This document shows positions 1 to 64,000 of a DNA stretch of 64,000 nt, piece by piece (within the stretch, counting starts at the first letter, position 1; each line of letters opens with the position of its first letter). Origin of the DNA: Aequorivita capsosiphonis DSM 23843 (GTDB lineage: Bacteria > Bacteroidota > Bacteroidia > Flavobacteriales > Flavobacteriaceae); contig NZ_AUBG01000007.1 in the NCBI RefSeq assembly GCF_000429125.1, positions 124,001 to 188,000 of the forward strand, read 5' to 3'. The notes beneath the pieces are model-generated. The model made no database searches, was not told the origin of the DNA, and worked only from the letters and a program-made list of their open reading frames with translations. The translations under genes and the position numbers were made by a program.

Positions 1-842
1 ACAATACCTCCTCCAATAACATTTAAACCCCCATACCAAACCACCAAACCTGTGGCCACAGCTCCTGCCGTTTCCGCAATGGGAAAGAAAATAGAGTTGT
101 ACCAAACCGTTTTTATCCAAGCTTTTCTATGGTTCTTATTTATTTCCTGAAAACGGTCATACTCTGTTTTTTCACGGGTAAAAATCTGAACTATTTTCAT
201 TCCCGTTATTCTTTCCTGAACAAAAGTATTGAGGTTTGCTACTTGGTTCCGAACGTCTTCAAAAGCCACTTTCATTGCTTTTTGGAATACCCTGGTAGCA
301 TAAAGAATAAAAGGCAAAACAATAAAAACAATCAGCGAAAGTCGCCAGCTTTGTGTAAGCATAAACCCAGCAATAACAAGCATTTTAAGCAAGTCACTGA
401 TAATCATAAAAAGTCCTTGGCTAAAGATACTGGAAATGGTTTCAACGTCGTTGACGGCGCGGGTTGTTAGTCTTCCCACAGCGCTTTTATCAAAATACTT
501 CATTTTAAAACTCATCATTAAACTAAAGAGTTTTTGACGCATATCACGAATGACGCTCTGCCCAAGCCAGTTAGTGAGAAAGATAAAAGCAAATTGAAAA
601 ATCACTTCAAGAAGGAGCACAACTATCATTAAAATGATATACTTCATAAACCCATCGCCATCTTTTGGCACCATGGAATTATCAATGGCCAATTTCAAAA
701 GATAAGGACGCAGTACGGCCAATACAGACATTATTATCGCGGCAAATGCCACAAAATAAAATACCACGCGATAGGGCTTCGTAAAAGCCAACAACCGTTT
801 AAACAGTTTAAAATCGAATGCGTTACCAGTGGTTTTAGACAC
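1..842 (-). CDS. ABC exporter, membrane-domain half (partial)
   Basis: This reading frame begins at a GTG at 842 and runs off the left edge, so only about 280 N-terminal residues are present. They form an exporter-type transmembrane domain: a short cytoplasmic lead, then several long hydrophobic helices separated by charged coupling segments (for example NDVETISSIF and REKTEYDRFQ), as in MsbA/LmrA-like half transporters. The nucleotide-binding domain would lie outside the window. GTG is the only reasonable start because a TAA stands three codons upstream in frame. The substrate cannot be inferred. The partial ABC gene at the right edge is a separate gene seen from its other end. Confidence 0.85.
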   Translation of the reverse strand, partial: MSKTTGNAFDFKLFKRLLAFTKPYRVVFYFVAFAAIIMSVLAVLRPYLLKLAIDNSMVPKDGDGFMKYIILMIVVLLLEVIFQFAFIFLTNWLGQSVIRDMRQKLFSLMMSFKMKYFDKSAVGRLTTRAVNDVETISSIFSQGLFMIISDLLKMLVIAGFMLTQSWRLSLIVFIVLPFILYATRVFQKAMKVAFEDVRNQVANLNTFVQERITGMKIVQIFTREKTEYDRFQEINKNHRKAWIKTVWYNSIFFPIAETAGAVATGLVVWYGGLNVIGGGI

Positions 843-938
843 TTGTTTCAGTTATTTTGTTAAGTTAGTAATTTGGGCTTCGGTACAAATTTCCTTTTCG
901 CTCCGCCACCTTTTCTTTGTTATTTTTTATGTTTATAC

Positions 939-967
939 TGTCATTGCGAGCGCAGCGAAGCAACCTC
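939..967. repeat. Interspersed TGTCATTGCGAGCG-type repeat
   Basis: The 29-bp string beginning TGTCATTGCGAGCG and ending AAGCAACCTC matches a short motif that I recall as dispersed between genes in many bacterial genomes. Its last two bases overlap the truA stop codon (966-968). Only one copy is in this window, so dispersal is recalled knowledge and not shown here. Confidence 0.5.
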
Positions 968-1727
968 AAACAGTTTCTCCTTTTATTTTGAAGATATCGT
1001 CCGGATAATCAACCTTCTTTAAGTACAAACCTTTTGCAGGTGCTGACGCGCCGGCTTCTTCCCTACGCTTACTGTCAAGAATGATCTTAAAATCTTCCAA
1101 GGAGGTTTTTCCATACCCCACATCCAAAAGAGTTCCCACAATGGCGCGGACCATATTGCGCAAAAAACGATCAGCTGCAATCGTAAAAATAAGTGTATTA
1201 TCTTTTGCTTCCCAATTTGCTTTTACAATGGTACAATTGTACGTTTTTACATCTGTATTTGAACGTGAAAAGCATTGAAAATCTCTATGGTGCAATAGTA
1301 AATCTGCCGCTTCGTTCATCAAATGGACTTTGGGTTTATTGTGAATTTGAAACGCAAAGTCTTCAGAAAAAGGATTTTTTTGAAGCGAAACAATATATTC
1401 ATATTCCCTTTGGTTCGCATGAAAACGAGCGTGAGCATCATCTTTTACTCGGAAAATATTTTTTATTGCAATATCCTTCGGAAGAAAGGAGTTCAATCTA
1501 AAAATTAATTCCCTTAAATTCCGAATTTCTTCAAAATCGAAATGTGCAAATAACTGTTTGGCATGTACGCCTGTATCCGTTCTACCAGCTCCAGTGATTT
1601 TTATTTCTTTTCGAAGTAAAGTTGAAAGCGATTCCTCCAGAACCTCTTGTACGCTAATCTGTTTGGGCTGACGCTGCCACCCAAAATAATCAGTACCCTT
1701 ATAAGCTATTTCTAGGAAATATCGCAA
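966..1727 (-). CDS. truA: tRNA pseudouridine(38-40) synthase TruA
   Basis: TruA isomerises uridines 38-40 in the anticodon stem of tRNAs. The 253-residue length is normal for the family. The catalytic motif AGRTDTGVHA is present with the nucleophilic aspartate at residue 51, and the C-terminal half contains the expected FLRNMVRAIVG segment. The start is a TTG: no ATG is in frame, and a TAA lies a few codons upstream. A TAATTTTG promoter-like box sits about 20 bp upstream. The 3' end abuts an interspersed repeat that overlaps the stop codon. Confidence 0.95.
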   Translation of the reverse strand: MRYFLEIAYKGTDYFGWQRQPKQISVQEVLEESLSTLLRKEIKITGAGRTDTGVHAKQLFAHFDFEEIRNLRELIFRLNSFLPKDIAIKNIFRVKDDAHARFHANQREYEYIVSLQKNPFSEDFAFQIHNKPKVHLMNEAADLLLHHRDFQCFSRSNTDVKTYNCTIVKANWEAKDNTLIFTIAADRFLRNMVRAIVGTLLDVGYGKTSLEDFKIILDSKRREEAGASAPAKGLYLKKVDYPDDIFKIKGETV

Positions 1728-1746
1728 TTCATTTTTTTAGAATCGA

Positions 1747-1754
1747 CAAAATTA
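1747..1754 (-). promoter_or_regulatory. Putative -7 box of truA
   Basis: On the minus strand this reads TAATTTTG and fits the Bacteroidota consensus TAnnTTTG. It lies 20 bp before the TTG start of truA, so the leader would be very short. No good -33 TTTG is seen at 19-21 bp spacing. Confidence 0.45.
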
Positions 1755-1958
1755 CAACATACAAATCAGTATGATTGTTATAAATTTCAAAAACTTAAGA
1801 TCTATGCTTCTTTATCCTCGATATATGAAGTTGAGAGCTGGCTGTGCTTAGGGGTTGAAAAGTTTAGTTGTTTAAGTTTTGAAGATTTACAAGAAGAACT
1901 ATGATTTTGATTATTTTTGACACCACTGAAATCCCTTAATAAAAAACGATAATTTCCT

Positions 1959-2453
1959 TTGAAAAAAATCCTGCTTCTCAGCGACACCCACAGCTATATA
2001 GACGAAAAAATTCTTAAATACGTAAAACAGGCGGATGAAGTTTGGCATGCTGGCGATATTGGTGATCTGTCGGTTACAGACAAGATCAAAGCATTAAAAC
2101 CTTTACGTGCCGTTTATGGTAATATTGACAGCACGGAAGCACGAATGGAATTTCCGCTTCACAACCGTTTTATGTGTGAAGGTGTTGATGTTTGGATTAC
2201 ACATATTGGTGGTTACCCGGGAAAATACAATCCTTCTATTAGGCAAGAAATCTATTCCAACCCACCAAAAATATTTATTAGTGGCCATTCCCATATTCTA
2301 AAAGTGATGCCTGATAAAACAACAAAACTCCTTCATATGAATCCGGGGGCTGCAGGAAAACATGGATTTCACAAGGTGAGAACCATGCTTAGATTTGAAA
2401 TAGACGGTGAAAAAATCCAGAACTTGGAGGTAATTGAATTCGAGATTCGGTAA
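1959..2453 (+). CDS. YfcE/MJ0936-type metallophosphoesterase
   Basis: This is a compact 164-residue calcineurin-fold phosphodiesterase. The metal-binding motifs occur in order: SDTHSYID (D9, H11), AGDIGDL near residue 33, YGNID near residue 64, and GHSH near residue 108. Family members are small Mn-dependent phosphodiesterases; the physiological substrate is unknown here. The start is TTG at 1959, directly before KKILLLSDTH, which is the standard N-terminus of the family. The gene stands alone, divergent from truA. Confidence 0.9.
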   Translation: MKKILLLSDTHSYIDEKILKYVKQADEVWHAGDIGDLSVTDKIKALKPLRAVYGNIDSTEARMEFPLHNRFMCEGVDVWITHIGGYPGKYNPSIRQEIYSNPPKIFISGHSHILKVMPDKTTKLLHMNPGAAGKHGFHKVRTMLRFEIDGEKIQNLEVIEFEIR

Positions 2454-2475
2454 TAATTTCTATTTTCTGCGAAAT

Positions 2476-2538
2476 TTTTTTTATTTCCAGCTCTTTACAA
2501 AATCTGAAGGGCTTTTAACGGGTCTGGAAATAAAAAAA
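2476..2538. repeat. 15-bp inverted repeat, large-loop hairpin
   Basis: The arm at 2476-2490 (seven T, then ATTTCCAG) and the arm at 2524-2538 (CTGGAAAT, then seven A) are perfect reverse complements with a 33-nt loop. The structure follows the phosphodiesterase gene and its right arm overlaps the tRNA terminator. It could work as a transcription barrier, although it lacks the usual T-run after the right arm on the plus strand. Confidence 0.6.
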
Positions 2539-2560
2539 GTCCGCACTTTCGTGCAGACTT
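2531..2560 (-). terminator. Rho-independent terminator of tRNA-Arg
   Basis: Read on the minus strand, an AAGTC/GACTT plus GCAC/GTGC stem (one C/A mismatch, loop GAAA) is followed by a run of T. It begins about 12 nt after the tRNA 3' end. Confidence 0.8.
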
Positions 2561-2571
2561 TTCGCTCTAAG

Positions 2572-2645
2572 TGACCTTGCCAAGATTCAAACTTGGAACC
2601 TCCTGAGCCGTAATCAGGTGCGCTATTCAGTTGCGCCACAAGGCC
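2572..2645 (-). tRNA. tRNA-Arg (anticodon ACG)
   Basis: The 74-nt gene folds as a cloverleaf. The acceptor stem is GGCCTTG with CAAGGTC and discriminator A. The anticodon stem CCTGA/TCAGG encloses the loop TTACGGC, giving anticodon ACG. The T arm is CCAAG with loop TTTGAAT and CTTGG. The 3' CCA is not encoded. The first anticodon A would be deaminated to inosine, as is usual for tRNA-Arg(ACG). Confidence 0.96.
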
Positions 2646-2907
2646 GTTTTAATTCGCTATTAGCGGGTGCAAATATATTTCTTTTTAAATTATTAGTCAA
2701 GTTAAATGCGAAAAATATTGTGCTATTTTAATCAATCGTTTACAAAGGTAATAGTTTAACTTTATCGAACTGTATTTTTCTGTAATTAAAGCTACCTTAG
2801 AATATTGTGACAAACGAGTTATAGTGCTATGAAAAAACAAGAAGAAAAAAGAAAAAAAATTTGAGCTAGATAAACTAAGCTCAGATCAAAAACACAACGA
2901 TTAATCT

Positions 2908-3423
2908 ATGCAAAAAATTGAAAAGTTTATTCGAGAGATTGAGGATTTTCCTAAAAATGGAATTCATTTTAAAGACATAACGCCTTTATTGGCGAATCCG
3001 GAAGCTTCAAAATTATGTTTGGAAAAATTAATGGAAATGATTGGTTCTGAAAAGATTGATAAGGTTGTAGGGATTGAAGCAAGAGGCTTTTTCTTCGGAA
3101 CCTTGCTTGCTCAGCAATTGGATGCCGGTTTCGTACCAATCCGAAAGCCGGGAAAACTTCCTTATAAAACTATTGCCGAACCCTATGAGCTTGAATATGG
3201 CTTAGATTCGCTTGAGATGCACGAGGATGCCATAGAAAAGGGGGATCGGGTTTTGCTCCACGATGACGTTTTGGCAACAGGGGGTACCGCCCGTGCCGCG
3301 TGTAAGTTGATTGAAAGTCTGGGAGGTGAAATCGTGCAGTGTAATTTTCTGATTGAGTTAAAATTTTTAAATGGAATTCAAAAGTTAAAAAACCAGCACG
3401 TAAAAACATTGCTGAAATACTAA
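2908..3423 (+). CDS. apt: Adenine phosphoribosyltransferase
   Basis: Apt makes AMP from adenine and PRPP in purine salvage. The 171-residue protein has the family signature VVGIEARGFFFG near residue 52 and the PRPP-binding loop LLHDDVLATGGTA near residue 116. The ATG at 2908 precedes QKIEKFIREIEDFP, a standard Apt N-terminus. The stop codon overlaps the stop of a small convergent gene by four bases. Confidence 0.97.
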   Translation: MQKIEKFIREIEDFPKNGIHFKDITPLLANPEASKLCLEKLMEMIGSEKIDKVVGIEARGFFFGTLLAQQLDAGFVPIRKPGKLPYKTIAEPYELEYGLDSLEMHEDAIEKGDRVLLHDDVLATGGTARAACKLIESLGGEIVQCNFLIELKFLNGIQKLKNQHVKTLLKY

Positions 3424-3572
3424 TCCAAAGCATTTTTTGTCACCCACAACTTATAGCCAAATATGGCCATTTGAAATTTAGAGGCCTTTGCCAAGTCTAG
3501 CCCTTGCTTGGTATAGCTAGGTAATACTTTTCGATTAACTTTTGACAGGAATTTAAAAAATCTTTTTTTCAC
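3420..3572 (-). CDS. Small conserved basic protein, 50 aa
   Basis: A GTG-started frame encodes 50 residues beginning MKKRFFKFLSKVNR and containing QGLDLAKASKFQMAIFGYK. I recognise this as a small conserved flavobacterial protein (a hydrophobic-basic N-terminus, then a GLDLxKASKxQMAIxGY core); some databases label such proteins SsrA-binding, which I cannot verify. The frame is intact from GTG to TAG and its stop interlocks with the apt stop (CTAA). Function unknown. Confidence 0.75.
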   Translation of the reverse strand: MKKRFFKFLSKVNRKVLPSYTKQGLDLAKASKFQMAIFGYKLWVTKNALD

Positions 3573-3641
3573 GTATGTTTGGATTTCGTTCTAAAGTAAA
3601 CATTTTTGAGTGATATTCTTTTAAATTGAAGCTTTAAAAAA

Positions 3642-4553
3642 CTATTCCGCACTTTTCATAATGCTATGTTCTGAATCTACGCCAATGGAGACATTGCTTA
3701 TGGGTTCTTTCCCGTTTCCAAAGCTAGATGTTGAAATAGAACCCGCGCCATTATTTATCGTGATTGAGATATGAGTTATCAAATTACTCGCATTGCGTTC
3801 TAACTGATTGTAGGAAAATATTATGTTTTCAGCTTTATAAGTTTTTTCTAATGTTAGCAATTCTGCATCGGTGGTGTTTTTGGAAATTGTATGATAGGTC
3901 CCGGTAAAACTCTGAGAACTTTTTGATCTTTGGTTCCCAAAAACACTATCTCTTTCATGTTCCATTTTCGCACGCATTTGGGTTTGTCTTTCCCTCATTT
4001 CCTGCATACGTTCGGCCATGTTATTATTCATTTCTTCGCTTCTCCTATGCATTTCAGCTCTTCTTTTCTCCATTTCAGCCCTGCGGTCTTCTGAGGTTTG
4101 TTGCCTGTCTGCTGAAACCTTATTACCGCTTCCTTGATTTATAAAGGCTTGGTTTCCGTTGCCCTTACTTTTAACGGAAATCTGGTTTCCATTGGACATA
4201 ATAACAATATCATTTATCGGATTTTCGCTCCCCACGCTATAGCTCCCGCTGTTATTGTTTGCGTCCTTGTAGCTGATGGATATGGAGATGATCTCTTTTT
4301 GGTCATTATACACAACATTGGAGTAATCAAACTCAAAGCCCTCATCTTTCATTTGGTTCTTGATGTTTTCGAGCTCTTCTAGACTTGTTTTTTTTGTGAT
4401 TATTAAAGAAGTCTGCTTTTCCATTACTTCATTATTATTCGTTGATTTTATTGCCAATCCATTTGCGGTGGTAGATGAAATAAAAAAGGAAAAAAAGATT
4501 AGAACCAGGAAAGAGACGGGTTTTTGCATAATTTTAAAGAGTAGCGTTTTCAT
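3642..4553 (-). CDS. Secreted protein with two BlaR1-tail-like domains
   Basis: I start this at the internal ATG at 4553 because it gives a clean signal peptide (MKTLLFKIMQ, then a hydrophobic run to FFISSTTANG); a longer frame reaches 4634. After the signal come two copies of one domain: the first begins SLIITKKTSLEELENIKNQM, the second begins TYHTISKNTTDAELLTLEKT. Both continue with an ISISI/ISITI strand and a serine/glycine-rich end. They are separated by a highly charged Met/Arg/Glu helix (EDRRAEMEKRRAEMHRRS). Similar domains usually form the C-terminal tail of flavobacterial M56/BlaR1 membrane peptidases. Here no peptidase is attached or adjacent. Role unknown. Confidence 0.75.
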   Translation of the reverse strand: MKTLLFKIMQKPVSFLVLIFFSFFISSTTANGLAIKSTNNNEVMEKQTSLIITKKTSLEELENIKNQMKDEGFEFDYSNVVYNDQKEIISISISYKDANNNSGSYSVGSENPINDIVIMSNGNQISVKSKGNGNQAFINQGSGNKVSADRQQTSEDRRAEMEKRRAEMHRRSEEMNNNMAERMQEMRERQTQMRAKMEHERDSVFGNQRSKSSQSFTGTYHTISKNTTDAELLTLEKTYKAENIIFSYNQLERNASNLITHISITINNGAGSISTSSFGNGKEPISNVSIGVDSEHSIMKSAE

Positions 4554-4663
4554 GATAAGATTTATTTTATTGTGAGTTCGAATGAGTTTAGAGTTCAATA
4601 GATCACTAAGTTTTTTACAAGAGGATAGTACCAAATATACAACAAATTCTTTTTTTCATTTAG

Positions 4664-4671
4664 TATCTTCG
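4664..4671 (+). promoter_or_regulatory. Possible -7 box of the antiporter gene
   Basis: TATCTTCG differs at one position from TAnnTTTG and sits 16 bp before the ATG at 4688. No clear -33 element was found. Confidence 0.3.
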
Positions 4672-4687
4672 CACGCAATTATATTTT

Positions 4688-5641
4688 ATGGATTATTTAT
4701 TTGTTTTTCTCGGATTGATTTTACTAGTGGTCGGCGGCGAATTTTTAGTTCGCTCCTCGGTTGCCCTTTCATTTAAACTTCACCTTTCAAAAATGGTGAT
4801 TGGTTTGACCGTGGTTTCCTTTGCAACTTCCGCGCCAGAACTTTTAGTGAGCCTTCAAGCTGCGTTAAATGGGTTTTCTGATATTTCATTAGGGAATGTT
4901 ATCGGATCTAATATTGCCAATATTGGTCTTGTTCTGGGTATAACCGCAATAATCACTCCGCTGGCAATTGATAAGGGCTTTTATAAGTTGAATTGGCCGG
5001 TGATGATGATTCTTACTGTAGCCTTGTATTTTATTCTGAAGAGTGGAAATGAAATTTCTCGTTCTGAAGGAATCGCTTTGTTGCTTATGCTTTTTGTTTA
5101 CCTCTGGATTTTGATTCGCAAAGCCAAAAAAGAGAGAGGAACTATGCCGGTTGATGATGATATTGACGAAGGTTTGTCTAAAGCTTCTAATTTTAAAATA
5201 ATTGTTTGGTTAGTTATAGGTGGTGTTTCATTATATTTTGGTAGCCAACTTCTGGTGAACAGTGCTATAAATATAGCTGAACTCTTTGGTGTAAGTGAAC
5301 GGGTTATTGCGGTAACAATGATAGCCGTAGGAACAAGTATTCCTGAGCTGGCTGCTTCGGTAATTGCCGCGCTAAAAAAAGAAAAGGCAATTTCATTGGG
5401 AAACCTTATAGGTTCTAATATTTTCAACATTTCTTCCGTTTTGGGAATCACGGCGATCATTCAACCAATTGCAGTTAAAAGTCAGGAGGTCCTTACAAAT
5501 GATATCTTTTGGATGATAGGATTTTCGGTAATTATTCTTCCTTTGGCTTTTCTTCCCACATCGTATCAGCTTGGTCGTAAACGTGGGATTTTTTTGGTAG
5601 CGGCCTATGCGATCTTTATCGGGATGACTATTTTGAAATAG
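4688..5641 (+). CDS. YrbG-type calcium/sodium antiporter
   Basis: This 317-residue inner-membrane protein has two homologous halves of about five helices. Each half carries the alpha repeat of the CaCA superfamily: GNVIGSNIANIGLVLG in the first and GNLIGSNIFNISSVLG in the second. A second conserved pair, SFATSAPEL and AVGTSIPEL, lines the ion pathway. A charged cytoplasmic loop (KAKKERG to DDDIDEG) separates the halves. The family exchanges Ca2+ for Na+ or H+. The gene appears monocistronic. A short CCCCAT/ATGGGG hairpin at 5658-5675 follows the stop but has no T-run. Confidence 0.92.
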   Translation: MDYLFVFLGLILLVVGGEFLVRSSVALSFKLHLSKMVIGLTVVSFATSAPELLVSLQAALNGFSDISLGNVIGSNIANIGLVLGITAIITPLAIDKGFYKLNWPVMMILTVALYFILKSGNEISRSEGIALLLMLFVYLWILIRKAKKERGTMPVDDDIDEGLSKASNFKIIVWLVIGGVSLYFGSQLLVNSAINIAELFGVSERVIAVTMIAVGTSIPELAASVIAALKKEKAISLGNLIGSNIFNISSVLGITAIIQPIAVKSQEVLTNDIFWMIGFSVIILPLAFLPTSYQLGRKRGIFLVAAYAIFIGMTILK

Positions 5642-5744
5642 CTAAAAATAGAACACACCCCATCTTGTAATGGGGGTTGTCACAAAATTTCACATGTTTT
5701 TTCAAATAAAACATTAAAATTAGGGGGTGTTTTTGTGTTTTTTG

Positions 5745-5752
5745 TATTTTTG
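5745..5752 (+). promoter_or_regulatory. -7 box of glnN
   Basis: TATTTTTG matches TAnnTTTG exactly and lies 25 bp before the ATG of the glutamine synthetase gene. The upstream stretch is T/G-rich but shows no TTTG at the ideal spacing. Confidence 0.55.
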
Positions 5753-5777
5753 CACGGTCAAATTCTAAAAACACAAA

Positions 5778-7964
5778 ATGCCCACACTACGATTTTATGC
5801 AATTAAGGAAACCTTTAATAGAGTTCCAGTTCCAGTTACCGAGCCTGAACGTCGTTCCGAAATCTTCGGAAAAAACGTTTTTAATAAATCTGCTATGCGG
5901 CAGTATCTTACAAAAGACTCCTATAAAAGTGTTATGGATGCCATAGAAAATGGCACCAAAATAGAACGCCATATAGCCGATCATATTTCTACAGGTATGA
6001 AGGAATGGGCCATTGCAAAGGGAGGAACGCATTATACGCACTGGTTCCAGCCATTAACGGGAGCTACTGCAGAAAAACACGATGCTTTCTTTGAAACAAT
6101 GGAAGATGGCCACGCCATAGAAAAATTTGGAGGTGGGCAATTGGTTCAGCAAGAACCGGATGCTTCCAGTTTTCCTAATGGTGGAATTAGAAATACATTT
6201 GAGGCACGTGGTTATACCGCTTGGGATCCAACTTCGCCAGCATTTATTTATGGTACAACTTTGTGTATCCCTACTGTTTTTGTTTCATATACAGGGGAGG
6301 CCTTAGATTATAAAACACCATTGCTGAGAGCTTTGCAGTCCATAGATAGTGCGGCCACAGATGTAGCTAAGTATTTTGATAAAAACGTAACAAAGGTAAG
6401 CGCAACCTTAGGTTGGGAACAGGAATACTTTTTGGTTGATAGTGCTTTAGCAGCCTCAAGACCAGATATTTCGTTGGCGGGAAGAACTTTATTGGGACAT
6501 TCTTCGGCAAAGGGCCAACAATTGGACGATCATTATTTCGGATCTATTCCAGATAGGGTACTTAACTTTATCCGTCATTTGGAAACGGAATGTATGCTTT
6601 TGGGTATTCCAGTAAAAACACGCCATAATGAAGTGGCACCCAATCAATTTGAGCTTGCACCTATCTTTGAGGAGACCAATTTGGCGGTTGACCACAATTC
6701 GTTATTGATGGACTTGATGAATAAAATTGCCTCAAAACATAACTTTAAGGTGTTGTTTCACGAAAAACCCTTTGCCAATGTAAACGGTAGTGGGAAACAC
6801 AACAACTGGTCTTTGGCTACCAATACCGGAGTAAACCTTCTTGGGCCAAGCACTACGCCAACAAAAAACCTTCAGTTTTTGACTTTCTTTATCAATACGC
6901 TAAAGGCTGTAAATGATCACGAAGAGCTGATTAGAGCATCTATAGCGAGTGCGGGCAATGATCATCGTTTAGGTGCAAACGAGGCTCCTCCAGCCATTAT
7001 TTCGGCATTTATAGGCTCTCAGCTGACAGAGGTTTTGGATGAATTGGAAAAAGTTACCAATGGAAAACTTTCTCCACAGGAAAAAACTGATTTAAAACTT
7101 AATGTTGTTGGTAAAATCCCAGAGATTTTATTGGACAATACAGATAGAAACCGAACTTCTCCTTTTGCATTTACAGGAAACAAATTTGAATTCCGTGCCG
7201 TTGGTTCAACCGCAAATTGCGCAAACCCTATGACCGTGCTAAATGCGATCGTTGCCAGACAATTGATTGACTTTAAGGTAAAGGTCGATGCACTCATCAA
7301 GGACAAAAAGATGAAGAAGGACGATGCTATCTTTAATGTGTTGAGAGAGTATATTAAGGACTCGAAACGAATTCGTTTTGAAGGTGATGGATATGGAGAA
7401 GCTTGGGAAATTGAAGCGAAAAAACGTGGTTTGAGCAATCATAAAACCACTCCAGAAGCTTTAAAGGCTAAAATCTCCAAGAAAGCGATTTCACTTTTTG
7501 AAGGCCTTGGTATTATGAGCAAGGTAGAACTGGAGGCTCGTTATGAAATTGAGATGGAAGACTACGCCATGCGAATTCAAATTGAAGGCCGTATTCTAGG
7601 AGATATTGCGCGCAACCATATAATCCCGACCGCAATTCGTTATCAAAATATTTTGATAGAAAACGTGCAAGGGCTAAAGAACATTTATGGTACAGACTTT
7701 AAAAAATTCTCTGTGGAACAGATGCATCTTATTGAACAAATAAGCGGCCATATTGCTGAGATCAATAAGGGAATAACAGATATGATTGAAGCGCGCAGAA
7801 ATGCAAACAAAATTGAGGATGTTACCAAGAGAGCCTTTGCATACGGTGATGATGTGAAATCGTATTTCCAGGTTATTCGCTATCACTGTGATAAGCTAGA
7901 GTTGCTTGTGGACGATGAAATTTGGCCATTGACAAAATATAGGGAGCTACTTTTTACCAAATAG
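5778..7964 (+). CDS. glnN: Glutamine synthetase type III
   Basis: The enzyme makes glutamine from glutamate, ammonia and ATP. At 728 residues it has the type III size, much longer than GlnA types I and II. Visible type III features are the N-terminal RRSEIFGKNVFN block, the catalytic KGGTHYTHWFQPLTG block near residue 80, LGWEQEYFLVD near residue 213, KTRHNEVAPNQFELAPIFEE near residue 278, and GSGKHNNWSLATNTG near residue 337. This is the usual main glutamine synthetase in Bacteroidota. It is transcribed alone, with a promoter-like box upstream and a strong terminator downstream. Confidence 0.97.
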   Translation: MPTLRFYAIKETFNRVPVPVTEPERRSEIFGKNVFNKSAMRQYLTKDSYKSVMDAIENGTKIERHIADHISTGMKEWAIAKGGTHYTHWFQPLTGATAEKHDAFFETMEDGHAIEKFGGGQLVQQEPDASSFPNGGIRNTFEARGYTAWDPTSPAFIYGTTLCIPTVFVSYTGEALDYKTPLLRALQSIDSAATDVAKYFDKNVTKVSATLGWEQEYFLVDSALAASRPDISLAGRTLLGHSSAKGQQLDDHYFGSIPDRVLNFIRHLETECMLLGIPVKTRHNEVAPNQFELAPIFEETNLAVDHNSLLMDLMNKIASKHNFKVLFHEKPFANVNGSGKHNNWSLATNTGVNLLGPSTTPTKNLQFLTFFINTLKAVNDHEELIRASIASAGNDHRLGANEAPPAIISAFIGSQLTEVLDELEKVTNGKLSPQEKTDLKLNVVGKIPEILLDNTDRNRTSPFAFTGNKFEFRAVGSTANCANPMTVLNAIVARQLIDFKVKVDALIKDKKMKKDDAIFNVLREYIKDSKRIRFEGDGYGEAWEIEAKKRGLSNHKTTPEALKAKISKKAISLFEGLGIMSKVELEARYEIEMEDYAMRIQIEGRILGDIARNHIIPTAIRYQNILIENVQGLKNIYGTDFKKFSVEQMHLIEQISGHIAEINKGITDMIEARRNANKIEDVTKRAFAYGDDVKSYFQVIRYHCDKLELLVDDEIWPLTKYRELLFTK

Positions 7965-7991
7965 ATTTAAATAAATTTTTAAAGCTTGATT

Positions 7992-8023
7992 AAGTCGTCC
8001 AGATTCGTTTGGACGACTTTTTT
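7992..8023 (+). terminator. Terminator of glnN
   Basis: A perfect 9-bp stem, AAGTCGTCC with GGACGACTT (loop of 10 nt), is followed by six consecutive T. Confidence 0.9.
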
Positions 8024-8219
8024 ATTTTCTAATCACTGCATATAATTGAAGGAATCCTTTCTTCCCTATTAGTATAATTAAGAATGCTATATATAAGGTG
8101 CGTCTTTTAAATTGAAGTAGGCTTACCTGTAACAAGGTGTTCTACTCTTTTGTGATTTCTTAACTTAGTTATTTTAACAAAAGATTGAATGCTACATTAG
8201 TTAAAAAAAGACATATTCC

Positions 8220-8250
8220 ATAATATTGAATTAGGTAAATTCAATATTAT
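8220..8250. repeat. 13-bp perfect inverted repeat (operator candidate)
   Basis: ATAATATTGAATT and AATTCAATATTAT are exact reverse complements around the 5-nt centre AGGTA. The size and symmetry suit a dimeric DNA-binding protein. No T-run follows, so a terminator role is unlikely. Confidence 0.55.
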
Positions 8251-8434
8251 CTGGGTGAATTCATTGGTTAAGTGGTTTAAATTGCATTCACCCGCAAATA
8301 ATTGAACGTATAATAATTTTTAACATATATTTAACAATTTACGTTAAATTACATTTTCTTGCACTTCGTCGAGTTTTAATTGTAATTCGTCTTATAAATC
8401 GGAATTTATGATAAGGGAAAACCATTTTTTGTAT

Positions 8435-8453
8435 AGGGGGTTTCCCCCTTTTT
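8435..8453 (+). terminator. Terminator-like hairpin in the curli leader
   Basis: AGGGGG and CCCCCT pair around a TTT loop and are followed by TTTT. No gene ends nearby on the plus strand, so it may end a short leader RNA. Confidence 0.5.
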
Positions 8454-8566
8454 AGCTTGTAGGACGTCTGACCCCTTGCATGTTATAATATTATGTTGCA
8501 CCTTTGAATTGTGATTTGGTGGTGAAAATACCTAAAAAATCATACCTCCTCAAAATATTAAAAAAC

Positions 8567-8588
8567 AAACCTATCCCCTAGGTTTTTT
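8567..8588 (+). terminator. Second terminator-like hairpin in the curli leader
   Basis: AAACCTA (8567-8573) pairs with TAGGTTT (8579-8585) around loop TCCCC and is followed by three more T. A-rich sequence precedes it, so it could act on both strands. It lies 250 bp before the curlin start codon. Confidence 0.5.
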
Positions 8589-8835
8589 GAATACTGTTAC
8601 AATTAAATTTTTGTTAAGAATTCAAAAAAAACTTTAAATTTTCCCCTCTATATTTTTAAATGCACCATTTAATAGGTCATTTTTCAAATTATCCCCCTAA
8701 TATAATAAGAGTTATTTCAAATTGATCTTGATTATGATTTATTTCAATTCGATAATGATTTTTTAAAGGAAGAAATTCCTTATCCAAAACTGAATATTTT
8801 TTTAACCAAATATTAATCTTTAAAACCTTTAAATT

Positions 8836-10293
8836 ATGAAAAAAGTAATTTTTTGCGCAGCAGCGCTAATGATTGGAGCCGTGGGTCTTGCACAGACTAC
8901 CCCCGATACTCCAGATGCACCAAACAATGCTTTGCTCCTTACTCTTAGTCAGCCAGCTGCTCCTGGAGCTAACAGAGCCAAAGCTATCCAAAATGGTATG
9001 AACAACAAAGTGGCAGTTAAACAGGTTGGAACCAGCCAGAATGCTTACTCAGATCAAGGGGATGGCTCAGGCATGGGATCTAACCAAGGACGCATTTGGC
9101 AAACTGGAAACGTAAGTTCTAGTAGTGGTGACTCCAACATGGCTGAACTTTACCAAAGAGGTACATCAAATCAATCCACCCAATATCAATTTGGTGATGG
9201 TAATGAGTCTCTAGTAAAGCAAGGTAACATGGATAGTGGAAGTTCTGGAAACAAAGCCTATGCTCAACAAGGGGATATAACAGCGCAAGAGGCTCAGGAC
9301 AATAAACTTGAAATTAGCCAAAATGGAGATGATAACCAGGCTCGTACGGAGCAACGTTTTGACAATAATGAGGCGTTGACAGATCAAACTGGTACCGATA
9401 ACTATGCCGATATCTATCAATATGCACAACCAGATCAGTCTGACGGGCACACCGCTGAGGTAACTCAAAATGGGGGGCTAAACGACGCTTGGGTTAGACA
9501 AGATGGTGTAGGTGCTCGCAACGCAGCCACTTCCCGTCAAGACGGAACAGACAACTACTCTGATCAAGTTCAGTGGTCTACAGATAATACTGATTTTGCC
9601 GACAGTAACAATGCTGCTGTATTCCAAGGCACAAATGGTGGTAACCTGATGACCACAGTAATTGATTCATATATGGATACTTTCGTTGATAATTATCACG
9701 TTGGAGGTAATTCAGCTTCTATTAGAAATAGTGCATTTCAAGATCAATACGGAGATGACAACGACGCTGCCGCCTTCCAAAGAGGACAAGATAACTATTC
9801 CGAACAAAAACAAGTAGGGGACGAAAATGATGCGTTGGTTATTCAAAATTTCTATGATCCAAATGGAGCAAATGGCAATAACTATGCTAAGCAAACTCAA
9901 ACTGGAGATTATAACATAGCGGGTATCGCCCAAAATGGATATAATAACAGAGCGCTTCAAAGCCAAAACGGTGATTATAACATAGCGCTTTCTACCCAAC
10001 AGGGTCATGATAACGACGCAAACGTACATCAGATTGGTGATGATAACTATGCTACAACTGCTCAAAGAGCTTCATGTAATGATATACTTGTTGTGCAGTA
10101 TGACGGTCAGAGTGCTGTTGTTGAGCAAAACCTTGATGGCTTGCCAGGAGGTAACAATACCGCTAATATCTATCAGTCTGGTCCTGACGGAGGAGGAGGA
10201 ACTATCAACTGTGCTTTCGATCCAAAGTTAACACCAAGAACTCGTGTTGATATTCCAGTATTCAACATTCCAGATGTGTGCCCAGGTTGTTAA
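8836..10293 (+). CDS. Large curlin-repeat amyloid subunit (CsgA-like)
   Basis: The protein has 485 residues: a signal peptide ending near GAVGLAQ, then a long array of curlin-type repeats with the Q-x-G-x-x-N signature, such as AVKQVGTSQNAYS, KLEISQNGDDNQAR and IAGIAQNGYNNRAL. Each strand-loop-strand unit carries the Gln/Asn ladder typical of curli amyloids, and the array is several times longer than the five repeats of E. coli CsgA. Spacers break its regularity. The last 30 residues differ: they are proline-rich and end in CPGC, with two further cysteines in the preceding region. It is followed by its own terminator and then by csgB/E/F/G homologues, which supports the role of main secreted fibre subunit. 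Confidence 0.88.
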   Translation: MKKVIFCAAALMIGAVGLAQTTPDTPDAPNNALLLTLSQPAAPGANRAKAIQNGMNNKVAVKQVGTSQNAYSDQGDGSGMGSNQGRIWQTGNVSSSSGDSNMAELYQRGTSNQSTQYQFGDGNESLVKQGNMDSGSSGNKAYAQQGDITAQEAQDNKLEISQNGDDNQARTEQRFDNNEALTDQTGTDNYADIYQYAQPDQSDGHTAEVTQNGGLNDAWVRQDGVGARNAATSRQDGTDNYSDQVQWSTDNTDFADSNNAAVFQGTNGGNLMTTVIDSYMDTFVDNYHVGGNSASIRNSAFQDQYGDDNDAAAFQRGQDNYSEQKQVGDENDALVIQNFYDPNGANGNNYAKQTQTGDYNIAGIAQNGYNNRALQSQNGDYNIALSTQQGHDNDANVHQIGDDNYATTAQRASCNDILVVQYDGQSAVVEQNLDGLPGGNNTANIYQSGPDGGGGTINCAFDPKLTPRTRVDIPVFNIPDVCPGC

Positions 10294-10325
10294 TCCAATT
10301 TCGGTCAGAACAATCGATTTAATAA

Positions 10326-10355
10326 AAAAGGAGGGCAGTATTATGCCCTCCTTTT
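10326..10355 (+). terminator. Terminator after the large curlin gene
   Basis: AAAAGGAGGGCA pairs perfectly with TGCCCTCCTTTT around a 6-nt loop. The stem ends in T residues but no long T-run follows, so read-through into the downstream csg genes is possible. Confidence 0.75.
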
Positions 10356-10485
10356 ACAATAAATTTAATATCTTTATGACGAGCTTATATTAAAAGTCTT
10401 AAAAGAAAATGATTTTGATAAAGACTTAGGATTAAATTTAGACACTGTATAATCACCGTAGAAAACGGATAATTTAAACTTGCTG

Positions 10486-11031
10486 ATGATGAAAACAACA
10501 CTAAAAAACATACTGTTTGCTATCTTGATGACGGCGTTTCTATCGCCTTGCGTTTGGAGTCAAACATATAAAGAAGAAGGAAACACTTCTGCTGAAGGGG
10601 AAAAGATGGTGCCAGGCCAAAAAATGTCTCCAGAGCTAATGGCAAATTTGGGAATTATTTCTGCCCCAAATCCAAAAAATGCAACCGTTCAAGGGAATGC
10701 TGTATATGTTCGTCAAATTGGGAGTTATAACACTGCCCAAATCCAGACCCGTACCAATGCCAGTGAAATAAACCTAAGCCAGAATGGAGATTATAATGAC
10801 ACAAACTTAGATTATACCGCCAATACTGCGGTGGCCGATCTTATTCAGAACGGCAATAATAATCGGATCAAAGATTTCGTAAACAATCCTAATGCCGATA
10901 TTTCTCTAGATCTTACACAGGACGGCAACAATCTCAACTTTGAGCGCGACGGCGTGAATGAGCTTACAAAATCGTTGAAATTCCGGCAAACGGAAGCATC
11001 GCCAACAATATTAGTCAGAAGCTTTTATTAG
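10486..11031 (+). CDS. csgB: Minor curlin, CsgB-like nucleator
   Basis: I begin at ATG 10486 (a second ATG follows at 10489); an upstream TTG is less likely. A signal peptide ends near PCVWSQ. The mature part has curlin-like repeats: VRQIGSYNTAQIQ, INLSQNGDYNDTN, ADLIQNGNNNRIK and LDLTQDGNNLNFE. The C-terminus is basic and aromatic (RQTEASPTILVRSFY), as in flavobacterial CsgB-like proteins that may nucleate the main subunit. The stop codon TAG is immediately followed by the ATG of the csgE-like gene, so the two are probably translationally coupled. Assignment to CsgB, and not to a second CsgA, rests on size, tail and position. Confidence 0.75.
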   Translation: MMKTTLKNILFAILMTAFLSPCVWSQTYKEEGNTSAEGEKMVPGQKMSPELMANLGIISAPNPKNATVQGNAVYVRQIGSYNTAQIQTRTNASEINLSQNGDYNDTNLDYTANTAVADLIQNGNNNRIKDFVNNPNADISLDLTQDGNNLNFERDGVNELTKSLKFRQTEASPTILVRSFY

Positions 11032-11832
11032 ATGAACCTGGCTCAGAGACATACCGTTTCAGTAAAAAACATTATACTCTTCACTTGTATGCTTTGCATG
11101 ACCGTGGGAGTAAACGCACAATACTATAATAAGGAGTATGTGGCAAAAATTTTGGTGAGGGATGATAGTGAGTTTTTCACTTTTGCCGCAACCGCTGAAA
11201 ACATTACTCCAACAGATGTAAACCTGAAATATGATTTTAATCTATATAGTACCGATGAGAACGACAGTGTGTCGAGAAGCAACCAATCAGAACTTTTCTT
11301 CTTAAAGGCAAACGAGAAAAAAGTGCTATCCACAGTAGCGGTAAATTATAATAGTGAGGATAAAATTACTTTAGTATTGGTGCTCTATGATAAAGACGGC
11401 AAACCAGTGGGTCAGGACCGTATTGAGTTAACTTCGGAAAATGGCCATCAAGAAATAGTGAAAAAAGAACATCCCCCACAAGAGGAAGCCTTAAGTCAAG
11501 ATCAAGCTGCGCCTCAAGATGGATTTGTTATGGATGGGTTTGTAGTTGAAAACACCATGACCAAGGCAGGTCGTGATTTTTATAAGTATTTTTATGCTGA
11601 TTATTACAACCGTGGGATACAAACAAAAAAAAATATAGTGATTGATGAAGTGCCAGGAAAAATGAGAACTACGCGGATTTCTGTTAAAATGGATGATCAA
11701 CTGCTATGGCAATTTTTTTCGCAACCAAAGAAAACTTTTTTAAAAGCAATGGCAAAAACAGCTTTAGATCGTTGCATTGCCTACATTCAACAAATTCAAC
11801 AGCAAAAGGATAATACATTAATCCGGTATTGA
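11032..11832 (+). CDS. csgE: CsgE with N-terminal CsgH-like domain
   Basis: CsgE is the periplasmic adaptor that caps the CsgG channel and delivers subunits. The C-terminal part, from about residue 163, matches CsgE: NTMTKAGRDFYKYFYADYY, then NIVIDEVPGKMRTTRISVKM and LLWQFFSQPKKTFLKAMA. E. coli CsgE has only about 130 residues, so roughly 130 residues here are extra. After the signal peptide (to VGVNAQ) this extra part is a beta-rich domain (FTFAATAENITPTDVNLKYD, QSELFFLKANEKKVLSTVAV) that resembles the CsgH/CsgC amyloid-inhibiting fold in strand pattern. A Gln/Glu-rich linker (near residues 140-160) joins the two. The CsgE assignment is strong; the CsgH relation is my inference. Confidence 0.85.
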   Translation: MNLAQRHTVSVKNIILFTCMLCMTVGVNAQYYNKEYVAKILVRDDSEFFTFAATAENITPTDVNLKYDFNLYSTDENDSVSRSNQSELFFLKANEKKVLSTVAVNYNSEDKITLVLVLYDKDGKPVGQDRIELTSENGHQEIVKKEHPPQEEALSQDQAAPQDGFVMDGFVVENTMTKAGRDFYKYFYADYYNRGIQTKKNIVIDEVPGKMRTTRISVKMDDQLLWQFFSQPKKTFLKAMAKTALDRCIAYIQQIQQQKDNTLIRY

Positions 11833-11922
11833 AAATAAATATCCATGATTAATTTTTTAAACACAGTGGAATGACTAATTGGATGTTCCAGATGTTATTT
11901 TAAAAACAAATAATGTAAAGAG

Positions 11923-12333
11923 ATGAAAATATTAAAACTACTTTCCGTATTTATATTGCTATTTACAGGCATAAATAGTTTTGCTCAGCAACTTACATAC
12001 AAACCTCTAAACCCGGCTTTTGGTGGCGATAGTTTTAATTACAGCTGGATGTTAAGTTCAGCCACGGCACAAAACAAGCTTGTCGCCCCCGCTAAAGAAG
12101 GAGAACAGCGTTCCGAACTTCAACAATTTGGAGCTAGTCTTAACAAGCAGTTGTTAAGTCAAATTTCGCGAACCCTGCTCCAGCAACAACTTGGGGGGCT
12201 TGATTTTGGTCAAGAGGGTACCTTTACCTACGGTACATTGAATATAGAAATTTATCAATCTGATGAAGGTTTGGTAATAAATATATTAGATACCTCCAAT
12301 GGAGAGGAAACACAAGTAATTGTTCCAAATTAA
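11923..12333 (+). CDS. csgF: Curli assembly protein CsgF
   Basis: CsgF exits through CsgG, decorates the channel at the cell surface and helps nucleation. The 136-residue protein has a signal peptide ending at INSFAQ and then the CsgF hallmark PLNPAFGGDSFNYSWMLSSA, equivalent to the N-terminal segment that plugs the CsgG pore in E. coli. Length and position between csgE and csgG agree with the family. The end of the gene lies 10 bp before the csgG ATG. Confidence 0.9.
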   Translation: MKILKLLSVFILLFTGINSFAQQLTYKPLNPAFGGDSFNYSWMLSSATAQNKLVAPAKEGEQRSELQQFGASLNKQLLSQISRTLLQQQLGGLDFGQEGTFTYGTLNIEIYQSDEGLVINILDTSNGEETQVIVPN

Positions 12334-12343
12334 AAAAAAATTC

Positions 12344-13714
12344 ATGAGAATATTTTTAAGATCCATTTTTTTAGCAAGCGTTTTTTTGTGTTCATCCTGT
12401 TCGGCTTATTTTAATCAGCCCGTATCCCAACAAGCTTCACGTACTGGAGAGTTTACTAAATCTACACAAATTCTTTTAGATTTGCCTCCCGCAGCTCAGC
12501 CCTTAGAAGTAGCAGTTTATAATTTTAGTGATCAAACAGGACAATACAAGGCGGTGGAAAATGGAAGTACTTTCAGTACTGCTATTTCTCAAGGGGGAAC
12601 CACAATGTTGATAAAGGCGTTGGAGGATTCTGGTTGGTTTATTCCGATAGAACGGGAAAACTTGAGCAATCTCTCCACCGAGCGTAACATCATCAGGAAC
12701 ACCAAACAAGAATACATTAAAAATCTAAATCCGGATGAGCCACCGCTGCCTCCACTTTTATATGCTGGCTTATTGTTGGAAGGTGGCGTAATTTCCTATG
12801 ACACAAACATTATTACAGGTGGTGTAGGCGCTCGATATTTTGGGCTTGGCGGGTCAGCCAAATATAGACAGGATAGAATTACGGTTTATCTTAGAGCGGT
12901 TTCCACCAGTAATGGGGAAATTCTGAAAACGGTTTATGTTTCCAAGACAATACTTTCGCAAGCTATAGACGCCAGCTTTTTTCGTTTTGTGAAATTTCAA
13001 AGATTGCTGGAAGCGGAGACAGGGGTTACACAAAATGAACCTGTTCAATTGGCGATGAAGGATGCTATAGAAAAAGCAGTGCACGATCTTATTATTGAAG
13101 GTATTCAAAAACAGTTTTGGAGTACCCAAGACGGAAAAGAGAAGAATGATCAACTGGTCGCAGAATATATTGAAGAAAAACAAAGAGATGAATCAACGCT
13201 GCTTCTAGATCGATTTATAGTAGGGCGCGAGGCGCAAAATTCAATTGGAATTTCGGGAGGTGGAAGCTTACCGGATAACGATTATGCTACGCAGAATCTA
13301 GGTTTTATGGGTAGATTGGAATATCGCAGAAATTTTGGCCATTATTTTGGTGTTGGATTAGCTGGCACAGTATTTAGAATGGATAATGGAAATCAATTTA
13401 ACAATACTTTTGGCAGTCTTGATCTAAATGGACAATTTAATATTTTGCCGAATGATAAGTTGTCTCCCTTTATCTATGCAGGTATGGGAGGGATTCTTGA
13501 CATTAGTGGTAAAACTTTGAATTTTGGAGACGGCTTTGTCAAGATTCAATTTGGGGTTGGGGCTGAATATTTCATCTCAAATAAATTAGGAGTCAAATTA
13601 TTTGGTGAGCAGAACATTGCCCTTAGCGATAAAGTGGATGGGGTTGTTCACGGTAAAAGGAATGACTTCTATTATAACCTTGGCCTAGGAATTAATTATT
13701 ATTTTAAACTGTAA
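12344..13714 (+). CDS. csgG: Curli secretion channel CsgG with C-terminal barrel-like extension
   Basis: CsgG is the nonameric outer-membrane lipoprotein pore for curli subunits. I choose ATG 12344, which gives a lipoprotein signal with cysteines in FLCSSCSAYF; an upstream TTG at 12320 would add eight charged residues. The CsgG domain (about residues 20-265) contains EVAVYNFSDQTGQYK, FIPIERENLSNLSTERNIIR and LEGGVISYDTN, all typical. E. coli CsgG is 277 residues; this one is 456. The extra C-terminal part (about 285-456) has alternating hydrophobic strands (GFMGRLEYRRNFGHYFGVGL to FYYNLGLGINYYFKL) that resemble a small outer-membrane beta barrel ending in an aromatic residue. Confidence 0.92.
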   Translation: MRIFLRSIFLASVFLCSSCSAYFNQPVSQQASRTGEFTKSTQILLDLPPAAQPLEVAVYNFSDQTGQYKAVENGSTFSTAISQGGTTMLIKALEDSGWFIPIERENLSNLSTERNIIRNTKQEYIKNLNPDEPPLPPLLYAGLLLEGGVISYDTNIITGGVGARYFGLGGSAKYRQDRITVYLRAVSTSNGEILKTVYVSKTILSQAIDASFFRFVKFQRLLEAETGVTQNEPVQLAMKDAIEKAVHDLIIEGIQKQFWSTQDGKEKNDQLVAEYIEEKQRDESTLLLDRFIVGREAQNSIGISGGGSLPDNDYATQNLGFMGRLEYRRNFGHYFGVGLAGTVFRMDNGNQFNNTFGSLDLNGQFNILPNDKLSPFIYAGMGGILDISGKTLNFGDGFVKIQFGVGAEYFISNKLGVKLFGEQNIALSDKVDGVVHGKRNDFYYNLGLGINYYFKL

Positions 13715-13735
13715 CTTTCAATAAAAAATAAAAAG

Positions 13736-15262
13736 ATGAAAAAATTTATAACATTGATTTGTGCGGCTTTTCTCCTTTTCATCTGGAGCTGTAGCGAAGA
13801 TACTATAGAGGTAGTTTTGTATGGGAATCTTACAGGAAAAGTTGTGGATAAAATAAGTGGAGAGTCTTTGGATAATGTTAAAATAACAACTAATCCAGCC
13901 TCCACAACCGTTTTTACCGATACTTCAGGAACGTTTAAAATAGATCGAATTCCTGTTGATGATTATTCAGTTCAGGCTGAGTTGACGGGGTATTCAGCTG
14001 GTTTTGAAGCTGTCTCTGTTTCTGAGAATAATACATCAACAGTTTCCTTTGAGCTCTCGATTGCCAATACGAAAAACAAGCCGCCTACCACCCCCGAATT
14101 AGTATCACCTGCAGATGGAGAAGTGGAATTACCGCTTGAGGTAACCTTTACTTGGGAAGCATCAGATCCTGATGGGGATGAACTTTCATATACCTTGGAT
14201 TTAAGAAATGGAACTACAGACGAGATGGAGGTTTTTGAGATAGTACGAGACACGAGCTATACGGTACAAAACCTTCAACTTGCAACTAAATACTTTTGGC
14301 AGGTTACTGCAACCGATGGAGAAAATGACCCTGTAAGCTCTACCATAAGTGAGTTTAAAACCCTTGTTTTGCCTGATAATCCCTATATATTTGTTAAAGA
14401 GAAAAATGGAAATCTCGTAATACATTCTGGAGCTAAAAGCGATACTGTAACAGGTGGCACTACGGTGCCTGATTTTAATGTTTTGCAACTTACAAGTGAA
14501 AACCAAAATAGTTTCCGTCCTAAAAAGAGTACTATCCTCAATAAGATTGCTTTTTTAAGAAATTCAGGTGGAAATACCCATATCTATACAATGAATTATG
14601 ATGGTACGGATCTAAGACAAATTACATCCCAAACACCGGTGGCTGGTTTCCTAATTGAAGAAGTGGGATTTACATGGGCCCAAAATGACAGCAAATTATA
14701 TTATCCCTATTTTGACAAACTATACTCTATAAATTCAGATGGAAGTGGTCTCAATTTAGAATATACTACTACTGATGGCGCTTTTATATCAGAAGTTGCA
14801 GTGCCAGAGTTTGATAACAATCTTGTTCTCTTAAAAACTAATAATTCTAGTGGTTATGATGTCCGCATTTATACCGCAAGAATTGATACCGATACCGAGG
14901 AGACAATAATTCTTGAAAATGTACTCGGTGCTGCTGGAGGAATTGATATTTCCTCGAATGCCGATAAAATTTTATACACCAAAGGTGATAATGAACAAAA
15001 CTCTTCCTATAAAATTTTCAATAGTCGCATTTTTCTCTACACCATTGGACAGCCTGATCAGCCGGTTGAAGTAGAAACAAATGTTTTGCTTGGAGAAAAC
15101 GATTTGGATGTAAAGTTCTCACCTTCTGAAGGTGGGATAATATTTACTCGGGTGCAAAGCAACATAGGAGCTACTCCTGCTGTTTATTCCTTAATATTTG
15201 ATCAACAATCTCAAGCGGATCAGATATTATTTACGAACTCATTTATGCCAGATTGGGAATAA
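13736..15262 (+). CDS. Curli-locus lipoprotein with CarboxypepD_reg-like, Fn3 and TolB-like repeats
   Basis: The 508-residue protein has a lipoprotein signal ending at LFIWSC. Next comes a CarboxypepD-regulatory-like domain (GNLTGKVVDKISGESLDNVK), then a fibronectin type III-like domain (TPELVSPADGEVELPLEVTF to TKYFWQVTATDGENDPVSS). The C-terminal half resembles a TolB/PD40-type propeller, with segments such as HIYTMNYDGTDLRQIT and KLYSINSDGSGL. It follows csgG by 21 bp on the same strand and is followed by a strong terminator, so it is the last gene of the curli unit. Surface exposure and fibre anchoring are possible but not shown. Confidence 0.8.
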   Translation: MKKFITLICAAFLLFIWSCSEDTIEVVLYGNLTGKVVDKISGESLDNVKITTNPASTTVFTDTSGTFKIDRIPVDDYSVQAELTGYSAGFEAVSVSENNTSTVSFELSIANTKNKPPTTPELVSPADGEVELPLEVTFTWEASDPDGDELSYTLDLRNGTTDEMEVFEIVRDTSYTVQNLQLATKYFWQVTATDGENDPVSSTISEFKTLVLPDNPYIFVKEKNGNLVIHSGAKSDTVTGGTTVPDFNVLQLTSENQNSFRPKKSTILNKIAFLRNSGGNTHIYTMNYDGTDLRQITSQTPVAGFLIEEVGFTWAQNDSKLYYPYFDKLYSINSDGSGLNLEYTTTDGAFISEVAVPEFDNNLVLLKTNNSSGYDVRIYTARIDTDTEETIILENVLGAAGGIDISSNADKILYTKGDNEQNSSYKIFNSRIFLYTIGQPDQPVEVETNVLLGENDLDVKFSPSEGGIIFTRVQSNIGATPAVYSLIFDQQSQADQILFTNSFMPDWE

Positions 15263-15285
15263 TCATCTAAATATTCAAAAACCTT

Positions 15286-15312
15286 AAAAGCCCACCTTTG
15301 TGGGCTTTTTTT
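15286..15312 (+). terminator. Terminator of the curli operon
   Basis: A 10-bp perfect stem, AAAAGCCCAC with GTGGGCTTTT around CTTT, is followed by further T residues. Confidence 0.92.
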
Positions 15313-15327
15313 AAATGCGTACTTTTG
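15297..15327 (+). promoter_or_regulatory. Promoter of purM (TTTG-N19-TACTTTTG)
   Basis: TTTG at 15297-15300 and TACTTTTG at 15320-15327 are separated by exactly 19 bp, fitting the Bacteroidota housekeeping promoter. The -33 box lies in the loop of the preceding terminator. The purM ATG is 18 bp further on. Confidence 0.75.
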
Positions 15328-15345
15328 CGGCTTAACTCCAATTCA

Positions 15346-16524
15346 ATGAGCAAAGAGATTTCAAAGCGCTACGCACAGAGAGGCGTTTCCGCTGGTAAAG
15401 AAGATGTGCACAACGCCATCAAGAATGTCAACAAAGGACTTTTCCCAAAAGCATTCTGTAAAATTGTTCCAGATTACCTTACTGGCGATGCCGAATATTG
15501 CCTCATTATGCACGCCGATGGTGCCGGCACCAAATCTTCATTAGCGTATTCATATTGGAAGGAAACGGGAGATTTGTCCGTTTGGAAAGGTATTGCCCAA
15601 GATGCACTTATCATGAATATTGACGACCTGCTTTGTGTGGGTGCGGTAGATAATATCTTGCTTTCTTCAACCATAGGTAGAAATAAAAATCGTATTCCTG
15701 GGGAGGTTATTTCAGCCATTATAAATGGAAGCGAAGCACTTATTGCCGAGATGGAAGACTTTGGTGTTACTATTCATTCTACAGGCGGAGAGACAGCTGA
15801 TGTTGGCGATCTAGTGCGCACCATAATTGTGGATTCTACAGTTACAGCCCGAATGGAACGGAGTAAGGTCATTGACAATGCAAACATCCAGGCTGGAGAC
15901 GTTATTGTGGGCTTAGCTTCTTTTGGCCAGGCAACTTACGAAAAGGAATACAACGGCGGTATGGGAAGCAATGGATTAACTTCAGCAAGACACGATGTTT
16001 TTGAAAAGTATCTTGCCAAGAAGTATCCTGAAAGTTTTGATGCGTCCGTACCTGATGAATTAGTTTATTCCGGCTCAAAAAAATTACAGGATTCGGTGGA
16101 AAATAGTCCTCTGAATGCCGGAAAACTCGTGCTTTCGCCTACGCGTACGTATGCTCCTATTATTAAAAAAATACTTTCACAATTCACGAATAAGGAAATT
16201 CACGGAATGATTCATTGCAGTGGTGGCGCACAGACTAAAATTCTGCATTTCGTTGATAATCTTCATATAGTAAAGGATAATATGTTTGAAGTTCCACCGC
16301 TTTTTAAACTTATTCAAGCTGAAAGCGGGACCGACTGGAAAGAAATGTATCAGGTTTTTAATATGGGGCATAGAATGGAGCTTTACGTTCCAGAAGAAGT
16401 TGCCGAAGCTATCATTCAGATTTCAAAATCCTTTCATGTTGATGCCCAGATTGTTGGTCGGGTGGAGACTTCGAATAATAAGAAGCTTACAATAACTAGC
16501 GAAAACGGCACGTTTACCTATTAA
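15346..16524 (+). CDS. purM: Phosphoribosylformylglycinamidine cyclo-ligase (AIR synthetase)
   Basis: PurM closes FGAM to AIR with ATP in purine synthesis. The 392-residue protein is the long Bacteroidota form. Recognisable parts are SKRYAQRGVSAGKEDVHNAI at the N-terminus, LIMHADGAGTKSSLAY near residue 50, DALIMNIDDLLCVGA near residue 85, and STGGETADVGDLVRT near residue 145. A longer frame begins at 15298, inside the terminator and promoter, so I use ATG 15346. It ends 10 bp before the DUF3078 gene. Confidence 0.95.
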   Translation: MSKEISKRYAQRGVSAGKEDVHNAIKNVNKGLFPKAFCKIVPDYLTGDAEYCLIMHADGAGTKSSLAYSYWKETGDLSVWKGIAQDALIMNIDDLLCVGAVDNILLSSTIGRNKNRIPGEVISAIINGSEALIAEMEDFGVTIHSTGGETADVGDLVRTIIVDSTVTARMERSKVIDNANIQAGDVIVGLASFGQATYEKEYNGGMGSNGLTSARHDVFEKYLAKKYPESFDASVPDELVYSGSKKLQDSVENSPLNAGKLVLSPTRTYAPIIKKILSQFTNKEIHGMIHCSGGAQTKILHFVDNLHIVKDNMFEVPPLFKLIQAESGTDWKEMYQVFNMGHRMELYVPEEVAEAIIQISKSFHVDAQIVGRVETSNNKKLTITSENGTFTY

Positions 16525-16534
16525 ATTGATAGTA

Positions 16535-17539
16535 ATGAAAGATATTTTTTGGTTAGTTTTTGCGCTATTTCTCTTTAGCTCTAATAACCTAATTGCCCAT
16601 ACAGATACATTATCTGTTAATACAAAGGAAGGTGATACTGTTTACTTAGGTTGGCGAACCAAAAAGGAGGTTGGTTTATTGCTCAACCAAGTATCTTTTA
16701 CGAATTGGAATTCAGGTGGAACAAATTCTATTTCTGGTATTGTTTCTGCTAAATCTTCAACTAAATTTAAACAAGAAAAGTGGTTTTGGAATTCAGATAT
16801 AAACCTGAAATATGGTTTGAATAAACAACAAGATAACGGTGTTAAAAAAACAGAAGATGTTATAGAGTTGAATTCCCGTATTGTAATACAAGCCGATTCC
16901 ATAAATAACTGGTTTTATTCCGCCAGACTTAGCTTTAACACACAGTTTTCTAATGGTTATAAGTACCCAGACAAAGATGAAGCCATATCTAGGTTCCTAG
17001 CTCCTGGTTATATGTTTTTTGGATTAGGGATGGAATATGGTAGAAAAATTGAAAAACTGTCTTTTTATGGATCTCCTTTTACTTTAAAAACAACCTTTGT
17101 TATGGATGATGATCTTGCCAATAGAGGCGCATTTGGTGTAAATCCGGCTATTTACGATATGGATGGTAATATGTTGCGGGAGGGTAATACCATTAAGCAA
17201 GAAGTAGGAATACTATTAACAAGTAAATACGAAGAAAATATTTTCGAAAACATTAAACTGAATACTCAATTAAGTTTATATACAGATTACGTTAATAGTT
17301 TTGGTAATGTTGATGTTGATTGGGAAGTAAATTTTGATATGAAAGTTAATAAGTTTGTTAAAGCAACTTTAGGCTCACACCTTAGATATGACAACGATAT
17401 TAAAGTGGCGTCTGAAAGAAACGAAATCACAAACGAAGAGATTGTTATTGAAGGTTCAAGTGTTCAGTGGAAACAAATACTAGGTGTTGGCATCGTTATC
17501 GATTTTGATAAAATTTCAGAATCAAAAGAAACATCCTGA
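16535..17539 (+). CDS. DUF3078 outer-membrane-like protein
   Basis: The 334-residue protein starts at ATG 16535 (the longer TTG start at 16526 adds three residues). A signal peptide ends near NNLIAH. The first conserved block is LLNQVSFTNWNSGGTNSISG, typical of DUF3078, followed by repeated amphipathic beta strands (WFWNSDINLKYGLNK, WFYSARLSFNTQFSNG) consistent with an outer-membrane barrel. The function is unknown. It closely follows purM and may be co-transcribed. Confidence 0.85.
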   Translation: MKDIFWLVFALFLFSSNNLIAHTDTLSVNTKEGDTVYLGWRTKKEVGLLLNQVSFTNWNSGGTNSISGIVSAKSSTKFKQEKWFWNSDINLKYGLNKQQDNGVKKTEDVIELNSRIVIQADSINNWFYSARLSFNTQFSNGYKYPDKDEAISRFLAPGYMFFGLGMEYGRKIEKLSFYGSPFTLKTTFVMDDDLANRGAFGVNPAIYDMDGNMLREGNTIKQEVGILLTSKYEENIFENIKLNTQLSLYTDYVNSFGNVDVDWEVNFDMKVNKFVKATLGSHLRYDNDIKVASERNEITNEEIVIEGSSVQWKQILGVGIVIDFDKISESKETS

Positions 17540-17637
17540 TTTTCTTTAAAAACACCTCAAGATAGATTCAGAAATCAAGGAGTTTCTTCATTAAAAATAT
17601 CATTTTTTCTTTCGAAATATTTTCGACGAAAAAATTG

Positions 17638-17645
17638 TAAATTTG
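17638..17645 (+). promoter_or_regulatory. -7 box of prfA
   Basis: TAAATTTG matches TAnnTTTG and lies 20 bp before the prfA ATG. A TTCG at 17611-17614 could serve as a weak -33 element. Confidence 0.5.
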
Positions 17646-17664
17646 CACCCACTATAAAATCTAT

Positions 17665-18741
17665 ATGTTAGACAGACTTCAAATTATAAAACAACGTTTT
17701 GACGAGGTGAGCGACCTCATTATCCAACCTGATGTTATCACCGATCAAAAGCGATACATTCAGTTGAATAAGGAATATAAGGATCTTAGAATCTTAATGG
17801 ATAAGCGGTCGGAATATTTGGAGCTTACCGATAACATTACTGAAGCAGAAGAAATAATTTCAGACGGTAGCGATGCCGAAATGGTTGAGATGGCCAAACT
17901 GCAACTTGATGAAGCTAAAGACCGCATTCCTGTTTTGGAAGAAGAAGTAAAATTTCTTTTAATTCCAAAAGATCCAGAGGACTCTAAAAATGCCGTAATG
18001 GAAATAAGAGCCGGAACTGGAGGGGATGAAGCGAGTATTTTTGCTGGAGACCTGTTTAGAATGTACACAAAATATTGCGAAGGAAAAGGCTGGAAAACAA
18101 ACGTTATAGATTTGAATGAAGGAACCAGCGGTGGTTTTAAGGAAATTCAATTTGAAATTGAAGGTGATGATGTTTACGGAACTTTAAAGTTTGAAGCTGG
18201 AGTTCATCGCGTTCAGCGCGTGCCACAGACGGAGACCCAAGGACGTGTGCATACAAGTGCCGCAACCGTTATGGTTTTTCCTGAAGCAGAAGAGTTTGAT
18301 ATAGAAATTAACCCCAAAGATGTTCGTGTAGATTTCTTTTGTTCGTCTGGGCCAGGAGGGCAATCGGTGAATACAACCTATTCAGCAGTACGTTTAACAC
18401 ACGTTCCAACAGGTTTAGTGGCACAGTGTCAAGACCAAAAATCACAGCACAAAAACAAAGAGAAAGCATTCCGTGTGTTACGTTCTCGTTTGTATGATAT
18501 GGAGTTGGCTAAAAAGCAAGCTGAAGACGCTTTAAAACGCGGGTCTATGGTTACAAGTGGAGACCGAAGCGCCAAGATTAGAACCTACAATTATTCTCAA
18601 GGACGGGTAACCGATCACCGAATAAACTTTACATTATACAATTTAGGGAATATTATGAATGGAGACATCCAAGAAATAATTGATGAACTTCAATTGGTGA
18701 GTAACACAGAAAAGTTAAAAGAAACCGGGGAAACATTTTAA
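17665..18741 (+). CDS. prfA: Peptide chain release factor 1
   Basis: RF1 ends translation at UAA and UAG. The 358-residue protein has the peptidyl-tRNA hydrolysis motif [10 protein letters not shown] with G231-G232-Q233, and the anticodon-like PxT motif as [13 protein letters not shown] shortly after, which separates RF1 from RF2 (SPF). [14 protein letters not shown] precedes it, as expected. It stands alone between the DUF3078 gene and a 400-bp gap. Confidence 0.97.
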
Positions 18742-19145
18742 GGAAAATGACTTAGGATAGTAGGACGTAGGACGTAAGACAAGGTGGTGATAAAATTGAA
18801 ATACTTTTAATGAAGGTTGAAATAATCCTATGTCTATCATCTAATTATTTATATAACGAACGGAAAAATAATAACTTATACGTTTAAGAATAAAGAGATT
18901 TCTAAAGAATTTTGTTTATACACTAATATTACAATCCGTTCAAAACAGGCTGAAAGTCTGTGAAATTTAAAGCGTCTTATTTGCGCAATTGTTTTCAATA
19001 AATCGGGAGATTTGTGAAAATTTGTGTTATTCGTGGCAGTAATTAGTTAAATAAAGTTCGAAATCTTGGACGCGCCCGAGTATAGAACTTATATCCTCCA
19101 GTCTTATATCCTAATTAAACAATCAACAGCATAAATTTAACTACA
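18742..19145. other. Intergenic gap with short period-7 repeat
   Basis: This 404-bp AT-rich gap has no supported gene. At 18758-18778 it carries three heptamers of an ACGTAGG-like repeat, 17 bp after the prfA stop codon. A promoter for pyrF must lie near its right end, but I see no clear TAnnTTTG box. Confidence 0.5.
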
Positions 19146-19967
19146 ATGACAACCAATCAATTAGTTTCAGAAATTAAAAGAAAAAAATCATTTCTTTGTG
19201 TTGGTCTCGATGTGGATCTTGAAAAAATACCATCCTTTCTACTAAAAGAAGAGGATCCTATTTTTTCCTTCAATAAAGCTATAATTGATGCGACCCATCA
19301 TTTTGCTGTTGCATATAAACCTAATACCGCCTTTTATGAAGCTTATGGTATAAAAGGTTGGCAATCACTTCAAAAAACAATAAACTATTTAAACGAAAAC
19401 TATCCTGATATTTTCACCATTGCCGATGCAAAACGCGGTGATATAGGGAATACTTCTTCGCGTTATGCAAAAGCTTTTTTTGAGGATATGGCGTTCGATT
19501 CCATAACGGTTGCGCCTTATATGGGTAAGGATTCCGTGGAACCCTTTCTCGCTTTTAAAAACAAGCACACTATTTTATTAGCACTTACTTCAAATGAAGG
19601 AGCCTTCGATTTTCAAACAAAAAAGCTTGGAGAAGACGAATTGTACAAGCAGGTGTTGAAAACTTCCAGAGCATGGCAAAATAGTGAAAACCTGATGTAT
19701 GTTGCAGGTGCTACAAAAGCCGAATATCTTGCTGAAGTAAGAAGGATTATTCCAAATAGCTTTTTGTTGGTTCCAGGAGTAGGGGCGCAGGGCGGAAGCT
19801 TAAAAGAGGTTTGTAAATACGGTCTAACCGAAAATATTGGATTACTCGTAAATTCGTCACGAGGGATTATTTATGCCTCCAATAAAAGTGATTTTGCCGA
19901 AACTGCCGCTCAAGAGGCTAAAAAAATGCAGCTTGAAATGAAAATCATACTTGATGGAATGCGTTGA
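19146..19967 (+). CDS. pyrF: Orotidine 5'-phosphate decarboxylase
   Basis: PyrF converts OMP to UMP, the last step of de novo pyrimidine synthesis. The 273-residue protein is the long subfamily 2 type. [14 protein letters not shown] near the N-terminus binds the nucleotide, and [15 protein letters not shown] holds the catalytic D94-x-K96 motif. The C-terminal GVGAQGG and VNSSRGI phosphate-binding segments are intact. The last 14 bases overlap the next gene. Confidence 0.96.
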
Positions 19968-20736
19968 TCAGTTAAATAGAGCTTTAAAATTCGAAAAAAC
20001 GCCTTCCCGCATTGTTTCGTTAGTTCCCTCCCAAACCGAATTATTGGTTGATTTAGGCTTGCGCAGCCAGATTGTTGGTGTCACCAAATTCTGCTTACAT
20101 CCAGCTGATTTACGAAATAAAAAAAATATTGTTGGTGGAACTAAGAGCGTAAAACTGAACAAAGTTAAATCGCTGCAGCCAGATATCATCATCTGTAATA
20201 AGGAAGAGAATACAGAAGAAATGGTTCTTCAGTTAGAGAAGATCGCTCCCGTTTGGATTAGTGATGTCAACTCTGTTTCTGACAGTTTCAAAATGATTGA
20301 AGCCTTTGGAGAAATTTTTAATGTTTCTGAAAAAGCTGCAGCCATCAACACAAAGATTGCGTCAGAGTTACAGGCATTTCAAGAATTTGCTTCGGACCTA
20401 CCTTTGCGGAAGGTTTTGTATTTAATTTGGAAAAATCCCTATATGGCTGCTGGGAGAGATACTTTTATAAATAAACTTCTAGCAATCAATAATTTTAAAA
20501 ATTTAATCGAAGATCCCAAGTCTCGTTATCCAGAAGTAAATACGGAGCTTTTTAAAGAAGCAGATGTAGTGCTTCTTTCAACGGAACCCTATCCTTTTAA
20601 AGAAGCGCATGTTTTAAAGTTGCAAAATGAAATTGAGGCAGAGGTACTTTTAGTGGATGGAGAATATTTTAGTTGGTACGGTTCGCGGTTGCAGAATGCG
20701 TTTAAGTATTTTAAAACTCTACACGAAAAAAAGTAA
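19954..20736 (+). CDS. BtuF-like metal/cofactor receptor-fold protein, no signal peptide
   Basis: The 260-residue protein belongs to the helical-backbone periplasmic binding protein fold (BtuF/FepB type). It shows [30 protein letters not shown] and [16 protein letters not shown], typical of the vitamin B12/siderophore receptor group. There is no signal peptide or lipobox: it begins [15 protein letters not shown]. The start overlaps the end of pyrF by 14 bp, which suggests coupling. A cytoplasmic location would be odd for the fold but is common among flavobacterial members. No ABC permease is adjacent. Confidence 0.8.
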
Positions 20737-20767
20737 TTTAATACGACGTTTAGAAATCTAATTGGTA

Positions 20768-20947
20768 TTACGTATCGCTTTGTTCAAGTGAAAGGTAATT
20801 TATTTCCTGAAATAGGTTTAGTGCTTGACGATGTAGGCTTTCACTTTTTTCGGTATCCTTCAAAGAAGTTTCGTAAGATTTTCTCATCAAATAAGTATAT
20901 CTCTCTTTTAAACTTTCTATTCTAGACTTTTTACTAAACCAATTCAT
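20768..20947 (-). CDS. Small coiled-coil protein (Lacal_2735-like)
   Basis: I take the ATG at 20947, giving 59 residues beginning MNWFSKKSRIESLKERY. It is a short amphipathic, charged helical protein with a hydrophobic tip, like the small flavobacterial family I know as Lacal_2735. The longer frame to 21004 has an uncharacteristic N-terminus. Function unknown. It is convergent with the receptor-like gene. Confidence 0.6.
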   Translation of the reverse strand: MNWFSKKSRIESLKERYTYLMRKSYETSLKDTEKSESLHRQALNLFQEINYLSLEQSDT

Positions 20948-21070
20948 CATTTCCCTATTATTCTTAGGGCAAAGATAGCTTTGTATAACAGAATTTACTG
21001 CCAATGATGGGTTAAGGCTATCATAAATACCTTAGATATCACAGCAATAACGTTAAAAAATAAAGTTTTG

Positions 21071-21784
21071 CTAATCCTGTAAGGCAAATACTTGTTTTAA
21101 GAGCGTGGTAGTTCGTGCAGAGACACTGCTTCGAATCTCTTTTTCTTCAACGCTAATCATTTTATAAACTCCACTAAGAGCCTCATTGGTAACATAGTCA
21201 GTAAGGTCTGGATTCACTTTGGTCACAAAGGGAACCGAGTTATATTTTGTGATAATGTTACTCCAAATTTGGTCGGCACCTACTTTTGAAAAGGAATTCT
21301 TAATAACCGGATTAAACTTGGTGTAAAGCGCCGTATTGGTTCGCTGCTGCAAATAATTGGTAGCTGCGTTATCTGGCCCCAATAAAATATTTTTCGCATC
21401 GGAAAAGTTAATTCCTTTTACAGCGCTAACAAATATGGGGGTAGCTTCATTTACGGCGTCTTCAGCGGCTCTATTTAACACTTTTAGTCCTTCATCAGCT
21501 AAGCTTCCCAGCCCGATATCTCGAAGGGTCTGATCTACTTTTTGCAACTCTTGGGGCAGCATGATTTTTACCAACTGGTTTTTATAAAATCCATCTGGTT
21601 TAGTGAGCTTGGTTACTTGTTTTTCAATGCCCTTATCCAGAGCCTGACGCAAGCCGTTTGCTATTTGAGCTGAATCCATTCCAACCCCGGTTTGGTTTGG
21701 GAGGTTGTTTGCTACTTGTTGTAATTCTGCGCACGATAGCAGCGTAAATACTGCACAAAATAGGAAGGCTTTCTTAATCCACAT
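21071..21784 (-). CDS. DUF4197 lipoprotein
   Basis: The 237-residue protein has a lipoprotein signal ending at LLSC (about residue 18). The rest is mainly helical and matches DUF4197: IANGLRQALDKGIEKQV, FYKNQLVKIMLPQELQKVD and NRAAEDAVNEATPIF. The family is widespread in Gram-negative bacteria and has no assigned function. Confidence 0.88.
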   Translation of the reverse strand: MWIKKAFLFCAVFTLLSCAELQQVANNLPNQTGVGMDSAQIANGLRQALDKGIEKQVTKLTKPDGFYKNQLVKIMLPQELQKVDQTLRDIGLGSLADEGLKVLNRAAEDAVNEATPIFVSAVKGINFSDAKNILLGPDNAATNYLQQRTNTALYTKFNPVIKNSFSKVGADQIWSNIITKYNSVPFVTKVNPDLTDYVTNEALSGVYKMISVEEKEIRSSVSARTTTLLKQVFALQD

Positions 21785-21810
21785 AGATTTTGATGTTTTG
21801 AGATTCCAAA

Positions 21811-21846
21811 TATAAAAAAGACCCTTCGAATTCGAAGGGTCTTTTT
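21811..21846 (-). terminator. Terminator of the first T9SS paralogue
   Basis: A perfect palindrome with 16-bp arms (AAAAAGACCCTTCGAA and its complement) begins 25 bp after the stop of the 21871-22821 gene. Both sides carry A/T runs, so it could act in both directions. Confidence 0.9.
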
Positions 21847-21870
21847 ATATAAAACATTTTTTTAAAATTC

Positions 21871-22821
21871 TTATTTAAGAACCTTAACTGTGTTGGAAGA
21901 ATTTCCAATAGTTACTTTAACTAAGTAAGATCCAGATGGAAGGCTGCTCATGTTAATCGCTGGAGAAATTTTTCCAGGGTTTTCTTGAAGAACAACTTTC
22001 CCTAAGATGTCATAAACAATAACATTATCTACAGAAGCCGCAGATTTAATGTTCAACATATCTTTTACTGGGTTTGGATATACTGAAAATTTGTTTTCAG
22101 AAAAATCGTTAGCAGCAAGAATGTCACCGCTAAAAAGCTTAACATTATCAACGTACATATTATTAGTTACACCAGCAGAGTAGAAATCAAGACCTGCCAA
22201 TTCAATAAATACTTGCGTGTTAAATTCAAATGGCCAATTTTCAATAGATGTTGGAACGTCGTTTATAAACATATCCCAAGTTTGGAGATCCAGATTATAA
22301 ACGCAGTCAACTTTAAACCACTCATCTTCTGGATAGGTAAAGTTTACTGCAGCTATAGTACAAGGTTCTGCCTCGGGACTTTGATCGATACTACCAGATC
22401 CTGGAGTAGAGCCACCACAGTTAAAGAAAACGTTACCTCCCATCAAAGCTTGATTCCATGCTTGTCCCTCAGGAGTTAATGCAGCTTGCATGTTGAAGTA
22501 ACCAGAGGCACCAGCAGGAATATAAGCATAATATTCAATAGAGTAAATCCCAGATAATGGAGCAGAAGGTACCAAAAGTATCTCATCGCTCAATACATTT
22601 CCACTGATAAGCAAAGATTGATCTCCAGAGAAAGCTTCGTCGTCAGAAACGTCGGCATCATCCGTACCTCCATCTACACCACTCCAAGTCCTCCAATGAT
22701 CTGCTTGTGCAGCAAGAGGGCCTAAATTATAAGATTCAAAATCGTCTGTCAGCTCGGTTTGAGCATTCATAGATAGACTAAAAGCACCTAATGCAAGTGC
22801 CAAAATGTAAGTTTTTTTCAT
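21871..22821 (-). CDS. T9SS-secreted protein, FESYNLGP family (copy 1)
   Basis: The 316-residue protein has a signal peptide (MKKTYILALALGAFSLSMNAQ), an extracellular domain opening with TELTDDFESYNLGPL, and a C-terminal type IX secretion sorting domain (FSVYPNPVKDMLNIKSA to VKVLK). The middle region is beta-rich and aromatic (YFNMQAALTPEG, FIELAGLDFYSAG), perhaps a lectin-like jelly roll. Catalytic residues are not recognisable. The neighbouring gene at 22953-23906 is a close paralogue in the same orientation, with its own terminator. Confidence 0.85.
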   Translation of the reverse strand: MKKTYILALALGAFSLSMNAQTELTDDFESYNLGPLAAQADHWRTWSGVDGGTDDADVSDDEAFSGDQSLLISGNVLSDEILLVPSAPLSGIYSIEYYAYIPAGASGYFNMQAALTPEGQAWNQALMGGNVFFNCGGSTPGSGSIDQSPEAEPCTIAAVNFTYPEDEWFKVDCVYNLDLQTWDMFINDVPTSIENWPFEFNTQVFIELAGLDFYSAGVTNNMYVDNVKLFSGDILAANDFSENKFSVYPNPVKDMLNIKSAASVDNVIVYDILGKVVLQENPGKISPAINMSSLPSGSYLVKVTIGNSSNTVKVLK

Positions 22822-22838
22822 AATATAAAGATTTTAGT

Positions 22839-22852
22839 CTGTAAAGTTACAG
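22839..22852. promoter_or_regulatory. Palindrome CTGTAA-AG-TTACAG before copy 1
   Basis: A perfect 6+2+6 palindrome lies 18 bp upstream of the T9SS copy 1 start. On the minus strand it contains TAACTTTA, one mismatch from the TAnnTTTG box, so it may be a promoter with overlapping operator. Confidence 0.35.
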
Positions 22853-22897
22853 TATTTATATAAACTCACAAGGAATTGGTTTTTTTTCTAAATTAAA

Positions 22898-22926
22898 AAA
22901 GGTCTTTCAATTCTTGAAAGACCTTT
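22898..22926 (-). terminator. Terminator of the second T9SS paralogue
   Basis: AAAGGTCTTTCAA and TTGAAAGACCTTT form a perfect 13-bp stem with a TTC loop on the plus strand. On the minus strand it is followed by TTTTAATTT. It lies 27 bp after the stop of the 22953-23906 gene. Confidence 0.9.
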
Positions 22927-22952
22927 AGGTAATGTAAAAAATTTAAAGGGTT

Positions 22953-23906
22953 TTATTTAAGAACCTTAACCATTTTGGAAGAACCTCCAATAGTTACGTT
23001 TACCATATAGGTTCCAGAAGCTAAGCCGCTCATATTAATAGCTGGAGAAATCTTTCCGGGGTTTTCTTGAAGAACAACTTTCCCTAAGATGTCATAAACA
23101 ACAACATTATCTACAGAGGCTGCAGATTTAATGTTTAGCATATCTTTCACTGGGTTTGGATATACAGAAAATTTATCGGCAGTAAAATCTTCTGTTCCAA
23201 TTAATCCGTTAGCAAGTGTTACATTGTCAATATACATCTGGTTGTTAGAGCTTGCTGAGTAAAAGTCAAGTCCTGCCAATTCAATAAATACTTGAGTTCC
23301 AAACTCAAAAGGATAATCACTAAATTTCAGGTTATCATTGATTTTCATGGACCACGTTTGATTGTCAAGGTCGTAAATATTTGTTACTTTAAACCATTCG
23401 TCTTCTGGATAGCTAAAGACTACATCATATGCAGAACAATCGATTAGACCAGTAACTCCACCTTCTCCGGGAGTGTTACCTCCATTACCGGTATCATCAT
23501 CCTTACAGTTAAAATAAACGTTTCCACCCATTAATGCTTGTTGCCAGTCACTTCCATTTGGAGTTAAAGCTGCTTGCATATTAAAGTATCCTGATTTTCC
23601 CGCTGGAACGTATAAGTAAAACTCCATGGTATAATCTCCACTCAAAGGAGCTGAGGGAGTCAGAAGAATCATATCGCTTAATTTATTGTTGCTGATAAGC
23701 AAAGATTGATCGCCAGAGAGAGCTTCGTCGTCGCTTACATCAGCATCATCACTTGTGCCACTAGCACTCCAAGTTCGCCAATGATCTGCTTGTGGTGAAA
23801 GCGGACCTAAGTTGTAAGATTCAAAATCGTCTGTCAGCTCCGTTTGAGCGTTCATCGATAAACTAAATGCACCTAGAGCAAGTGCCATAATGTAAATTTT
23901 TTTCAT
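22953..23906 (-). CDS. T9SS-secreted protein, FESYNLGP family (copy 2)
   Basis: The 317-residue paralogue of copy 1 shares the signal peptide, the TELTDDFESYNLGPL opening, the aromatic core (YFNMQAALTPNG, FIELAGLDFYSAS) and a nearly identical sorting domain. The two diverge mostly in a Gly/Cys-rich central loop (CKDDDTGNGGNTPGEGG here, CGGSTPGSGS in copy 1). Secretion through the type IX system to the surface is expected. The substrate is unknown. Confidence 0.85.
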   Translation of the reverse strand: MKKIYIMALALGAFSLSMNAQTELTDDFESYNLGPLSPQADHWRTWSASGTSDDADVSDDEALSGDQSLLISNNKLSDMILLTPSAPLSGDYTMEFYLYVPAGKSGYFNMQAALTPNGSDWQQALMGGNVYFNCKDDDTGNGGNTPGEGGVTGLIDCSAYDVVFSYPEDEWFKVTNIYDLDNQTWSMKINDNLKFSDYPFEFGTQVFIELAGLDFYSASSNNQMYIDNVTLANGLIGTEDFTADKFSVYPNPVKDMLNIKSAASVDNVVVYDILGKVVLQENPGKISPAINMSGLASGTYMVNVTIGGSSKMVKVLK

Positions 23907-23948
23907 AATGTTTTGGTTTTAAATGTTTAATATTGAGCAAGCAATATA

Positions 23949-23956
23949 CAAAAATA
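23949..23956 (-). promoter_or_regulatory. -7 box of T9SS copy 2
   Basis: On the minus strand this reads TATTTTTG, an exact TAnnTTTG match, 43 bp before the start codon. Confidence 0.5.
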
Positions 23957-24034
23957 ATAAATAAACACAACGGTTTTTTGAATTATTTTTAACATCATTT
24001 TAGGGGTTAGGGGTTATGTTCGTTAGGTTTTCAT

Positions 24035-24042
24035 TAAATTTG
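24035..24042 (+). promoter_or_regulatory. -7 box of icmF
   Basis: TAAATTTG matches TAnnTTTG and lies 28 bp before the ATG of the mutase gene. Just upstream, TTAGGGG occurs twice in tandem (24000-24013). Confidence 0.5.
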
Positions 24043-24070
24043 CAACTTCTATATTTAAGAAAACTAAATT

Positions 24071-27000
24071 ATGCAACAGATAAAACCATATAAACCAAAA
24101 TATAAAGTCCGTATAGTAACAGCAGCCTCCTTGTTCGATGGCCATGATGCGGCCATTAATATTATGCGGCGTATCATTCAATCTACTGGGGTGGAGGTAA
24201 TTCACCTTGGGCACGACAGAAGCGTTGAAGAGGTGGTGAATACCGCCATTCAGGAGGATGCCAATGCAATCGCCTTGACTTCCTACCAGGGTGGGCATAA
24301 TGAGTACTTTAAATATATGTATGATTTATTGCAGGAAAAAGGTGCTGGCCATATTAAAATATTCGGCGGCGGCGGCGGCGTGATTCTTCCCTCCGAAATC
24401 GCGGAATTAATGGATTATGGCATTACGCGTATTTATGCTCCCGATGACGGGCGTGAACTTGGGCTTCAGGGAATGATCAACGACTTGGTGGAACAGGCTG
24501 ACTTTGCTATAGGCGATACATTGAATGGAGAGGTTGACAGACTTGCAAAGAAAGATATTGGGTCAATTGCGCGGATTATTACTTCTGCGGAAAATTTCCC
24601 TGAAGTGGCAAAAGAAGCACTCGACAAAATTCATATTAAAAATAAAAAGTCAAAAACTCCGGTTTTAGGGATTACTGGAACCGGTGGCGCTGGAAAATCT
24701 TCCTTGGTAGATGAATTAGTGCGAAGGTTTCTGGTGGATTTCCCGGAAAAAACGATCGGGATTGTTTCTGTGGATCCGTCTAAGAGAAAAACAGGTGGAG
24801 CCTTGTTGGGAGATCGCATTCGTATGAATGCCATCAACTCGCCACGAGTTTATATGCGCAGTTTGGCGACTAGACAAAGCAATCTTGCGCTTTCAAAATA
24901 TGTAGCGGAAGCTATACAGGTATTAAAAGCTGCAGAATATGATTTAATTATTCTAGAAACCTCTGGAATAGGGCAGAGCGATACCGAAATTATAGAGCAT
25001 AGCGATGTTTCATTATATGTGATGACTCCCGAGTTCGGTGCCGCAACGCAGCTTGAAAAAATTGACATGCTTGATTTTGCCGATTTGGTTGCTATCAACA
25101 AATTCGATAAACGCGGTTCATTGGATGCCTTACGTGATGTAAAGAAACAATACGTACGCAACCACCTATTGTGGGATACTCCGCAAGACGAACTTCCGGT
25201 TTATGGAACTATTGCGTCGCAATTTAATGATCCCGGAATGAACAAGCTTTATAAGGCTATAATGGCCGATATTGAAGAAAAAACCAGTGCAGATCTTAAA
25301 AGCGATTTTCACGTTTCGGAAGAAATGGAGGAAAAGGTTTTTGTAATTCCACCGGCGCGCACACGTTATCTTTCTGAAATTTCTGAAAGTAATAGAGCTT
25401 TTGATAAAAAGGCTTTTGATCAGGCTGAAGTAGCACAAAAACTTTATGGAATTTATAAAACAATGGAATCCGTTTCTGGTGAAAAGCCAGAACTTGACAA
25501 AGGTGGAATTGTTTCAGAATCTATAAAAAGATCAGAGAACTTGCCTGCCGGTATGGCAGGGAATCAGGACTTATTAAGACTCTTGCTTGCCGAATTTGAC
25601 CGTGAAAAGTTGAATTTAGATCCGTATAACTGGGAAGTAATCACTGGTTGGAGTGAAAAAGTTCAAAAATACATAAATCCAATTTACAGCTTTAAAGTTC
25701 GTGGAAAGGAAATAAATATAGATACCCATACGGAGTCTCTTTCGCATACGCAAATTCCTAAAGTCTCACTTCCAAAATATCAAGCTTGGGGCGACATCTT
25801 AAAATGGACGCTTCAAGAGAATGTTCCTGGAGAATTTCCTTATACTTCTGGCTTGTATCCTTTTAAAAGAACAGGGGAAGATCCCGCGCGTATGTTTGCT
25901 GGTGAAGGCGGACCAGAGCGAACCAACAGACGTTTTCATTACGTGAGTATGGGCTTGCCGGCCAAAAGACTTTCCACCGCTTTTGACAGTGTTACATTAT
26001 ACGGAAATGATCCAGACCGCCGCCCAGATATCTACGGAAAAATTGGGAATGCCGGAGTTTCTATTTGCTGTTTGGATGATGCCAAAAAACTGTATTCCGG
26101 CTTTGATTTGAGCCATCCTCTGACTTCAGTAAGTATGACCATCAACGGTCCTGCCCCAATGTTGTTAGGTTTCTTTATGAATGCCGCAATAGATCAAAAC
26201 TGCGAAAAATATATCGTTGAAAATGAAATGCAGGCCGATATTGAAAAAAAAATCAATAAGATTTATAAAGAAAAAGGAATCGAACGCCCAAAATATCACG
26301 GAAAATTACCAGAAAGCAACAATGGCTTAGGCCTGATGCTTCTTGGTACAACTGGCGACCAGGTTTTGGATGCTGAAGTTTATAACAGAATTAAGTATGA
26401 AACTTTACAGCAAGTTCGCGGAACAGTTCAAGCAGATATTTTAAAGGAAGACCAAGCCCAGAACACGTGCATCTTTTCAACGGAATTTGCCCTGCGATTG
26501 ATGGGCGATGTCCAGGAATATTTTATTGAGAAAAAAGTTCGGAACTTTTATTCGGTTTCTATCAGTGGGTATCACATTGCGGAAGCGGGAGCAAATCCAA
26601 TTACCCAATTGGCGTTTACGCTTTCAAATGGGTTCACGTACGTGGAATATTATTTGAGCCGGGGAATGGATATCAATGAATTTGGACCAAACCTTTCTTT
26701 CTTTTTTAGCAATGGAATAGATCCTGAATACGCAGTAATAGGAAGGGTTGCTCGTAAAATTTGGGCAAAAGCCTTAAAGGAAAAATACGGTGCCAATCCA
26801 AGAGCACAAATGTTGAAATATCATATCCAAACTTCCGGGCGTTCGTTGCACGCGCAAGAGATTGACTTTAATGATATTCGTACTACGCTTCAAGCCTTAT
26901 ACGCTATATACGACAATTGTAATTCCTTGCATACCAATGCTTATGACGAAGCTATAACCACTCCAACGGAAGAAAGCGTACGTCGTGCAATGGCCATTCA

Positions 27001-27517
27001 GCTTATTATTAATAAGGAATTAGGACTTGCCAAAAACGAGAATCCAATTCAAGGTTCATTTATCATAGAAGAATTGACCGATCTTGTTGAGGAGGCTGTT
27101 TTAAAAGAATTTGACAGTATTACCGAACGCGGTGGAGTTTTAGGTGCGATGGAAACCATGTATCAACGTAGCAAAATTCAAGAAGAAAGCTTGTATTATG
27201 AAACCTTAAAGCACAATGGGGAATTCCCGATAATAGGTGTGAATACGTTCTTGAGTAGTAAAGGTTCCCCCACAGTTCTTCCTGCCGAAGTAATACGCGC
27301 AACTGAAGAAGAAAAGCAAATACAGATAGAGACCTTGCAAAACCTACATAAGATGTACGGAAATACAGCTAATGAGACTATAGAAAAAATTCAAACGGCA
27401 GCAATTCACAATGAAAATATGTTTGAAAAGCTAATGGAGGCTACTAAGGTATGTTCTTTGGGACAGATAACAGAAGCCTTGTTTGAAGTGGGAGGGCAAT
27501 ATAGACGCAATATGTAA
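24071..27517 (+). CDS. icmF: Fused isobutyryl-CoA mutase IcmF
   Basis: The 1148-residue protein joins three parts. Residues 1-150 are a B12-binding domain ([18 protein letters not shown], with the cofactor-binding DGHD). Residues 190-420 are a MeaB-type GTPase chaperone with Walker [13 protein letters not shown]. The rest is the mutase barrel with [18 protein letters not shown]. Residue 797 is Gln in DQAQNTCIF, where methylmalonyl-CoA mutase has the Arg that binds the substrate carboxylate. This favours isobutyryl-CoA/n-butyryl-CoA isomerisation. The gene stands alone. Database entries often label such genes methylmalonyl-CoA mutase. Confidence 0.93.
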
Positions 27518-27540
27518 AAAAGAGGGATTAAATTTCTTAA

Positions 27541-27578
27541 ACACGACAAAAATACATATATTTGTGTAAAATGTCGTG
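27541..27578 (+). promoter_or_regulatory. Promoter-operator of the Xre-RES pair
   Basis: CACGACA (27542-27548) and TGTCGTG (27572-27578) are exact inverted repeats that flank TATATTTG (27557-27564), an exact TAnnTTTG box. Binding of the antitoxin to these half-sites would cover the promoter. The right arm overlaps the putative GTG start. Confidence 0.7.
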
Positions 27579-28082
27579 GATATGAAAAGGTATGGAGCTC
27601 ATAATGATGTGAATTTAATTAAGGAACCAGAAGTTTTTTACCTTCTGGATAATCCTTTTGATAGAATAGTAAGCGTTTTGGGAGGTGTTGGTCAAGTAGG
27701 TCAAGTTGTAAATAGTGATATAGATCTCATTCACATTACGAGAAAAGGTTTGCCAAAAAGCGTGGTTTATTCCTTGTGTGAAGTTTTAAACATTTCTATG
27801 GATAAACTAAGCGATCTGCTGCATGTTTCACACCGCACCCTACAGCGAAAGGCAGATGATGATCTATTAACTGTTTCAAATTCAGAACAGCTTTTTGAAA
27901 TTGCCGTGGTGGTTTCTGAAGGGATAGACGTTTTTGAAACGCTTGATAACTTTAGAAAATGGTTGCATTCTACGCCATATATCTTTAATGGTCAAAAGCC
28001 CCTTGATTTTTTAGATACCCGGTTTGGTATTCAATATGTTAAAAACATCATGGGTCGTATTGCTCATGGAATTCCTTCTTAG
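27576..28082 (+). CDS. Xre/MbcA/ParS-type antitoxin
   Basis: The protein (168 residues from GTG 27576, or 166 from ATG 27582) has an N-terminal Xre-like helical region ending near HVSHRTLQRKADDDLL and a C-terminal MbcA/ParS toxin-binding domain (EQLFEIAVVVSEGIDVFETL to GQKPLDFLDTRFGIQYVKNI). It precedes a RES toxin by two bases, the canonical antitoxin-toxin order. The start is ambiguous because the promoter box is only about 12-18 bp upstream, so the mRNA may have almost no leader. Confidence 0.9.
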   Translation: MDMKRYGAHNDVNLIKEPEVFYLLDNPFDRIVSVLGGVGQVGQVVNSDIDLIHITRKGLPKSVVYSLCEVLNISMDKLSDLLHVSHRTLQRKADDDLLTVSNSEQLFEIAVVVSEGIDVFETLDNFRKWLHSTPYIFNGQKPLDFLDTRFGIQYVKNIMGRIAHGIPS

Positions 28083-28084
28083 TT

Positions 28085-28543
28085 GTGCGAATTTATAGAA
28101 TAACCAAAACACATTATATAGAAGATTTGTCTGGGGAAGGGGCTAGACTTTATGGCGGCCGCTGGAACATGGTGGGCGATGCGATGTTATATTTTGCGCA
28201 AAATCTTTCCTTAAGCTTGCTTGAAATAATTGTTCACGTGGACTATGCCGAACTTCCGCTGGAATATTCTTTTATTGAAGTCGAAATTCCTGATTCATCG
28301 ATAAAAGAGATACAGTCCATAGATTTTATAAAGCCTAAATGGAGTACGGAAGAAGCCGTAAACCAATTACAAATGTTTGGCTCAAAGTGGCTTAAAAAGA
28401 GTGAAGCCTTGGCTATGAAAGTTCCTTCCGCGGTTTTACATCAGGAGCATAATATATTGATAAATCCTTCCCACAAAGATTTCGGTAAACTTAAAATTAT
28501 CAGAAAAGATAAAATGGATTTTGATCCGCGTTTATTGCGATAG
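28085..28543 (+). CDS. RES-domain toxin
   Basis: RES toxins deplete NAD+. The 152-residue protein begins at GTG 28085 with RIYRITKTHY, then GEGARLYGGRWNMVG (the Arg/Trp-containing fold start), LYFAQNLSLSLLEIIVH, and the late serine block KVPSAVLHQEHNILINPSH. Length and motifs fit the family. Two bases separate it from the antitoxin. Its stop codon directly abuts the stop of the convergent gene at 28544. Confidence 0.9.
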   Translation: MRIYRITKTHYIEDLSGEGARLYGGRWNMVGDAMLYFAQNLSLSLLEIIVHVDYAELPLEYSFIEVEIPDSSIKEIQSIDFIKPKWSTEEAVNQLQMFGSKWLKKSEALAMKVPSAVLHQEHNILINPSHKDFGKLKIIRKDKMDFDPRLLR

Positions 28544-29164
28544 TTATTCTTCGGAATCATCCTCCTCGTCCCAATCTTCTTCAAGATCATCATAATCATC
28601 CTCCTCTTCATCATCGTAGTTCCCAAAGAATTCATCGGGAATATCGTTTGGGTCAAATGGAATATCATCGTCAGGATCGTGGTCGTCATAATTTATTCCA
28701 GGTGGATTGAATAATCCCCAACGGTCAATGATATAATCCCAAGGGTCGAAGGTTTTTACCCATTCCGCAAAAAGAATCCGGAATTCTTCCACTTCTTTTC
28801 GCAGTAAATCTAAATATTCAGTTTCCTTAAAACCGTGCATCTGTATGCCTCGGGCATCTAAAATAATTTCACGAGCTGCCCTACGGATAAGTGCAGCATT
28901 TTCCATTTTAATATCATAGAGATCAACACCCTCGGCACCGGCAATTTTAGCTGGAATGATCATGGAGTTTGACATTAGATAATCCAGATTGTGCTCCAGC
29001 ATTTGCTTTTCACCTTTCCGCTTAAACTTGATATCGGTGTTTTCTACAGACTTAACCAAATGCCTTACCAACTCTGAAATTTCTTCGGCTTTAATAAATA
29101 ATGGCATTCGTCGTACACGATTGTGCCGCTCCATTGGATCAAAATCATCTTCTTCCTCAAACAT
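28544..29164 (-). CDS. Helical protein with acidic tail (unknown)
   Basis: The 206-residue protein has a helical body (AEEISELVRHLVKSVENTD to LDLLRKEVEEFRILFAEWV) and a C-terminal 50 residues made largely of Asp and Glu (DDEEEDDYDDLEEDWDEEDD). I do not recognise a named domain. The next minus-strand gene (29242-29637) seems to be a shorter relative lacking the tail: both end their helical body with an LLRKE-x-x-x-FR motif. The acidic tail could mimic nucleic acid or bind basic proteins, but this is a guess. Confidence 0.75.
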   Translation of the reverse strand: MFEEEDDFDPMERHNRVRRMPLFIKAEEISELVRHLVKSVENTDIKFKRKGEKQMLEHNLDYLMSNSMIIPAKIAGAEGVDLYDIKMENAALIRRAAREIILDARGIQMHGFKETEYLDLLRKEVEEFRILFAEWVKTFDPWDYIIDRWGLFNPPGINYDDHDPDDDIPFDPNDIPDEFFGNYDDEEEDDYDDLEEDWDEEDDSEE

Positions 29165-29187
29165 AGTATAGTGGATTAGGTTCTATA

Positions 29188-29195
29188 CAAATGTA
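29188..29195 (-). promoter_or_regulatory. -7 box of the acidic-tail gene
   Basis: The minus strand reads TACATTTG, an exact TAnnTTTG match, 23 bp before the ATG at 29164. Confidence 0.5.
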
Positions 29196-29241
29196 AGGAT
29201 TGAATTTTAATAAATAAACCGAAAGTATGTAGATTGGAAAA

Positions 29242-29637
29242 TTAGAGTGTAAGTCTCCAGGTATGCTGTAGTTTTCTGAATTTTTTAAGCTCTTTACGCA
29301 GTAGGGGTAAAAAATCTTTTCCGTTACTATTCACTCTTTCCAAACGTTCGCAGTTTTTATACAGCAAGTTTGAAAGTCGCATCACGGAAGCGGCGTATTT
29401 ATGTTTTTCTTCGGAAAACGACTGGCTTTCTGCCTTCAGAATTTCAGGTCCCAGAGACACGGATTGCTGAACAATATCCCCTGTAAAATAAATGTTTGGA
29501 TCTTCCATTCCATTTCTTTGAAGATGAGCAAGGTCCTGGCTAAGATAGGTAGCTATATTTCTACTTAATGAGAATATATCTAAGGCTTTATTATAAATAG
29601 CCGAATGCGAATGGTTTCCGAAGGAAGGCGATGACAT
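29242..29637 (-). CDS. Helical-bundle protein, relative of 28544-29164
   Basis: I use ATG 29637 (131 residues, MSSPSFGNHSHSAIYNKALD); the longer frame to 29676 would overlap a TAAATTTG promoter box. The protein is all-helical (FSLSRNIATYLSQDLAHLQR, LSNLLYKNCERLERV) and ends with LLRKELKKFRKLQHTW. It resembles four-helix proteins of the S23/IVP type in general pattern only. Function unknown. Confidence 0.7.
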   Translation of the reverse strand: MSSPSFGNHSHSAIYNKALDIFSLSRNIATYLSQDLAHLQRNGMEDPNIYFTGDIVQQSVSLGPEILKAESQSFSEEKHKYAASVMRLSNLLYKNCERLERVNSNGKDFLPLLRKELKKFRKLQHTWRLTL

Positions 29638-29661
29638 TTTATTGTTCTTTTTATAGCGAAT

Positions 29662-29669
29662 CAAATTTA
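29662..29669 (-). promoter_or_regulatory. -7 box of the 29242-29637 gene
   Basis: The minus strand reads TAAATTTG, 24 bp before ATG 29637. It faces away from the lrp promoter 45 bp to the right, so this is a divergent promoter region. Confidence 0.5.
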
Positions 29670-29713
29670 AGCACAAGAAACGGTTTTAAGCAATTGATTT
29701 TAAAGTGAATTAC

Positions 29714-29721
29714 TATATTTG
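29714..29721 (+). promoter_or_regulatory. -7 box of the Lrp-family gene
   Basis: TATATTTG matches TAnnTTTG and lies 37 bp before ATG 29759. Its position inside the longer GTG frame argues for the shorter protein. Confidence 0.55.
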
Positions 29722-29758
29722 CTTTAATTATGATGTTAATTTCACATTAAAGCTTAAT

Positions 29759-30202
29759 ATGAGTATAGATAAATTGAATTGGAAAATTCTCAATTGTCTG
29801 CAGAAAAATGCGCGGCAACCCAATACAGAAATAGGAAGACAAGTAGGCATGAGCTCGCCCGCAGTATCCGAAAGGATCAAAAAAATGGAAGATTCCGGCA
29901 TTATTCACGGATATCACACTTTGGTATCACCTTTTGAGGCGGGTTATCAATTTAAGGCTATAATTACACTTCGCGCTTTTATGGGGAAACTTAAACCTTT
30001 TCTCGAAATTGTAAAAACCTATGATGAGGTTCTCAATTGCTACCGAATAACCGGAAACGAAAATATTGTGATGGAAGTAGTCCTAAAGAATCAGAAACAC
30101 TTGGAGGCATTTATAGACCAACTTATCATTTATGGCGAAACAAAAACCCAAATTGTTCTTTCTCAGGTGGTAAAAAACAACGACTTAAAACCTTTAACCT
30201 GA
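29759..30202 (+). CDS. Lrp/AsnC family regulator
   Basis: The 147-residue protein has an N-terminal winged HTH (LDKLNWKILNCLQKNAR-like opening, then IGRQVGMSSPAVSERIKKME) and a C-terminal RAM ligand-binding domain (FKAIITLRAFMGKLKPFLE to TKTQIVLSQVV). Such regulators sense amino acids or related metabolites as octamers. The divergent neighbour may be a target, since the two promoters are close. ATG 29759 is chosen over GTG 29705. Confidence 0.93.
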   Translation: MSIDKLNWKILNCLQKNARQPNTEIGRQVGMSSPAVSERIKKMEDSGIIHGYHTLVSPFEAGYQFKAIITLRAFMGKLKPFLEIVKTYDEVLNCYRITGNENIVMEVVLKNQKHLEAFIDQLIIYGETKTQIVLSQVVKNNDLKPLT

Positions 30203-30302
30203 CTTTTTGTTGTTAAATATCTGGTAATTGGATTGCTTTTAAGATTTTGATAAACGCTTTCAAGTTATCTTTATCACTATAACACCCAAACCAAAATTTG
30301 AT

Positions 30303-30506
30303 ATGAAAAAATATACTTTCCATTTTTTAGTAATCACCATTATTTCAGCTTTACTTGGTTTTACGGGATTGGATTATCCTGGCGCTACAGTGGTGAGGCT
30401 AATTTGTTTATTTGGTGGAATAGCACTTATGATATCTTGCTTGGATTCGGTAATTCTAAGTCGGAAAAACCGTAGAAACCTTAAGAAGGAAAAAATCAAA
30501 AGTTAA
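30303..30506 (+). CDS. Small two-helix membrane protein, DUF1328-like
   Basis: The 67-residue protein has two hydrophobic helices (FHFLVITIISALLGFTGL and VVRLICLFGGIALMISCL) and a basic tail (RKNRRNLKKEKIK). The first helix and the FTGLDYPGA turn resemble DUF1328/YtjA proteins. Function unknown. Its stop nearly abuts the stop of the convergent MFS gene. Confidence 0.7.
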   Translation: MKKYTFHFLVITIISALLGFTGLDYPGATVVRLICLFGGIALMISCLDSVILSRKNRRNLKKEKIKS

Positions 30507-30507
30507 T

Positions 30508-31731
30508 TTAAGCCTTTCTTCTCTCGGCTTTTCTAAGCATAAAAAACAACCATATGGTTAGACTTGCCACGAAAAGCAGGAATATGGCAAAAATATTCCA
30601 CGTACTAAAATAGCCAAAGCTGTTTGCCATATTCATGCCGCCGTTATGGCCAATTAGATGCGCAATGCTAAAACTCATACTGTATAAGCCCATGTAACTT
30701 CCCTTTCTTCCTTTCGGTGCCATTTCAAGTGCTAGCGCGTTTGAAAATGGAAAGCCAATCATTTCTCCCAAAGTCATTAAAAACATCGCAATTACCAAAA
30801 CCCCAGTCCAACTTGTAAAATTTAAGACCAAGAAACTGAGACCAAGGAAGAAAATACCCCAGAAAGTAGCCATCGTTTTTGATATTTTTTTCCTGTCGAG
30901 CCAGCTAATTAAAGGCATTTCAAAAATTACTATGGTCGCTCCATTTATAAACATTAACCAGCCAATTAGATCTTCTGAAAGAAAATGTACTTTTTCGTAA
31001 TAGATTGGCATCACTGAAAAATATTGAACAAAAGCGAGACTGTTCGCCACCATAATAACGAAAAACAAGATAAAGAGTTTATTTAGATAAGGAGGAACTC
31101 CTTCTTTTACAACAATTGTTTTTTCAGGTTTTTTATCCTTTTGTTTCTTAGGTTTTAATAGCGCAATAACGCCGAAAGCTGCTAAAATACAAGTGACTCC
31201 ATCAATCCAAAAAAGAGAGCTGTAATTGATATTTGCGATTATCAATCCACCAACTAAAGGGCCTACGGAAAAGCCTAAGTTTATTGCCAACCTAATTAAT
31301 GTAATACTTCGGGTAATGTTTTCCGGTCGGCTATACGTATCTGCAGCCACAAATATTGCTGGCCTTCCAGAATCGGTCATCAATGTCAATAAAAAAATAC
31401 CGATGCAAAACCCATAAAAGGAATCTATAAACTGCAGTAACATAAATCCAACTCCACCAAAAAACAGACTAAAAAGAATAACTTTATAAAATCCGATGCT
31501 ATCTGTCAATCTACCGCCAAAATAGGTTCCCACCAAAGACCCCAGACCAAAACAAGACATAATCCAACCTACATGGGGCAAATCAAAACCTTCAACATTG
31601 ATAAGGTACAATGATAAAAATGGAATTACCATGGCTCCAGATCGGTTCACAAAAGTGACTAAGGCCAAAAGCCAAATTTCGTGGGAAAGCCCTCGGAAAT
31701 TCGCTAGATAATTGGTATATATTTTTCTCAT
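30508..31731 (-). CDS. MFS transporter
   Basis: The 407-residue protein has about 12 membrane helices, with the major facilitator loop between helices 2 and 3 as LGSLVGTYFGGRLTDSIGF and a charged central loop (KPKKQKDKKPEKTIV). It resembles drug-efflux type MFS proteins of the 12-helix class, but no substrate can be named. A MITE-like element begins 19 bp beyond its start codon. Confidence 0.88.
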   Translation of the reverse strand: MRKIYTNYLANFRGLSHEIWLLALVTFVNRSGAMVIPFLSLYLINVEGFDLPHVGWIMSCFGLGSLVGTYFGGRLTDSIGFYKVILFSLFFGGVGFMLLQFIDSFYGFCIGIFLLTLMTDSGRPAIFVAADTYSRPENITRSITLIRLAINLGFSVGPLVGGLIIANINYSSLFWIDGVTCILAAFGVIALLKPKKQKDKKPEKTIVVKEGVPPYLNKLFILFFVIMVANSLAFVQYFSVMPIYYEKVHFLSEDLIGWLMFINGATIVIFEMPLISWLDRKKISKTMATFWGIFFLGLSFLVLNFTSWTGVLVIAMFLMTLGEMIGFPFSNALALEMAPKGRKGSYMGLYSMSFSIAHLIGHNGGMNMANSFGYFSTWNIFAIFLLFVASLTIWLFFMLRKAERRKA

Positions 31732-31749
31732 CAGTATTTAATAGGAGTA

Positions 31750-31930
31750 ATACCAAATTAACAATGTAATGTCGCATTTAAACTCGTTCATTTTCCGTTC
31801 TATTTCCCTGCCTGCCGGCAGGCAGGTTGCTCATAATTTCCATAGCTATGGCTATGCAAACCAATCGCAGCGTCATAGAACGAAAAAGCAACTTCGTTTT
31901 CTGTACGACATTACAAAATTAAATTGGTAT
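31750..31930. mobile_element. MITE-like palindromic element
   Basis: The ends are 25-bp inverted repeats with 21 matches: left ATACCAAATTAACAATG... at 31750-31774 and right ...AATTAAATTGGTAT at 31906-31930. Nested inside are CGTTCTAT (31796-31803) paired with ATAGAACG (31875-31882), a 20-bp GC-rich palindrome (31807-31826, CCTGCCTGCC plus its complement), and CCATAGCTATGG (31840-31851). TAA occurs just at both outer ends (31748-31750 and 31930-31932), compatible with a 3-bp target duplication if the ends begin TACC. It encodes nothing. Confidence 0.65.
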
Positions 31931-32011
31931 AAGATGGAATATCTAACTTCTCATCATTGTTTTTTAAAAATTGATAATAGGATTTTTGTTCCTGGTTTCT
32001 TCTGTTAAATG

Positions 32012-32043
32012 TAAAACGTCCCGATTTTAGCCGGGACGTTTTA
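32012..32043. terminator. Strong bidirectional hairpin
   Basis: TAAAACGTCCCG and CGGGACGTTTTA form a perfect 12-bp stem with an 8-nt loop. No clear gene ends immediately before it on either strand. Confidence 0.7.
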
Positions 32044-32260
32044 CTATTGAATAATTTTATTGCTATATAATCAATACATACATCACCGATTTTTCCATCT
32101 GTAAATGACCGGAGTTGATTGGCGGATATATGTGTTATTCTTCATTTTTAGATTTAATTTGTAATCAAATGTAGTGAAAAAATCTTTTCGTAAATAAAAA
32201 AATTGTATATCCGTAATCAATAATATGATTGATTTTGTCATTTTGTGCTTTGATTTTTGC

Positions 32261-32482
32261 GTCCGTAAACATAGCCTTTGAAAATGACGGAATATGCCAT
32301 GAAAGGGCAACATATTATAAGATAGGGCAGCGCCCTATCAGCACGTAACCAGGTTAAGGTCAGCCCTGAAAGGGCAGTATAAATGGCCGTCGTTCTATAA
32401 TGCAGTTAATTATTGCGCTCTTTCAGGGTTGGTTTATCAATGTTCTTTAAATTTTGGTAATATATTATGACGCTTTACGGAC
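32261..32482. repeat. REP-like hairpin cluster bracketed by inverted repeats
   Basis: GTCCGTAAA (32261-32269) and TTTACGGAC (32474-32482) bracket a 222-bp stretch. Inside are GATAGGGC-AGC-GCCCTATC (32321-32339), GCCCT-GAA-AGGGC (32364-32376) and an inverted relative, CTCTTTCAGGG, near 32420. Motifs of the CCCTGAAAGGG kind recur between genes in Bacteroidota. No open frame in it looks coding. Confidence 0.5.
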
Positions 32483-32495
32483 ACCCAATAAAAAA

Positions 32496-33128
32496 TTAAT
32501 CTAAAACACGTTTTAAGGCTTGTGCAAACTTATATCCAGCTTTGATGTAGGCTTTCTCCATCCTTCTGAAACTAGGCCAATCTTTAAGATTGTAACTTTC
32601 ATTATTGGTTCCCATTGCTCTGCTTATATCTGTAGCGAATAAAATATTGGATGGGTTTGCTGTTTCATAAAAACTTAATGTCATCGACACTTTTGATGGC
32701 TGTTTCCCTACAATTACGTTATATCCAAAATACATCCAATCACTGTTTACTTGAATTGTGTATTTTGCAGTGCTATCATTCCTATTGAATACCGGCGTAT
32801 TATCATATTTGGCAGTTCTTTCATTTAAGGTATTTATAAATGCTTCTTGCCATTGATTGTTTTTGTATTCATCATAAAGAACAAGCCATTCTTTGGCAGC
32901 TTGCTTGTCTTTCCATTCAGAAACTTCCACATAGCGGTTTTGAAGAAACTCCACTTCTGGGATGTTTTTCCCGTCAAATGTAAGACTGTCGAAAGTAAAT
33001 AACACATTCACTTTTTGTTGTTCTGCCAAAAAGACAAGTTCTTTTTTATCAATACGAATATGTTGAGCAAGGCAAAACTGACTGCTGAAAGTAATAAGGA
33101 GAATTAGAAGGGTAAATCTGTATTTCAT
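32496..33128 (-). CDS. Secreted protein of unknown function
   Basis: The 210-residue protein has a signal peptide ending near SQFCLAQ and a mixed alpha/beta mature part (NVLFTFDSLTFDGKNIPEVE, YTIQVNSDWMYFGYNVIVG, SKVSMTLSFYETANPSNILF). I do not recognise the family. The mature part resembles small periplasmic or outer-membrane-associated proteins. It is transcribed alone. Confidence 0.7.
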   Translation of the reverse strand: MKYRFTLLILLITFSSQFCLAQHIRIDKKELVFLAEQQKVNVLFTFDSLTFDGKNIPEVEFLQNRYVEVSEWKDKQAAKEWLVLYDEYKNNQWQEAFINTLNERTAKYDNTPVFNRNDSTAKYTIQVNSDWMYFGYNVIVGKQPSKVSMTLSFYETANPSNILFATDISRAMGTNNESYNLKDWPSFRRMEKAYIKAGYKFAQALKRVLD

Positions 33129-33306
33129 GTTTTTTAATTTTAGCTAAAAATAGAAATAAATAAGAGTTATGAACTACTACTTTTTATTTTATAAAACGTC
33201 TTATTGGGGTGAGTCGTGTATTTCACTCGCTCGGTGAACGTTAGATTGTTTGAAATATCACGTTATAAAGATAAATTTCTTTTCTATTTTTACGGAAAAC
33301 CCTATT

Positions 33307-33912
33307 ATGAAGAACTTACTACTTCTTTCATTGCTGTTATTCAGCACCGTTATTATCGCGCAGGATCAAGTTCTTGTTTCTGAAAGCCAATCGGCACAAG
33401 ATGAATTGAATGAGGAATACACAAATCCCGAAACTACGATTTTAACCCCTGAGGATTTTAAGGATTTCAAAAACTTGGAATTTTATCCAATAGATTTAAA
33501 ATATCGGGTTAAGGCGAAACTGATACGTACTCCAGACGAAAAGCCATTTTTAATGCCAACTTCAACGGAACGTCTGCCAGAATACGTAAAATATGGGGAG
33601 GCACATTTCACCTTAGAGGGAAAGGATATTGTGTTAAATCTTTTTAAAAGCACGCAGCCCTATGATGAACCTGGTTATGAAGATTATCTCTTTGTGCCCT
33701 TTACTGATTTAACAAGCGGTGATGGCTCGTATGGAGGTGGAAGATATATAGATCAAAGAATTCCGGAAGGAGACACGATTATTATTGATTTCAACAAAGC
33801 ATATAATCCGTATTGTGCTTATAACGCTCGCTATTCTTGCCCCATTCCTCCAAAGGAAAACGACATATTAATTAGAATTGAAGCTGGAGTAAAAGATTTC
33901 GGGAAGCATTAA
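33307..33912 (+). CDS. DUF1684 secreted protein
   Basis: I take ATG 33307, which gives a clean signal peptide (MKNLLLLSLLLFSTVIIAQ); a longer frame begins at 33250. The C-terminal part matches DUF1684: YGEAHFTLEGKDIVLNLF, LFVPFTDLTSGDGSYGGGRY, and YNPYCAYNARYSCPIPPKEN. The family function is unknown. The stop overlaps the crcB stop by four bases on the opposite strand. Confidence 0.88.
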   Translation: MKNLLLLSLLLFSTVIIAQDQVLVSESQSAQDELNEEYTNPETTILTPEDFKDFKNLEFYPIDLKYRVKAKLIRTPDEKPFLMPTSTERLPEYVKYGEAHFTLEGKDIVLNLFKSTQPYDEPGYEDYLFVPFTDLTSGDGSYGGGRYIDQRIPEGDTIIIDFNKAYNPYCAYNARYSCPIPPKENDILIRIEAGVKDFGKH

Positions 33913-34280
33913 AAAAACTTCACTAACCACATTCCCAAGAAAACCATAGCAAATCCAATTACAAAACTGGCTATTGTGTAAAGCGCGAAAGACATAAAGT
34001 CGCCCGCCTTTAAAAAGAGATGGTTTTCATAGGCAAAGGTAGAAAAAGTGGTAAATCCGCCACAGAATCCAGTGGCCAAAAACAAAACGGTATTTTGGGA
34101 AAGGGAATTGTTTTTTAAGGCAAGTCCAAGAATTAGACCTATTAGTAAACTTCCCAAGACATTGGCAGCAAGGGTTCCGAAAGGAATTCCGTTTTCATAA
34201 TCGTTTAAATATTTGGAAAGCACATAACGCAAAGAACTTCCGAAACCTCCGCCTAAAAAAACCAATGCTAATTGTTTCAT
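33909..34280 (-). CDS. crcB: Fluoride channel CrcB/Fluc
   Basis: CrcB forms dual-topology dimers that let fluoride leave the cell. The 123-residue protein has four helices with GGGFGSSLRYVLSKYL at the N-terminus and the fluoride-pathway motif GFCGGFTTFSTFAYEN in the third helix. No fluoride riboswitch is visible. Its start directly follows the stop of the preceding SRPBCC gene, so the two form an operon. Confidence 0.94.
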   Translation of the reverse strand: MKQLALVFLGGGFGSSLRYVLSKYLNDYENGIPFGTLAANVLGSLLIGLILGLALKNNSLSQNTVLFLATGFCGGFTTFSTFAYENHLFLKAGDFMSFALYTIASFVIGFAMVFLGMWLVKFF

Positions 34281-35336
34281 CTAAATTCCTTGTTCTATCG
34301 GTTCAGGAGTTGAAATTATTGGAATATAAACCTCGGTTACCCAATTTGCCGGATTTGGAACTTTTTCGGGATCGGTTATATAGACTTCAAACATTTTTCC
34401 ATCAGGATCTATCTGAAGCGAATTTTTATCCATATACTTTCTTGTTTTGGTATAGGCTTCCTCCAAGTGTTTATAATTTCCTTTTAAAGTAGTTTTCACA
34501 GCAGAAACGGGTTCCATATAACCACAAACCACTGGACTGCCCTCTGGCGTGATTACTTGTTCTCTAACAGGCACACCTGTTGAAAAAATAACCGTATTAT
34601 TTGCATTGTCTATTTGGTTGTAAAGAGTGAAAGGGTTTCCAGCCGTATTCAGCTTATTTCTAGTAACAAAACCCATTACTTCATTCATCATTGGTTTTGT
34701 TTTTTCTTCGAGCTCATCCTGTTTGGCAACCGAAGTAGTGTACATATAGTAACCTCCGCCGTATTGGGTAACGCCATCTACGTTTATAGCGTATTGCTTC
34801 ATGTCTTCTATCACCTCGGCAGCTAATCCTTCAAGACCAACTTTATTCATTTCGTGGACTTTGGATTTATAATCACTTCCCTTTATAGATTGATATGCCT
34901 TGTCTACTAGGGTATGTTCTCCCTTTGTTCCCCAAGTTACTTTTGTTCCATTTTCAACTTCCTCAAAATCCCAATACATGATAGAATTTCGTTCGCCCAT
35001 GGGGGTTTTTACGAGTAAATTTTGTTCAATTTCTTTATTAGGAATAACCTTAGTTGTAGTGATTGATCCATTCATATTACCATTCCAGGAATAAGAAGCA
35101 CCCTCGCCAGATGTTTTTTCAGCATAGGTAAATGTAGTCTCAGGATCTTCTTTTTTCCAAGGTCCCCATTTTTCCCAGCTTTTAAAATTATTCACTTTGC
35201 TGAAGACAACTTCTGGTGGAGCATCAATTACCATAGAATCTTGAATATCATAAGTTCCATCTTTTGTGCCAAAATAAATAGCGCTACCAATTATAATAAT
35301 AAGAACAAGAAAAAGTAAGTACTTTAATATTTTCAT
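34281..35336 (-). CDS. Membrane-anchored SRPBCC plus GyrI-like effector-binding protein
   Basis: I take ATG 35336, seven residues into the longer frame. A membrane anchor (LKYLLFLVLIIIIGSAIYFG) is followed by an SRPBCC/polyketide-cyclase domain (SMVIDAPPEVVFSKVNNFKS to WDFEEVENGTKVTWGT) and a C-terminal GyrI-like domain (SAVKTTLKGNYKHLEEAYTK to EVYITDPEKVPNPANWVTEV). Both domains bind small hydrophobic ligands in other proteins. It is the first gene of a two-gene unit with crcB. Function unknown. Confidence 0.85.
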   Translation of the reverse strand: MKILKYLLFLVLIIIIGSAIYFGTKDGTYDIQDSMVIDAPPEVVFSKVNNFKSWEKWGPWKKEDPETTFTYAEKTSGEGASYSWNGNMNGSITTTKVIPNKEIEQNLLVKTPMGERNSIMYWDFEEVENGTKVTWGTKGEHTLVDKAYQSIKGSDYKSKVHEMNKVGLEGLAAEVIEDMKQYAINVDGVTQYGGGYYMYTTSVAKQDELEEKTKPMMNEVMGFVTRNKLNTAGNPFTLYNQIDNANNTVIFSTGVPVREQVITPEGSPVVCGYMEPVSAVKTTLKGNYKHLEEAYTKTRKYMDKNSLQIDPDGKMFEVYITDPEKVPNPANWVTEVYIPIISTPEPIEQGI

Positions 35337-35452
35337 TTGCTTAGAGTTGATTTGCATTGCGAAGATAGTTAAAAATCATTGATGCTACTGAAAATCAATG
35401 GCTGCAATCCTATTTCAATTTACCATATTTAATATTGGGAAATATATTTTAG

Positions 35453-35460
35453 TACATTTG
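35453..35460 (+). promoter_or_regulatory. -7 box of the DPP III gene
   Basis: TACATTTG matches TAnnTTTG and lies 23 bp before the ATG at 35484. Confidence 0.5.
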
Positions 35461-35483
35461 CTAAAATCAATAAAATATTTAAA

Positions 35484-37523
35484 ATGAAGAATAGCTTTTT
35501 ATTTGCCATGGCAATGTCTGGCATGCTGTTTTTTTCCTGTAATGAAAAGAAAGAGGAAAAAGATATGGCCCAAGTGGAAACTGTAGAAACTACAGACTTT
35601 GATTATAACGTTGAGCAGTTCGACGATATTAAAATCTTACGTTATCAAATTCCAGGTTGGGAACAGCTTACATTAAAGGAACAAAAACTAGTATATTATC
35701 TTACTCAGGCTGGTTTGGCAGGAAGAGATATTATCTGGGATCAGAATTATCGTTTCAACCTTACTATTAGAAAGGCATTGGAAAATGTTTACAATACCTA
35801 CGAAGGCGATAAGACTACTGAAGATTGGAAAAACTTTGAAATCTATTTAAAACGCGTTTGGTTTAGCGGTGGAATTCATCATCATTATTCAAATGCTAAA
35901 ATGAAACCAGACTTTTCTTCTGACTATTTAAAGCAACTTTTAACGGATACCAATACGCAGTTGGAAGGGGAAGCTTTTGACGTACTTTTTAACGATAAAG
36001 ATTCCAAAAAAGTAAACCAAGCAAAAAGAGTGGATAATGTAGCTGAAAGTGCAGTAAACTTTTACGGGCCAAACGTTACCAATAAAGATGTGGAAAATTT
36101 TTATGGCAATAAGAAATCTCCAGATCCAAAAAAGCCACTTTCCTACGGTTTAAATTCAAAACTGGTAAAAGAAGATGGAACGCTTAAGGAGTTGGTTTAT
36201 AAGTCTGGTGGACTTTACGGTTCTGCAATTGATAAAATAGTTGAATGGTTAGAAAAGGCAGAAGGTGTTGCTGAAAACCAAGCGCAAGGTGATGCACTGG
36301 GTCTTTTGATTAAATATTATAAAACCGGAGATCTTCAAACTTGGGATGATTATAACGTGGCATGGACAAAAGCTACCGAAGGTAATATCGATTATATAAA
36401 CAGTTTTATTGAAGTTTATAATGATCCATTGGGATATAAAGGCTCTTTTGAAACCATCGTTCAACTAAAGGATTTTGACATGTCAGAAAAAATGGCAGTC
36501 GTTTCTGAAAATGCACAATGGTTTGAAGACAACTCTCCTTTAATGGAAGAGCACAAAAAGAAAAATGTTGTAGGGGTAACTTATAAAGTAGTAAACGTTG
36601 CAGGTGAAGCTGGAGATTCTTCTCCAAGTACGCCAATTGGTGTAAACCTTCCAAATGCAAACTGGATTCGTGCTGCCGTAGGAAGCAAATCGGTTTCACT
36701 GGGTAATATTATTGATGCTTACAACAATGCGGGAAGCACTGGTAGATTGAAGGAATTTGTAAATGATGAAGAAGAATTGGAGTTGGAAGAAAAATACGGG
36801 CAACTGGCAGATAAACTTCATACCGCACTTCACGAAGTTATTGGGCATGCTTCTGGGCAGCTTAATCCAGGTGTAGGCGAAACAAAGGAAACCCTTAAAA
36901 ACTATGCTTCTACTTTGGAAGAAGGACGCGCAGATTTAGTTGGTCTTTATTACCTATACAATCCAAAATTGCAAGAACTTGGCTTGGTTGACGATTGGAA
37001 AAAAGTTGGAATGGCAGCTTATGACGGATACATCCGTAATGGGTTGATGACGCAATTGATTCGTTTAAATCTTGGAGACGATGTTGAAGAAGCGCATATG
37101 CGAAACCGCCAATGGGTTTCAGCTTGGGTTTTCGAAAAAGGAAAAGCCGATAACGTGATTGAAAAGATAACGCGTGATGGTAAAACCTATTACAACATCA
37201 ACGATTATGATAAACTACACGATTTATTTGGTCAATTACTTCGCGAAACACAACGAATTAAAAGTGAAGGTGATTATGCCGCGGTGGAAAATCTAGTTGA
37301 AACCTATGGTGTAAAAGTGGATCAAGATCTTCATAAGGAAATTTTAGAGCGTAATAAGCAGTTTACAGCAGCGCCTTATAGCGGTTTTGTAAACCCAATG
37401 CTTGTTCCAAAAATGAATGATGATGGCGAGATTGAAAGCTTTAGCGTTGAACAGCCAAAAGATTTTGCTGAACAGATGTTATACTATTCAAAAAATTACA
37501 GCAATTTGCCTGCTATGAATTAA
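35484..37523 (+). CDS. Dipeptidyl peptidase III (M49) lipoprotein
   Basis: DPP III removes N-terminal dipeptides. The 679-residue protein has a lipoprotein signal ending at LFFSC. The zinc motif HEVIGH begins at residue 450, and the second motif EEGRAD begins at residue 479, matching the M49 pattern HExxGH and EExRAD. The spacing of 29 residues is right. The enzyme is therefore probably exported and membrane-anchored. It is followed by a strong terminator. Confidence 0.93.
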   Translation: MKNSFLFAMAMSGMLFFSCNEKKEEKDMAQVETVETTDFDYNVEQFDDIKILRYQIPGWEQLTLKEQKLVYYLTQAGLAGRDIIWDQNYRFNLTIRKALENVYNTYEGDKTTEDWKNFEIYLKRVWFSGGIHHHYSNAKMKPDFSSDYLKQLLTDTNTQLEGEAFDVLFNDKDSKKVNQAKRVDNVAESAVNFYGPNVTNKDVENFYGNKKSPDPKKPLSYGLNSKLVKEDGTLKELVYKSGGLYGSAIDKIVEWLEKAEGVAENQAQGDALGLLIKYYKTGDLQTWDDYNVAWTKATEGNIDYINSFIEVYNDPLGYKGSFETIVQLKDFDMSEKMAVVSENAQWFEDNSPLMEEHKKKNVVGVTYKVVNVAGEAGDSSPSTPIGVNLPNANWIRAAVGSKSVSLGNIIDAYNNAGSTGRLKEFVNDEEELELEEKYGQLADKLHTALHEVIGHASGQLNPGVGETKETLKNYASTLEEGRADLVGLYYLYNPKLQELGLVDDWKKVGMAAYDGYIRNGLMTQLIRLNLGDDVEEAHMRNRQWVSAWVFEKGKADNVIEKITRDGKTYYNINDYDKLHDLFGQLLRETQRIKSEGDYAAVENLVETYGVKVDQDLHKEILERNKQFTAAPYSGFVNPMLVPKMNDDGEIESFSVEQPKDFAEQMLYYSKNYSNLPAMN

Positions 37524-37542
37524 TTCTTGTTTCAAATAATTT

Positions 37543-37581
37543 AAAAACCTCCCAGAAAGTTAATTCCTGGGAGGTTTTTTT
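37543..37581 (+). terminator. Terminator of the DPP III gene
   Basis: AAAACCTCCCAG pairs with CTGGGAGGTTTT over an 11-nt loop, followed by a run of T. Confidence 0.92.
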
Positions 37582-37645
37582 ATTTAAAAATGAAACAAAT
37601 CAATTTGGCTAATTGTACTATTTGATTTTTTAAAGTAAAGGATAT

Positions 37646-38341
37646 CTACTTAATCCTTGCCTGAAACTCGCTAATGGCATTGGTGTATTTCCGCAACAAG
37701 CGATCCCAGTCCTTAAATAGTTGGTCCTGATGAGGGTTGCTTTGGGCTTGTTGAGACTGTTGACTGATCAACTTTAACTTAAATACTAGGGGTTCTGTAG
37801 ATGTTTCTTTTATTATAAAGCGGGTGCGTACCGTATTTTGGGTATAAGTCTGTGAATTCCATCCTGTTCGCAGATAGCCTGTTTCTTTATCTGCCATTTC
37901 TATTACGTCCACATAGGTTAGCAAAATCTGGTTAATGAGTTTCCAGGCTTGGTCTTTATCAATGTTTTCACATTTTAAAATAATATCTCTATTTAAGTTT
38001 TCTGCATAAACAGTTGCTTCGTGAGATTCGTCTGGCCGCATTTGTACGGTGTGCGTTTTCGATAGTTTCTCCATTTCCTTCTTATTGCAGAATTCTATTT
38101 TCTCTGTAAGGAAACTTTCTTTTTTTATGATTACCACAACGCAGTCTTCTTTAGGAACAACAATCAAAGCTGTACCTGTACCTATCTTTCTGCCATTCAT
38201 AAATATTTCGGCATCTTTTTCTGAAGTTCGCAATTCTATTTTTTTCTTTCCCATTACGGCATCAAAAGTTTTGTTTTCCGCAATAGATGATGGCGAAATT
38301 ATGAAAACCATGATGGTAAAAAGTAGTAGTATATTTTTCAT
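37646..38341 (-). CDS. Secreted protein with PEGA-like segment
   Basis: The 231-residue protein has a signal peptide ending near SPSSIAE. An early segment (ELRTSEKDAEIFMNGRKIGT) resembles a PEGA repeat, a small beta domain of surface proteins. The rest contains a helical DKDQAWKLINQILLTYVDVI block and a Gln-rich C-terminus. No catalytic motif is visible. It is 29 bp downstream of the next minus-strand gene, so the two may be co-transcribed. Confidence 0.7.
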   Translation of the reverse strand: MKNILLLFTIMVFIISPSSIAENKTFDAVMGKKKIELRTSEKDAEIFMNGRKIGTGTALIVVPKEDCVVVIIKKESFLTEKIEFCNKKEMEKLSKTHTVQMRPDESHEATVYAENLNRDIILKCENIDKDQAWKLINQILLTYVDVIEMADKETGYLRTGWNSQTYTQNTVRTRFIIKETSTEPLVFKLKLISQQSQQAQSNPHQDQLFKDWDRLLRKYTNAISEFQARIK

Positions 38342-38370
38342 ATTATTTCTTTAGAAGGTTTTTTATTCAA

Positions 38371-39063
38371 TTAAAACTGAATTCCAACAGTGAACTTGTT
38401 GAAATTGGAAAATCCAGCTGTAAGGCCTATTCCGTTAGACTTTAAAGTGAATGAAAAATCCAAGAATACTCCGTAGTTAAGGTGGGTTCCGTTTTTCTCA
38501 TTCTCTGCGGTAAAGGCAAAAAGGTTTACTGCTTCTGGATTGGATGGATCTATGTCGGCTATGTCAAGTTCTAGATTAGTGCTTTGTATAAGTCCATACC
38601 CTACAAAAGGCACAATATAAAGTCCATCAATTATTTTGAGACTATAATTAAAATTAGCACTGGCGCCATATATTATAAGGTAATCTTGCTCAATTTGATT
38701 GACAACGTCATCACTGAATATTTGTCCACTGACAAAGCCGCGGATATCAATGTACAATTCTTTATAGATTGTAAAGGTGGGAATGTCTAAGGCTAAAGTA
38801 TATGCCTTGTCCGCTCCAATATCACTGGCATCTAGGGATGCAAATTGGTTGCTAAAACTGGTGCGCAACCTAAAAGGTTTATGCCGGTCCAATTTAATCA
38901 TCTTGTCAAGTAGCTCTTGTTCTTTTTCGCTGAGGCCGGTGTTTTCTTCTTCCTCAACCTCTTCCATTACTTCACCGGTATCTGGGTCTATGGTTTGGGC
39001 GTAGCCTATTCCGCTTCCTGTGGTGATAAAAAGAAGAAATAATAATTTTAGTACTGTTTTCAT
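38371..39063 (-). CDS. Outer-membrane beta-barrel-like protein
   Basis: The 230-residue protein has a signal peptide ending near GIGYAQ, an acidic linker (EVEEEENTGLSEKEQELL) and a series of amphipathic strands (KAYTLALDIPTFTIYKELYI, NYSLKIIDGLYIVPFVGYG) ending in FTVGIQF, the C-terminal Phe typical of outer-membrane barrels. The substrate is unknown. Confidence 0.75.
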   Translation of the reverse strand: MKTVLKLLFLLFITTGSGIGYAQTIDPDTGEVMEEVEEEENTGLSEKEQELLDKMIKLDRHKPFRLRTSFSNQFASLDASDIGADKAYTLALDIPTFTIYKELYIDIRGFVSGQIFSDDVVNQIEQDYLIIYGASANFNYSLKIIDGLYIVPFVGYGLIQSTNLELDIADIDPSNPEAVNLFAFTAENEKNGTHLNYGVFLDFSFTLKSNGIGLTAGFSNFNKFTVGIQF

Positions 39064-39114
39064 ATGGGTTAGATTAATTGTTGAATATCAAAAATAGGTT
39101 GAAGAAGAAAATAA

Positions 39115-39140
39115 AAAAATACCCTGTGGAGGGTATTTTT
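39115..39140 (-). terminator. Tandem terminator, distal hairpin
   Basis: AAAAATACCCT and AGGGTATTTTT form a perfect 11-bp stem with loop GTGG. It follows a first hairpin at 39146-39179 on the minus strand. Confidence 0.85.
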
Positions 39141-39145
39141 AAGTG

Positions 39146-39179
39146 AAAAGCCTTCAAACAATTAAGGTTGAAGGCTTTT
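39146..39179 (-). terminator. Tandem terminator, proximal hairpin
   Basis: AAAAGCCTTCAA and TTGAAGGCTTTT form a perfect 12-bp stem with a 10-nt loop. It lies about 75 bp after the stop of the 39254-39739 gene on the minus strand. Confidence 0.85.
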
Positions 39180-39253
39180 TCAGAATAAAATAGGTTGACA
39201 GGTTTATTGTTTAACAATGCAATACTGTCTTAAGTGTTTACAGTGCCGGTTTC

Positions 39254-39739
39254 TTAATTACCAGCGTCGCAAGTAACGCCATATCCACCTACAATTACAT
39301 CAATAGATCCGTTAGCTTGTAAATTTGCTTCCAAGACATACTCCGTTCCATTAATTGTAATCGTGCAGGTATTTGGCGAGATGCTCCCTAAATTATGTGC
39401 GTAAAGAGTTACATAGTTATAGCCATTGTAACCAAAATCATAATCGACACTTATTTTGTTTGAAGGACCATCGAGGACTTTTTCGTCAACAATAACATCG
39501 CCGTTTGCAATTATAGAAACAATGTCCCCATCAATCTGTCCGTGGTCCCATGCTTCAATGGTCGATATCCTACCTTCAATTTCAATACACCCCAAAAAAG
39601 TGTTTGGACGGTCAAGATTAGTAGAAGGTATTATAGAAGTGTCATTTATTTTTATTTCATTGTCATCATCTTTACTACAGCTTGTTAAAATGATTGAAAA
39701 AAGTAATAAGATCGGAATAAATAATTTTAATTTGGTCAT
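39254..39739 (-). CDS. Lipoprotein of unknown function
   Basis: The 161-residue protein has a lipoprotein signal ending at IILTSC. The mature part is beta-rich (GRISTIEAWDHGQIDGDIVS, YDFGYNGYNYVTLYAHNLG, CTITINGTEYVLEANLQANG). An Asp/Gly-rich pattern is consistent with a small beta-sandwich. No known domain is recognised. It is followed by two terminators. Confidence 0.7.
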   Translation of the reverse strand: MTKLKLFIPILLLFSIILTSCSKDDDNEIKINDTSIIPSTNLDRPNTFLGCIEIEGRISTIEAWDHGQIDGDIVSIIANGDVIVDEKVLDGPSNKISVDYDFGYNGYNYVTLYAHNLGSISPNTCTITINGTEYVLEANLQANGSIDVIVGGYGVTCDAGN

Positions 39740-40176
39740 GAGTTAGTTGTTTTAAGTTGTTGATATTGACAAAGATGGGAATCAAGATTGAGATAGGCAG
39801 GAGATAAAACCCCCTTTTTACAAAGGATTTTTCCCTATTAAAGCTATACATAGAGGAAATATGAGAAAGTTTAAGCTTGCTTTTTTGGTAATTGTTAAAT
39901 GGCTGAAATGCCGAGTAGAATAAGCTTATCAAAAAGTTGATTGACAACATGGAACTTCTCAAGATAATTATAGGCTTTTCGCTATAAATCAGTAAAGAAT
40001 GAATCTATTATTAATCATAAGACGCTAATACTGTGTAGTGGTATTCAAAGGATGCGACATTTAAAAACACGAGTCTTTAATATAGCTTTCATAGAAGAAT
40101 TATGGGTAATGCTATTATCCGAAATGTATTTAATACACAATTGAGAATAAGAAAAATGGTAATTTTTACAGGAGAA
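39740..40176. other. Gene-free AT-rich gap
   Basis: This 437-bp stretch has no supported gene or RNA. A minus-strand frame at 39675-39962 overlaps the upstream lipoprotein gene and has no protein-like composition. GATGCGACATTTAAA near 40052 recalls the edge of the MITE-like element, but no paired end is found. Confidence 0.5.
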
Positions 40177-40365
40177 TCAAGGCTTGAAATATGTTTTCAT
40201 TACTATTAATAGAAGAATGAAAATAATAAATCCGACTAGTACCCAAAGGCTTCCTTTGTAGTATTTTTTATGTAGCTTCTTATCGCCACGGTAGCTAATT
40301 ATCATTACAATGATAAAAGCAACAAAGAATATAATGGCGAAAACCAATTGGCCCGTACTGAACAT
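40177..40365 (-). CDS. Small two-helix membrane protein
   Basis: I take the internal ATG at 40365, giving 62 residues beginning MFSTGQLVFAIIFFVAF. Two membrane helices flank a basic loop (YRGDKKLHKKYYKG). I recognise this as a common small flavobacterial membrane protein without known function. Confidence 0.7.
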   Translation of the reverse strand: MFSTGQLVFAIIFFVAFIIVMIISYRGDKKLHKKYYKGSLWVLVGFIIFILLLIVMKTYFKP

Positions 40366-40530
40366 TAATTTGTAGTTTTGTGGCTGCAAAAATAGAGATT
40401 AATCAGGAAACAAGAGACAAGACTTAAGGGAAACACAACAAATTTGGGAACCTATTCAAAATTGTTCTAGCTTCTAATTCAATTTTGAATCCATTGACCA
40501 AATATATATCAATTAATAACTAAAAGATAC

Positions 40531-40544
40531 CCGCCTTCGCGGGA
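40531..40544 (+). promoter_or_regulatory. GC-rich hairpin before the MazG-like start codon
   Basis: CCCGC-CTTC-GCGGG folds into a short stable hairpin that ends 7 bp before ATG 40552, where a ribosome would bind. Confidence 0.4.
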
Positions 40545-40551
40545 CAGAAAT

Positions 40552-40938
40552 ATGAAAAACAAAATAACAGCCGTTAAAGAATTTCACAAAGCATTTGGCT
40601 TGGGGTTTAAAGAAACTCCTACTGCCGATCTTGGCATCAAAAAAAATCTATTGCGCTATAAGCTGATGCGTGAAGAAAATGAGGAATACCTTGAAGCAGC
40701 CAATACCAATGATCTGGTTGAGGTTGCAGATGCGCTTGGAGATATGCTTTATATTTTATGTGGGACGATTATAGAACATGGTATGCAACATAAAATTGAA
40801 GAAGTCTTCAATGAGATCCAACGCAGTAACATGAGCAAATTGGGAGCAGATGGAAAACCAATCTATCGTGAGGATGGAAAAGTTTTAAAGGGACCTGATT
40901 ACTTTCAGCCTAAAATTAAAGAAATACTTGAAGGGTAA
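40552..40938 (+). CDS. MazG-like all-alpha NTP pyrophosphohydrolase
   Basis: The 128-residue protein has the MazG-type metal motifs EENEEY and EVADALGDMLYIL. A C-terminal tail with MSKLGADGKPIYREDGKVLK, rich in Gly and Lys, matches a flavobacterial subfamily. It should hydrolyse a nucleoside triphosphate or related substrate, identity unknown. Its stop codon coincides with the start of a 7-bp tandem repeat. Confidence 0.9.
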   Translation: MKNKITAVKEFHKAFGLGFKETPTADLGIKKNLLRYKLMREENEEYLEAANTNDLVEVADALGDMLYILCGTIIEHGMQHKIEEVFNEIQRSNMSKLGADGKPIYREDGKVLKGPDYFQPKIKEILEG

Positions 40939-40965
40939 AATTCCAAATTCCAAATTCCAAATTCC
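40938..40965. repeat. Heptamer array AAATTCC x4
   Basis: Four perfect AAATTCC copies begin at the last base of the preceding stop codon. Nearby reversed copies (ATTTGGAATTTG about 41005) could form a hairpin with them, giving a terminator-like structure between the convergent genes. Confidence 0.85.
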
Positions 40966-41050
40966 AAAAAGTTTGATCTTTTGCAATTTGGAATCTTGGT
41001 CTTTATTTGGAATTTGAGTTTTTTGAAATTTGGAAATTAAGTTTTGTTTT

Positions 41051-42121
41051 TTACAAAACTTCGTATCTCCAATTAAATGGATCTTTGGCCAGGTTATGCT
41101 GAATATTCATCAGTTCACTTTTAAAGCGGGTAGAAAAACTATCTTCTGGTTTGGTGAGCTCATAAATTTCTTCTTTATGTCCAAAAGCACTCACAGGGCT
41201 AATAACCGCCGCTGTTCCAGCTCCAAAAATTTCTTTTAGACTTCCATCTTTGGCAGCCTTCACCAATTCGGAAACTAAAATTGGGCGTATTTCTACATCT
41301 ATATTATTGTGTTTTGCAAGGTCTATTACACTTTTCCGTGTTACACCGTCCAAAATTCTATCACTAACTGGAGCTGTTATTAAGGTATCGTTTATTCTAA
41401 AGAAAACGTTCATCGTTCCTGCTTCTTCAAGATATTTGTGCTCGCTATCGTCTGTCCAGATTACTTGCTGAAAGCCTTTTTCACGGGCCAGATTGGTCGG
41501 GTAAAACTGTGCGCCATAATTTCCTGCAGCTTTAGCAGCACCTACGCCACCATTTGCAGAACGGCTGTAATGGTCAGCAATAACAACTCGCACATCACCA
41601 GTGTAATAGGCTTGTACTGGGGTTGTTAAAATCATAAATTTATATTCTGTAGAAGGCGAAGCCGAAACGCCAACTTGGGTTGCCATAACAAAGGGGCGAA
41701 GGTATAATGAGTTGCCAAGACCAGGTTGGATCCAATCCTTATCCATTTTAATCAAGTTGTTTAAGCCTTCAAAGAAAATATCGCGAGGAAACTCTGGAAT
41801 AGCCAAACGTTTAGATGATTTATTGATGCGCTCAAAATTTTGCTCGGGTCTAAACAACCACACTTTTCCTTGATCGTCCTTGTAAGCCTTCATTCCTTCA
41901 AAAACAGCTTGGCCATAATGAAAAACTTTTGCTCCAGGCGAAATAGATAAGTTGCCATAAGGTCTAATAGTAGGATTGTGCCACTCACCATCTTTATAGT
42001 CACATTCAAACATATGGTCGCTAAATATTTTTCCGAAAACTAGGTTGTTAAAATCTACTTCCCCAAGGCGAGAAGACTCGATTTTTTGTATATTTAATTT
42101 TGATGTTGTAGAAGAATTCAT
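41051..42121 (-). CDS. ilvE: Branched-chain amino-acid aminotransferase
   Basis: IlvE transaminates Leu, Ile and Val. The 356-residue protein is a fold-type IV PLP enzyme. It has YGQAVFEGMKAYKDDQGKVW near residue 69, the PLP lysine at K197 in GAAKAAGNYGAQ, and EAGTMNVFFRIND later. The length fits the class used in Bacteroidota. It is convergent with the MazG-like gene. Confidence 0.95.
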   Translation of the reverse strand: MNSSTTSKLNIQKIESSRLGEVDFNNLVFGKIFSDHMFECDYKDGEWHNPTIRPYGNLSISPGAKVFHYGQAVFEGMKAYKDDQGKVWLFRPEQNFERINKSSKRLAIPEFPRDIFFEGLNNLIKMDKDWIQPGLGNSLYLRPFVMATQVGVSASPSTEYKFMILTTPVQAYYTGDVRVVIADHYSRSANGGVGAAKAAGNYGAQFYPTNLAREKGFQQVIWTDDSEHKYLEEAGTMNVFFRINDTLITAPVSDRILDGVTRKSVIDLAKHNNIDVEIRPILVSELVKAAKDGSLKEIFGAGTAAVISPVSAFGHKEEIYELTKPEDSFSTRFKSELMNIQHNLAKDPFNWRYEVL

Positions 42122-42232
42122 TGGTAGAAATGTTTATTTCGTAAAAATAGGCAAAATTTAAACCATTAAAAATTTAAAAAATCCTTAAAATTGCAAAGCA
42201 ATAGTAATCAATAAATTAATAATTTTTTTAAA

Positions 42233-42748
42233 ATGAAAAAAATACTGTTCATTCTCGCAATATCTGTTGTTTCATTTAGTTGTAAAAACGAAAAATCCGA
42301 AGAAAAAGTAGTTCCTAAGGTAGAAGAAATGGCTATGAACTATCAATCTTTTGGCGATGAAATTACGGATGCAGATGTTTTGACCAAATCCGAAATGATG
42401 GAAAAATATAAAACTATAAACCTTGGAGATACTTTGAATGTAAAGTTTGCATCAACGGTAAAAGAAGTTTGTCAGAAAAAAGGATGTTGGATGAATCTTG
42501 ATTTAGGCGAAGCCCAGGCAATGGTACGGTTTAAGGATTATGAGTTTTTTATGCCAAAGGATATTGCCGGACAGGAAATAATCGTTAATGGTAAAGCTTA
42601 TGTTGAAGAAATGAGTGTAGAAGATCAACGTCACTACGCCGAGGATGGAGGAAAGTCTCCTGAAGAAATTGCCGCTATCACAACGCCAAAACGCACTTTG
42701 GCTTTTGAAGCCGATGGTGTGTTGATTCCAGAAGTGGAAAAACAATAG
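42233..42748 (+). CDS. DUF4920 lipoprotein
   Basis: The 171-residue protein has a lipoprotein signal ending at VVSFSC and a mature part matching DUF4920: YQSFGDEITDADVLTKSEMM, STVKEVCQKKGCWMNLDLG and EFFMPKDIAGQEIIVNGKAY. The KGCW motif suggests metal or redox sensing but no function is known. It precedes mnmD by 5 bp. Confidence 0.88.
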   Translation: MKKILFILAISVVSFSCKNEKSEEKVVPKVEEMAMNYQSFGDEITDADVLTKSEMMEKYKTINLGDTLNVKFASTVKEVCQKKGCWMNLDLGEAQAMVRFKDYEFFMPKDIAGQEIIVNGKAYVEEMSVEDQRHYAEDGGKSPEEIAAITTPKRTLAFEADGVLIPEVEKQ

Positions 42749-42753
42749 TTCCT

Positions 42754-43422
42754 TTGAAACGTACACTTTTAAAGACAGGCGATGGTTCTTATACCTTGCA
42801 CATTCCCGAATGGGACGAACAATATCACTCCAAACACGGTGCAATAGCTGAAGCCCTTCATGTTTTTATTAAAGAAGGACTTTATCATTGGCTTTCAGAA
42901 AATGCAACTTCTAAGATTTCTATTTTAGAAATTGGTTTTGGAACAGGCTTAAACGCCTTATTAACTTTTTTGGAATCGGAAAAACATTCTTGGAGTATTG
43001 AATACACGGGGGTTGAGGCCTTTCCGCTAGGTGAGGAGGAGTATCAAAAGATGAATTACAGCGAAATGCTGAAGACATCGGAGGAAGTCTTCCTAAAACT
43101 CCACAATTCTCCTTGGGAAGAAAATGTGATTGTCTCACAAAAATTTCAACTACGGAAGGAACAGAAATTATTTTCGGATATTTCTGCAGTAAACAACTAC
43201 AATCTAATCTATTTTGATGCCTTTGGAATTCGGGTACAACCAGAACTCTGGACGGAAGATATCTTCGCTATCATGTATGCTTCGCTAAAACCCAAAGGTG
43301 TATTGGTTACTTATGCAGCAAATGGTAATGCGAGACGAGCTATGCAAGCCGTGGGCTTTAGGGTTGAGCGTCTTCCAGGCCCTCCGGGAAAAAAGGAAAT
43401 GTTAAGGGGTACGAAATCTTAA
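42754..43422 (+). CDS. mnmD: tRNA mnm5s2U methyltransferase MnmD
   Basis: MnmD methylates the aminomethyl group at wobble U34 of certain tRNAs. The 222-residue protein begins at TTG 42754 with KRTLLKTGDGSYTLHIPEWD, and contains the SAM motif ILEIGFGTGLNAL and the catalytic block YFDAFGIRVQPELWTEDIF. The C-terminal PGPPGKKEMLRG is characteristic. There is no MnmC FAD domain, which is the normal state for MnmD. A period-7 repeat starts at the base after its stop codon. Confidence 0.92.
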   Translation: MKRTLLKTGDGSYTLHIPEWDEQYHSKHGAIAEALHVFIKEGLYHWLSENATSKISILEIGFGTGLNALLTFLESEKHSWSIEYTGVEAFPLGEEEYQKMNYSEMLKTSEEVFLKLHNSPWEENVIVSQKFQLRKEQKLFSDISAVNNYNLIYFDAFGIRVQPELWTEDIFAIMYASLKPKGVLVTYAANGNARRAMQAVGFRVERLPGPPGKKEMLRGTKS

Positions 43423-43457
43423 ATTCAAGATTTAAGGTTCAAGATTCAAAGTTCAAA
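43423..43457. repeat. Degenerate heptamer array RTTCAAR x5
   Basis: The units ATTCAAG, ATTTAAG, GTTCAAG, ATTCAAA and GTTCAAA follow without gaps directly after the mnmD stop codon. The rest of the gap to 43686 is AT-rich with weaker GAATC-type repeats. Confidence 0.8.
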
Positions 43458-43686
43458 ATTACTCCAAGCTTTAAAAAGTTAGATTTATTCCAAAAAAAAC
43501 TGAATGTCCGAATCTGGAATCATCGAATCCCGATTTAACAATTCACGAATTACCGAATCCCAATTGAAGGTGGCTGAATGAATTTCTATTTTCACAGAAA
43601 ATAGAAGTTTATACCGAAGCCAAAAATCACAATCTTCCGTTAAGGAGCTTTGCTGTTCATTCTTGATTCTATAAATTTAGAATATT

Positions 43687-44592
43687 ATGAAAAGAGTATT
43701 AATTACTGGGGCTACGGGGTTAATTGGGAGTGAGTTGGTTAGACAATGTCACAGTAATAATATTGCTGTTAACTATCTAACCACCAGTAAAGAAAAGATT
43801 GAAAACTCCGAAAATTATCAAGGTTTTTATTGGAATCCCAAGGAAGGGGAGATCGATATTAATGCCTTTAAAGATACATCAGCGATTATTAATTTGGTAG
43901 GAGCTTCCATTTCAAAACGATGGACAGACAATTACAAAATGGTAATTCTCAATAGCAGGATCGAAAGTATGAACTTGATTTATGAAAAGCTTCAAGAAAT
44001 AGATCATCATATTGTTCATTTTATTTCTGCTAGTGGGGTTAGTGTATACCCTAATTCTAAAACAAAATTATATTCCGAAGAAGACGAAGCGGTTGACGAC
44101 ACCTTTTTAGCAAATGTTGTGGTTGCTTGGGAAGCAGCAGCAACTAAATTTTTGGATTTGGGCATGGAAGTAAGCAAAGTCCGTACTGGAGTAGTCTTAG
44201 CGAAAGAAGGCGGAGCTTTTTCAGAGTTAATTAAGCCCATAAAATTAGGGGTTGGCGCTCCATTGGGAAGTGGTGATCAATGGCAATCTTGGATTCATCT
44301 TGAAGATATAGCAGGAATTTATCTTTTTCTGCTAAAAAATCAAGTAGAAGGAATATTCAATGCAGTAGCTCCAAATCCCGTTCAAAATAAAAAAATGACC
44401 AAAATGATTGCTGCAAAAATGGATAGCCCACTTTGGTTGCCGAATATTCCTGCGTTTGCGCTAAAACTTCTGTTGGGTGAAATGGCTATTTTGGTCTTAG
44501 AAGGACAATTGGTCAGTTCCCAAAAAATTGAAAAACTTGGGTATCAGTTTAAATTCTACAATCTAGAGAACGCTTTACAGGATTTATTGTAA
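43687..44592 (+). CDS. TIGR01777-type sugar-nucleotide epimerase-like SDR
   Basis: The 301-residue protein has an N-terminal NAD(P)-binding motif (VLITGATGLIGSELVRQ), INLVGASISKRWTDNYK, and VRTGVVLAKEGGAFSELIKP. The C-terminal part (WIHLEDIAGIYLFLL, NAVAPNPVQNKKMTKMIAAK) and the LLLGEMAILVLEGQ segment define the YfcH-like atypical epimerase family. The substrate is unknown. Confidence 0.9.
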   Translation: MKRVLITGATGLIGSELVRQCHSNNIAVNYLTTSKEKIENSENYQGFYWNPKEGEIDINAFKDTSAIINLVGASISKRWTDNYKMVILNSRIESMNLIYEKLQEIDHHIVHFISASGVSVYPNSKTKLYSEEDEAVDDTFLANVVVAWEAAATKFLDLGMEVSKVRTGVVLAKEGGAFSELIKPIKLGVGAPLGSGDQWQSWIHLEDIAGIYLFLLKNQVEGIFNAVAPNPVQNKKMTKMIAAKMDSPLWLPNIPAFALKLLLGEMAILVLEGQLVSSQKIEKLGYQFKFYNLENALQDLL

Positions 44593-44598
44593 AAAAAA

Positions 44599-44619
44599 AG
44601 AGACCCGCAAAAGGTCTCT
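44599..44619. terminator. Bidirectional terminator between convergent genes
   Basis: AGAGACC and GGTCTCT pair over a 7-nt loop. An A-run precedes the stem, so the T-run is strong for the minus-strand yceI-like gene and weaker for the plus strand. Confidence 0.75.
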
Positions 44620-44644
44620 CTTATATATTGAATTCTTCTTTGGG

Positions 44645-45298
44645 TTATGCCTTGTTGGCAACCAAGGAAAGTGTAATCGTCATCGTATCGTCAATAAACT
44701 TATCTCCTAAATTTGGAAATATTGATTTTGAGCCAAAATTCACATCCCATTTTGTTCTGTCTAATTCAAAAGTCTCACTCTTTAGCATCATTTTATCTCC
44801 ATCCATAGTTACAGATGCAGGAAATTCAACAGCATTGGTTTTGTCTTTAATGGTCAAGTTTCCTTTTACCACATTATTTTCAATACCTGTCATTTCAAAT
44901 TTTGCAGATGGGTATTCCTTCACATTGAAAAAATCACCTTCTTTCCCGTCTGCCGTACCTTTAAGGTGAGCTTCAAGACCTGCTTTATCATCGCCTTCCA
45001 AGTCTTGAACGTTGATAGTATTCATATCAATTATAAAATTTCCAGCTTCAACATTTCCTTCGTTAAGATGAAAAACTCCTGAAGAAAGCGCTATTGTTCC
45101 GTTATGTGTTTTGGTTGGTTTTGAACCTTCCCACATAATTTGTGAAGCGGCTGGATCTACCGTGTATTCCACTGCCATTTCTGTTGCTTCGGCTGCTTGT
45201 TCCGTTGCAACTTCGGTATCTTTTTCAGCGTTTTTGCAAGAGAATGCTCCCACTGCAACAAAGGCTAACATTGTAATTTTTAAAGATGTTGATTTCAT
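44645..45298 (-). CDS. YceI-family lipoprotein
   Basis: The 217-residue protein has a lipoprotein signal ending at VGAFSC. The mature part is the YceI lipocalin-like barrel: YTVDPAASQIMWEGSKPTKT, GTADGKEGDFFNVKEYPSAK and ETFELDRTKWDVNFGSKS. Family members bind long-chain isoprenoids. It is followed by a shared bidirectional terminator. Confidence 0.92.
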   Translation of the reverse strand: MKSTSLKITMLAFVAVGAFSCKNAEKDTEVATEQAAEATEMAVEYTVDPAASQIMWEGSKPTKTHNGTIALSSGVFHLNEGNVEAGNFIIDMNTINVQDLEGDDKAGLEAHLKGTADGKEGDFFNVKEYPSAKFEMTGIENNVVKGNLTIKDKTNAVEFPASVTMDGDKMMLKSETFELDRTKWDVNFGSKSIFPNLGDKFIDDTMTITLSLVANKA

Positions 45299-45324
45299 AA
45301 TTATTGGTTTTTATAATGGACGGC

Positions 45325-45332
45325 AAACATAA
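45325..45332 (-). promoter_or_regulatory. -7 box of the yceI-like gene
   Basis: The minus strand reads TATGTTTG, an exact TAnnTTTG match, 26 bp before the start codon. Confidence 0.5.
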
Positions 45333-45385
45333 GTTTAATATATATGATTTTTCTTAAAGTATTATTAAATTAAAAGCCGTGACAT

Positions 45386-45418
45386 TTTGACATTTTAGCA
45401 CAAATGGCAGTACTTTTG
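45386..45418 (+). promoter_or_regulatory. Promoter of grpE-dnaJ (TTTG-N21-TACTTTTG)
   Basis: TTTG at 45386-45389 and TACTTTTG at 45411-45418 are 21 bp apart. The -7 box is 33 bp before ATG 45452. No CIRCE or other heat-shock operator is seen. Confidence 0.7.
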
Positions 45419-45451
45419 CTCCCTTCAGAAAAAAATGAAACAAACGCTATT

Positions 45452-46000
45452 ATGAGCAAAAATGATAAATTCAAAGAAGACCACGAAGAAGAAGTGGTTT
45501 TCGAAGATAAAGGAATAAACGAGCAGGAAATTGCCGAAGAAAATGTGACTGATGCTCTTTCTGAGCTACAAGACGAATTTCAACGCGAAAAAGATCGGTA
45601 TTTACGACTTTTCGCTGAATTTGAAAATTATAAGAAACGTACTTCTCGTGAACGTATTGAAATGTTCAAGACAGCAGGAGAGGACGTAATAGGTTCTTTA
45701 CTCCCAATATTGGACGATTTTGAGCGTGCTTTAAAGGAAATTGAATCTATGGAGGATGACAGTCATTTTAAAGGTGTTGGCCTAATAAATAATAAACTTC
45801 GCGAAACTTTGCGTAACAAAGGCTTAGAGCTTATGAACGTGAAACCTGGCGATACTTTTGACGCAGATTCACACGAAGCAATTACACAAATTCCAGCTCC
45901 AGAAAAGAAGCTAAAAGGTAAAATTATTGATATAGTGGAAAAGGGCTACACCCTTGGCGATAAAATAATCCGCTACCCAAAAGTTGTTATAGGACAGTAA
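45452..46000 (+). CDS. grpE: Nucleotide exchange factor GrpE
   Basis: GrpE releases ADP from DnaK. I use ATG 45452 because the promoter covers the longer start at 45404. The protein has a long N-terminal helix (DALSELQDEFQREKDRYLRL), the conserved FAEFENYKKRTSRERIEM, DVIGSLLPILDDFERAL, and the C-terminal beta domain ending DKIIRYPKVVIGQ. It is followed by dnaJ two bases later. Confidence 0.96.
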   Translation: MSKNDKFKEDHEEEVVFEDKGINEQEIAEENVTDALSELQDEFQREKDRYLRLFAEFENYKKRTSRERIEMFKTAGEDVIGSLLPILDDFERALKEIESMEDDSHFKGVGLINNKLRETLRNKGLELMNVKPGDTFDADSHEAITQIPAPEKKLKGKIIDIVEKGYTLGDKIIRYPKVVIGQ

Positions 46001-46002
46001 AT

Positions 46003-47118
46003 ATGAAGGAAGATTATTACGAAATATTAGAGATTTCAAAAAGTGCGACGGCTGCTGAAGTTAAAAAAGCATACCGAAAAAAAGCGATAAAACATCACCC
46101 TGATAAAAATCCTGGCGACCACGAAGCAGAAGCCAAGTTTAAAAAAGCAGCTGAAGCTTATGAGGTGCTTGGGGACCCCAATAAACGTTCCCGTTATGAC
46201 CAATACGGTCACCAAGCCTTTGAAGGCGGCGGTGGCTTTGGCGGCGGCGGAATGAATATGGACGATATCTTTAGTCAGTTTGGAGATATTTTCGGTAGTG
46301 GTTTCGGCGGTGGCGGCTTCGGCGGAGGTTTTGGTGGCGGCGGCCGCAGAACCGTAAAGGGAAGCAATTTGCGAATTCGCGTGCAACTTTCACTGGAAGA
46401 AATAGCCACTGGTGTTGAGAAAAAAATAAAAGTAAAACGCAAGAAACTTGCAAAGGGAACAACCTATAAAACCTGTTCTACTTGTAACGGGCAAGGGCAG
46501 GTAACGCGAATTCAAAATACAATTTTGGGACGTATGCAAACATCCGCAACCTGTAGTGCTTGTGGAGGTTTGGGTCAAGTTGTTGATTCTAAGCCGCCAA
46601 ATGCAGATGCTGAAGGAATGTTGTTGACTGAAGAAACAGTTTCCATCAAGATTCCGGCTGGTGTTGTTGACGGAATGCAGCTCAAAGTTTCTGGAAAAGG
46701 AAACGATGCTCCAGGTGATGGAATTCCAGGAGATCTTTTGGTAGCCATAGAAGAAAAACCACATGACAGATTACAGCGTGAAGGCGATAACCTACATTAC
46801 GATTTATATATAAGTATTTCTGATGCAGTATTGGGAACTTCTAAAGAAATAGAGACCGTTACTGGGAAAGTTCGTATAAAAATTGATGCTGGCGCCCAAA
46901 GTGGTAAAATTTTGCGTCTTCGAAATAAAGGAATTCCAAGTATTAATGGATATGGAACCGGTGATTTATTGGTTCACGTAAATGTTTGGACACCAAAATC
47001 ACTTTCAAAAGAACAAAAGGAATTTTTTGAAAGAATGAGTGATGACGAGCATTTCGAGCCGAAGCCAGAGAAGGAGGATAAGTCCTTTTTTGAAAAAGTT
47101 AAAGATATGTTCTCTTAA
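46003..47118 (+). CDS. dnaJ: DnaJ with reduced zinc domain
   Basis: The 371-residue protein has an intact J domain with HHPDKNPGD, a Gly/Phe region (FGGGGMNMDDIFSQFGDIFG), and the C-terminal substrate-binding domains. The zinc domain normally has four CxxCxGxG repeats. Only the two central ones are visible: C158-S-T-C161-NGQG and C184-S-A-C187-GGLG. The first and fourth positions hold KRKKLAKGTT and SKPPNADAEG instead. In class A DnaJ, repeats 1 and 4 build zinc centre I, and 2 and 3 build centre II. This protein thus appears to keep centre II only. Confidence 0.93.
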   Translation: MKEDYYEILEISKSATAAEVKKAYRKKAIKHHPDKNPGDHEAEAKFKKAAEAYEVLGDPNKRSRYDQYGHQAFEGGGGFGGGGMNMDDIFSQFGDIFGSGFGGGGFGGGFGGGGRRTVKGSNLRIRVQLSLEEIATGVEKKIKVKRKKLAKGTTYKTCSTCNGQGQVTRIQNTILGRMQTSATCSACGGLGQVVDSKPPNADAEGMLLTEETVSIKIPAGVVDGMQLKVSGKGNDAPGDGIPGDLLVAIEEKPHDRLQREGDNLHYDLYISISDAVLGTSKEIETVTGKVRIKIDAGAQSGKILRLRNKGIPSINGYGTGDLLVHVNVWTPKSLSKEQKEFFERMSDDEHFEPKPEKEDKSFFEKVKDMFS

Positions 47119-47206
47119 TTAAACGTTAAATAGATATTTTTATATATATTTGAAAGGTCGCTTCGACTTAGAAGTGATATTTTTCTTTTTCATAGCAATT
47201 TTTTTT

Positions 47207-47246
47207 CCCACCCAAGAATTTATTTTTTTGGGTGGGTTTTGCTTTT
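47207..47246 (+). terminator. Terminator after dnaJ
   Basis: CCCACCCAA and TTGGGTGGG form a perfect 9-bp stem with a 12-nt loop, followed by TTTTGCTTTT. It lies 89 bp after the dnaJ stop. Confidence 0.85.
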
Positions 47247-47283
47247 AAGCAAGCCCCTAACCCCTAAAGTTTGCAGAAACGAT

Positions 47284-47332
47284 CATCCGTCATCTAGCAT
47301 CGGTCATTCTGCAACCTTCATCCGTCCCCCGT
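47284..47332. repeat. Degenerate heptamer array, consensus CATCCGT
   Basis: Seven contiguous heptamers read CATCCGT, CATCTAG, CATCGGT, CATTCTG, CAACCTT, CATCCGT and CCCCCGT. A CCCCTAA pair lies just before them (47254-47267). Confidence 0.75.
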
Positions 47333-47453
47333 ATTATTTCTTTCCTCTTTTTTCTCTCCTCTAATTCATTTATCTAAAAAAATCATAAATCTTGCCTTCT
47401 TTCGAGTACTACGATTCTCAAATCAATATATTTACATACTTCAATTAAAATCT

Positions 47454-48380
47454 ATGGAAAAACTTTTAGTAGTCAACAATGTCTCCAAAAACTACGGTAA
47501 TTATAAGGCACTTAACGATGTGTCAATAGAAGTGGAAAAAGGAAGCATCTTTGGCTTGTTGGGGCCTAATGGCGCAGGTAAAACAACCTTGATACGCATT
47601 ATTAATCAAATTACCATGCCAGATTCGGGTTCTATCATTTTGGACGGAGAACCATTGCAGCCTCATCATATTCAAAATATAGGCTATCTTCCTGAAGAGC
47701 GAGGGCTATATAAAACAATGAAAGTTGGCGAGCAAGTTCTTTACTTGGCGCAACTAAAAGGACTTACAAAACAGGAAGCAAAGCATAGGCTAAAATACTG
47801 GTTTGACAGACTGGAAATTGGCGATTGGTGGGACAAAAAAATCCAGGAACTTTCCAAGGGAATGGCACAAAAAATCCAGTTTGTGGTTACAGTGCTTCAC
47901 AACCCTAAGCTTTTGATCTTTGATGAGCCTTTTAGCGGTTTTGATCCTATAAATGCAAACCTTATAAAAGATGAAATCTTAAAACTTCGTGACGATGGGG
48001 CAACCGTAATTTTTTCTACCCACCGTATGGAATCTGTTGAAGAAATGTGTGATCATATTGCCTTAATTCATAAATCTAATAAAATACTGGATGGAAAATT
48101 AGTGGATATTAAGCGTCAGTACAAAAACAATGTTTTTGAAATTGGTTTGTCTACGCCAGATCACGCCGCAACTTCGGCCTTGTTGAAAGAAAAATTTGAA
48201 ATTTTTCCTGCAACGTTTAAAAGTATAAATAACGAATTGCAATACAAGGTAAAAGTGCCGGACTCCATAGCTATCAATGATTTTGTAAACTACCTCACTT
48301 CGCAAGGGCAATTGACTCATTTTGTTGAGGTCATTCCTTCGGCCAGCGATATTTTTATTGAAACCATACAAAAAAACTAA
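47454..48380 (+). CDS. ABC-2 transporter ATPase (NatA-like)
   Basis: The 308-residue ATPase has Walker A GLLGPNGAGKTTLI, signature ELSKGMAQKIQ and Walker B LLIFDEPFSGFDP, then a C-terminal DUF4162-like extension (from FEIGLSTPDHAATSALLKEK). It pairs with the permease gene six bases downstream. NatAB-type systems export Na+ or other compounds; the substrate here is not known. Confidence 0.93.
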   Translation: MEKLLVVNNVSKNYGNYKALNDVSIEVEKGSIFGLLGPNGAGKTTLIRIINQITMPDSGSIILDGEPLQPHHIQNIGYLPEERGLYKTMKVGEQVLYLAQLKGLTKQEAKHRLKYWFDRLEIGDWWDKKIQELSKGMAQKIQFVVTVLHNPKLLIFDEPFSGFDPINANLIKDEILKLRDDGATVIFSTHRMESVEEMCDHIALIHKSNKILDGKLVDIKRQYKNNVFEIGLSTPDHAATSALLKEKFEIFPATFKSINNELQYKVKVPDSIAINDFVNYLTSQGQLTHFVEVIPSASDIFIETIQKN

Positions 48381-48386
48381 AGAACG

Positions 48387-49694
48387 ATGAACCATCTTCC
48401 TCTTATCATCAAAAGAGAATACCTTACCAAGATTCGCAATAAATCGTTTATAATAATGACGTTTTTAAGCCCGCTTATTTTTGTGGGTATTTTTGCGTTG
48501 GTAGCCTATTTGTCTAGCTTAAACAATGATACCGTTCGAAATATTGTGGTTTTGGACGATAGTGGGTTGTTTGTTGATGAATTCAACAACACACCGCATT
48601 TACAGTATAAAATTCTTTCTGACACTGCTTTCCCTGAAGCTAAAAAGGAAGCCGAAACCCAAGATATCTATGGCTTTCTTTATATTCCAAAAACAGAAAA
48701 CCTAGATGATCTTTCGAAGGAAATAACATTCTATTCTACAGATTCGCCTTCGGTTTCTCTGATGGGGGATATCAACAAGTTGCTAGAAAATAAAGTGAAT
48801 ACCATGAAATTGAAGGAAGCAGGAATTGATTCCGAAACCATCAAAAACCTTCATATAAATATTAGAGCCAATCAAGAGACCTTCGGGGGGCAAGAGACTT
48901 CAAAGCTGGGCTCTGGTCTCAAGCTGATATTTGGAGGAGCGGCTGGTTACCTACTTTTCATGTTTATCATTATTTATGGTAATATGATTATGCGAAGTGT
49001 GATTGAGGAGAAAACCAGCAGGGTGATAGAAGTGATTATTTCATCGGTAAAACCTAGAGTACTGCTTTTGGGAAAAATATTCGGAACCACGTTGGCAGGA
49101 ATAACACAATTTTTGATTTGGGTAGTTCTCATTTTGGTTTTGATGACGGCAGTAACATCTATTTTTGGAATAGACCCCACGGCTGGATCACCAACTGCAC
49201 AGATGGTAGACCAAAATGTTAACGGCGGAACCCAACAAATGATGCAAGATATAATGATGGAAATAAACAATTTGCCAATCGCCAATTTGATTGTGATGTT
49301 TATTCTTTTCTTTATCGGCGGTTATTTATTATATGCCTCGCTTTATGCTTCAGTAGGTGCTGCGGTAGATAGCGAAACAGACACGCAACAATTTATGATG
49401 CCTATTTTAATGCCGCTTATTTTGGCGGTTTATGTAGGGTTTTTCACCGTTATCGATAATCCACATGGCATGGTTTCACAGGTGTTTTCCTATATTCCTT
49501 TTACTTCACCGGTGGTTATGTTAATGCGAATACCATTCGGTGTGCCGCTTTGGCAACAAATTGTTTCGGTAGTAATTCTCTTTGCAACTTTTATCGGTAT
49601 GGTGTGGTTTGCTGCGAAGATTTATAGAGTTGGTATTTTGATGTATGGAAAGAAACCAACTTATAAGGAAATCTTTAAATGGCTTAAATATTAA
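48387..49694 (+). CDS. ABC-2 transporter permease (NatB-like)
   Basis: The 435-residue permease has an N-terminal helix (SFIIMTFLSPLIFVGIFALV), a large extracytoplasmic domain (residues 45-175) and a C-terminal cluster of about six helices. MRSVIEEKTSRVIEVIISSV after the first internal helix is the typical coupling element of ABC-2 permeases. The ATPase partner lies six bases upstream. Confidence 0.92.
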   Translation: MNHLPLIIKREYLTKIRNKSFIIMTFLSPLIFVGIFALVAYLSSLNNDTVRNIVVLDDSGLFVDEFNNTPHLQYKILSDTAFPEAKKEAETQDIYGFLYIPKTENLDDLSKEITFYSTDSPSVSLMGDINKLLENKVNTMKLKEAGIDSETIKNLHINIRANQETFGGQETSKLGSGLKLIFGGAAGYLLFMFIIIYGNMIMRSVIEEKTSRVIEVIISSVKPRVLLLGKIFGTTLAGITQFLIWVVLILVLMTAVTSIFGIDPTAGSPTAQMVDQNVNGGTQQMMQDIMMEINNLPIANLIVMFILFFIGGYLLYASLYASVGAAVDSETDTQQFMMPILMPLILAVYVGFFTVIDNPHGMVSQVFSYIPFTSPVVMLMRIPFGVPLWQQIVSVVILFATFIGMVWFAAKIYRVGILMYGKKPTYKEIFKWLKY

Positions 49695-49873
49695 TCGTTT
49701 CAATTTTTCAGAATTACGTATAAACAGTGAAATATGTCTTGGTGTCAGTGCGTTGTTAAAAGAAAATAATATTGCTATTCATTTTCCAAGAAAAAAATGT
49801 TCGTCTATTGTCAATACCCATTTCAAAAACTGACGTAACGGATTTTTTTGGGGACTTAAAAAAAAAGAAATAT

Positions 49874-50794
49874 ATGATCAAAAGAAGCAATTTCATAATT
49901 GTACTCTTTGTGCTTTTGGCTATGGAAATGACGGCTCAAACCACAGACTTGGCGCGAGTTGAATACATGAATCTTCCGTATTCAAAATCTGATAATTCCT
50001 TACAGCGATACCGTGCTTTGGTCCAGGTGCCGATTCCGCTAGATAAAGATCGAAAGAGAATAGTTGTATTGGGTTTCGAATATCGTTATGTGGATGTAAA
50101 TTTAAAGGATACCGAAGATGTTTTTGCTTTAGATAAGAATTTAGTAACTTCTGCTCAGCAAATTGATGCCTACTTGGGATATGTCTGGAAACACAATGAA
50201 AATTGGCGATTCGGAACAAAGGCGGGTGTGAAGATCCAAAGTGATTTTGAAGGAAAGCTATTGAGCGACGATTTTATATATGAGGTTGGCGTATTTGCCA
50301 TAAACGATATGACCGATGATGTACCTGAAGGCGGAAAGCCGTATCGCTTTATCGCGGGACTTCAATATACCACAGTTCCAGGAAGATGGTATCCATTGCC
50401 AATTATAAATTATTTTAGAGAATTTCACCCTAATTGGACCTATACCATTGGAGTCCCAAAATCTAATCTTAGGCATTATTTAAATGACGGACATAAAGAT
50501 GCGATTCAAGCTTTTGCTACATTGGATAATATTTATGCAAATATTCAGCAAAACTTCGTTCCATTAATTGACCAGGGAGAGGATGGGAAAGTTGCCGAAA
50601 GCATACAATTAACGGTCGGTCTTGTTGGTCTGGGCTACGAACACTTTTTTACAGAGCATTTATTGTTTTATGGCTATGCCGCCCATTCCGTTTACAATGA
50701 TTTCCGTTTGGAAGATGGCGATGGGAAAAAAGTATATAAAATCAATACGGTAAATTCCCCTTATTTTAGAGCGGGAATAAAATTTAAATATTAG
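49874..50794 (+). CDS. DUF6268-like outer-membrane protein
   Basis: I use ATG 49874 because it gives a signal peptide (MIKRSNFIIVLFVLLAMEMTAQ); the longer frame from 49772 has no plausible function. The mature part is beta-rich with long amphipathic strands (SLQRYRALVQVPIPLDKDRK, RIVVLGFEYRYVDVNL, YFRAGIKFKY at the end), like a DUF6268 outer-membrane barrel. It ends one base before the response-regulator gene. Confidence 0.8.
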   Translation: MIKRSNFIIVLFVLLAMEMTAQTTDLARVEYMNLPYSKSDNSLQRYRALVQVPIPLDKDRKRIVVLGFEYRYVDVNLKDTEDVFALDKNLVTSAQQIDAYLGYVWKHNENWRFGTKAGVKIQSDFEGKLLSDDFIYEVGVFAINDMTDDVPEGGKPYRFIAGLQYTTVPGRWYPLPIINYFREFHPNWTYTIGVPKSNLRHYLNDGHKDAIQAFATLDNIYANIQQNFVPLIDQGEDGKVAESIQLTVGLVGLGYEHFFTEHLLFYGYAAHSVYNDFRLEDGDGKKVYKINTVNSPYFRAGIKFKY

Positions 50795-50795
50795 A

Positions 50796-51959
50796 ATGTC
50801 AAGAATACTTATAATAGAAGACGAAGCAGCCATTAGAAGGGTTTTAGTGAAAATCCTTAGTGAAGAAAATAAAGGATACGAAGTTTTTGAAGCTGAAGAT
50901 GGCCTTGCTGGAATGGAGATTATCAAGAAAGAAGATTTTGATCTCGTGCTTTGCGATATAAAAATGCCGAAAATGGATGGTGTGGAAGTTTTGGAAGCAG
51001 TGAAAAAGATAAAACCAGAAATACCAATGGTTATGATTTCTGGCCATGGCGACTTAGATACAGCAGTAAACACGATGCGTCTTGGCGCATTTGATTATAT
51101 CTCAAAACCACCAGATTTAAATAGGTTGTTGAATACGGTACGTATTGCATTAGACACCAAAGAACTAGAAGTCGAAAATACGCGCCTAAAAAAGAAGGTT
51201 TCCAAGAACTATCAAATGATTGGAGAATCTTCGGAAATAGAGCAAATTAAGGAAATGATTGAAAAAGTGGCGCCAACGGAGGCCCGCGTTTTGATTGCTG
51301 GCCCCAACGGAACTGGAAAGGAACTTGTTGCACATTGGCTTCATCAAAAAAGTGAACGTAGCAAAGGTCCAATGATAGAAGTTAATTGTGCAGCCATCCC
51401 AAGCGAACTTATTGAAAGTGAGCTTTTCGGTCACGTTAAAGGAGCATTTACTTCTGCCAATAAAGACCGCGCTGGTAAATTTGAAGCCGCTAATGGAGGA
51501 ACTATTTTTTTGGACGAGATTGGTGATATGAGTCTTTCGGCGCAGGCCAAAGTTCTTCGTGCGTTACAGGAAAATAAAGTACAGCGAGTGGGAAGCGATA
51601 GAGATATTAAGGTAGATGTTCGCGTTATTACCGCAACTAATAAGGACTTAAAAAAGGAGATAGAAGAAGGCCGTTTTCGTGAAGATTTATATCACAGATT
51701 GGCAGTTATACTTATAAAAGTCCCATCCCTAAATGATAGACGTAATGATATACCGTTGTTGGTGGATTATTTCACCGGAAAGATTTCAAGCGACCACGGA
51801 ACTACACAAAAGAAATTTACCAGTAAAGCGATAAAACTATTGCAGGAATACGATTGGACAGGAAATATTCGTGAATTACGAAATGTTGTGGAACGTTTAA
51901 TTATCCTGGGAGGGAAGGAAATCACTGAAGAAGACGTAAAACTATTCGCCAGTAAATAA
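50796..51959 (+). CDS. NtrC-type response regulator lacking an HTH
   Basis: The 387-residue protein has a receiver domain (phosphoacceptor D54 in VLCDIKMPKMDG) and an AAA+ domain with Walker A AGPNGTGKELVA, Walker B GGTIFLDEIGD and the arginine block WTGNIRELRNVVERL. It stops right after EEDVKLFASK, so the Fis-type DNA-binding domain is absent. The sigma-54 contact loop reads GAFTSA, not GAFTGA. Both traits suggest a divergent activator. It overlaps no gene and follows the outer-membrane gene by one base, so it may be co-transcribed. Confidence 0.93.
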   Translation: MSRILIIEDEAAIRRVLVKILSEENKGYEVFEAEDGLAGMEIIKKEDFDLVLCDIKMPKMDGVEVLEAVKKIKPEIPMVMISGHGDLDTAVNTMRLGAFDYISKPPDLNRLLNTVRIALDTKELEVENTRLKKKVSKNYQMIGESSEIEQIKEMIEKVAPTEARVLIAGPNGTGKELVAHWLHQKSERSKGPMIEVNCAAIPSELIESELFGHVKGAFTSANKDRAGKFEAANGGTIFLDEIGDMSLSAQAKVLRALQENKVQRVGSDRDIKVDVRVITATNKDLKKEIEEGRFREDLYHRLAVILIKVPSLNDRRNDIPLLVDYFTGKISSDHGTTQKKFTSKAIKLLQEYDWTGNIRELRNVVERLIILGGKEITEEDVKLFASK

Positions 51960-52048
51960 CGGAGCGATGCGCGATTGTTCGCTTCCTTGCAATGAAATAA
52001 TAAGTTTATACTAAATTTTATAAATTCGTAAAACCAATAATTATTATT

Positions 52049-52104
52049 CACCCGTCACCCGTCACCCGTCACCCGTCACCCGTCATCCGTCATCCAACAT
52101 CCAA
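52049..52104. repeat. Heptamer array CACCCGT x5 then decayed units
   Basis: Eight contiguous heptamers read CACCCGT five times, CATCCGT once, and CATCCAA twice. The array ends 10 bp before the ppk2 start codon. Confidence 0.95.
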
Positions 52105-52114
52105 CAAAAGCATT

Positions 52115-52993
52115 ATGAAAGAGATAAAAATTGAAGACTTTAAGATTTCTGAGAAAATAAAAATTGATGGAACCAAGACGAAATTCGATTTGGATGCTTC
52201 AAAAAAGGAACTTAAGAAGCATTTAAAGAAAACCCGAAAGGAATTGGGAGATCTTCAAGATAAGCTCTATGCCCACGGAAAATATGCGGTGCTTATTTGT
52301 ATTCAAGGTATGGATACGGCTGGCAAGGATAGCTTAATTCGCGAGGTATTTAAAGATTTTAATGCGCGTGGTGTAATAGTTCACAGTTTTAAAACACCAA
52401 CAGCATTAGAGAAACGCCACGATTATTTATGGAGACATTATATTGCGCTTCCGGAAAGAGGAAAATTTGGTGTTTTCAACCGTACCCATTATGAAAATGT
52501 ATTGGTAACACGTGTTCACCCAGAGTATATTCTTGGTGAAAATTTGCCCGATGTGAATAGTTTGGAAGATATTGATGAAGACTTTTGGGACGAACGTTTT
52601 CAGCAAATCAATAATTTTGAAAAAACGATTCAACAGAATGGAACCATAATCTTTAAATTCTTTTTAAATCTTTCAAAAGATGAACAGAAGCACCGGCAAT
52701 TACGCCGCTTGGACAAGCCGAACAAAAATTGGAAATTTTCTCCAGGTGATCTCGACGAGCGTGAACTTTGGGGTGAATATCAAAAATGCTATGAAGACGC
52801 CATAAACCACACTGCAAATCCACATGCTCCTTGGTATCTTATTCCGTGCGACGATAAAAAAACCTCCCGGGTTATTGTTGCAGATATTATGCTTCAGGAA
52901 CTTAAAAAATATAAAGATATTAAAGAGCCTGAGCTGGATGACGCTATTAAAGACAAGATTTCAGAATACCGCGAACGACTTAAAAATGATTAA
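52115..52993 (+). CDS. ppk2: Polyphosphate kinase 2 family phosphotransferase
   Basis: PPK2 enzymes phosphorylate nucleotides with polyphosphate. The 292-residue single-domain protein has Walker A IQGMDTAGKDSLIREVF, the lid EKRHDYLWRHYIALPERGKF, and the Walker B region GVFNRTHYENVLVTRVHPE. It is most like the short PPK2 forms active on AMP or ADP. A 7-bp repeat array lies directly upstream, where its promoter and leader should be. Confidence 0.93.
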   Translation: MKEIKIEDFKISEKIKIDGTKTKFDLDASKKELKKHLKKTRKELGDLQDKLYAHGKYAVLICIQGMDTAGKDSLIREVFKDFNARGVIVHSFKTPTALEKRHDYLWRHYIALPERGKFGVFNRTHYENVLVTRVHPEYILGENLPDVNSLEDIDEDFWDERFQQINNFEKTIQQNGTIIFKFFLNLSKDEQKHRQLRRLDKPNKNWKFSPGDLDERELWGEYQKCYEDAINHTANPHAPWYLIPCDDKKTSRVIVADIMLQELKKYKDIKEPELDDAIKDKISEYRERLKND

Positions 52994-53188
52994 TTTAAAC
53001 ACTTTTTGTATTTAGAAATATTTTTTAATGTTCCAGTCGCTCTGTGAATAACTGAGTTTTCTTCGAGAAACTAGGTGTTATAGATTTTGCACAGAGGTCC
53101 AAGAATCAGAAAGTTTCACAAAGGATAAAACTAGAAGATACATTTCCAAATAATTACTATTTATATGCAATTAGTTAAAATAGACTTC

Positions 53189-53196
53189 TAATTTTG
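53189..53196 (+). promoter_or_regulatory. -7 box of the M28 peptidase gene
   Basis: TAATTTTG matches TAnnTTTG and overlaps the first codon of the longer M28 frame, which supports ATG 53224 as the start. Confidence 0.5.
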
Positions 53197-53223
53197 TTTC
53201 ACTTCATTTATAAATATATTTTG

Positions 53224-54615
53224 ATGAAAACGCTTTCAATACCCAGCTTAATTTTCTTTTTATTTTTTTCTTCAATAAGCATTTCACAAAATGCCATTCA
53301 GGATTCTATAATGCTGAAAAAGATATATTCCACAGCATTGACTGATGGAAAGGCTTATGACTGGCTGGATTATCTTTCCAACGAAATTGGTGGCAGACTC
53401 TCCGGTTCTATTGAAGCGGAAAGCGCAGTAAACTATACAGAAGAACAATTAAACGAACTGGGTCTCGATAAAGTGTGGCTTCAATCTGTAATGGTTCCAA
53501 AGTGGACACGTGGTTTTAAAGAATACGCTTACATCGAAACAAATTCTGGCGATAAATCAGTTACAAACATCTGTGCCCTCGGTGGTTCTGTACCAACCCC
53601 AAACTTAGGCATTAAGGCTGAAGTTGTGGAAGTTCAAAACTTCGAAGACTTGACAAAGTTGGGAAAGGATAAAATTGCTGGAAAAATTGTTTTCTTTAAC
53701 CGCCCGATGCAAGCAGATTTAATTCATACGGGTTCTGCGTATGGCGGTGCTTCAAACCAACGCTATTCAGGAGCAGAACAAGCAGCTAAATACGGCGCAA
53801 TTGGAGTTTTAGTGCGTTCATTGACTCTTAAGCTGGACGATTCGCCACATACGGGCGCAATGAGTTACGGAGATACCCCAAACTCCCAACGAATTCCAGC
53901 AGCAGCCATAAGCACGAAAGGAGCCGAATACCTTAGCAGCCTGTTAAAACTTCAACCGAATCTTCAGTTTTATTTTAAGCAGAACTGCAAAATTTGGGAC
54001 GATGTACCTTCATTCAATGTTATAGGTGAAATTACGGGCAGTGTACATCCCAATAAATTTATGGTTGTTGGCGGCCACTTGGACAGTTGGGATCTGGCAG
54101 ATGGCGCACAAGATGATGGGGCAGGAGTAGTGCAGAGCATGGAAGTGCTACGCTTGTTTAAAAAATTAAACTATAGACCAAAACACACCATTCGAGTGGT
54201 TTTGTTTATGAATGAGGAAAACGGATTACGCGGTGGATTAAAATATGCCGAAGAAGCCAAAAGGAAAAAGGAAAAGCACGTATTTGCTTTGGAAAGTGAT
54301 AGTGGCGGATATACCCCACGCGGTTTCTCACTTGAAACCGATGCTGCCAACGTGGCACAGATACGATCTTGGGCTCCACTTTTTAAACCCTATTTAATTC
54401 ATTTATTTGATGAAGGTTACAGCGGCGCAGATATCCGCCCAATGAAAGGAAATATTGATGTTCTCGCTGGATTACAGCCAGATTCGCAACGGTACTTTGA
54501 TATCCACCACTCAGAAAATGATACTTTCGATCAAGTAAACAAACGTGAATTGGAACTCGGTGCGGCTACTATGGCTAGCTTGATGTACTTAATGGATATA
54601 CACGGGGTTAAATAA
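53224..54615 (+). CDS. M28 metallopeptidase (carboxypeptidase Q-like)
   Basis: The 463-residue protein has a signal peptide (MKTLSIPSLIFFLFFSSISI) and a PA-domain-like insert (GKDKIAGKIVFFNRPM). The zinc-binding motifs of M28 are GGHLDSWDLADGAQDDGAG, NEENGLRGGL and the late HHSENDTFDQV. The pattern matches plasma glutamate carboxypeptidase/CPQ relatives. It is probably periplasmic or secreted. Its stop codon is the start of a period-7 repeat. Confidence 0.93.
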   Translation: MKTLSIPSLIFFLFFSSISISQNAIQDSIMLKKIYSTALTDGKAYDWLDYLSNEIGGRLSGSIEAESAVNYTEEQLNELGLDKVWLQSVMVPKWTRGFKEYAYIETNSGDKSVTNICALGGSVPTPNLGIKAEVVEVQNFEDLTKLGKDKIAGKIVFFNRPMQADLIHTGSAYGGASNQRYSGAEQAAKYGAIGVLVRSLTLKLDDSPHTGAMSYGDTPNSQRIPAAAISTKGAEYLSSLLKLQPNLQFYFKQNCKIWDDVPSFNVIGEITGSVHPNKFMVVGGHLDSWDLADGAQDDGAGVVQSMEVLRLFKKLNYRPKHTIRVVLFMNEENGLRGGLKYAEEAKRKKEKHVFALESDSGGYTPRGFSLETDAANVAQIRSWAPLFKPYLIHLFDEGYSGADIRPMKGNIDVLAGLQPDSQRYFDIHHSENDTFDQVNKRELELGAATMASLMYLMDIHGVK

Positions 54616-54684
54616 GTATTCAGTATTCAGGAGTCAGTAATCAGTGATCCGTGATCAGTATCCAGTGATCAATATTCAGTGGCG
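54615..54684. repeat. Degenerate heptamer array, AGTATTC/AGTGATC
   Basis: Ten contiguous heptamers read AGTATTC, AGTATTC, AGGAGTC, AGTAATC, AGTGATC, CGTGATC, AGTATCC, AGTGATC, AATATTC and AGTGGCG. The first base is the last base of the M28 stop codon. Confidence 0.85.
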
Positions 54685-54811
54685 GTAGGCAGTTTAAAGG
54701 AGTTACAATAGTTTTTAAAGACGTCACAATAGCTTTCCTTTAGTCGGCAGTTAAATAAGTTCAGTCTCCTTTTTTGGGAAAGTGTTATAAATGATTTAAA
54801 ACGATTATAAG

Positions 54812-54819
54812 TAACTTTG
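54812..54819 (+). promoter_or_regulatory. -7 box of the universal stress protein gene
   Basis: TAACTTTG matches TAnnTTTG. It lies 62 bp before ATG 54881 and just before the alternative TTG start at 54830. Confidence 0.5.
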
Positions 54820-54880
54820 GTAGAGTTCGTTGATTGAAAGATCAAAGAATTTTAAACTAATCTCTTATAATTTTAATATC

Positions 54881-55750
54881 ATGAAAACTATACTTGTGCC
54901 TACCGACTTTTCAGAAACGGCCAAGCTTGCTTTAGAAGTGGCTGTACAATTGACCAAAAAATACAATAGTAAACTAGTGTTATTGCATTTGTTGGAAATC
55001 CCAGTGCATCTACTGCCTACAGGAGATAAGACCAATGATGTTACTTCTGCTCAAAGTACGCACCAAAACGATTTGCCTGCGGCTCTGTTTTATATGAAAC
55101 TGGCACAAAAGCGTTTTGCCGAAATTGCCGAATTACCATTTATGAAAGGAGTGGAATACGAGGAAAACGTACAAAACTATTTAGACTTTAAAGCAATAAT
55201 AGACTCTGCCCATAAATACAATGCCGATTTAATTGTAATGGGATCTCACGGCGCAACTGGATTTAAAGAAATGTTTGTCGGTTCCAACACAGAAAAAGTG
55301 GTGCGTACTTCGGATATTCCTGTCTTGGTGATTAAAAGTAAAAACGAAAACTTTAATGTGAAGAATTTTGTATTCGCTACAAATTGGGAAAAGGAAAGCA
55401 AGCAATCGATTATCGATGCGTACAAATTAGCTGAGAAACTTGGTGCCAAAATGAATATTCTCTATGTTAACACGTCTGGAAACACTTTCTTGACTACTGA
55501 AGAGATAGACCAAAAGTTTGATAACCTATTAAAAGATACAGCGATAAATGGGGATGCGGTTACTACGAGTATCTATAGCGATAAATCTATTGAAGAGGGT
55601 ATTCTCAATTTTAGTAAAAAAATGAACGCAGATCTTATTGGCGTTACTACACACGGAAGACGTGGCATAGCACACTTTTTTAACAATAGCATTAGTGAAG
55701 ATATTGCCAATCACGCCGAAAGACCGGTAGTTACTTTTAAAATTGAGTAG
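54881..55750 (+). CDS. Double-domain universal stress protein
   Basis: The 289-residue protein has two UspA domains in tandem. The first begins MKTILVPTDFSETAKLALEV and has the ATP-binding loop VMGSHGATGFKEMFVGSN. The second begins FVFATNWEKESKQSIIDAYK and has GVTTHGRRGIAHFFNNS. I prefer ATG 54881 over TTG 54830. A terminator for this gene is embedded in the end of the convergent DUF1853 gene. Confidence 0.9.
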   Translation: MKTILVPTDFSETAKLALEVAVQLTKKYNSKLVLLHLLEIPVHLLPTGDKTNDVTSAQSTHQNDLPAALFYMKLAQKRFAEIAELPFMKGVEYEENVQNYLDFKAIIDSAHKYNADLIVMGSHGATGFKEMFVGSNTEKVVRTSDIPVLVIKSKNENFNVKNFVFATNWEKESKQSIIDAYKLAEKLGAKMNILYVNTSGNTFLTTEEIDQKFDNLLKDTAINGDAVTTSIYSDKSIEEGILNFSKKMNADLIGVTTHGRRGIAHFFNNSISEDIANHAERPVVTFKIE

Positions 55751-55757
55751 CACTTTT

Positions 55758-56471
55758 TTACCAGCAAACCACAAAAAAACGTTCCACCTTTTGGAGCGTC
55801 TTTTTATAAATTAGAGGCGACTTTTTATTCTGAATTTGTAATTCAATCAGTTTTTCTACTTCTGAAAAGGAATACCAATTAACAATGGACTCCATTGGTA
55901 AAAGCCATTCCTTTTTATTCGGAATAGCGTACAATGCAGTTCTGTCTTCTTCACTAAAATCCTTGTGCTTTATCCAATGCCCAACAACGCTAGCTGCATA
56001 ATTAGCAGGAAAGTTTCTACGGTTTAATTTCTTCGGAATAAATAAAAATGCTTTTAGACACAATTGTTGAAAGCTCGGAATTTCAACTTCAAGAGATTCA
56101 AGTTTTTCAATTGTTTCATTTTTATAAAGTAGGGGAAATTGCTTCCACTTTACTTTTTCCAATTTATCATAAAGACTATCCTTTCTGTTGGGACCAATCC
56201 ATTTTTCTTCTTCGGAAGAACCTGCGTCCACATCATATAAATAGAATTTACAGGCTAATTCAATATGGATAACTCGATTTGTTTTAAGATTTCGAAGTAT
56301 ATAATCCAACTCGCCTAAGGTTTCTTTTTCACCGTGAATTTGAAGATTGGCAGTTAGAATTTTATAGTTTTTTGAACGCATTAAATATGCTTCAAAGCAG
56401 GATTCTGCTTGCATTCCGAGAACTGAATTCTTCGGAAATTGGAATTCATTTTCAGATATTTCTTCGTCCAA
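55758..56471 (-). CDS. DUF1853 protein; true start probably further upstream
   Basis: The 237-residue frame from TTG 56471 matches DUF1853: LGELDYILRNLKTNRVIHIE, the acidic-aromatic KFYLYDVDAGSSEEEKWIGP, and a C-terminus ending in ERFFVVCW. In-frame sequence upstream stays open and looks coding (SFLQHFINVPDLKINSEKY) until a TAA near 56569, but it contains no ATG, GTG or TTG. An ATT at 56561-56559 is the best candidate if the protein is longer. Family function is unknown. Confidence 0.85.
   Translation of the reverse strand: MDEEISENEFQFPKNSVLGMQAESCFEAYLMRSKNYKILTANLQIHGEKETLGELDYILRNLKTNRVIHIELACKFYLYDVDAGSSEEEKWIGPNRKDSLYDKLEKVKWKQFPLLYKNETIEKLESLEVEIPSFQQLCLKAFLFIPKKLNRRNFPANYAASVVGHWIKHKDFSEEDRTALYAIPNKKEWLLPMESIVNWYSFSEVEKLIELQIQNKKSPLIYKKTLQKVERFFVVCW
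55779..55805. terminator. Terminator inside the convergent DUF1853 coding region
   Basis: ACGTTCC and GGAGCGT pair (one T-G wobble) over a 7-nt loop, followed by CTTTTT on the plus strand and T-run on the minus. It lies 29 bp after the usp stop and inside the last codons of the DUF1853 gene. Confidence 0.7.
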
Positions 56472-56563
56472 AAATTTAAAATTTTCAAAAGGATACTTTT
56501 CCGAATTTATCTTTAAATCGGGAACGTTTATAAAATGTTGTAAAAAGCTTTTTGTTTTAATAC

Positions 56564-57019
56564 CTATTTTTTAAATGTTCTCTCATATTTCGCAATCCAG
56601 TCTTCTACAGACATTTTGGCGGTAAGCGTTCCCAATAATTCAAATTGAATATTATTTGGGTTTTTGAACCGAATACAACTTTTACCGATATCAAGCTTTC
56701 CAGTTGTGTGTTTTGGATATTCATCGGTAAACCATTTTAACAAATCTGGGTCGCTGTAAATTCCCATATGGTGAAAGCCTATGTGATTTTTCATAGAGGA
56801 AATACTCATAAAAGGCAGTGAATTTGTAGGCTTGCAGTGATAACCATCAGGATAAATGCTGTGCGGAACCACGTAGCTTATCATTCCGTATTGCATAGTT
56901 TCCTCAAAACCTTTAGGAAGATTCTTTTTAATTGTTTCACTTAGTTTTTGCATGACTTTATTTCGATCTTCCGACAACGTGGTGATGTATTGGTCTGCTG
57001 TGGTTTCTTCAGTTTGCAT
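56564..57019 (-). CDS. DUF1801 protein
   Basis: The 151-residue protein belongs to DUF1801/YdhG-like: an N-terminal helix (YITTLSEDRNKVMQKLSETI), then FEETMQYGMISYVVPHSIYP, the PFMSISSMKNHIGFHHMGI core, and the closing KSCIRFKNPNNIQFELLG. The function is unknown. Its stop overlaps the upstream extension of the DUF1853 frame. Confidence 0.9.
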   Translation of the reverse strand: MQTEETTADQYITTLSEDRNKVMQKLSETIKKNLPKGFEETMQYGMISYVVPHSIYPDGYHCKPTNSLPFMSISSMKNHIGFHHMGIYSDPDLLKWFTDEYPKHTTGKLDIGKSCIRFKNPNNIQFELLGTLTAKMSVEDWIAKYERTFKK

Positions 57020-57140
57020 CTTGTGAAAAATTTATACTCAAAGTTAAACGTTTTTGATTAAAAGTGTTAGTCGAGGTAGATGATAAACTTTTTCGTCATT
57101 AAGATTTATAATTGTACTTTAGAAAGAAATATAAAAAGAT

Positions 57141-57473
57141 ATGAATAAAGTTATAGCGTTTTCAGTAGTTGCCCTTTTCTTTTTATTTACAACGGAAGGA
57201 TATTCCCAAGGAATCTCAAAAGATGATTTCCTCGAAATAATTATAGTTCAAAAGGCAAACAACCGCGGGAAAGTTAAGCGAATAAAAGTGGAAGAACAAA
57301 CTGCGTTATCAGGACAGAATATTACTATTAAGGAAATCGAAAAGATTGAGCAGACTTCAACCTTATTGAATTATATGAACGCCCACGACTGGGAGTTTTT
57401 GGACCGGCAATCTGTTGTTTCCAGTGATAATGATCCTGTTTGGATGAGTTATATTTTTAGAAAGCGAAAATGA
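57141..57473 (+). CDS. Small secreted protein of unknown function
   Basis: The 110-residue protein has a signal peptide (MNKVIAFSVVALFFLFTTEG) and a basic mature part (VQKANNRGKVKRIKVEEQTA, LLNYMNAHDWEFLDRQSVVS). No domain is recognised. Its stop is followed by a short AATGA repeat of period 7 (three units). Confidence 0.7.
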   Translation: MNKVIAFSVVALFFLFTTEGYSQGISKDDFLEIIIVQKANNRGKVKRIKVEEQTALSGQNITIKEIEKIEQTSTLLNYMNAHDWEFLDRQSVVSSDNDPVWMSYIFRKRK

Positions 57474-57509
57474 TTGGAATGAAAAATGACTAATGAATAA
57501 TTTTTAACG

Positions 57510-58324
57510 ATGAGGAAAATGTTTAAAATCATTTTCTATTTACTTCCGTTATTTATAGGTTATGGAGCCACGTCTCAGGTTCCAATTACAATCTTGGAGA
57601 TGTAGTTGATGATTTTACAGTTACGGATGTTAATGGCGATGTCTGGAATTTATACGATATAACAGCTCAAGGCAAATATGTTTATCTCGATTTTTTCTTT
57701 ACGGATTGTGTGCCTTGCCAACTTACTCAAGCTACTTTTAATGAAGTTTACGATAAATACGGTTGTAATAATGGAGATCTTTTTTTGATTTCTATAAACC
57801 GAGGTACAGAAACAAACGCAGAAGTAATTGCTTATGAAATTGAATTCGGAGGATATTTTAACCACGCGCCGGCTGTTGGCATTGAAGGTGGTTGTGAAGC
57901 GGTCACCAATAATTTTGGAATAAATGCATACCCTTCATATTAATTAATTAATCCTGACAATGTTTATATACACAGAATAGGTGGAACGATAGGCGGTGTT
58001 ACAGTTGAAGCTTTTGAAAACAGTTTTTCCACAAATTTTAATCCGGAGCCGATGCAGTGTAATTTGGGAATCAACATTGACAAGATAGATTTTAATTTTA
58101 CCGTCTTTCCAAATCCAAATGATGGGAATTATATAAACTTATTTGTAAAAGATTTTTATACACATGCTGCGGTTGTTATTTACAACACTTTGGGGCAGGT
58201 GCTATATTCACAGGAAATTAATAAGCCTTCCACTGTTATAAAACCTAATTTGCCTTCAGGGAGTTATTTTATCCAACTAACAATACAGAATGGAAAATTC
58301 ACTAAAAACCTATTAGTGGAATAA
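57510..58324 (+). pseudogene. Broken redoxin-like protein with T9SS domain
   Basis: The gene starts MRKMFKIIFYLLPLFIG and is broken by a 1-base loss near 57580: the frame 1 end VPITILEM is followed, in the next frame, by NLGDVVDDFTVTDVNGDVW, which is a thioredoxin-fold N-terminus. The active site reads DCVPCQLT, a CxxC motif. An in-frame TAA at 57941-57943 interrupts the second part, after which the same frame goes on (NPDNVYIHRIGGTIGG) to a T9SS sorting domain (FTVFPNPNDGNYINLFVKDF to KNLLVE). Two separate lesions argue for decay; sequencing error remains possible for the first. Confidence 0.85.
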
Positions 58325-58343
58325 GCTGTTTTTTCAACGCTCT

Positions 58344-59192
58344 TTATTTCTGAAACGTCCAAGCAATAAATCGGCTTTGTTTATTACCTAATTCCATCTC
58401 CACGATTTTTACTTCTGAAGGTTTGGTTTTATTGACCGCTCTTTTTATGTTTTTCAGGTTTTCTTTTTGTGAAACGATAGCCGTAAACCAATGCACTTGC
58501 TCTTTAAATTGAATACTTTCTTCGGCCATCTTTTTTATAAAGGCTTCTTCACCACCTTTATACCATAACTCATTGCTCAAGCCTCCAAAATTTTGAGTTT
58601 TATCTTCACTTAATTGAAGATTTTCAAACTTCCGTAAGTTGCTTTTTTCAGCATCGGTGCGGTTTTTAAAGAAAGGTGGATTGCAAACAACTACGTCAAA
58701 AAAGTCATCAGGTTGGATGATGTGTTCCAGAATATGAGTTTTAAACTGTTGGTGTCTAAGTTCAATATCTCTTAGTTCCGGATTTTTAGCAATGATTTCC
58801 TGTGCATTACTGAGGGAATCAGTATTTACTTCGCTGGCAGTACATTTCCAATTGAAATGTCTGGTTGCAAGGATTGGGTAGATGAGGTTCGCGCCAGTAC
58901 CAATATCCAGCAAATGAACATCTTCTTTAGGAAGCAAATCGGCAATGTGCAAGAGATAATCCAATCTCCCAGGAACGGGTGGGCAAAGATTGTTGTCGGG
59001 AATACTCCAAAAGGTTATCCCGTAATGAGCCTTTAGTAAAGCGGTGTTTAGCGCTTTAACTGCTTCGCTGTTTGCAAATTTTATCGTTTTGGTATCGTAT
59101 TCGTTTACATAAACGAAAGGTTCTAAAGGCGGATACTTTGCCACCAAATTGTCAAAATTGTAATCTTTGCTGAAAGGGTTTTTAGAATGCAC
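58344..59192 (-). CDS. rlmF: 23S rRNA (adenine1618-N6)-methyltransferase RlmF
   Basis: RlmF methylates A1618 of 23S rRNA. The 282-residue protein begins MHSKNPFSKDYNFDNLVAKY, contains the SAM motif LDIGTGANLIYPIL, and the N6-adenine catalytic NPPF motif in VVCNPPFFKNRTDAEKS. The length is normal. It is convergent with the broken T9SS gene. Confidence 0.94.
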   Translation of the reverse strand: MHSKNPFSKDYNFDNLVAKYPPLEPFVYVNEYDTKTIKFANSEAVKALNTALLKAHYGITFWSIPDNNLCPPVPGRLDYLLHIADLLPKEDVHLLDIGTGANLIYPILATRHFNWKCTASEVNTDSLSNAQEIIAKNPELRDIELRHQQFKTHILEHIIQPDDFFDVVVCNPPFFKNRTDAEKSNLRKFENLQLSEDKTQNFGGLSNELWYKGGEEAFIKKMAEESIQFKEQVHWFTAIVSQKENLKNIKRAVNKTKPSEVKIVEMELGNKQSRFIAWTFQK

Positions 59193-59251
59193 GGGTTGAT
59201 TTTTTGAAGGGTAAAGATACTATAATCAGCGCCGTTCTATTGTATCTTAAT

Positions 59252-59992
59252 CTAATGTTCTACATTTTCGTTGACTTCCGGCTGCGCTTTGGCCTCTTCT
59301 TTTGCAATTATAGCGTTTTTCATTGCTCTAAAAGTAATATCCTTGGCTTCGGCATACGAAATGTTATAAACGCGTTCCAGGTTTCTAAACTGTTCTGGAA
59401 ATTGTTCCAATAGCGAATTATAATAGACATCCAATTGCTCTTCAGTTGGCAATACAAACTTTAATTTCAGTTGAAATCTTCGTAAGAGTGCGGTATCTAT
59501 AACTTTAGAATGGTTTGTCGCAGCAATCAATAAAGTGTCATTTGGCAGTTCGTCTATCAATTGGATTACTGTGTTTACAAGACGTTTCATTTCGCTGGAA
59601 TCCTTGTCGTCGTGATCCCGCAGTTTTCCGATGGAATCAAATTCATCTAAAAACAAAACGGCTTTTTCCCGGTTTGCTTTTTTAAAGACATCCGTTATAT
59701 TCTTGGCGGTCTCACCTAAACGTGAAGAGACGATGTTTCCCAAGTTTAGAGTAATGATTTTCTTATTTAATGCTCGAGCTATGGCTTTAGCCGTGGTTGT
59801 CTTGCCACAACCTGTATGACCGAAAAGAAAAATTTTATTGTCAACCGGAAGCTTGTATTGACTTAAAACATCAATGTGTGAAAACTCTTTTAATAATTGG
59901 TTTAACGCATTTTTGTTAGCCTCGCTTAGATGGATTTCATCCAAGCCAATCGTGTTTTCATTTGAGTTGAGTATAAAATCTGATATAGCCAT
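59252..59992 (-). CDS. Orphan AAA ATPase
   Basis: The 246-residue protein is a single AAA module: Walker A FGHTGCGKTTTAKAI, Walker B AVLFLDEFDSIGKL, sensor 1 IAATNHSKVID, and the arginine fingers in LLRRFQLKLKF. It has no N-terminal adaptor domain and no adjacent protease or nuclease. Proteins of this size often act with a partner in defence or protein quality control, but no partner is visible here. Confidence 0.88.
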   Translation of the reverse strand: MAISDFILNSNENTIGLDEIHLSEANKNALNQLLKEFSHIDVLSQYKLPVDNKIFLFGHTGCGKTTTAKAIARALNKKIITLNLGNIVSSRLGETAKNITDVFKKANREKAVLFLDEFDSIGKLRDHDDKDSSEMKRLVNTVIQLIDELPNDTLLIAATNHSKVIDTALLRRFQLKLKFVLPTEEQLDVYYNSLLEQFPEQFRNLERVYNISYAEAKDITFRAMKNAIIAKEEAKAQPEVNENVEH

Positions 59993-60181
59993 TTTGCCTA
60001 CTTATTTAAGACTGCAAAAATAGCGAAGCTTTTTGAATGATTGGTGTGTTATTGTGAGAAGAAATGACTTGTAGTTTTTCCAAGAGGTTTGGGTTTAATT
60101 AAAGTTAAGTTGTGGCTTCTCCAATTCAATCTAACCAGTTACGCAGACATATCTTGAGTGTGCTAGAGGGAAATCATTGTT

Positions 60182-60817
60182 TTACATTTGTTTTGTCAAT
60201 ATTATGATAGTATGGTCTTCATCAACGCCTTCTGCTTTTATGTGCTTTTTTGTAAATAGTTTATTTATTTCAAATGAATTGGCTTTTAACTCATTTTTGA
60301 TCATATCCAAATTATGATACTGAAAGTAAACCCTATCTCCGCTACTTCCTGATATAAATCCAGAATCTTTATAATCTCCTGCAACAAAACTTAAGTATAA
60401 TATTCCAGCGTTGTTGAGAAGGTTTTTACAGTCGGCAATCAATTTTTCGCAATCAGATTGTGATAAGTAGGGGATGCAGAAACCGCAAATTACAGCATCA
60501 AACTTGGTATTTAGACTGTCTATTTCTCGACAATCCATAACTTCAAATTCAGCCGTTGGATTGTTCTTTTTAGCCAGTTCAATCATATTTTCTGAAATGT
60601 CAATTCCCTTAATTTTTAAATTTGCATTTTTTGATAATAGATAGTTGGTAATGTTTCCCGGGCCGCAACCAATTTCCAGAACTGAAGAATTTGGGTTCTG
60701 CATTAAATCAAGAAAAGAATCATACGTGTCATTGTACAAGTCTAAAATCATAAACTTCTCTTGGTAGATTTTGGCTACTTTATTCCAAGTATTAAATGTT
60801 TCCTGATATTTGTCCAT
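60182..60817 (-). CDS. Class I SAM-dependent methyltransferase
   Basis: The 211-residue protein has the SAM motif VLEIGCGPGNITNYLL, motif II EFEVMDCREIDSL, and motif III DAVICGFCIPYLSQ. These belong to the class I fold (UbiE/Methyltransf_11 type). The substrate is not predictable. It stands in the accessory-looking right part of the window. Confidence 0.9.
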   Translation of the reverse strand: MDKYQETFNTWNKVAKIYQEKFMILDLYNDTYDSFLDLMQNPNSSVLEIGCGPGNITNYLLSKNANLKIKGIDISENMIELAKKNNPTAEFEVMDCREIDSLNTKFDAVICGFCIPYLSQSDCEKLIADCKNLLNNAGILYLSFVAGDYKDSGFISGSSGDRVYFQYHNLDMIKNELKANSFEINKLFTKKHIKAEGVDEDHTIIILTKQM

Positions 60818-60932
60818 TTTTTGTTGATGTGGCTAATTATTATATTAGATAGTTTTTTATGACTTGAATTTACATTTTATTTTTTTGTGATGGATGTTGG
60901 GATGCTCAATTTGATGGTTTGTGGATTAAATT

Positions 60933-61121
60933 TTAGAGTTCAAGCACTGTTGCAGGCACGATTGCTACGATTGAGCTAGCCCTCTTCTGTTTTGCTTTTT
61001 TAACTTTAAAATACATTACAATAAGAAGAACGATTGCAAGTAGGATAAATGGAACATCTGTAACAGTTAAAAATCTTAGGTCAATTTCTGGAGTTGGATC
61101 TATTAATCTTAAAGCTATCAT
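60933..61121 (-). CDS. Small single-helix membrane protein
   Basis: The 62-residue protein has one membrane helix (VPFILLAIVLLIVMYFKV) followed by a basic patch (KKAKQKRA) and a hydrophobic tail. No family is recognised. It is kept because the composition looks like a real membrane peptide. Confidence 0.5.
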   Translation of the reverse strand: MIALRLIDPTPEIDLRFLTVTDVPFILLAIVLLIVMYFKVKKAKQKRASSIVAIVPATVLEL

Positions 61122-61311
61122 TATTCAGTTCTTTATTTTCTTGAATCTATTGTTAATATTAACTTAATTGTTTTCTGATAATTACAGGCACTAGCGGGAA
61201 ATTTGCAGTAATTAGAATAGAGATTAACATAAAAATTTAGTTTTAAAATAAACTAAAAAATATTGCGATATTTACCAAATCGCCAATTCTGTGCAAAAAA
61301 AATATTAAAAA

Positions 61312-61566
61312 ATGAATTTTAAATATAAACGTTTAATTTTATGTTGGTTGGGTATCGGAATGATGTTAACTTGTTTTTTATACGTTCTTCAAGAAAATCA
61401 TAATTCTAAATATAAGTTCGTTCCAAATAATCCTACAGAAATTTTCCGAAAAAAAGGACTTAGAAATATTTCCGAAAAGCGTTTTACGTATTATGAATTA
61501 TGTGGGGCAATTACATTAGGTGGCGCTCTCGTAATATTAGGAATGGGTATTAAAGAAAACAATTAA
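61312..61566 (+). CDS. Small two-helix membrane protein
   Basis: The 84-residue protein has two membrane helices (LILCWLGIGMMLTCFLYVL and YELCGAITLGGALVILGMG) flanking a polar loop (KFVPNNPTEIFRKKGLRNIS). No family is recognised. The ATG is preceded by AT-rich sequence. Confidence 0.65.
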   Translation: MNFKYKRLILCWLGIGMMLTCFLYVLQENHNSKYKFVPNNPTEIFRKKGLRNISEKRFTYYELCGAITLGGALVILGMGIKENN

Positions 61567-61569
61567 TTT

Positions 61570-62385
61570 TCAACTTTTGTATGGTCGTATTATTTGGAAA
61601 TACTTTTCTAAATAATCATTATTGGGCTCAACAACAACATTACAACCTGAATGACTGAAATTAACATCAATTAAGGGTACATTTAAGTATTTAGCAAATT
61701 TCTTGAGTCCTATGAAATTTTTGGTGCTAATTATATTTCCGCAAACAATTATTCCAAGTAAACTTGGTTCAATTGATATATGTTGAGGTTGTCCAAAATT
61801 AATAATTCTAAATTCACACTCATCTCTAAAATCTAGATGTTTTCTAAATAACAAATAATTGGAGAGTGATATACGGTTCTCTTTATATTCTTTTCGACCA
61901 TATTTAGATAAATCATTACTATAAATATCTAAATAGTCATTTTCAAATTTATCATATGGAATATATTCAACTTTATCCCACAGATTAATCGTGCTGTTTT
62001 TGAGTAATTCCTGTTTATTAAAAGCTAGGCAAGCTCCTTTGAAATTATCTCCGTATTGATTCCACATTCTTGATTTTTTATAACCGTATTCACAATGTAT
62101 TTTTGAAATTTCATTAAAACAAAAGCTTATTTGATTATTCGTATTCATTCTTTTCCGAATTAAATCGTAAATCATATGTGAATCGTTTTTTGTACTTTCT
62201 TCAATTTTACTATCACTAATAGCTATGCTTTTTGAAATTATTATTTCTTTGTTTTCTAATGGATCGTGTGAGCTATTTCTCGGAGAATATAAAAGGGATT
62301 TCTCTGGAAGAATATATTTAATTGCAGTAATAGCTTTCGTATAATGAAAGATTGTATTTTTATCATTCAGAAATTCAGGTAACAT
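61570..62385 (-). CDS. DUF2971 protein
   Basis: The 271-residue protein has the DUF2971 pattern: IFHYTKAITAIKYILPEKSL near the start, DPLENKEI, MWNQYGDNFKGACLAFNKQE in the middle and FRDECEFRIINFG later. Many DUF2971 proteins lie in mobile or defence-related regions. Function unknown. Confidence 0.88.
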   Translation of the reverse strand: MLPEFLNDKNTIFHYTKAITAIKYILPEKSLLYSPRNSSHDPLENKEIIISKSIAISDSKIEESTKNDSHMIYDLIRKRMNTNNQISFCFNEISKIHCEYGYKKSRMWNQYGDNFKGACLAFNKQELLKNSTINLWDKVEYIPYDKFENDYLDIYSNDLSKYGRKEYKENRISLSNYLLFRKHLDFRDECEFRIINFGQPQHISIEPSLLGIIVCGNIISTKNFIGLKKFAKYLNVPLIDVNFSHSGCNVVVEPNNDYLEKYFQIIRPYKS

Positions 62386-62502
62386 AATTTTTTGATTTAG
62401 GAATTATTCTACAAATCTAAATCGAAAAATATTTACGGATTTGCTCTGAAGGTAATCTAAAGGCTCTTTTAATTTTAATCTTTAATTCTCTTTGTTTGAA
62501 AC

Positions 62503-62607
62503 CTAAATAATTTCTGAGTTCAACCCATAAGTGCAACACATTGTGTTTTTTGTGCCTTTTTTTCCTATCAAAAGGTCTTCGGCTTCGCTTAGTTTATAGG
62601 TTTTCAT
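62503..62607 (-). pseudogene. Truncated duplicate of the HigA-like antitoxin start
   Basis: The first 20 codons (MKTYKLSEAEDLLIGKKGTK) match the start of the HigA-like antitoxin at 62835-63125, differing at one residue. The frame then ends after 14 unrelated residues. It is the remnant of a second copy of the module. Confidence 0.85.
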
Positions 62608-62774
62608 CCTCGAAAATGATTATATTTGTAATCCGCTGTCCTGGTAATTCCTCTTCCAGATATTAGATGCTGGTGATGAATCCGGGTTTTTTTTATGACT
62701 TAAATTTACGCTTTATTTGCCAACTTCTCATAAAAGCTATCTGGATCGATTTCGATTTCAGTTTCGATTTCATT

Positions 62775-62828
62775 TTACTGATACCCCGCCGCCCGCAACT
62801 TAAAAAACTCCAAGTACATTTTTGAATT
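62775..62828 (-). pseudogene. Duplicate of the ABC-transporter C-terminal tail
   Basis: The frame reads KMYLEFFKLRAAGYQ then stop, against KLYSELFKLQAAGYQ at the end of the ABC gene at 63593. DNA similarity continues on both sides (AGCTATCTGGATCGATTTC near 62738 against AGCTATTGGGATCGATTTC near 63569). Confidence 0.85.
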
Positions 62829-62834
62829 TTACAA

Positions 62835-63125
62835 TTATTGAAGCTGAAGTTTAAAATTCAATTTGGCCCCGAGTGCATCAAGGATTTTAATTACGGTTTC
62901 AAAAGTAACGTTGCCTGTACTGTTCTCAAGCCTTGAGATTTGGGCTTTTTTTACGCCCACCAGTTCGCCCAATTGTTCTTGGGTAAGGTTTCTTTTTTTA
63001 CGGGCGATTTTAATCATATCTCCGATGAGCTCAAGTTTTAATTCAAACTCATATTCATCCCGTTCTTTTGTGCCCTTTTTTCCTATCAAAAGATCTTCGG
63101 CTTCACTTAATTTATAGCTTTTCAT
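62835..63125 (-). CDS. HigA-like Xre antitoxin
   Basis: The 96-residue protein has a short N-terminal segment (MKSYKLSEAEDLLIGKKG), then an HTH (LIGDMIKIARKKRNLTQEQL, LVGVKKAQISRLENS) and a helical end (FETVIKILDALGAKLNF). It overlaps the toxin gene by four bases and follows it, the order used by HigBA systems. A truncated copy of its first 20 codons lies at 62503-62607. Confidence 0.9.
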   Translation of the reverse strand: MKSYKLSEAEDLLIGKKGTKERDEYEFELKLELIGDMIKIARKKRNLTQEQLGELVGVKKAQISRLENSTGNVTFETVIKILDALGAKLNFKLQLQ

Positions 63126-63463
63126 TTTTTCTTAGTTTTAAAATAGCTGTGTCTAATATTTTCTGCTTTTTCGATTTCTTTTTTATCTACTTTACTTGTC
63201 TTCTTTATAATTCCGTGGGTTGCAAAAACTAGCGTGTTGCTTTTATTTTCCTTATCCCAAAAAGCCAACAATCTATATTGAATACCAGAATATAGGGTTC
63301 TGAATTCCCATATGTTATTGTTCAATTTTTTGAAAAATTTATTATCAGGGTTTTGTTCGGCACGCTTGATGTTCTGAAGAATTTTGCTTCTTGATTTTAA
63401 ATTCTGTTTTTGAACGAATTCAAATGCTTCTTCTAATAATATGGTATCAAAGCGTTTAATCAT
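63122..63463 (-). CDS. HigB-like RelE-superfamily toxin
   Basis: The 113-residue protein matches the phage-derived Gp49-like/HigB family: FDTILLEEAFEFVQKQNLKS, KFFKKLNNNIWEFRTLYSGI and YRLLAFWDKENKSNTLVFA, then a basic tail. Toxins of this fold cut mRNA in the ribosome. The gene overlaps the antitoxin by four bases. Its promoter should be near 63480-63520. Confidence 0.9.
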   Translation of the reverse strand: MIKRFDTILLEEAFEFVQKQNLKSRSKILQNIKRAEQNPDNKFFKKLNNNIWEFRTLYSGIQYRLLAFWDKENKSNTLVFATHGIIKKTSKVDKKEIEKAENIRHSYFKTKKK

Positions 63464-63534
63464 TACAAGTCTGTCTTTTTCACGAGATACGAAGATAATA
63501 AAGTTTCTATAAATGTAAACTATTTATTTTTATT

Positions 63535-63558
63535 TTCGACTTCGACTTCGACTTCGAC
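63535..63558. repeat. Hexamer array TTCGAC x4
   Basis: Four perfect TTCGAC units lie between the toxin gene and the ABC gene end. They are followed by a near-palindrome, CCCGATAGCTATTGGG (63563-63578), with one mismatched pair. Confidence 0.85.
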
Positions 63559-63592
63559 TTTTCCCGATAGCTATTGGGATCGATTTCAAAAC

Positions 63593-64000
63593 CTACTGAT
63601 ACCCCGCCGCCTGCAACTTAAACAGCTCAGAATACAATTTTGGATGCGCCATCAACGCTTCGTGAGTTCCAAGTTCCAGAACACGACCGTTTTGTAATAC
63701 CAAAATACGATCCGCCATTCGTACCGTGCTAAAACGATGACTAATGATAATACTGGTTTTCCCTTTGGTGAGCGCGATAAAACGCTCAAAAACATCATAT
63801 TCTGCCTGAGCGTCCAAGGCGCTGGTGGGTTCGTCGAGAACCATCACATCGGCGTCTTTCATATACGCACGGGCGAGGGCTACTTTTTGCCATTGTCCGC
63901 CGCTGAGTTCTTGTCCTTGGTAGAAACGTCTTCCTAGACGTTGTTCCAGTCCGTCTTCCATTTCGCTTACAACTTGTTCCGCGAGACTTTTACTGGCGGC
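63593..64000 (-). CDS. ABC exporter ATPase domain, C-terminal part (partial)
   Basis: Only the C-terminal 135 residues are inside the window. They hold the signature QELSGGQWQKVALARAY, Walker B VMVLDEPTSALDA, and the H-loop TSIIISHRFSTVRMADRIL. The Q-for-Gly pattern and the ending ELFKLQAAGYQ match exporters of the MsbA/LmrA type. The 3' end is duplicated at 62775-62828. Confidence 0.93.
   Translation of the reverse strand, partial: AASKSLAEQVVSEMEDGLEQRLGRRFYQGQELSGGQWQKVALARAYMKDADVMVLDEPTSALDAQAEYDVFERFIALTKGKTSIIISHRFSTVRMADRILVLQNGRVLELGTHEALMAHPKLYSELFKLQAAGYQ

Follow-up and report, generated by a model that had tools for sequence, protein, structure and literature searches.

The window (the whole 64,000-nucleotide stretch of Aequorivita capsosiphonis DSM 23843 DNA that was analysed) contains a curli operon in the gene order csgA-like, csgB-like, csgE, csgF and csgG (Table 1). 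The csgE reading frame comprises 266 sense codons with no internal stop and is the only csgE copy in the source genome. Its ATG start codon abuts the TAG of the csgB-like gene with 0 bases between them, which suggests translational coupling. Among the best 80 of 193 loci, the closest named relatives of the encoded protein belong to Aequorivita (12 loci, 59–74% identity).

Table 1 Features of the curli operon and of the csgE product, in window coordinates.
Feature	Position	Strand	Basis
csgA-like curlin, 485 aa, several curlin repeats	8836..10293	+	PF07012 1.3e-27, 8 stretches
csgB-like minor curlin, 183 aa as listed, TTG start	10480..11031	+	NF007470 8.4e-5, NF007506 6.8e-4, PF07012 0.054, all below cut-off
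csgE with N-terminal CsgC/CsgH-like domain, 266 aa	11032..11832	+	profile matches
Signal peptide, residues 1–29, cleavage between VNA and Q	11032..11118	+	by eye
CsgC/CsgH-like domain, residues 30–135, seven-stranded β sandwich	11119..11436	+	NF041112 2.3e-6, model, Foldseek CsgC rank 1
Most shared segment, β4-β5, residues 85–105	11284..11346	+	alignment
Linker, residues 136–166, acidic, partly predicted disordered	11437..11529	+	pLDDT, pI 4.48
CsgE domain, residues 167–266	11530..11829	+	PF10627 residues 167–259; pI 9.61
csgF, 136 aa	11923..12333	+	PF10614 6.2e-34
csgG with C-terminal outer-membrane-barrel-like extension, TTG start as listed	12320..13714	+	PF03783 1.7e-65, PF13505

The sequence-only reading had described the protein as twice the length of E. 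coli CsgE, with a recognisable CsgE as its C-terminal half. Both statements hold: the chain has 266 residues compared with 129 in E. coli CsgE, signal peptide included, and the Pfam CsgE model PF10627 matches residues 167–259 with 70 bits (cut-off 25, E-value 2.3e-19). The match of this half and the location of the gene between the csgB-like gene and csgF are shared with known CsgE (PF10627; 2NA4), and the neighbours on the downstream side are recognised as csgF (PF10614, 6.2e-34) and csgG (PF03783, 1.7e-65). The alignment with E. coli CsgE retains the FY..F motif of helix 1 and the I-x-E strand. However, E. coli CsgE lacks the extra domain, and its Arg47, reported to be required for curlin binding and called invariant (PMC6050966), is not aligned to an arginine. 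The residue at this position of the window CsgE is a methionine with a basic residue on each side, and one other aligned row (L057) lacks a basic residue both there and beside it.

The csgG frame contains an in-frame ATG at position 12344. Its product, 464 residues long compared with 277 in E. coli CsgG, matches PF13505 at residues 319–462 with an E-value of 1.6e-4 and 22.3 bits, below the cut-off of 28.7. A CsgG length of 451–531 residues was found in 11 of 12 curli loci compared, source genome included, and the twelfth (L130) gave no match. Directly after csgG, positions 13736–15262 encode a protein in which carboxypeptidase-regulatory and fn3 domains are recognised. In locus L127, too, csgG is followed by a protein that starts similarly (10547–11188), and the 13736–15262 protein may be part of the curli locus. 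The L127 frame had been picked up as CsgH-like (0.0019) and was dropped, since inspection by eye showed a carboxypeptidase-regulatory/fn3-like protein.

Relationship of the N-terminal half to CsgC and CsgH

The NCBIfam CsgH model NF041112 matches residues 49–125 with an E-value of 1.7e-5 when the whole protein is searched and 2.3e-6 with the domain alone. The 24.8 bits obtained in the window protein fall short of the curated cut-off of 35, which is exceeded by three of the ten fused genes that this model found in the phylum sample. The CsgC model NF007507 matches residues 80–121 (0.0018 for the whole protein, 4.9e-4 for the domain alone), and the Pfam CsgC model gives a weak match to the window domain (0.051). 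For nine homologous N-domains, with E-values of up to 10 admitted, NF041112 matches all nine (best 1.9e-12) and NF007507 eight (best 8.2e-7); the Pfam CsgC model matches eight (best 2.1e-5) and the Pfam CsgH model two (best 0.011). A profile built from these nine domains (A2), searched against 177,635 distinct PDB sequences, reaches E-values below 0.1 for CsgC only, represented by two entries (best 9.1e-7), and the runner-up stands at 0.71. With a profile of 39 fused domains (A3) CsgC is again first, at 4.8e-4, a weaker value than with A2. Profile alignment with hhalign, where the E-values are those of single comparisons, yields 2.7e-12 for the N-domain profile with the separate CsgH of genome G166 and 9.2e-6 with E. 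coli CsgC. In a single-sequence PDB search with the whole protein, E. coli CsgE ranks third (0.029) and CsgC is absent; the transferrin and ankyrin-type matches of that search are at chance level.

Aligning the 39 fused domains with three separate CsgH and with E. coli CsgC locates the most conserved part of the family. Residues Gln85, Leu99 and Asn105, which lie on strands β4 and β5 of the structural model, do not vary among the three separate CsgH and E. coli CsgC, and they occur in 33, 37 and 35 of the 39 fused domains, respectively. The segment QSELFFLKANEKK (residues 85–97), which had been singled out from the letters as resembling the CsgH group, comprises strand β4, the turn and the start of β5 and thus belongs to the part most alike in fused domains, CsgH and CsgC. 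Residues 30–140 of the window protein contain no cysteine, as is the case in 36 of the 39 rows. Both the CxC motif of CsgC and the disulphide of CsgH, the latter formed by two distant cysteines (definitions of PMC4838910), are therefore absent.

The AlphaFold2 model of the N-domain contains seven β strands (pLDDT 88.8, pTM 0.81), in keeping with the β-rich domain proposed to follow the signal peptide, whose end (...VNA, then Q) was assigned by eye; the modelled domain spans about residues 30–135. A Foldseek search with this model ranks CsgC (2xsk) first, with an E-value of 2.8e-5, RMSD of 2.7 and TM score of 0.79 by target, and CsgH (2n59) ninth, with an E-value of 2.4e-4 and TM score of 0.66 by target. 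The search also returns many generic Ig-like sandwiches with E-values near 1e-4, mostly domains of large proteins. When the full mature chain is searched, CsgC drops to third place after two unrelated proteins, and CsgH is ninth. The two-domain model has a pTM of 0.46, so that the domain arrangement is not predicted. In the linker, pLDDT falls below 50 at protein residues 146–159 and 161–165 (model residues 117–130 and 132–136).

Profiles, profile alignments and fold search agree, and the predicted fold is not that of an unrelated module. The N-terminal half is thus supported as a member of the CsgC/CsgH superfamily. With the CsgH of Alphaproteobacteria (NF041112, PF21112; R. palustris 2N59) it shares the profile match over residues 49–125, the seven-stranded sandwich, the curli operon and secretion, whereas the fusion to CsgE, the lack of cysteines and the score below the curated cut-off set it apart. 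With the CsgC of Enterobacteriales (NF007507, PF10610; 2XSK, 2Y2Y) it shares the best fold match, with the TM score of 0.79, and the Gln, Leu and Asn of β4-β5. CsgC, however, is a separate protein of 110 residues with the CxC motif. A β-rich extension arisen by chance was considered and rejected, given the CsgH and CsgC profile E-values and the presence of the domain in 98 of 99 csgE copies.

Occurrence and linkage of the fused domain

Genome samples were drawn from larger groups. In the Flavobacteriaceae sample of 395 genomes, csgE was found in 97 (99 copies) and the N-domain likewise in 97 (102 matches), at most 11 candidates being scored per genome, so that further diverged copies may be missed. 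Pairing by position places an N-domain upstream, in frame and on the same strand, in 98 of the 99 csgE copies. The extension, which the sequence-only reading had proposed to seek in other Bacteroidota csgE genes, is thus present in nearly all csgE copies of this family sample, and a frameshift or mis-joining of two genes is rejected, all 98 linked copies being in frame. The distance between the two profile ends is 10–42 residues (median 27). The sole csgE copy without the domain, in G654 (a genome 90% complete), has an intact frame and a CsgE match below cut-off, and the N-domain was not found in the reading frames of its contig of 7,268 bases. Among the best 80 of 193 loci with named proteins, 79 carry the N-domain by profile and one (L096) by eye; since the search that retrieved these proteins used the fused protein as query, they do not form an independent count. 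Fused csgE also occurs in Weeksellaceae and in one MAG labelled Sphingobacterium.

Two N-domain matches are unlinked to csgE. The match in G417, a partial one of 48 positions in a frame of 1631 residues, is probably spurious. In G638 a separate N-domain copy of 160 residues lies near a second curli cluster (csgA, csgB, csgF and csgG) in which no CsgE domain was found. This cluster and the 160-residue CsgH-like frame occupy positions 2358–5613 and 7089–7571 of locus L138, and the genome also has a complete operon with fused csgE. In a quick tree of N-domains, flagged for long branches in the separate CsgH and CsgC sequences, the G638 copy nests among the fused domains (SH-aLRT 92). This placement suggests that its CsgE half was lost later. 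Tandem N-domains precede CsgE in G430 and G573, which belong to the same genus (L136, 6029–7225; L137, 7920–9107; 398 and 395 residues). The tandem copies, together with the separate one of G638, indicate that the N-domain is a unit by itself.

The phylum sample contains csgE in 29 of 296 genomes (31 copies, 30 of which had a locus and were read). The fusion is present in 11 of the 29, all of them from the family or order of the window; ten were found by the CsgH model and one (G130) by the A3 profile. Three further genomes, those of the distant relatives G166, G195 and G231, encode an unfused CsgE and, as a gene of its own in their curli locus adjoining the curlin genes, a separate CsgH above the curated cut-off (6.4e-15 to 2.1e-16). 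The separate proteins belong to the same domain family and the same kind of locus as the fused domain, which differs from them in being part of CsgE. Each of the 29 csgE-positive genomes has at most one CsgH match. Neither a fused nor a separate CsgH was found at an E-value of 0.01 in 15 of the 29, which indicates that the inhibitor is dispensable there or goes unrecognised. Outside Flavobacteriaceae, Weeksellaceae and the MAG, the extension is absent or replaced in the sampled csgE genomes of the phylum. A sample at class level has csgE in 13 of 396 genomes, three of them new (G929, G944 and G959). In the source genome no separate csgH was found, NF041112 at E-values up to 1 matching csgE alone.

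In a tree of the CsgE core (43 rows, 109 columns) all 23 fused rows form one clade, with support of 100/99 and presence in 100% of 200 bootstrap trees. A single origin of the fusion is likely from these sequences, and falls short of proof, given the shortness of the stretch and several long rows outside the clade.

Another domain occupies the same place in some relatives. At E-values up to 0.01, a LysM domain lies N-terminal to CsgE in seven of ten CsgEs scanned (nine from family f23 and one from f21). All seven are from f23 (L004, L005, L007, L011, L012, L013 and L014), and six exceed the cut-off. For f23 itself the count is seven of ten CsgEs scanned, the third copy of G211 not being among them, and the Pfam scan did not find LysM in L009, L031 and L003 (f23) or L010 (f21). 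At E-values up to 0.1, LysM is present in five of 12 phylum CsgEs. LysM usually binds peptidoglycan, and the CsgE caps that carry it may thus be tethered to the wall. Two CsgEs of family f5 (L015 and L028) have an N-terminal region of ~ 110 residues that looks β-rich. No relationship of these regions to CsgH was detected, and they may represent either another module or a strongly diverged one.

Possible function of the fused protein

In E. coli, CsgE caps CsgG on the periplasmic side as a ninefold assembly; it also binds the CsgA repeats and slows CsgA aggregation at ~ 1:1, whereas CsgC is active at ratios down to 1:1000, and CsgC and CsgH act via brief, charge-guided contacts (PMC5135000, PMC6957492). 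The NMR shifts that curlin induces in CsgH are subtle and lie near the β4-β5 edge (PMC4838910). On this background we consider it likely that the window protein is a two-domain curli accessory factor, in which a flexible linker of ~ 30 residues connects an anti-amyloid chaperone of the CsgC/CsgH type with a CsgE cap, the tethered domains keep curlin un-nucleated and the fusion replaces a separate CsgC or CsgH. For the N-domain, curlin inhibition and display at the pore side are inferred by analogy with these proteins. The chain would be exported by the Sec pathway and remain periplasmic. The CsgE half would form a cap, probably ninefold, on the periplasmic mouth of CsgG and, like its E. coli counterpart, bind curlin. 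The CsgH-like domains tethered to it would contact arriving curlin, probably via the β4-β5 edge, which by the same analogy may act here too, and would hold it disordered and un-nucleated up to pore entry. The acidic, partly disordered linker would let the N-domains reach the substrate, and the single chain would provide a high local inhibitor concentration where curlin gathers, the fusion substituting for a separate CsgC or CsgH.

Both parts of the protein are known families, and their joining is new and widely conserved. The csgC gene has been reported missing from all Bacteroidetes genera and csgH described from Alphaproteobacteria (PMC3521004), which left open how curlin stays soluble in Bacteroidetes; the answer of the Flavobacteriales appears to sit inside csgE. 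A Bacteroidetes CsgH sub-family was found by PSI-BLAST in PMC4838910, whose main text lacks the words fused and fusion; the sub-family may include fused domains without this being stated there. CsgC or CsgH is counted apart from CsgE in PMC10192328. Neither a CsgE-CsgH nor a CsgE-LysM fusion was found described in the open-access papers searched, and none of these papers mentions both CsgE and LysM. A natural fusion of inhibitor and cap suggests the site of curlin handover, and it makes the step from CsgC to CsgE, which working models for E. coli depict (PMC6050966, PMC6957492), accessible to tests on a single protein. It also suggests that protection and export of the curlin subunit are combined in one molecule, which would be a ready-made tethered amyloid inhibitor.

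As a tentative extension, which we regard as possible, the CsgE cap would be modular in the phylum, its N-terminal slot holding either an anti-amyloid chaperone, sometimes in tandem, or a LysM wall anchor. The chaperone form would place a ring of at least nine inhibitor domains below the pore, a no-nucleation zone passed by every curlin subunit.

The charge of the domain bears on how closely it follows CsgC and CsgH. Over the 39 rows the N-domain pI has a median of 6.94 and a maximum of 9.9, and the window domain is the lowest, with a pI of 4.55 and a net charge of -6. Curlin-like ORFs were picked by their repeat motif, which gave 40 ORFs from 27 of the 39 rows, with a median pI of 4.32, and none from the other 12, the window included. 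The curlin of the window has a mature net charge of -36 and a pI of 4.05, which we take to be the floor of the pI program used. Members of the superfamily would be expected to have a pI clearly higher than that of their own curlin. The group medians (6.94 versus 4.32) differ in the direction reported for CsgC and CsgH in PMC4838910, and the values in the window are 4.55 and 4.05. With an acidic N-domain close to the curlin in pI, the electrostatic mechanism of PMC4838910 fits the window protein poorly, and the acidity and the lack of cysteines together make it less certain that the CsgC/CsgH mechanism applies to it directly. Perhaps the basic CsgE half (pI 9.61) draws curlin, or the mode of action has changed in this branch.

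The same two properties favour an alternative in which the N-domain has the CsgC/CsgH fold by descent, has lost inhibition and serves the cap as adaptor or spacer, for example by touching the enlarged Bacteroidota CsgG or another operon product. The CsgG is enlarged here too, and the LysM at the same place in the f23 CsgEs demonstrates that the N-terminal slot can hold an anchor. However, the most shared segment, β4-β5, is the very edge at which curlin induces shifts in CsgH (PMC4838910), the tandem and separate copies of G430, G573 and G638 favour an activity of the domain's own, and so does the separate csgH where CsgE is unfused. We therefore judge this alternative rather unlikely.

That the gene is an economical means to co-express CsgH and CsgE, with periplasmic proteolysis at the disordered linker parting the halves, is very improbable. 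The linker is indeed partly predicted disordered and varies in length from 10 to 42 residues, but all 98 linked copies preserve the frame even though a pair of overlapping genes would do equally well. An inhibitor that stays attached to its cap is the reading we prefer over both. The idea of a generic Ig-like module with no relation to CsgC or CsgH can draw on the many other β sandwiches near 1e-4 in Foldseek, but is scarcely credible given that CsgC is the only PDB protein below 0.1 with the A2 profile and that NF041112 and NF007507 recognise nine and eight of the nine N-domains.
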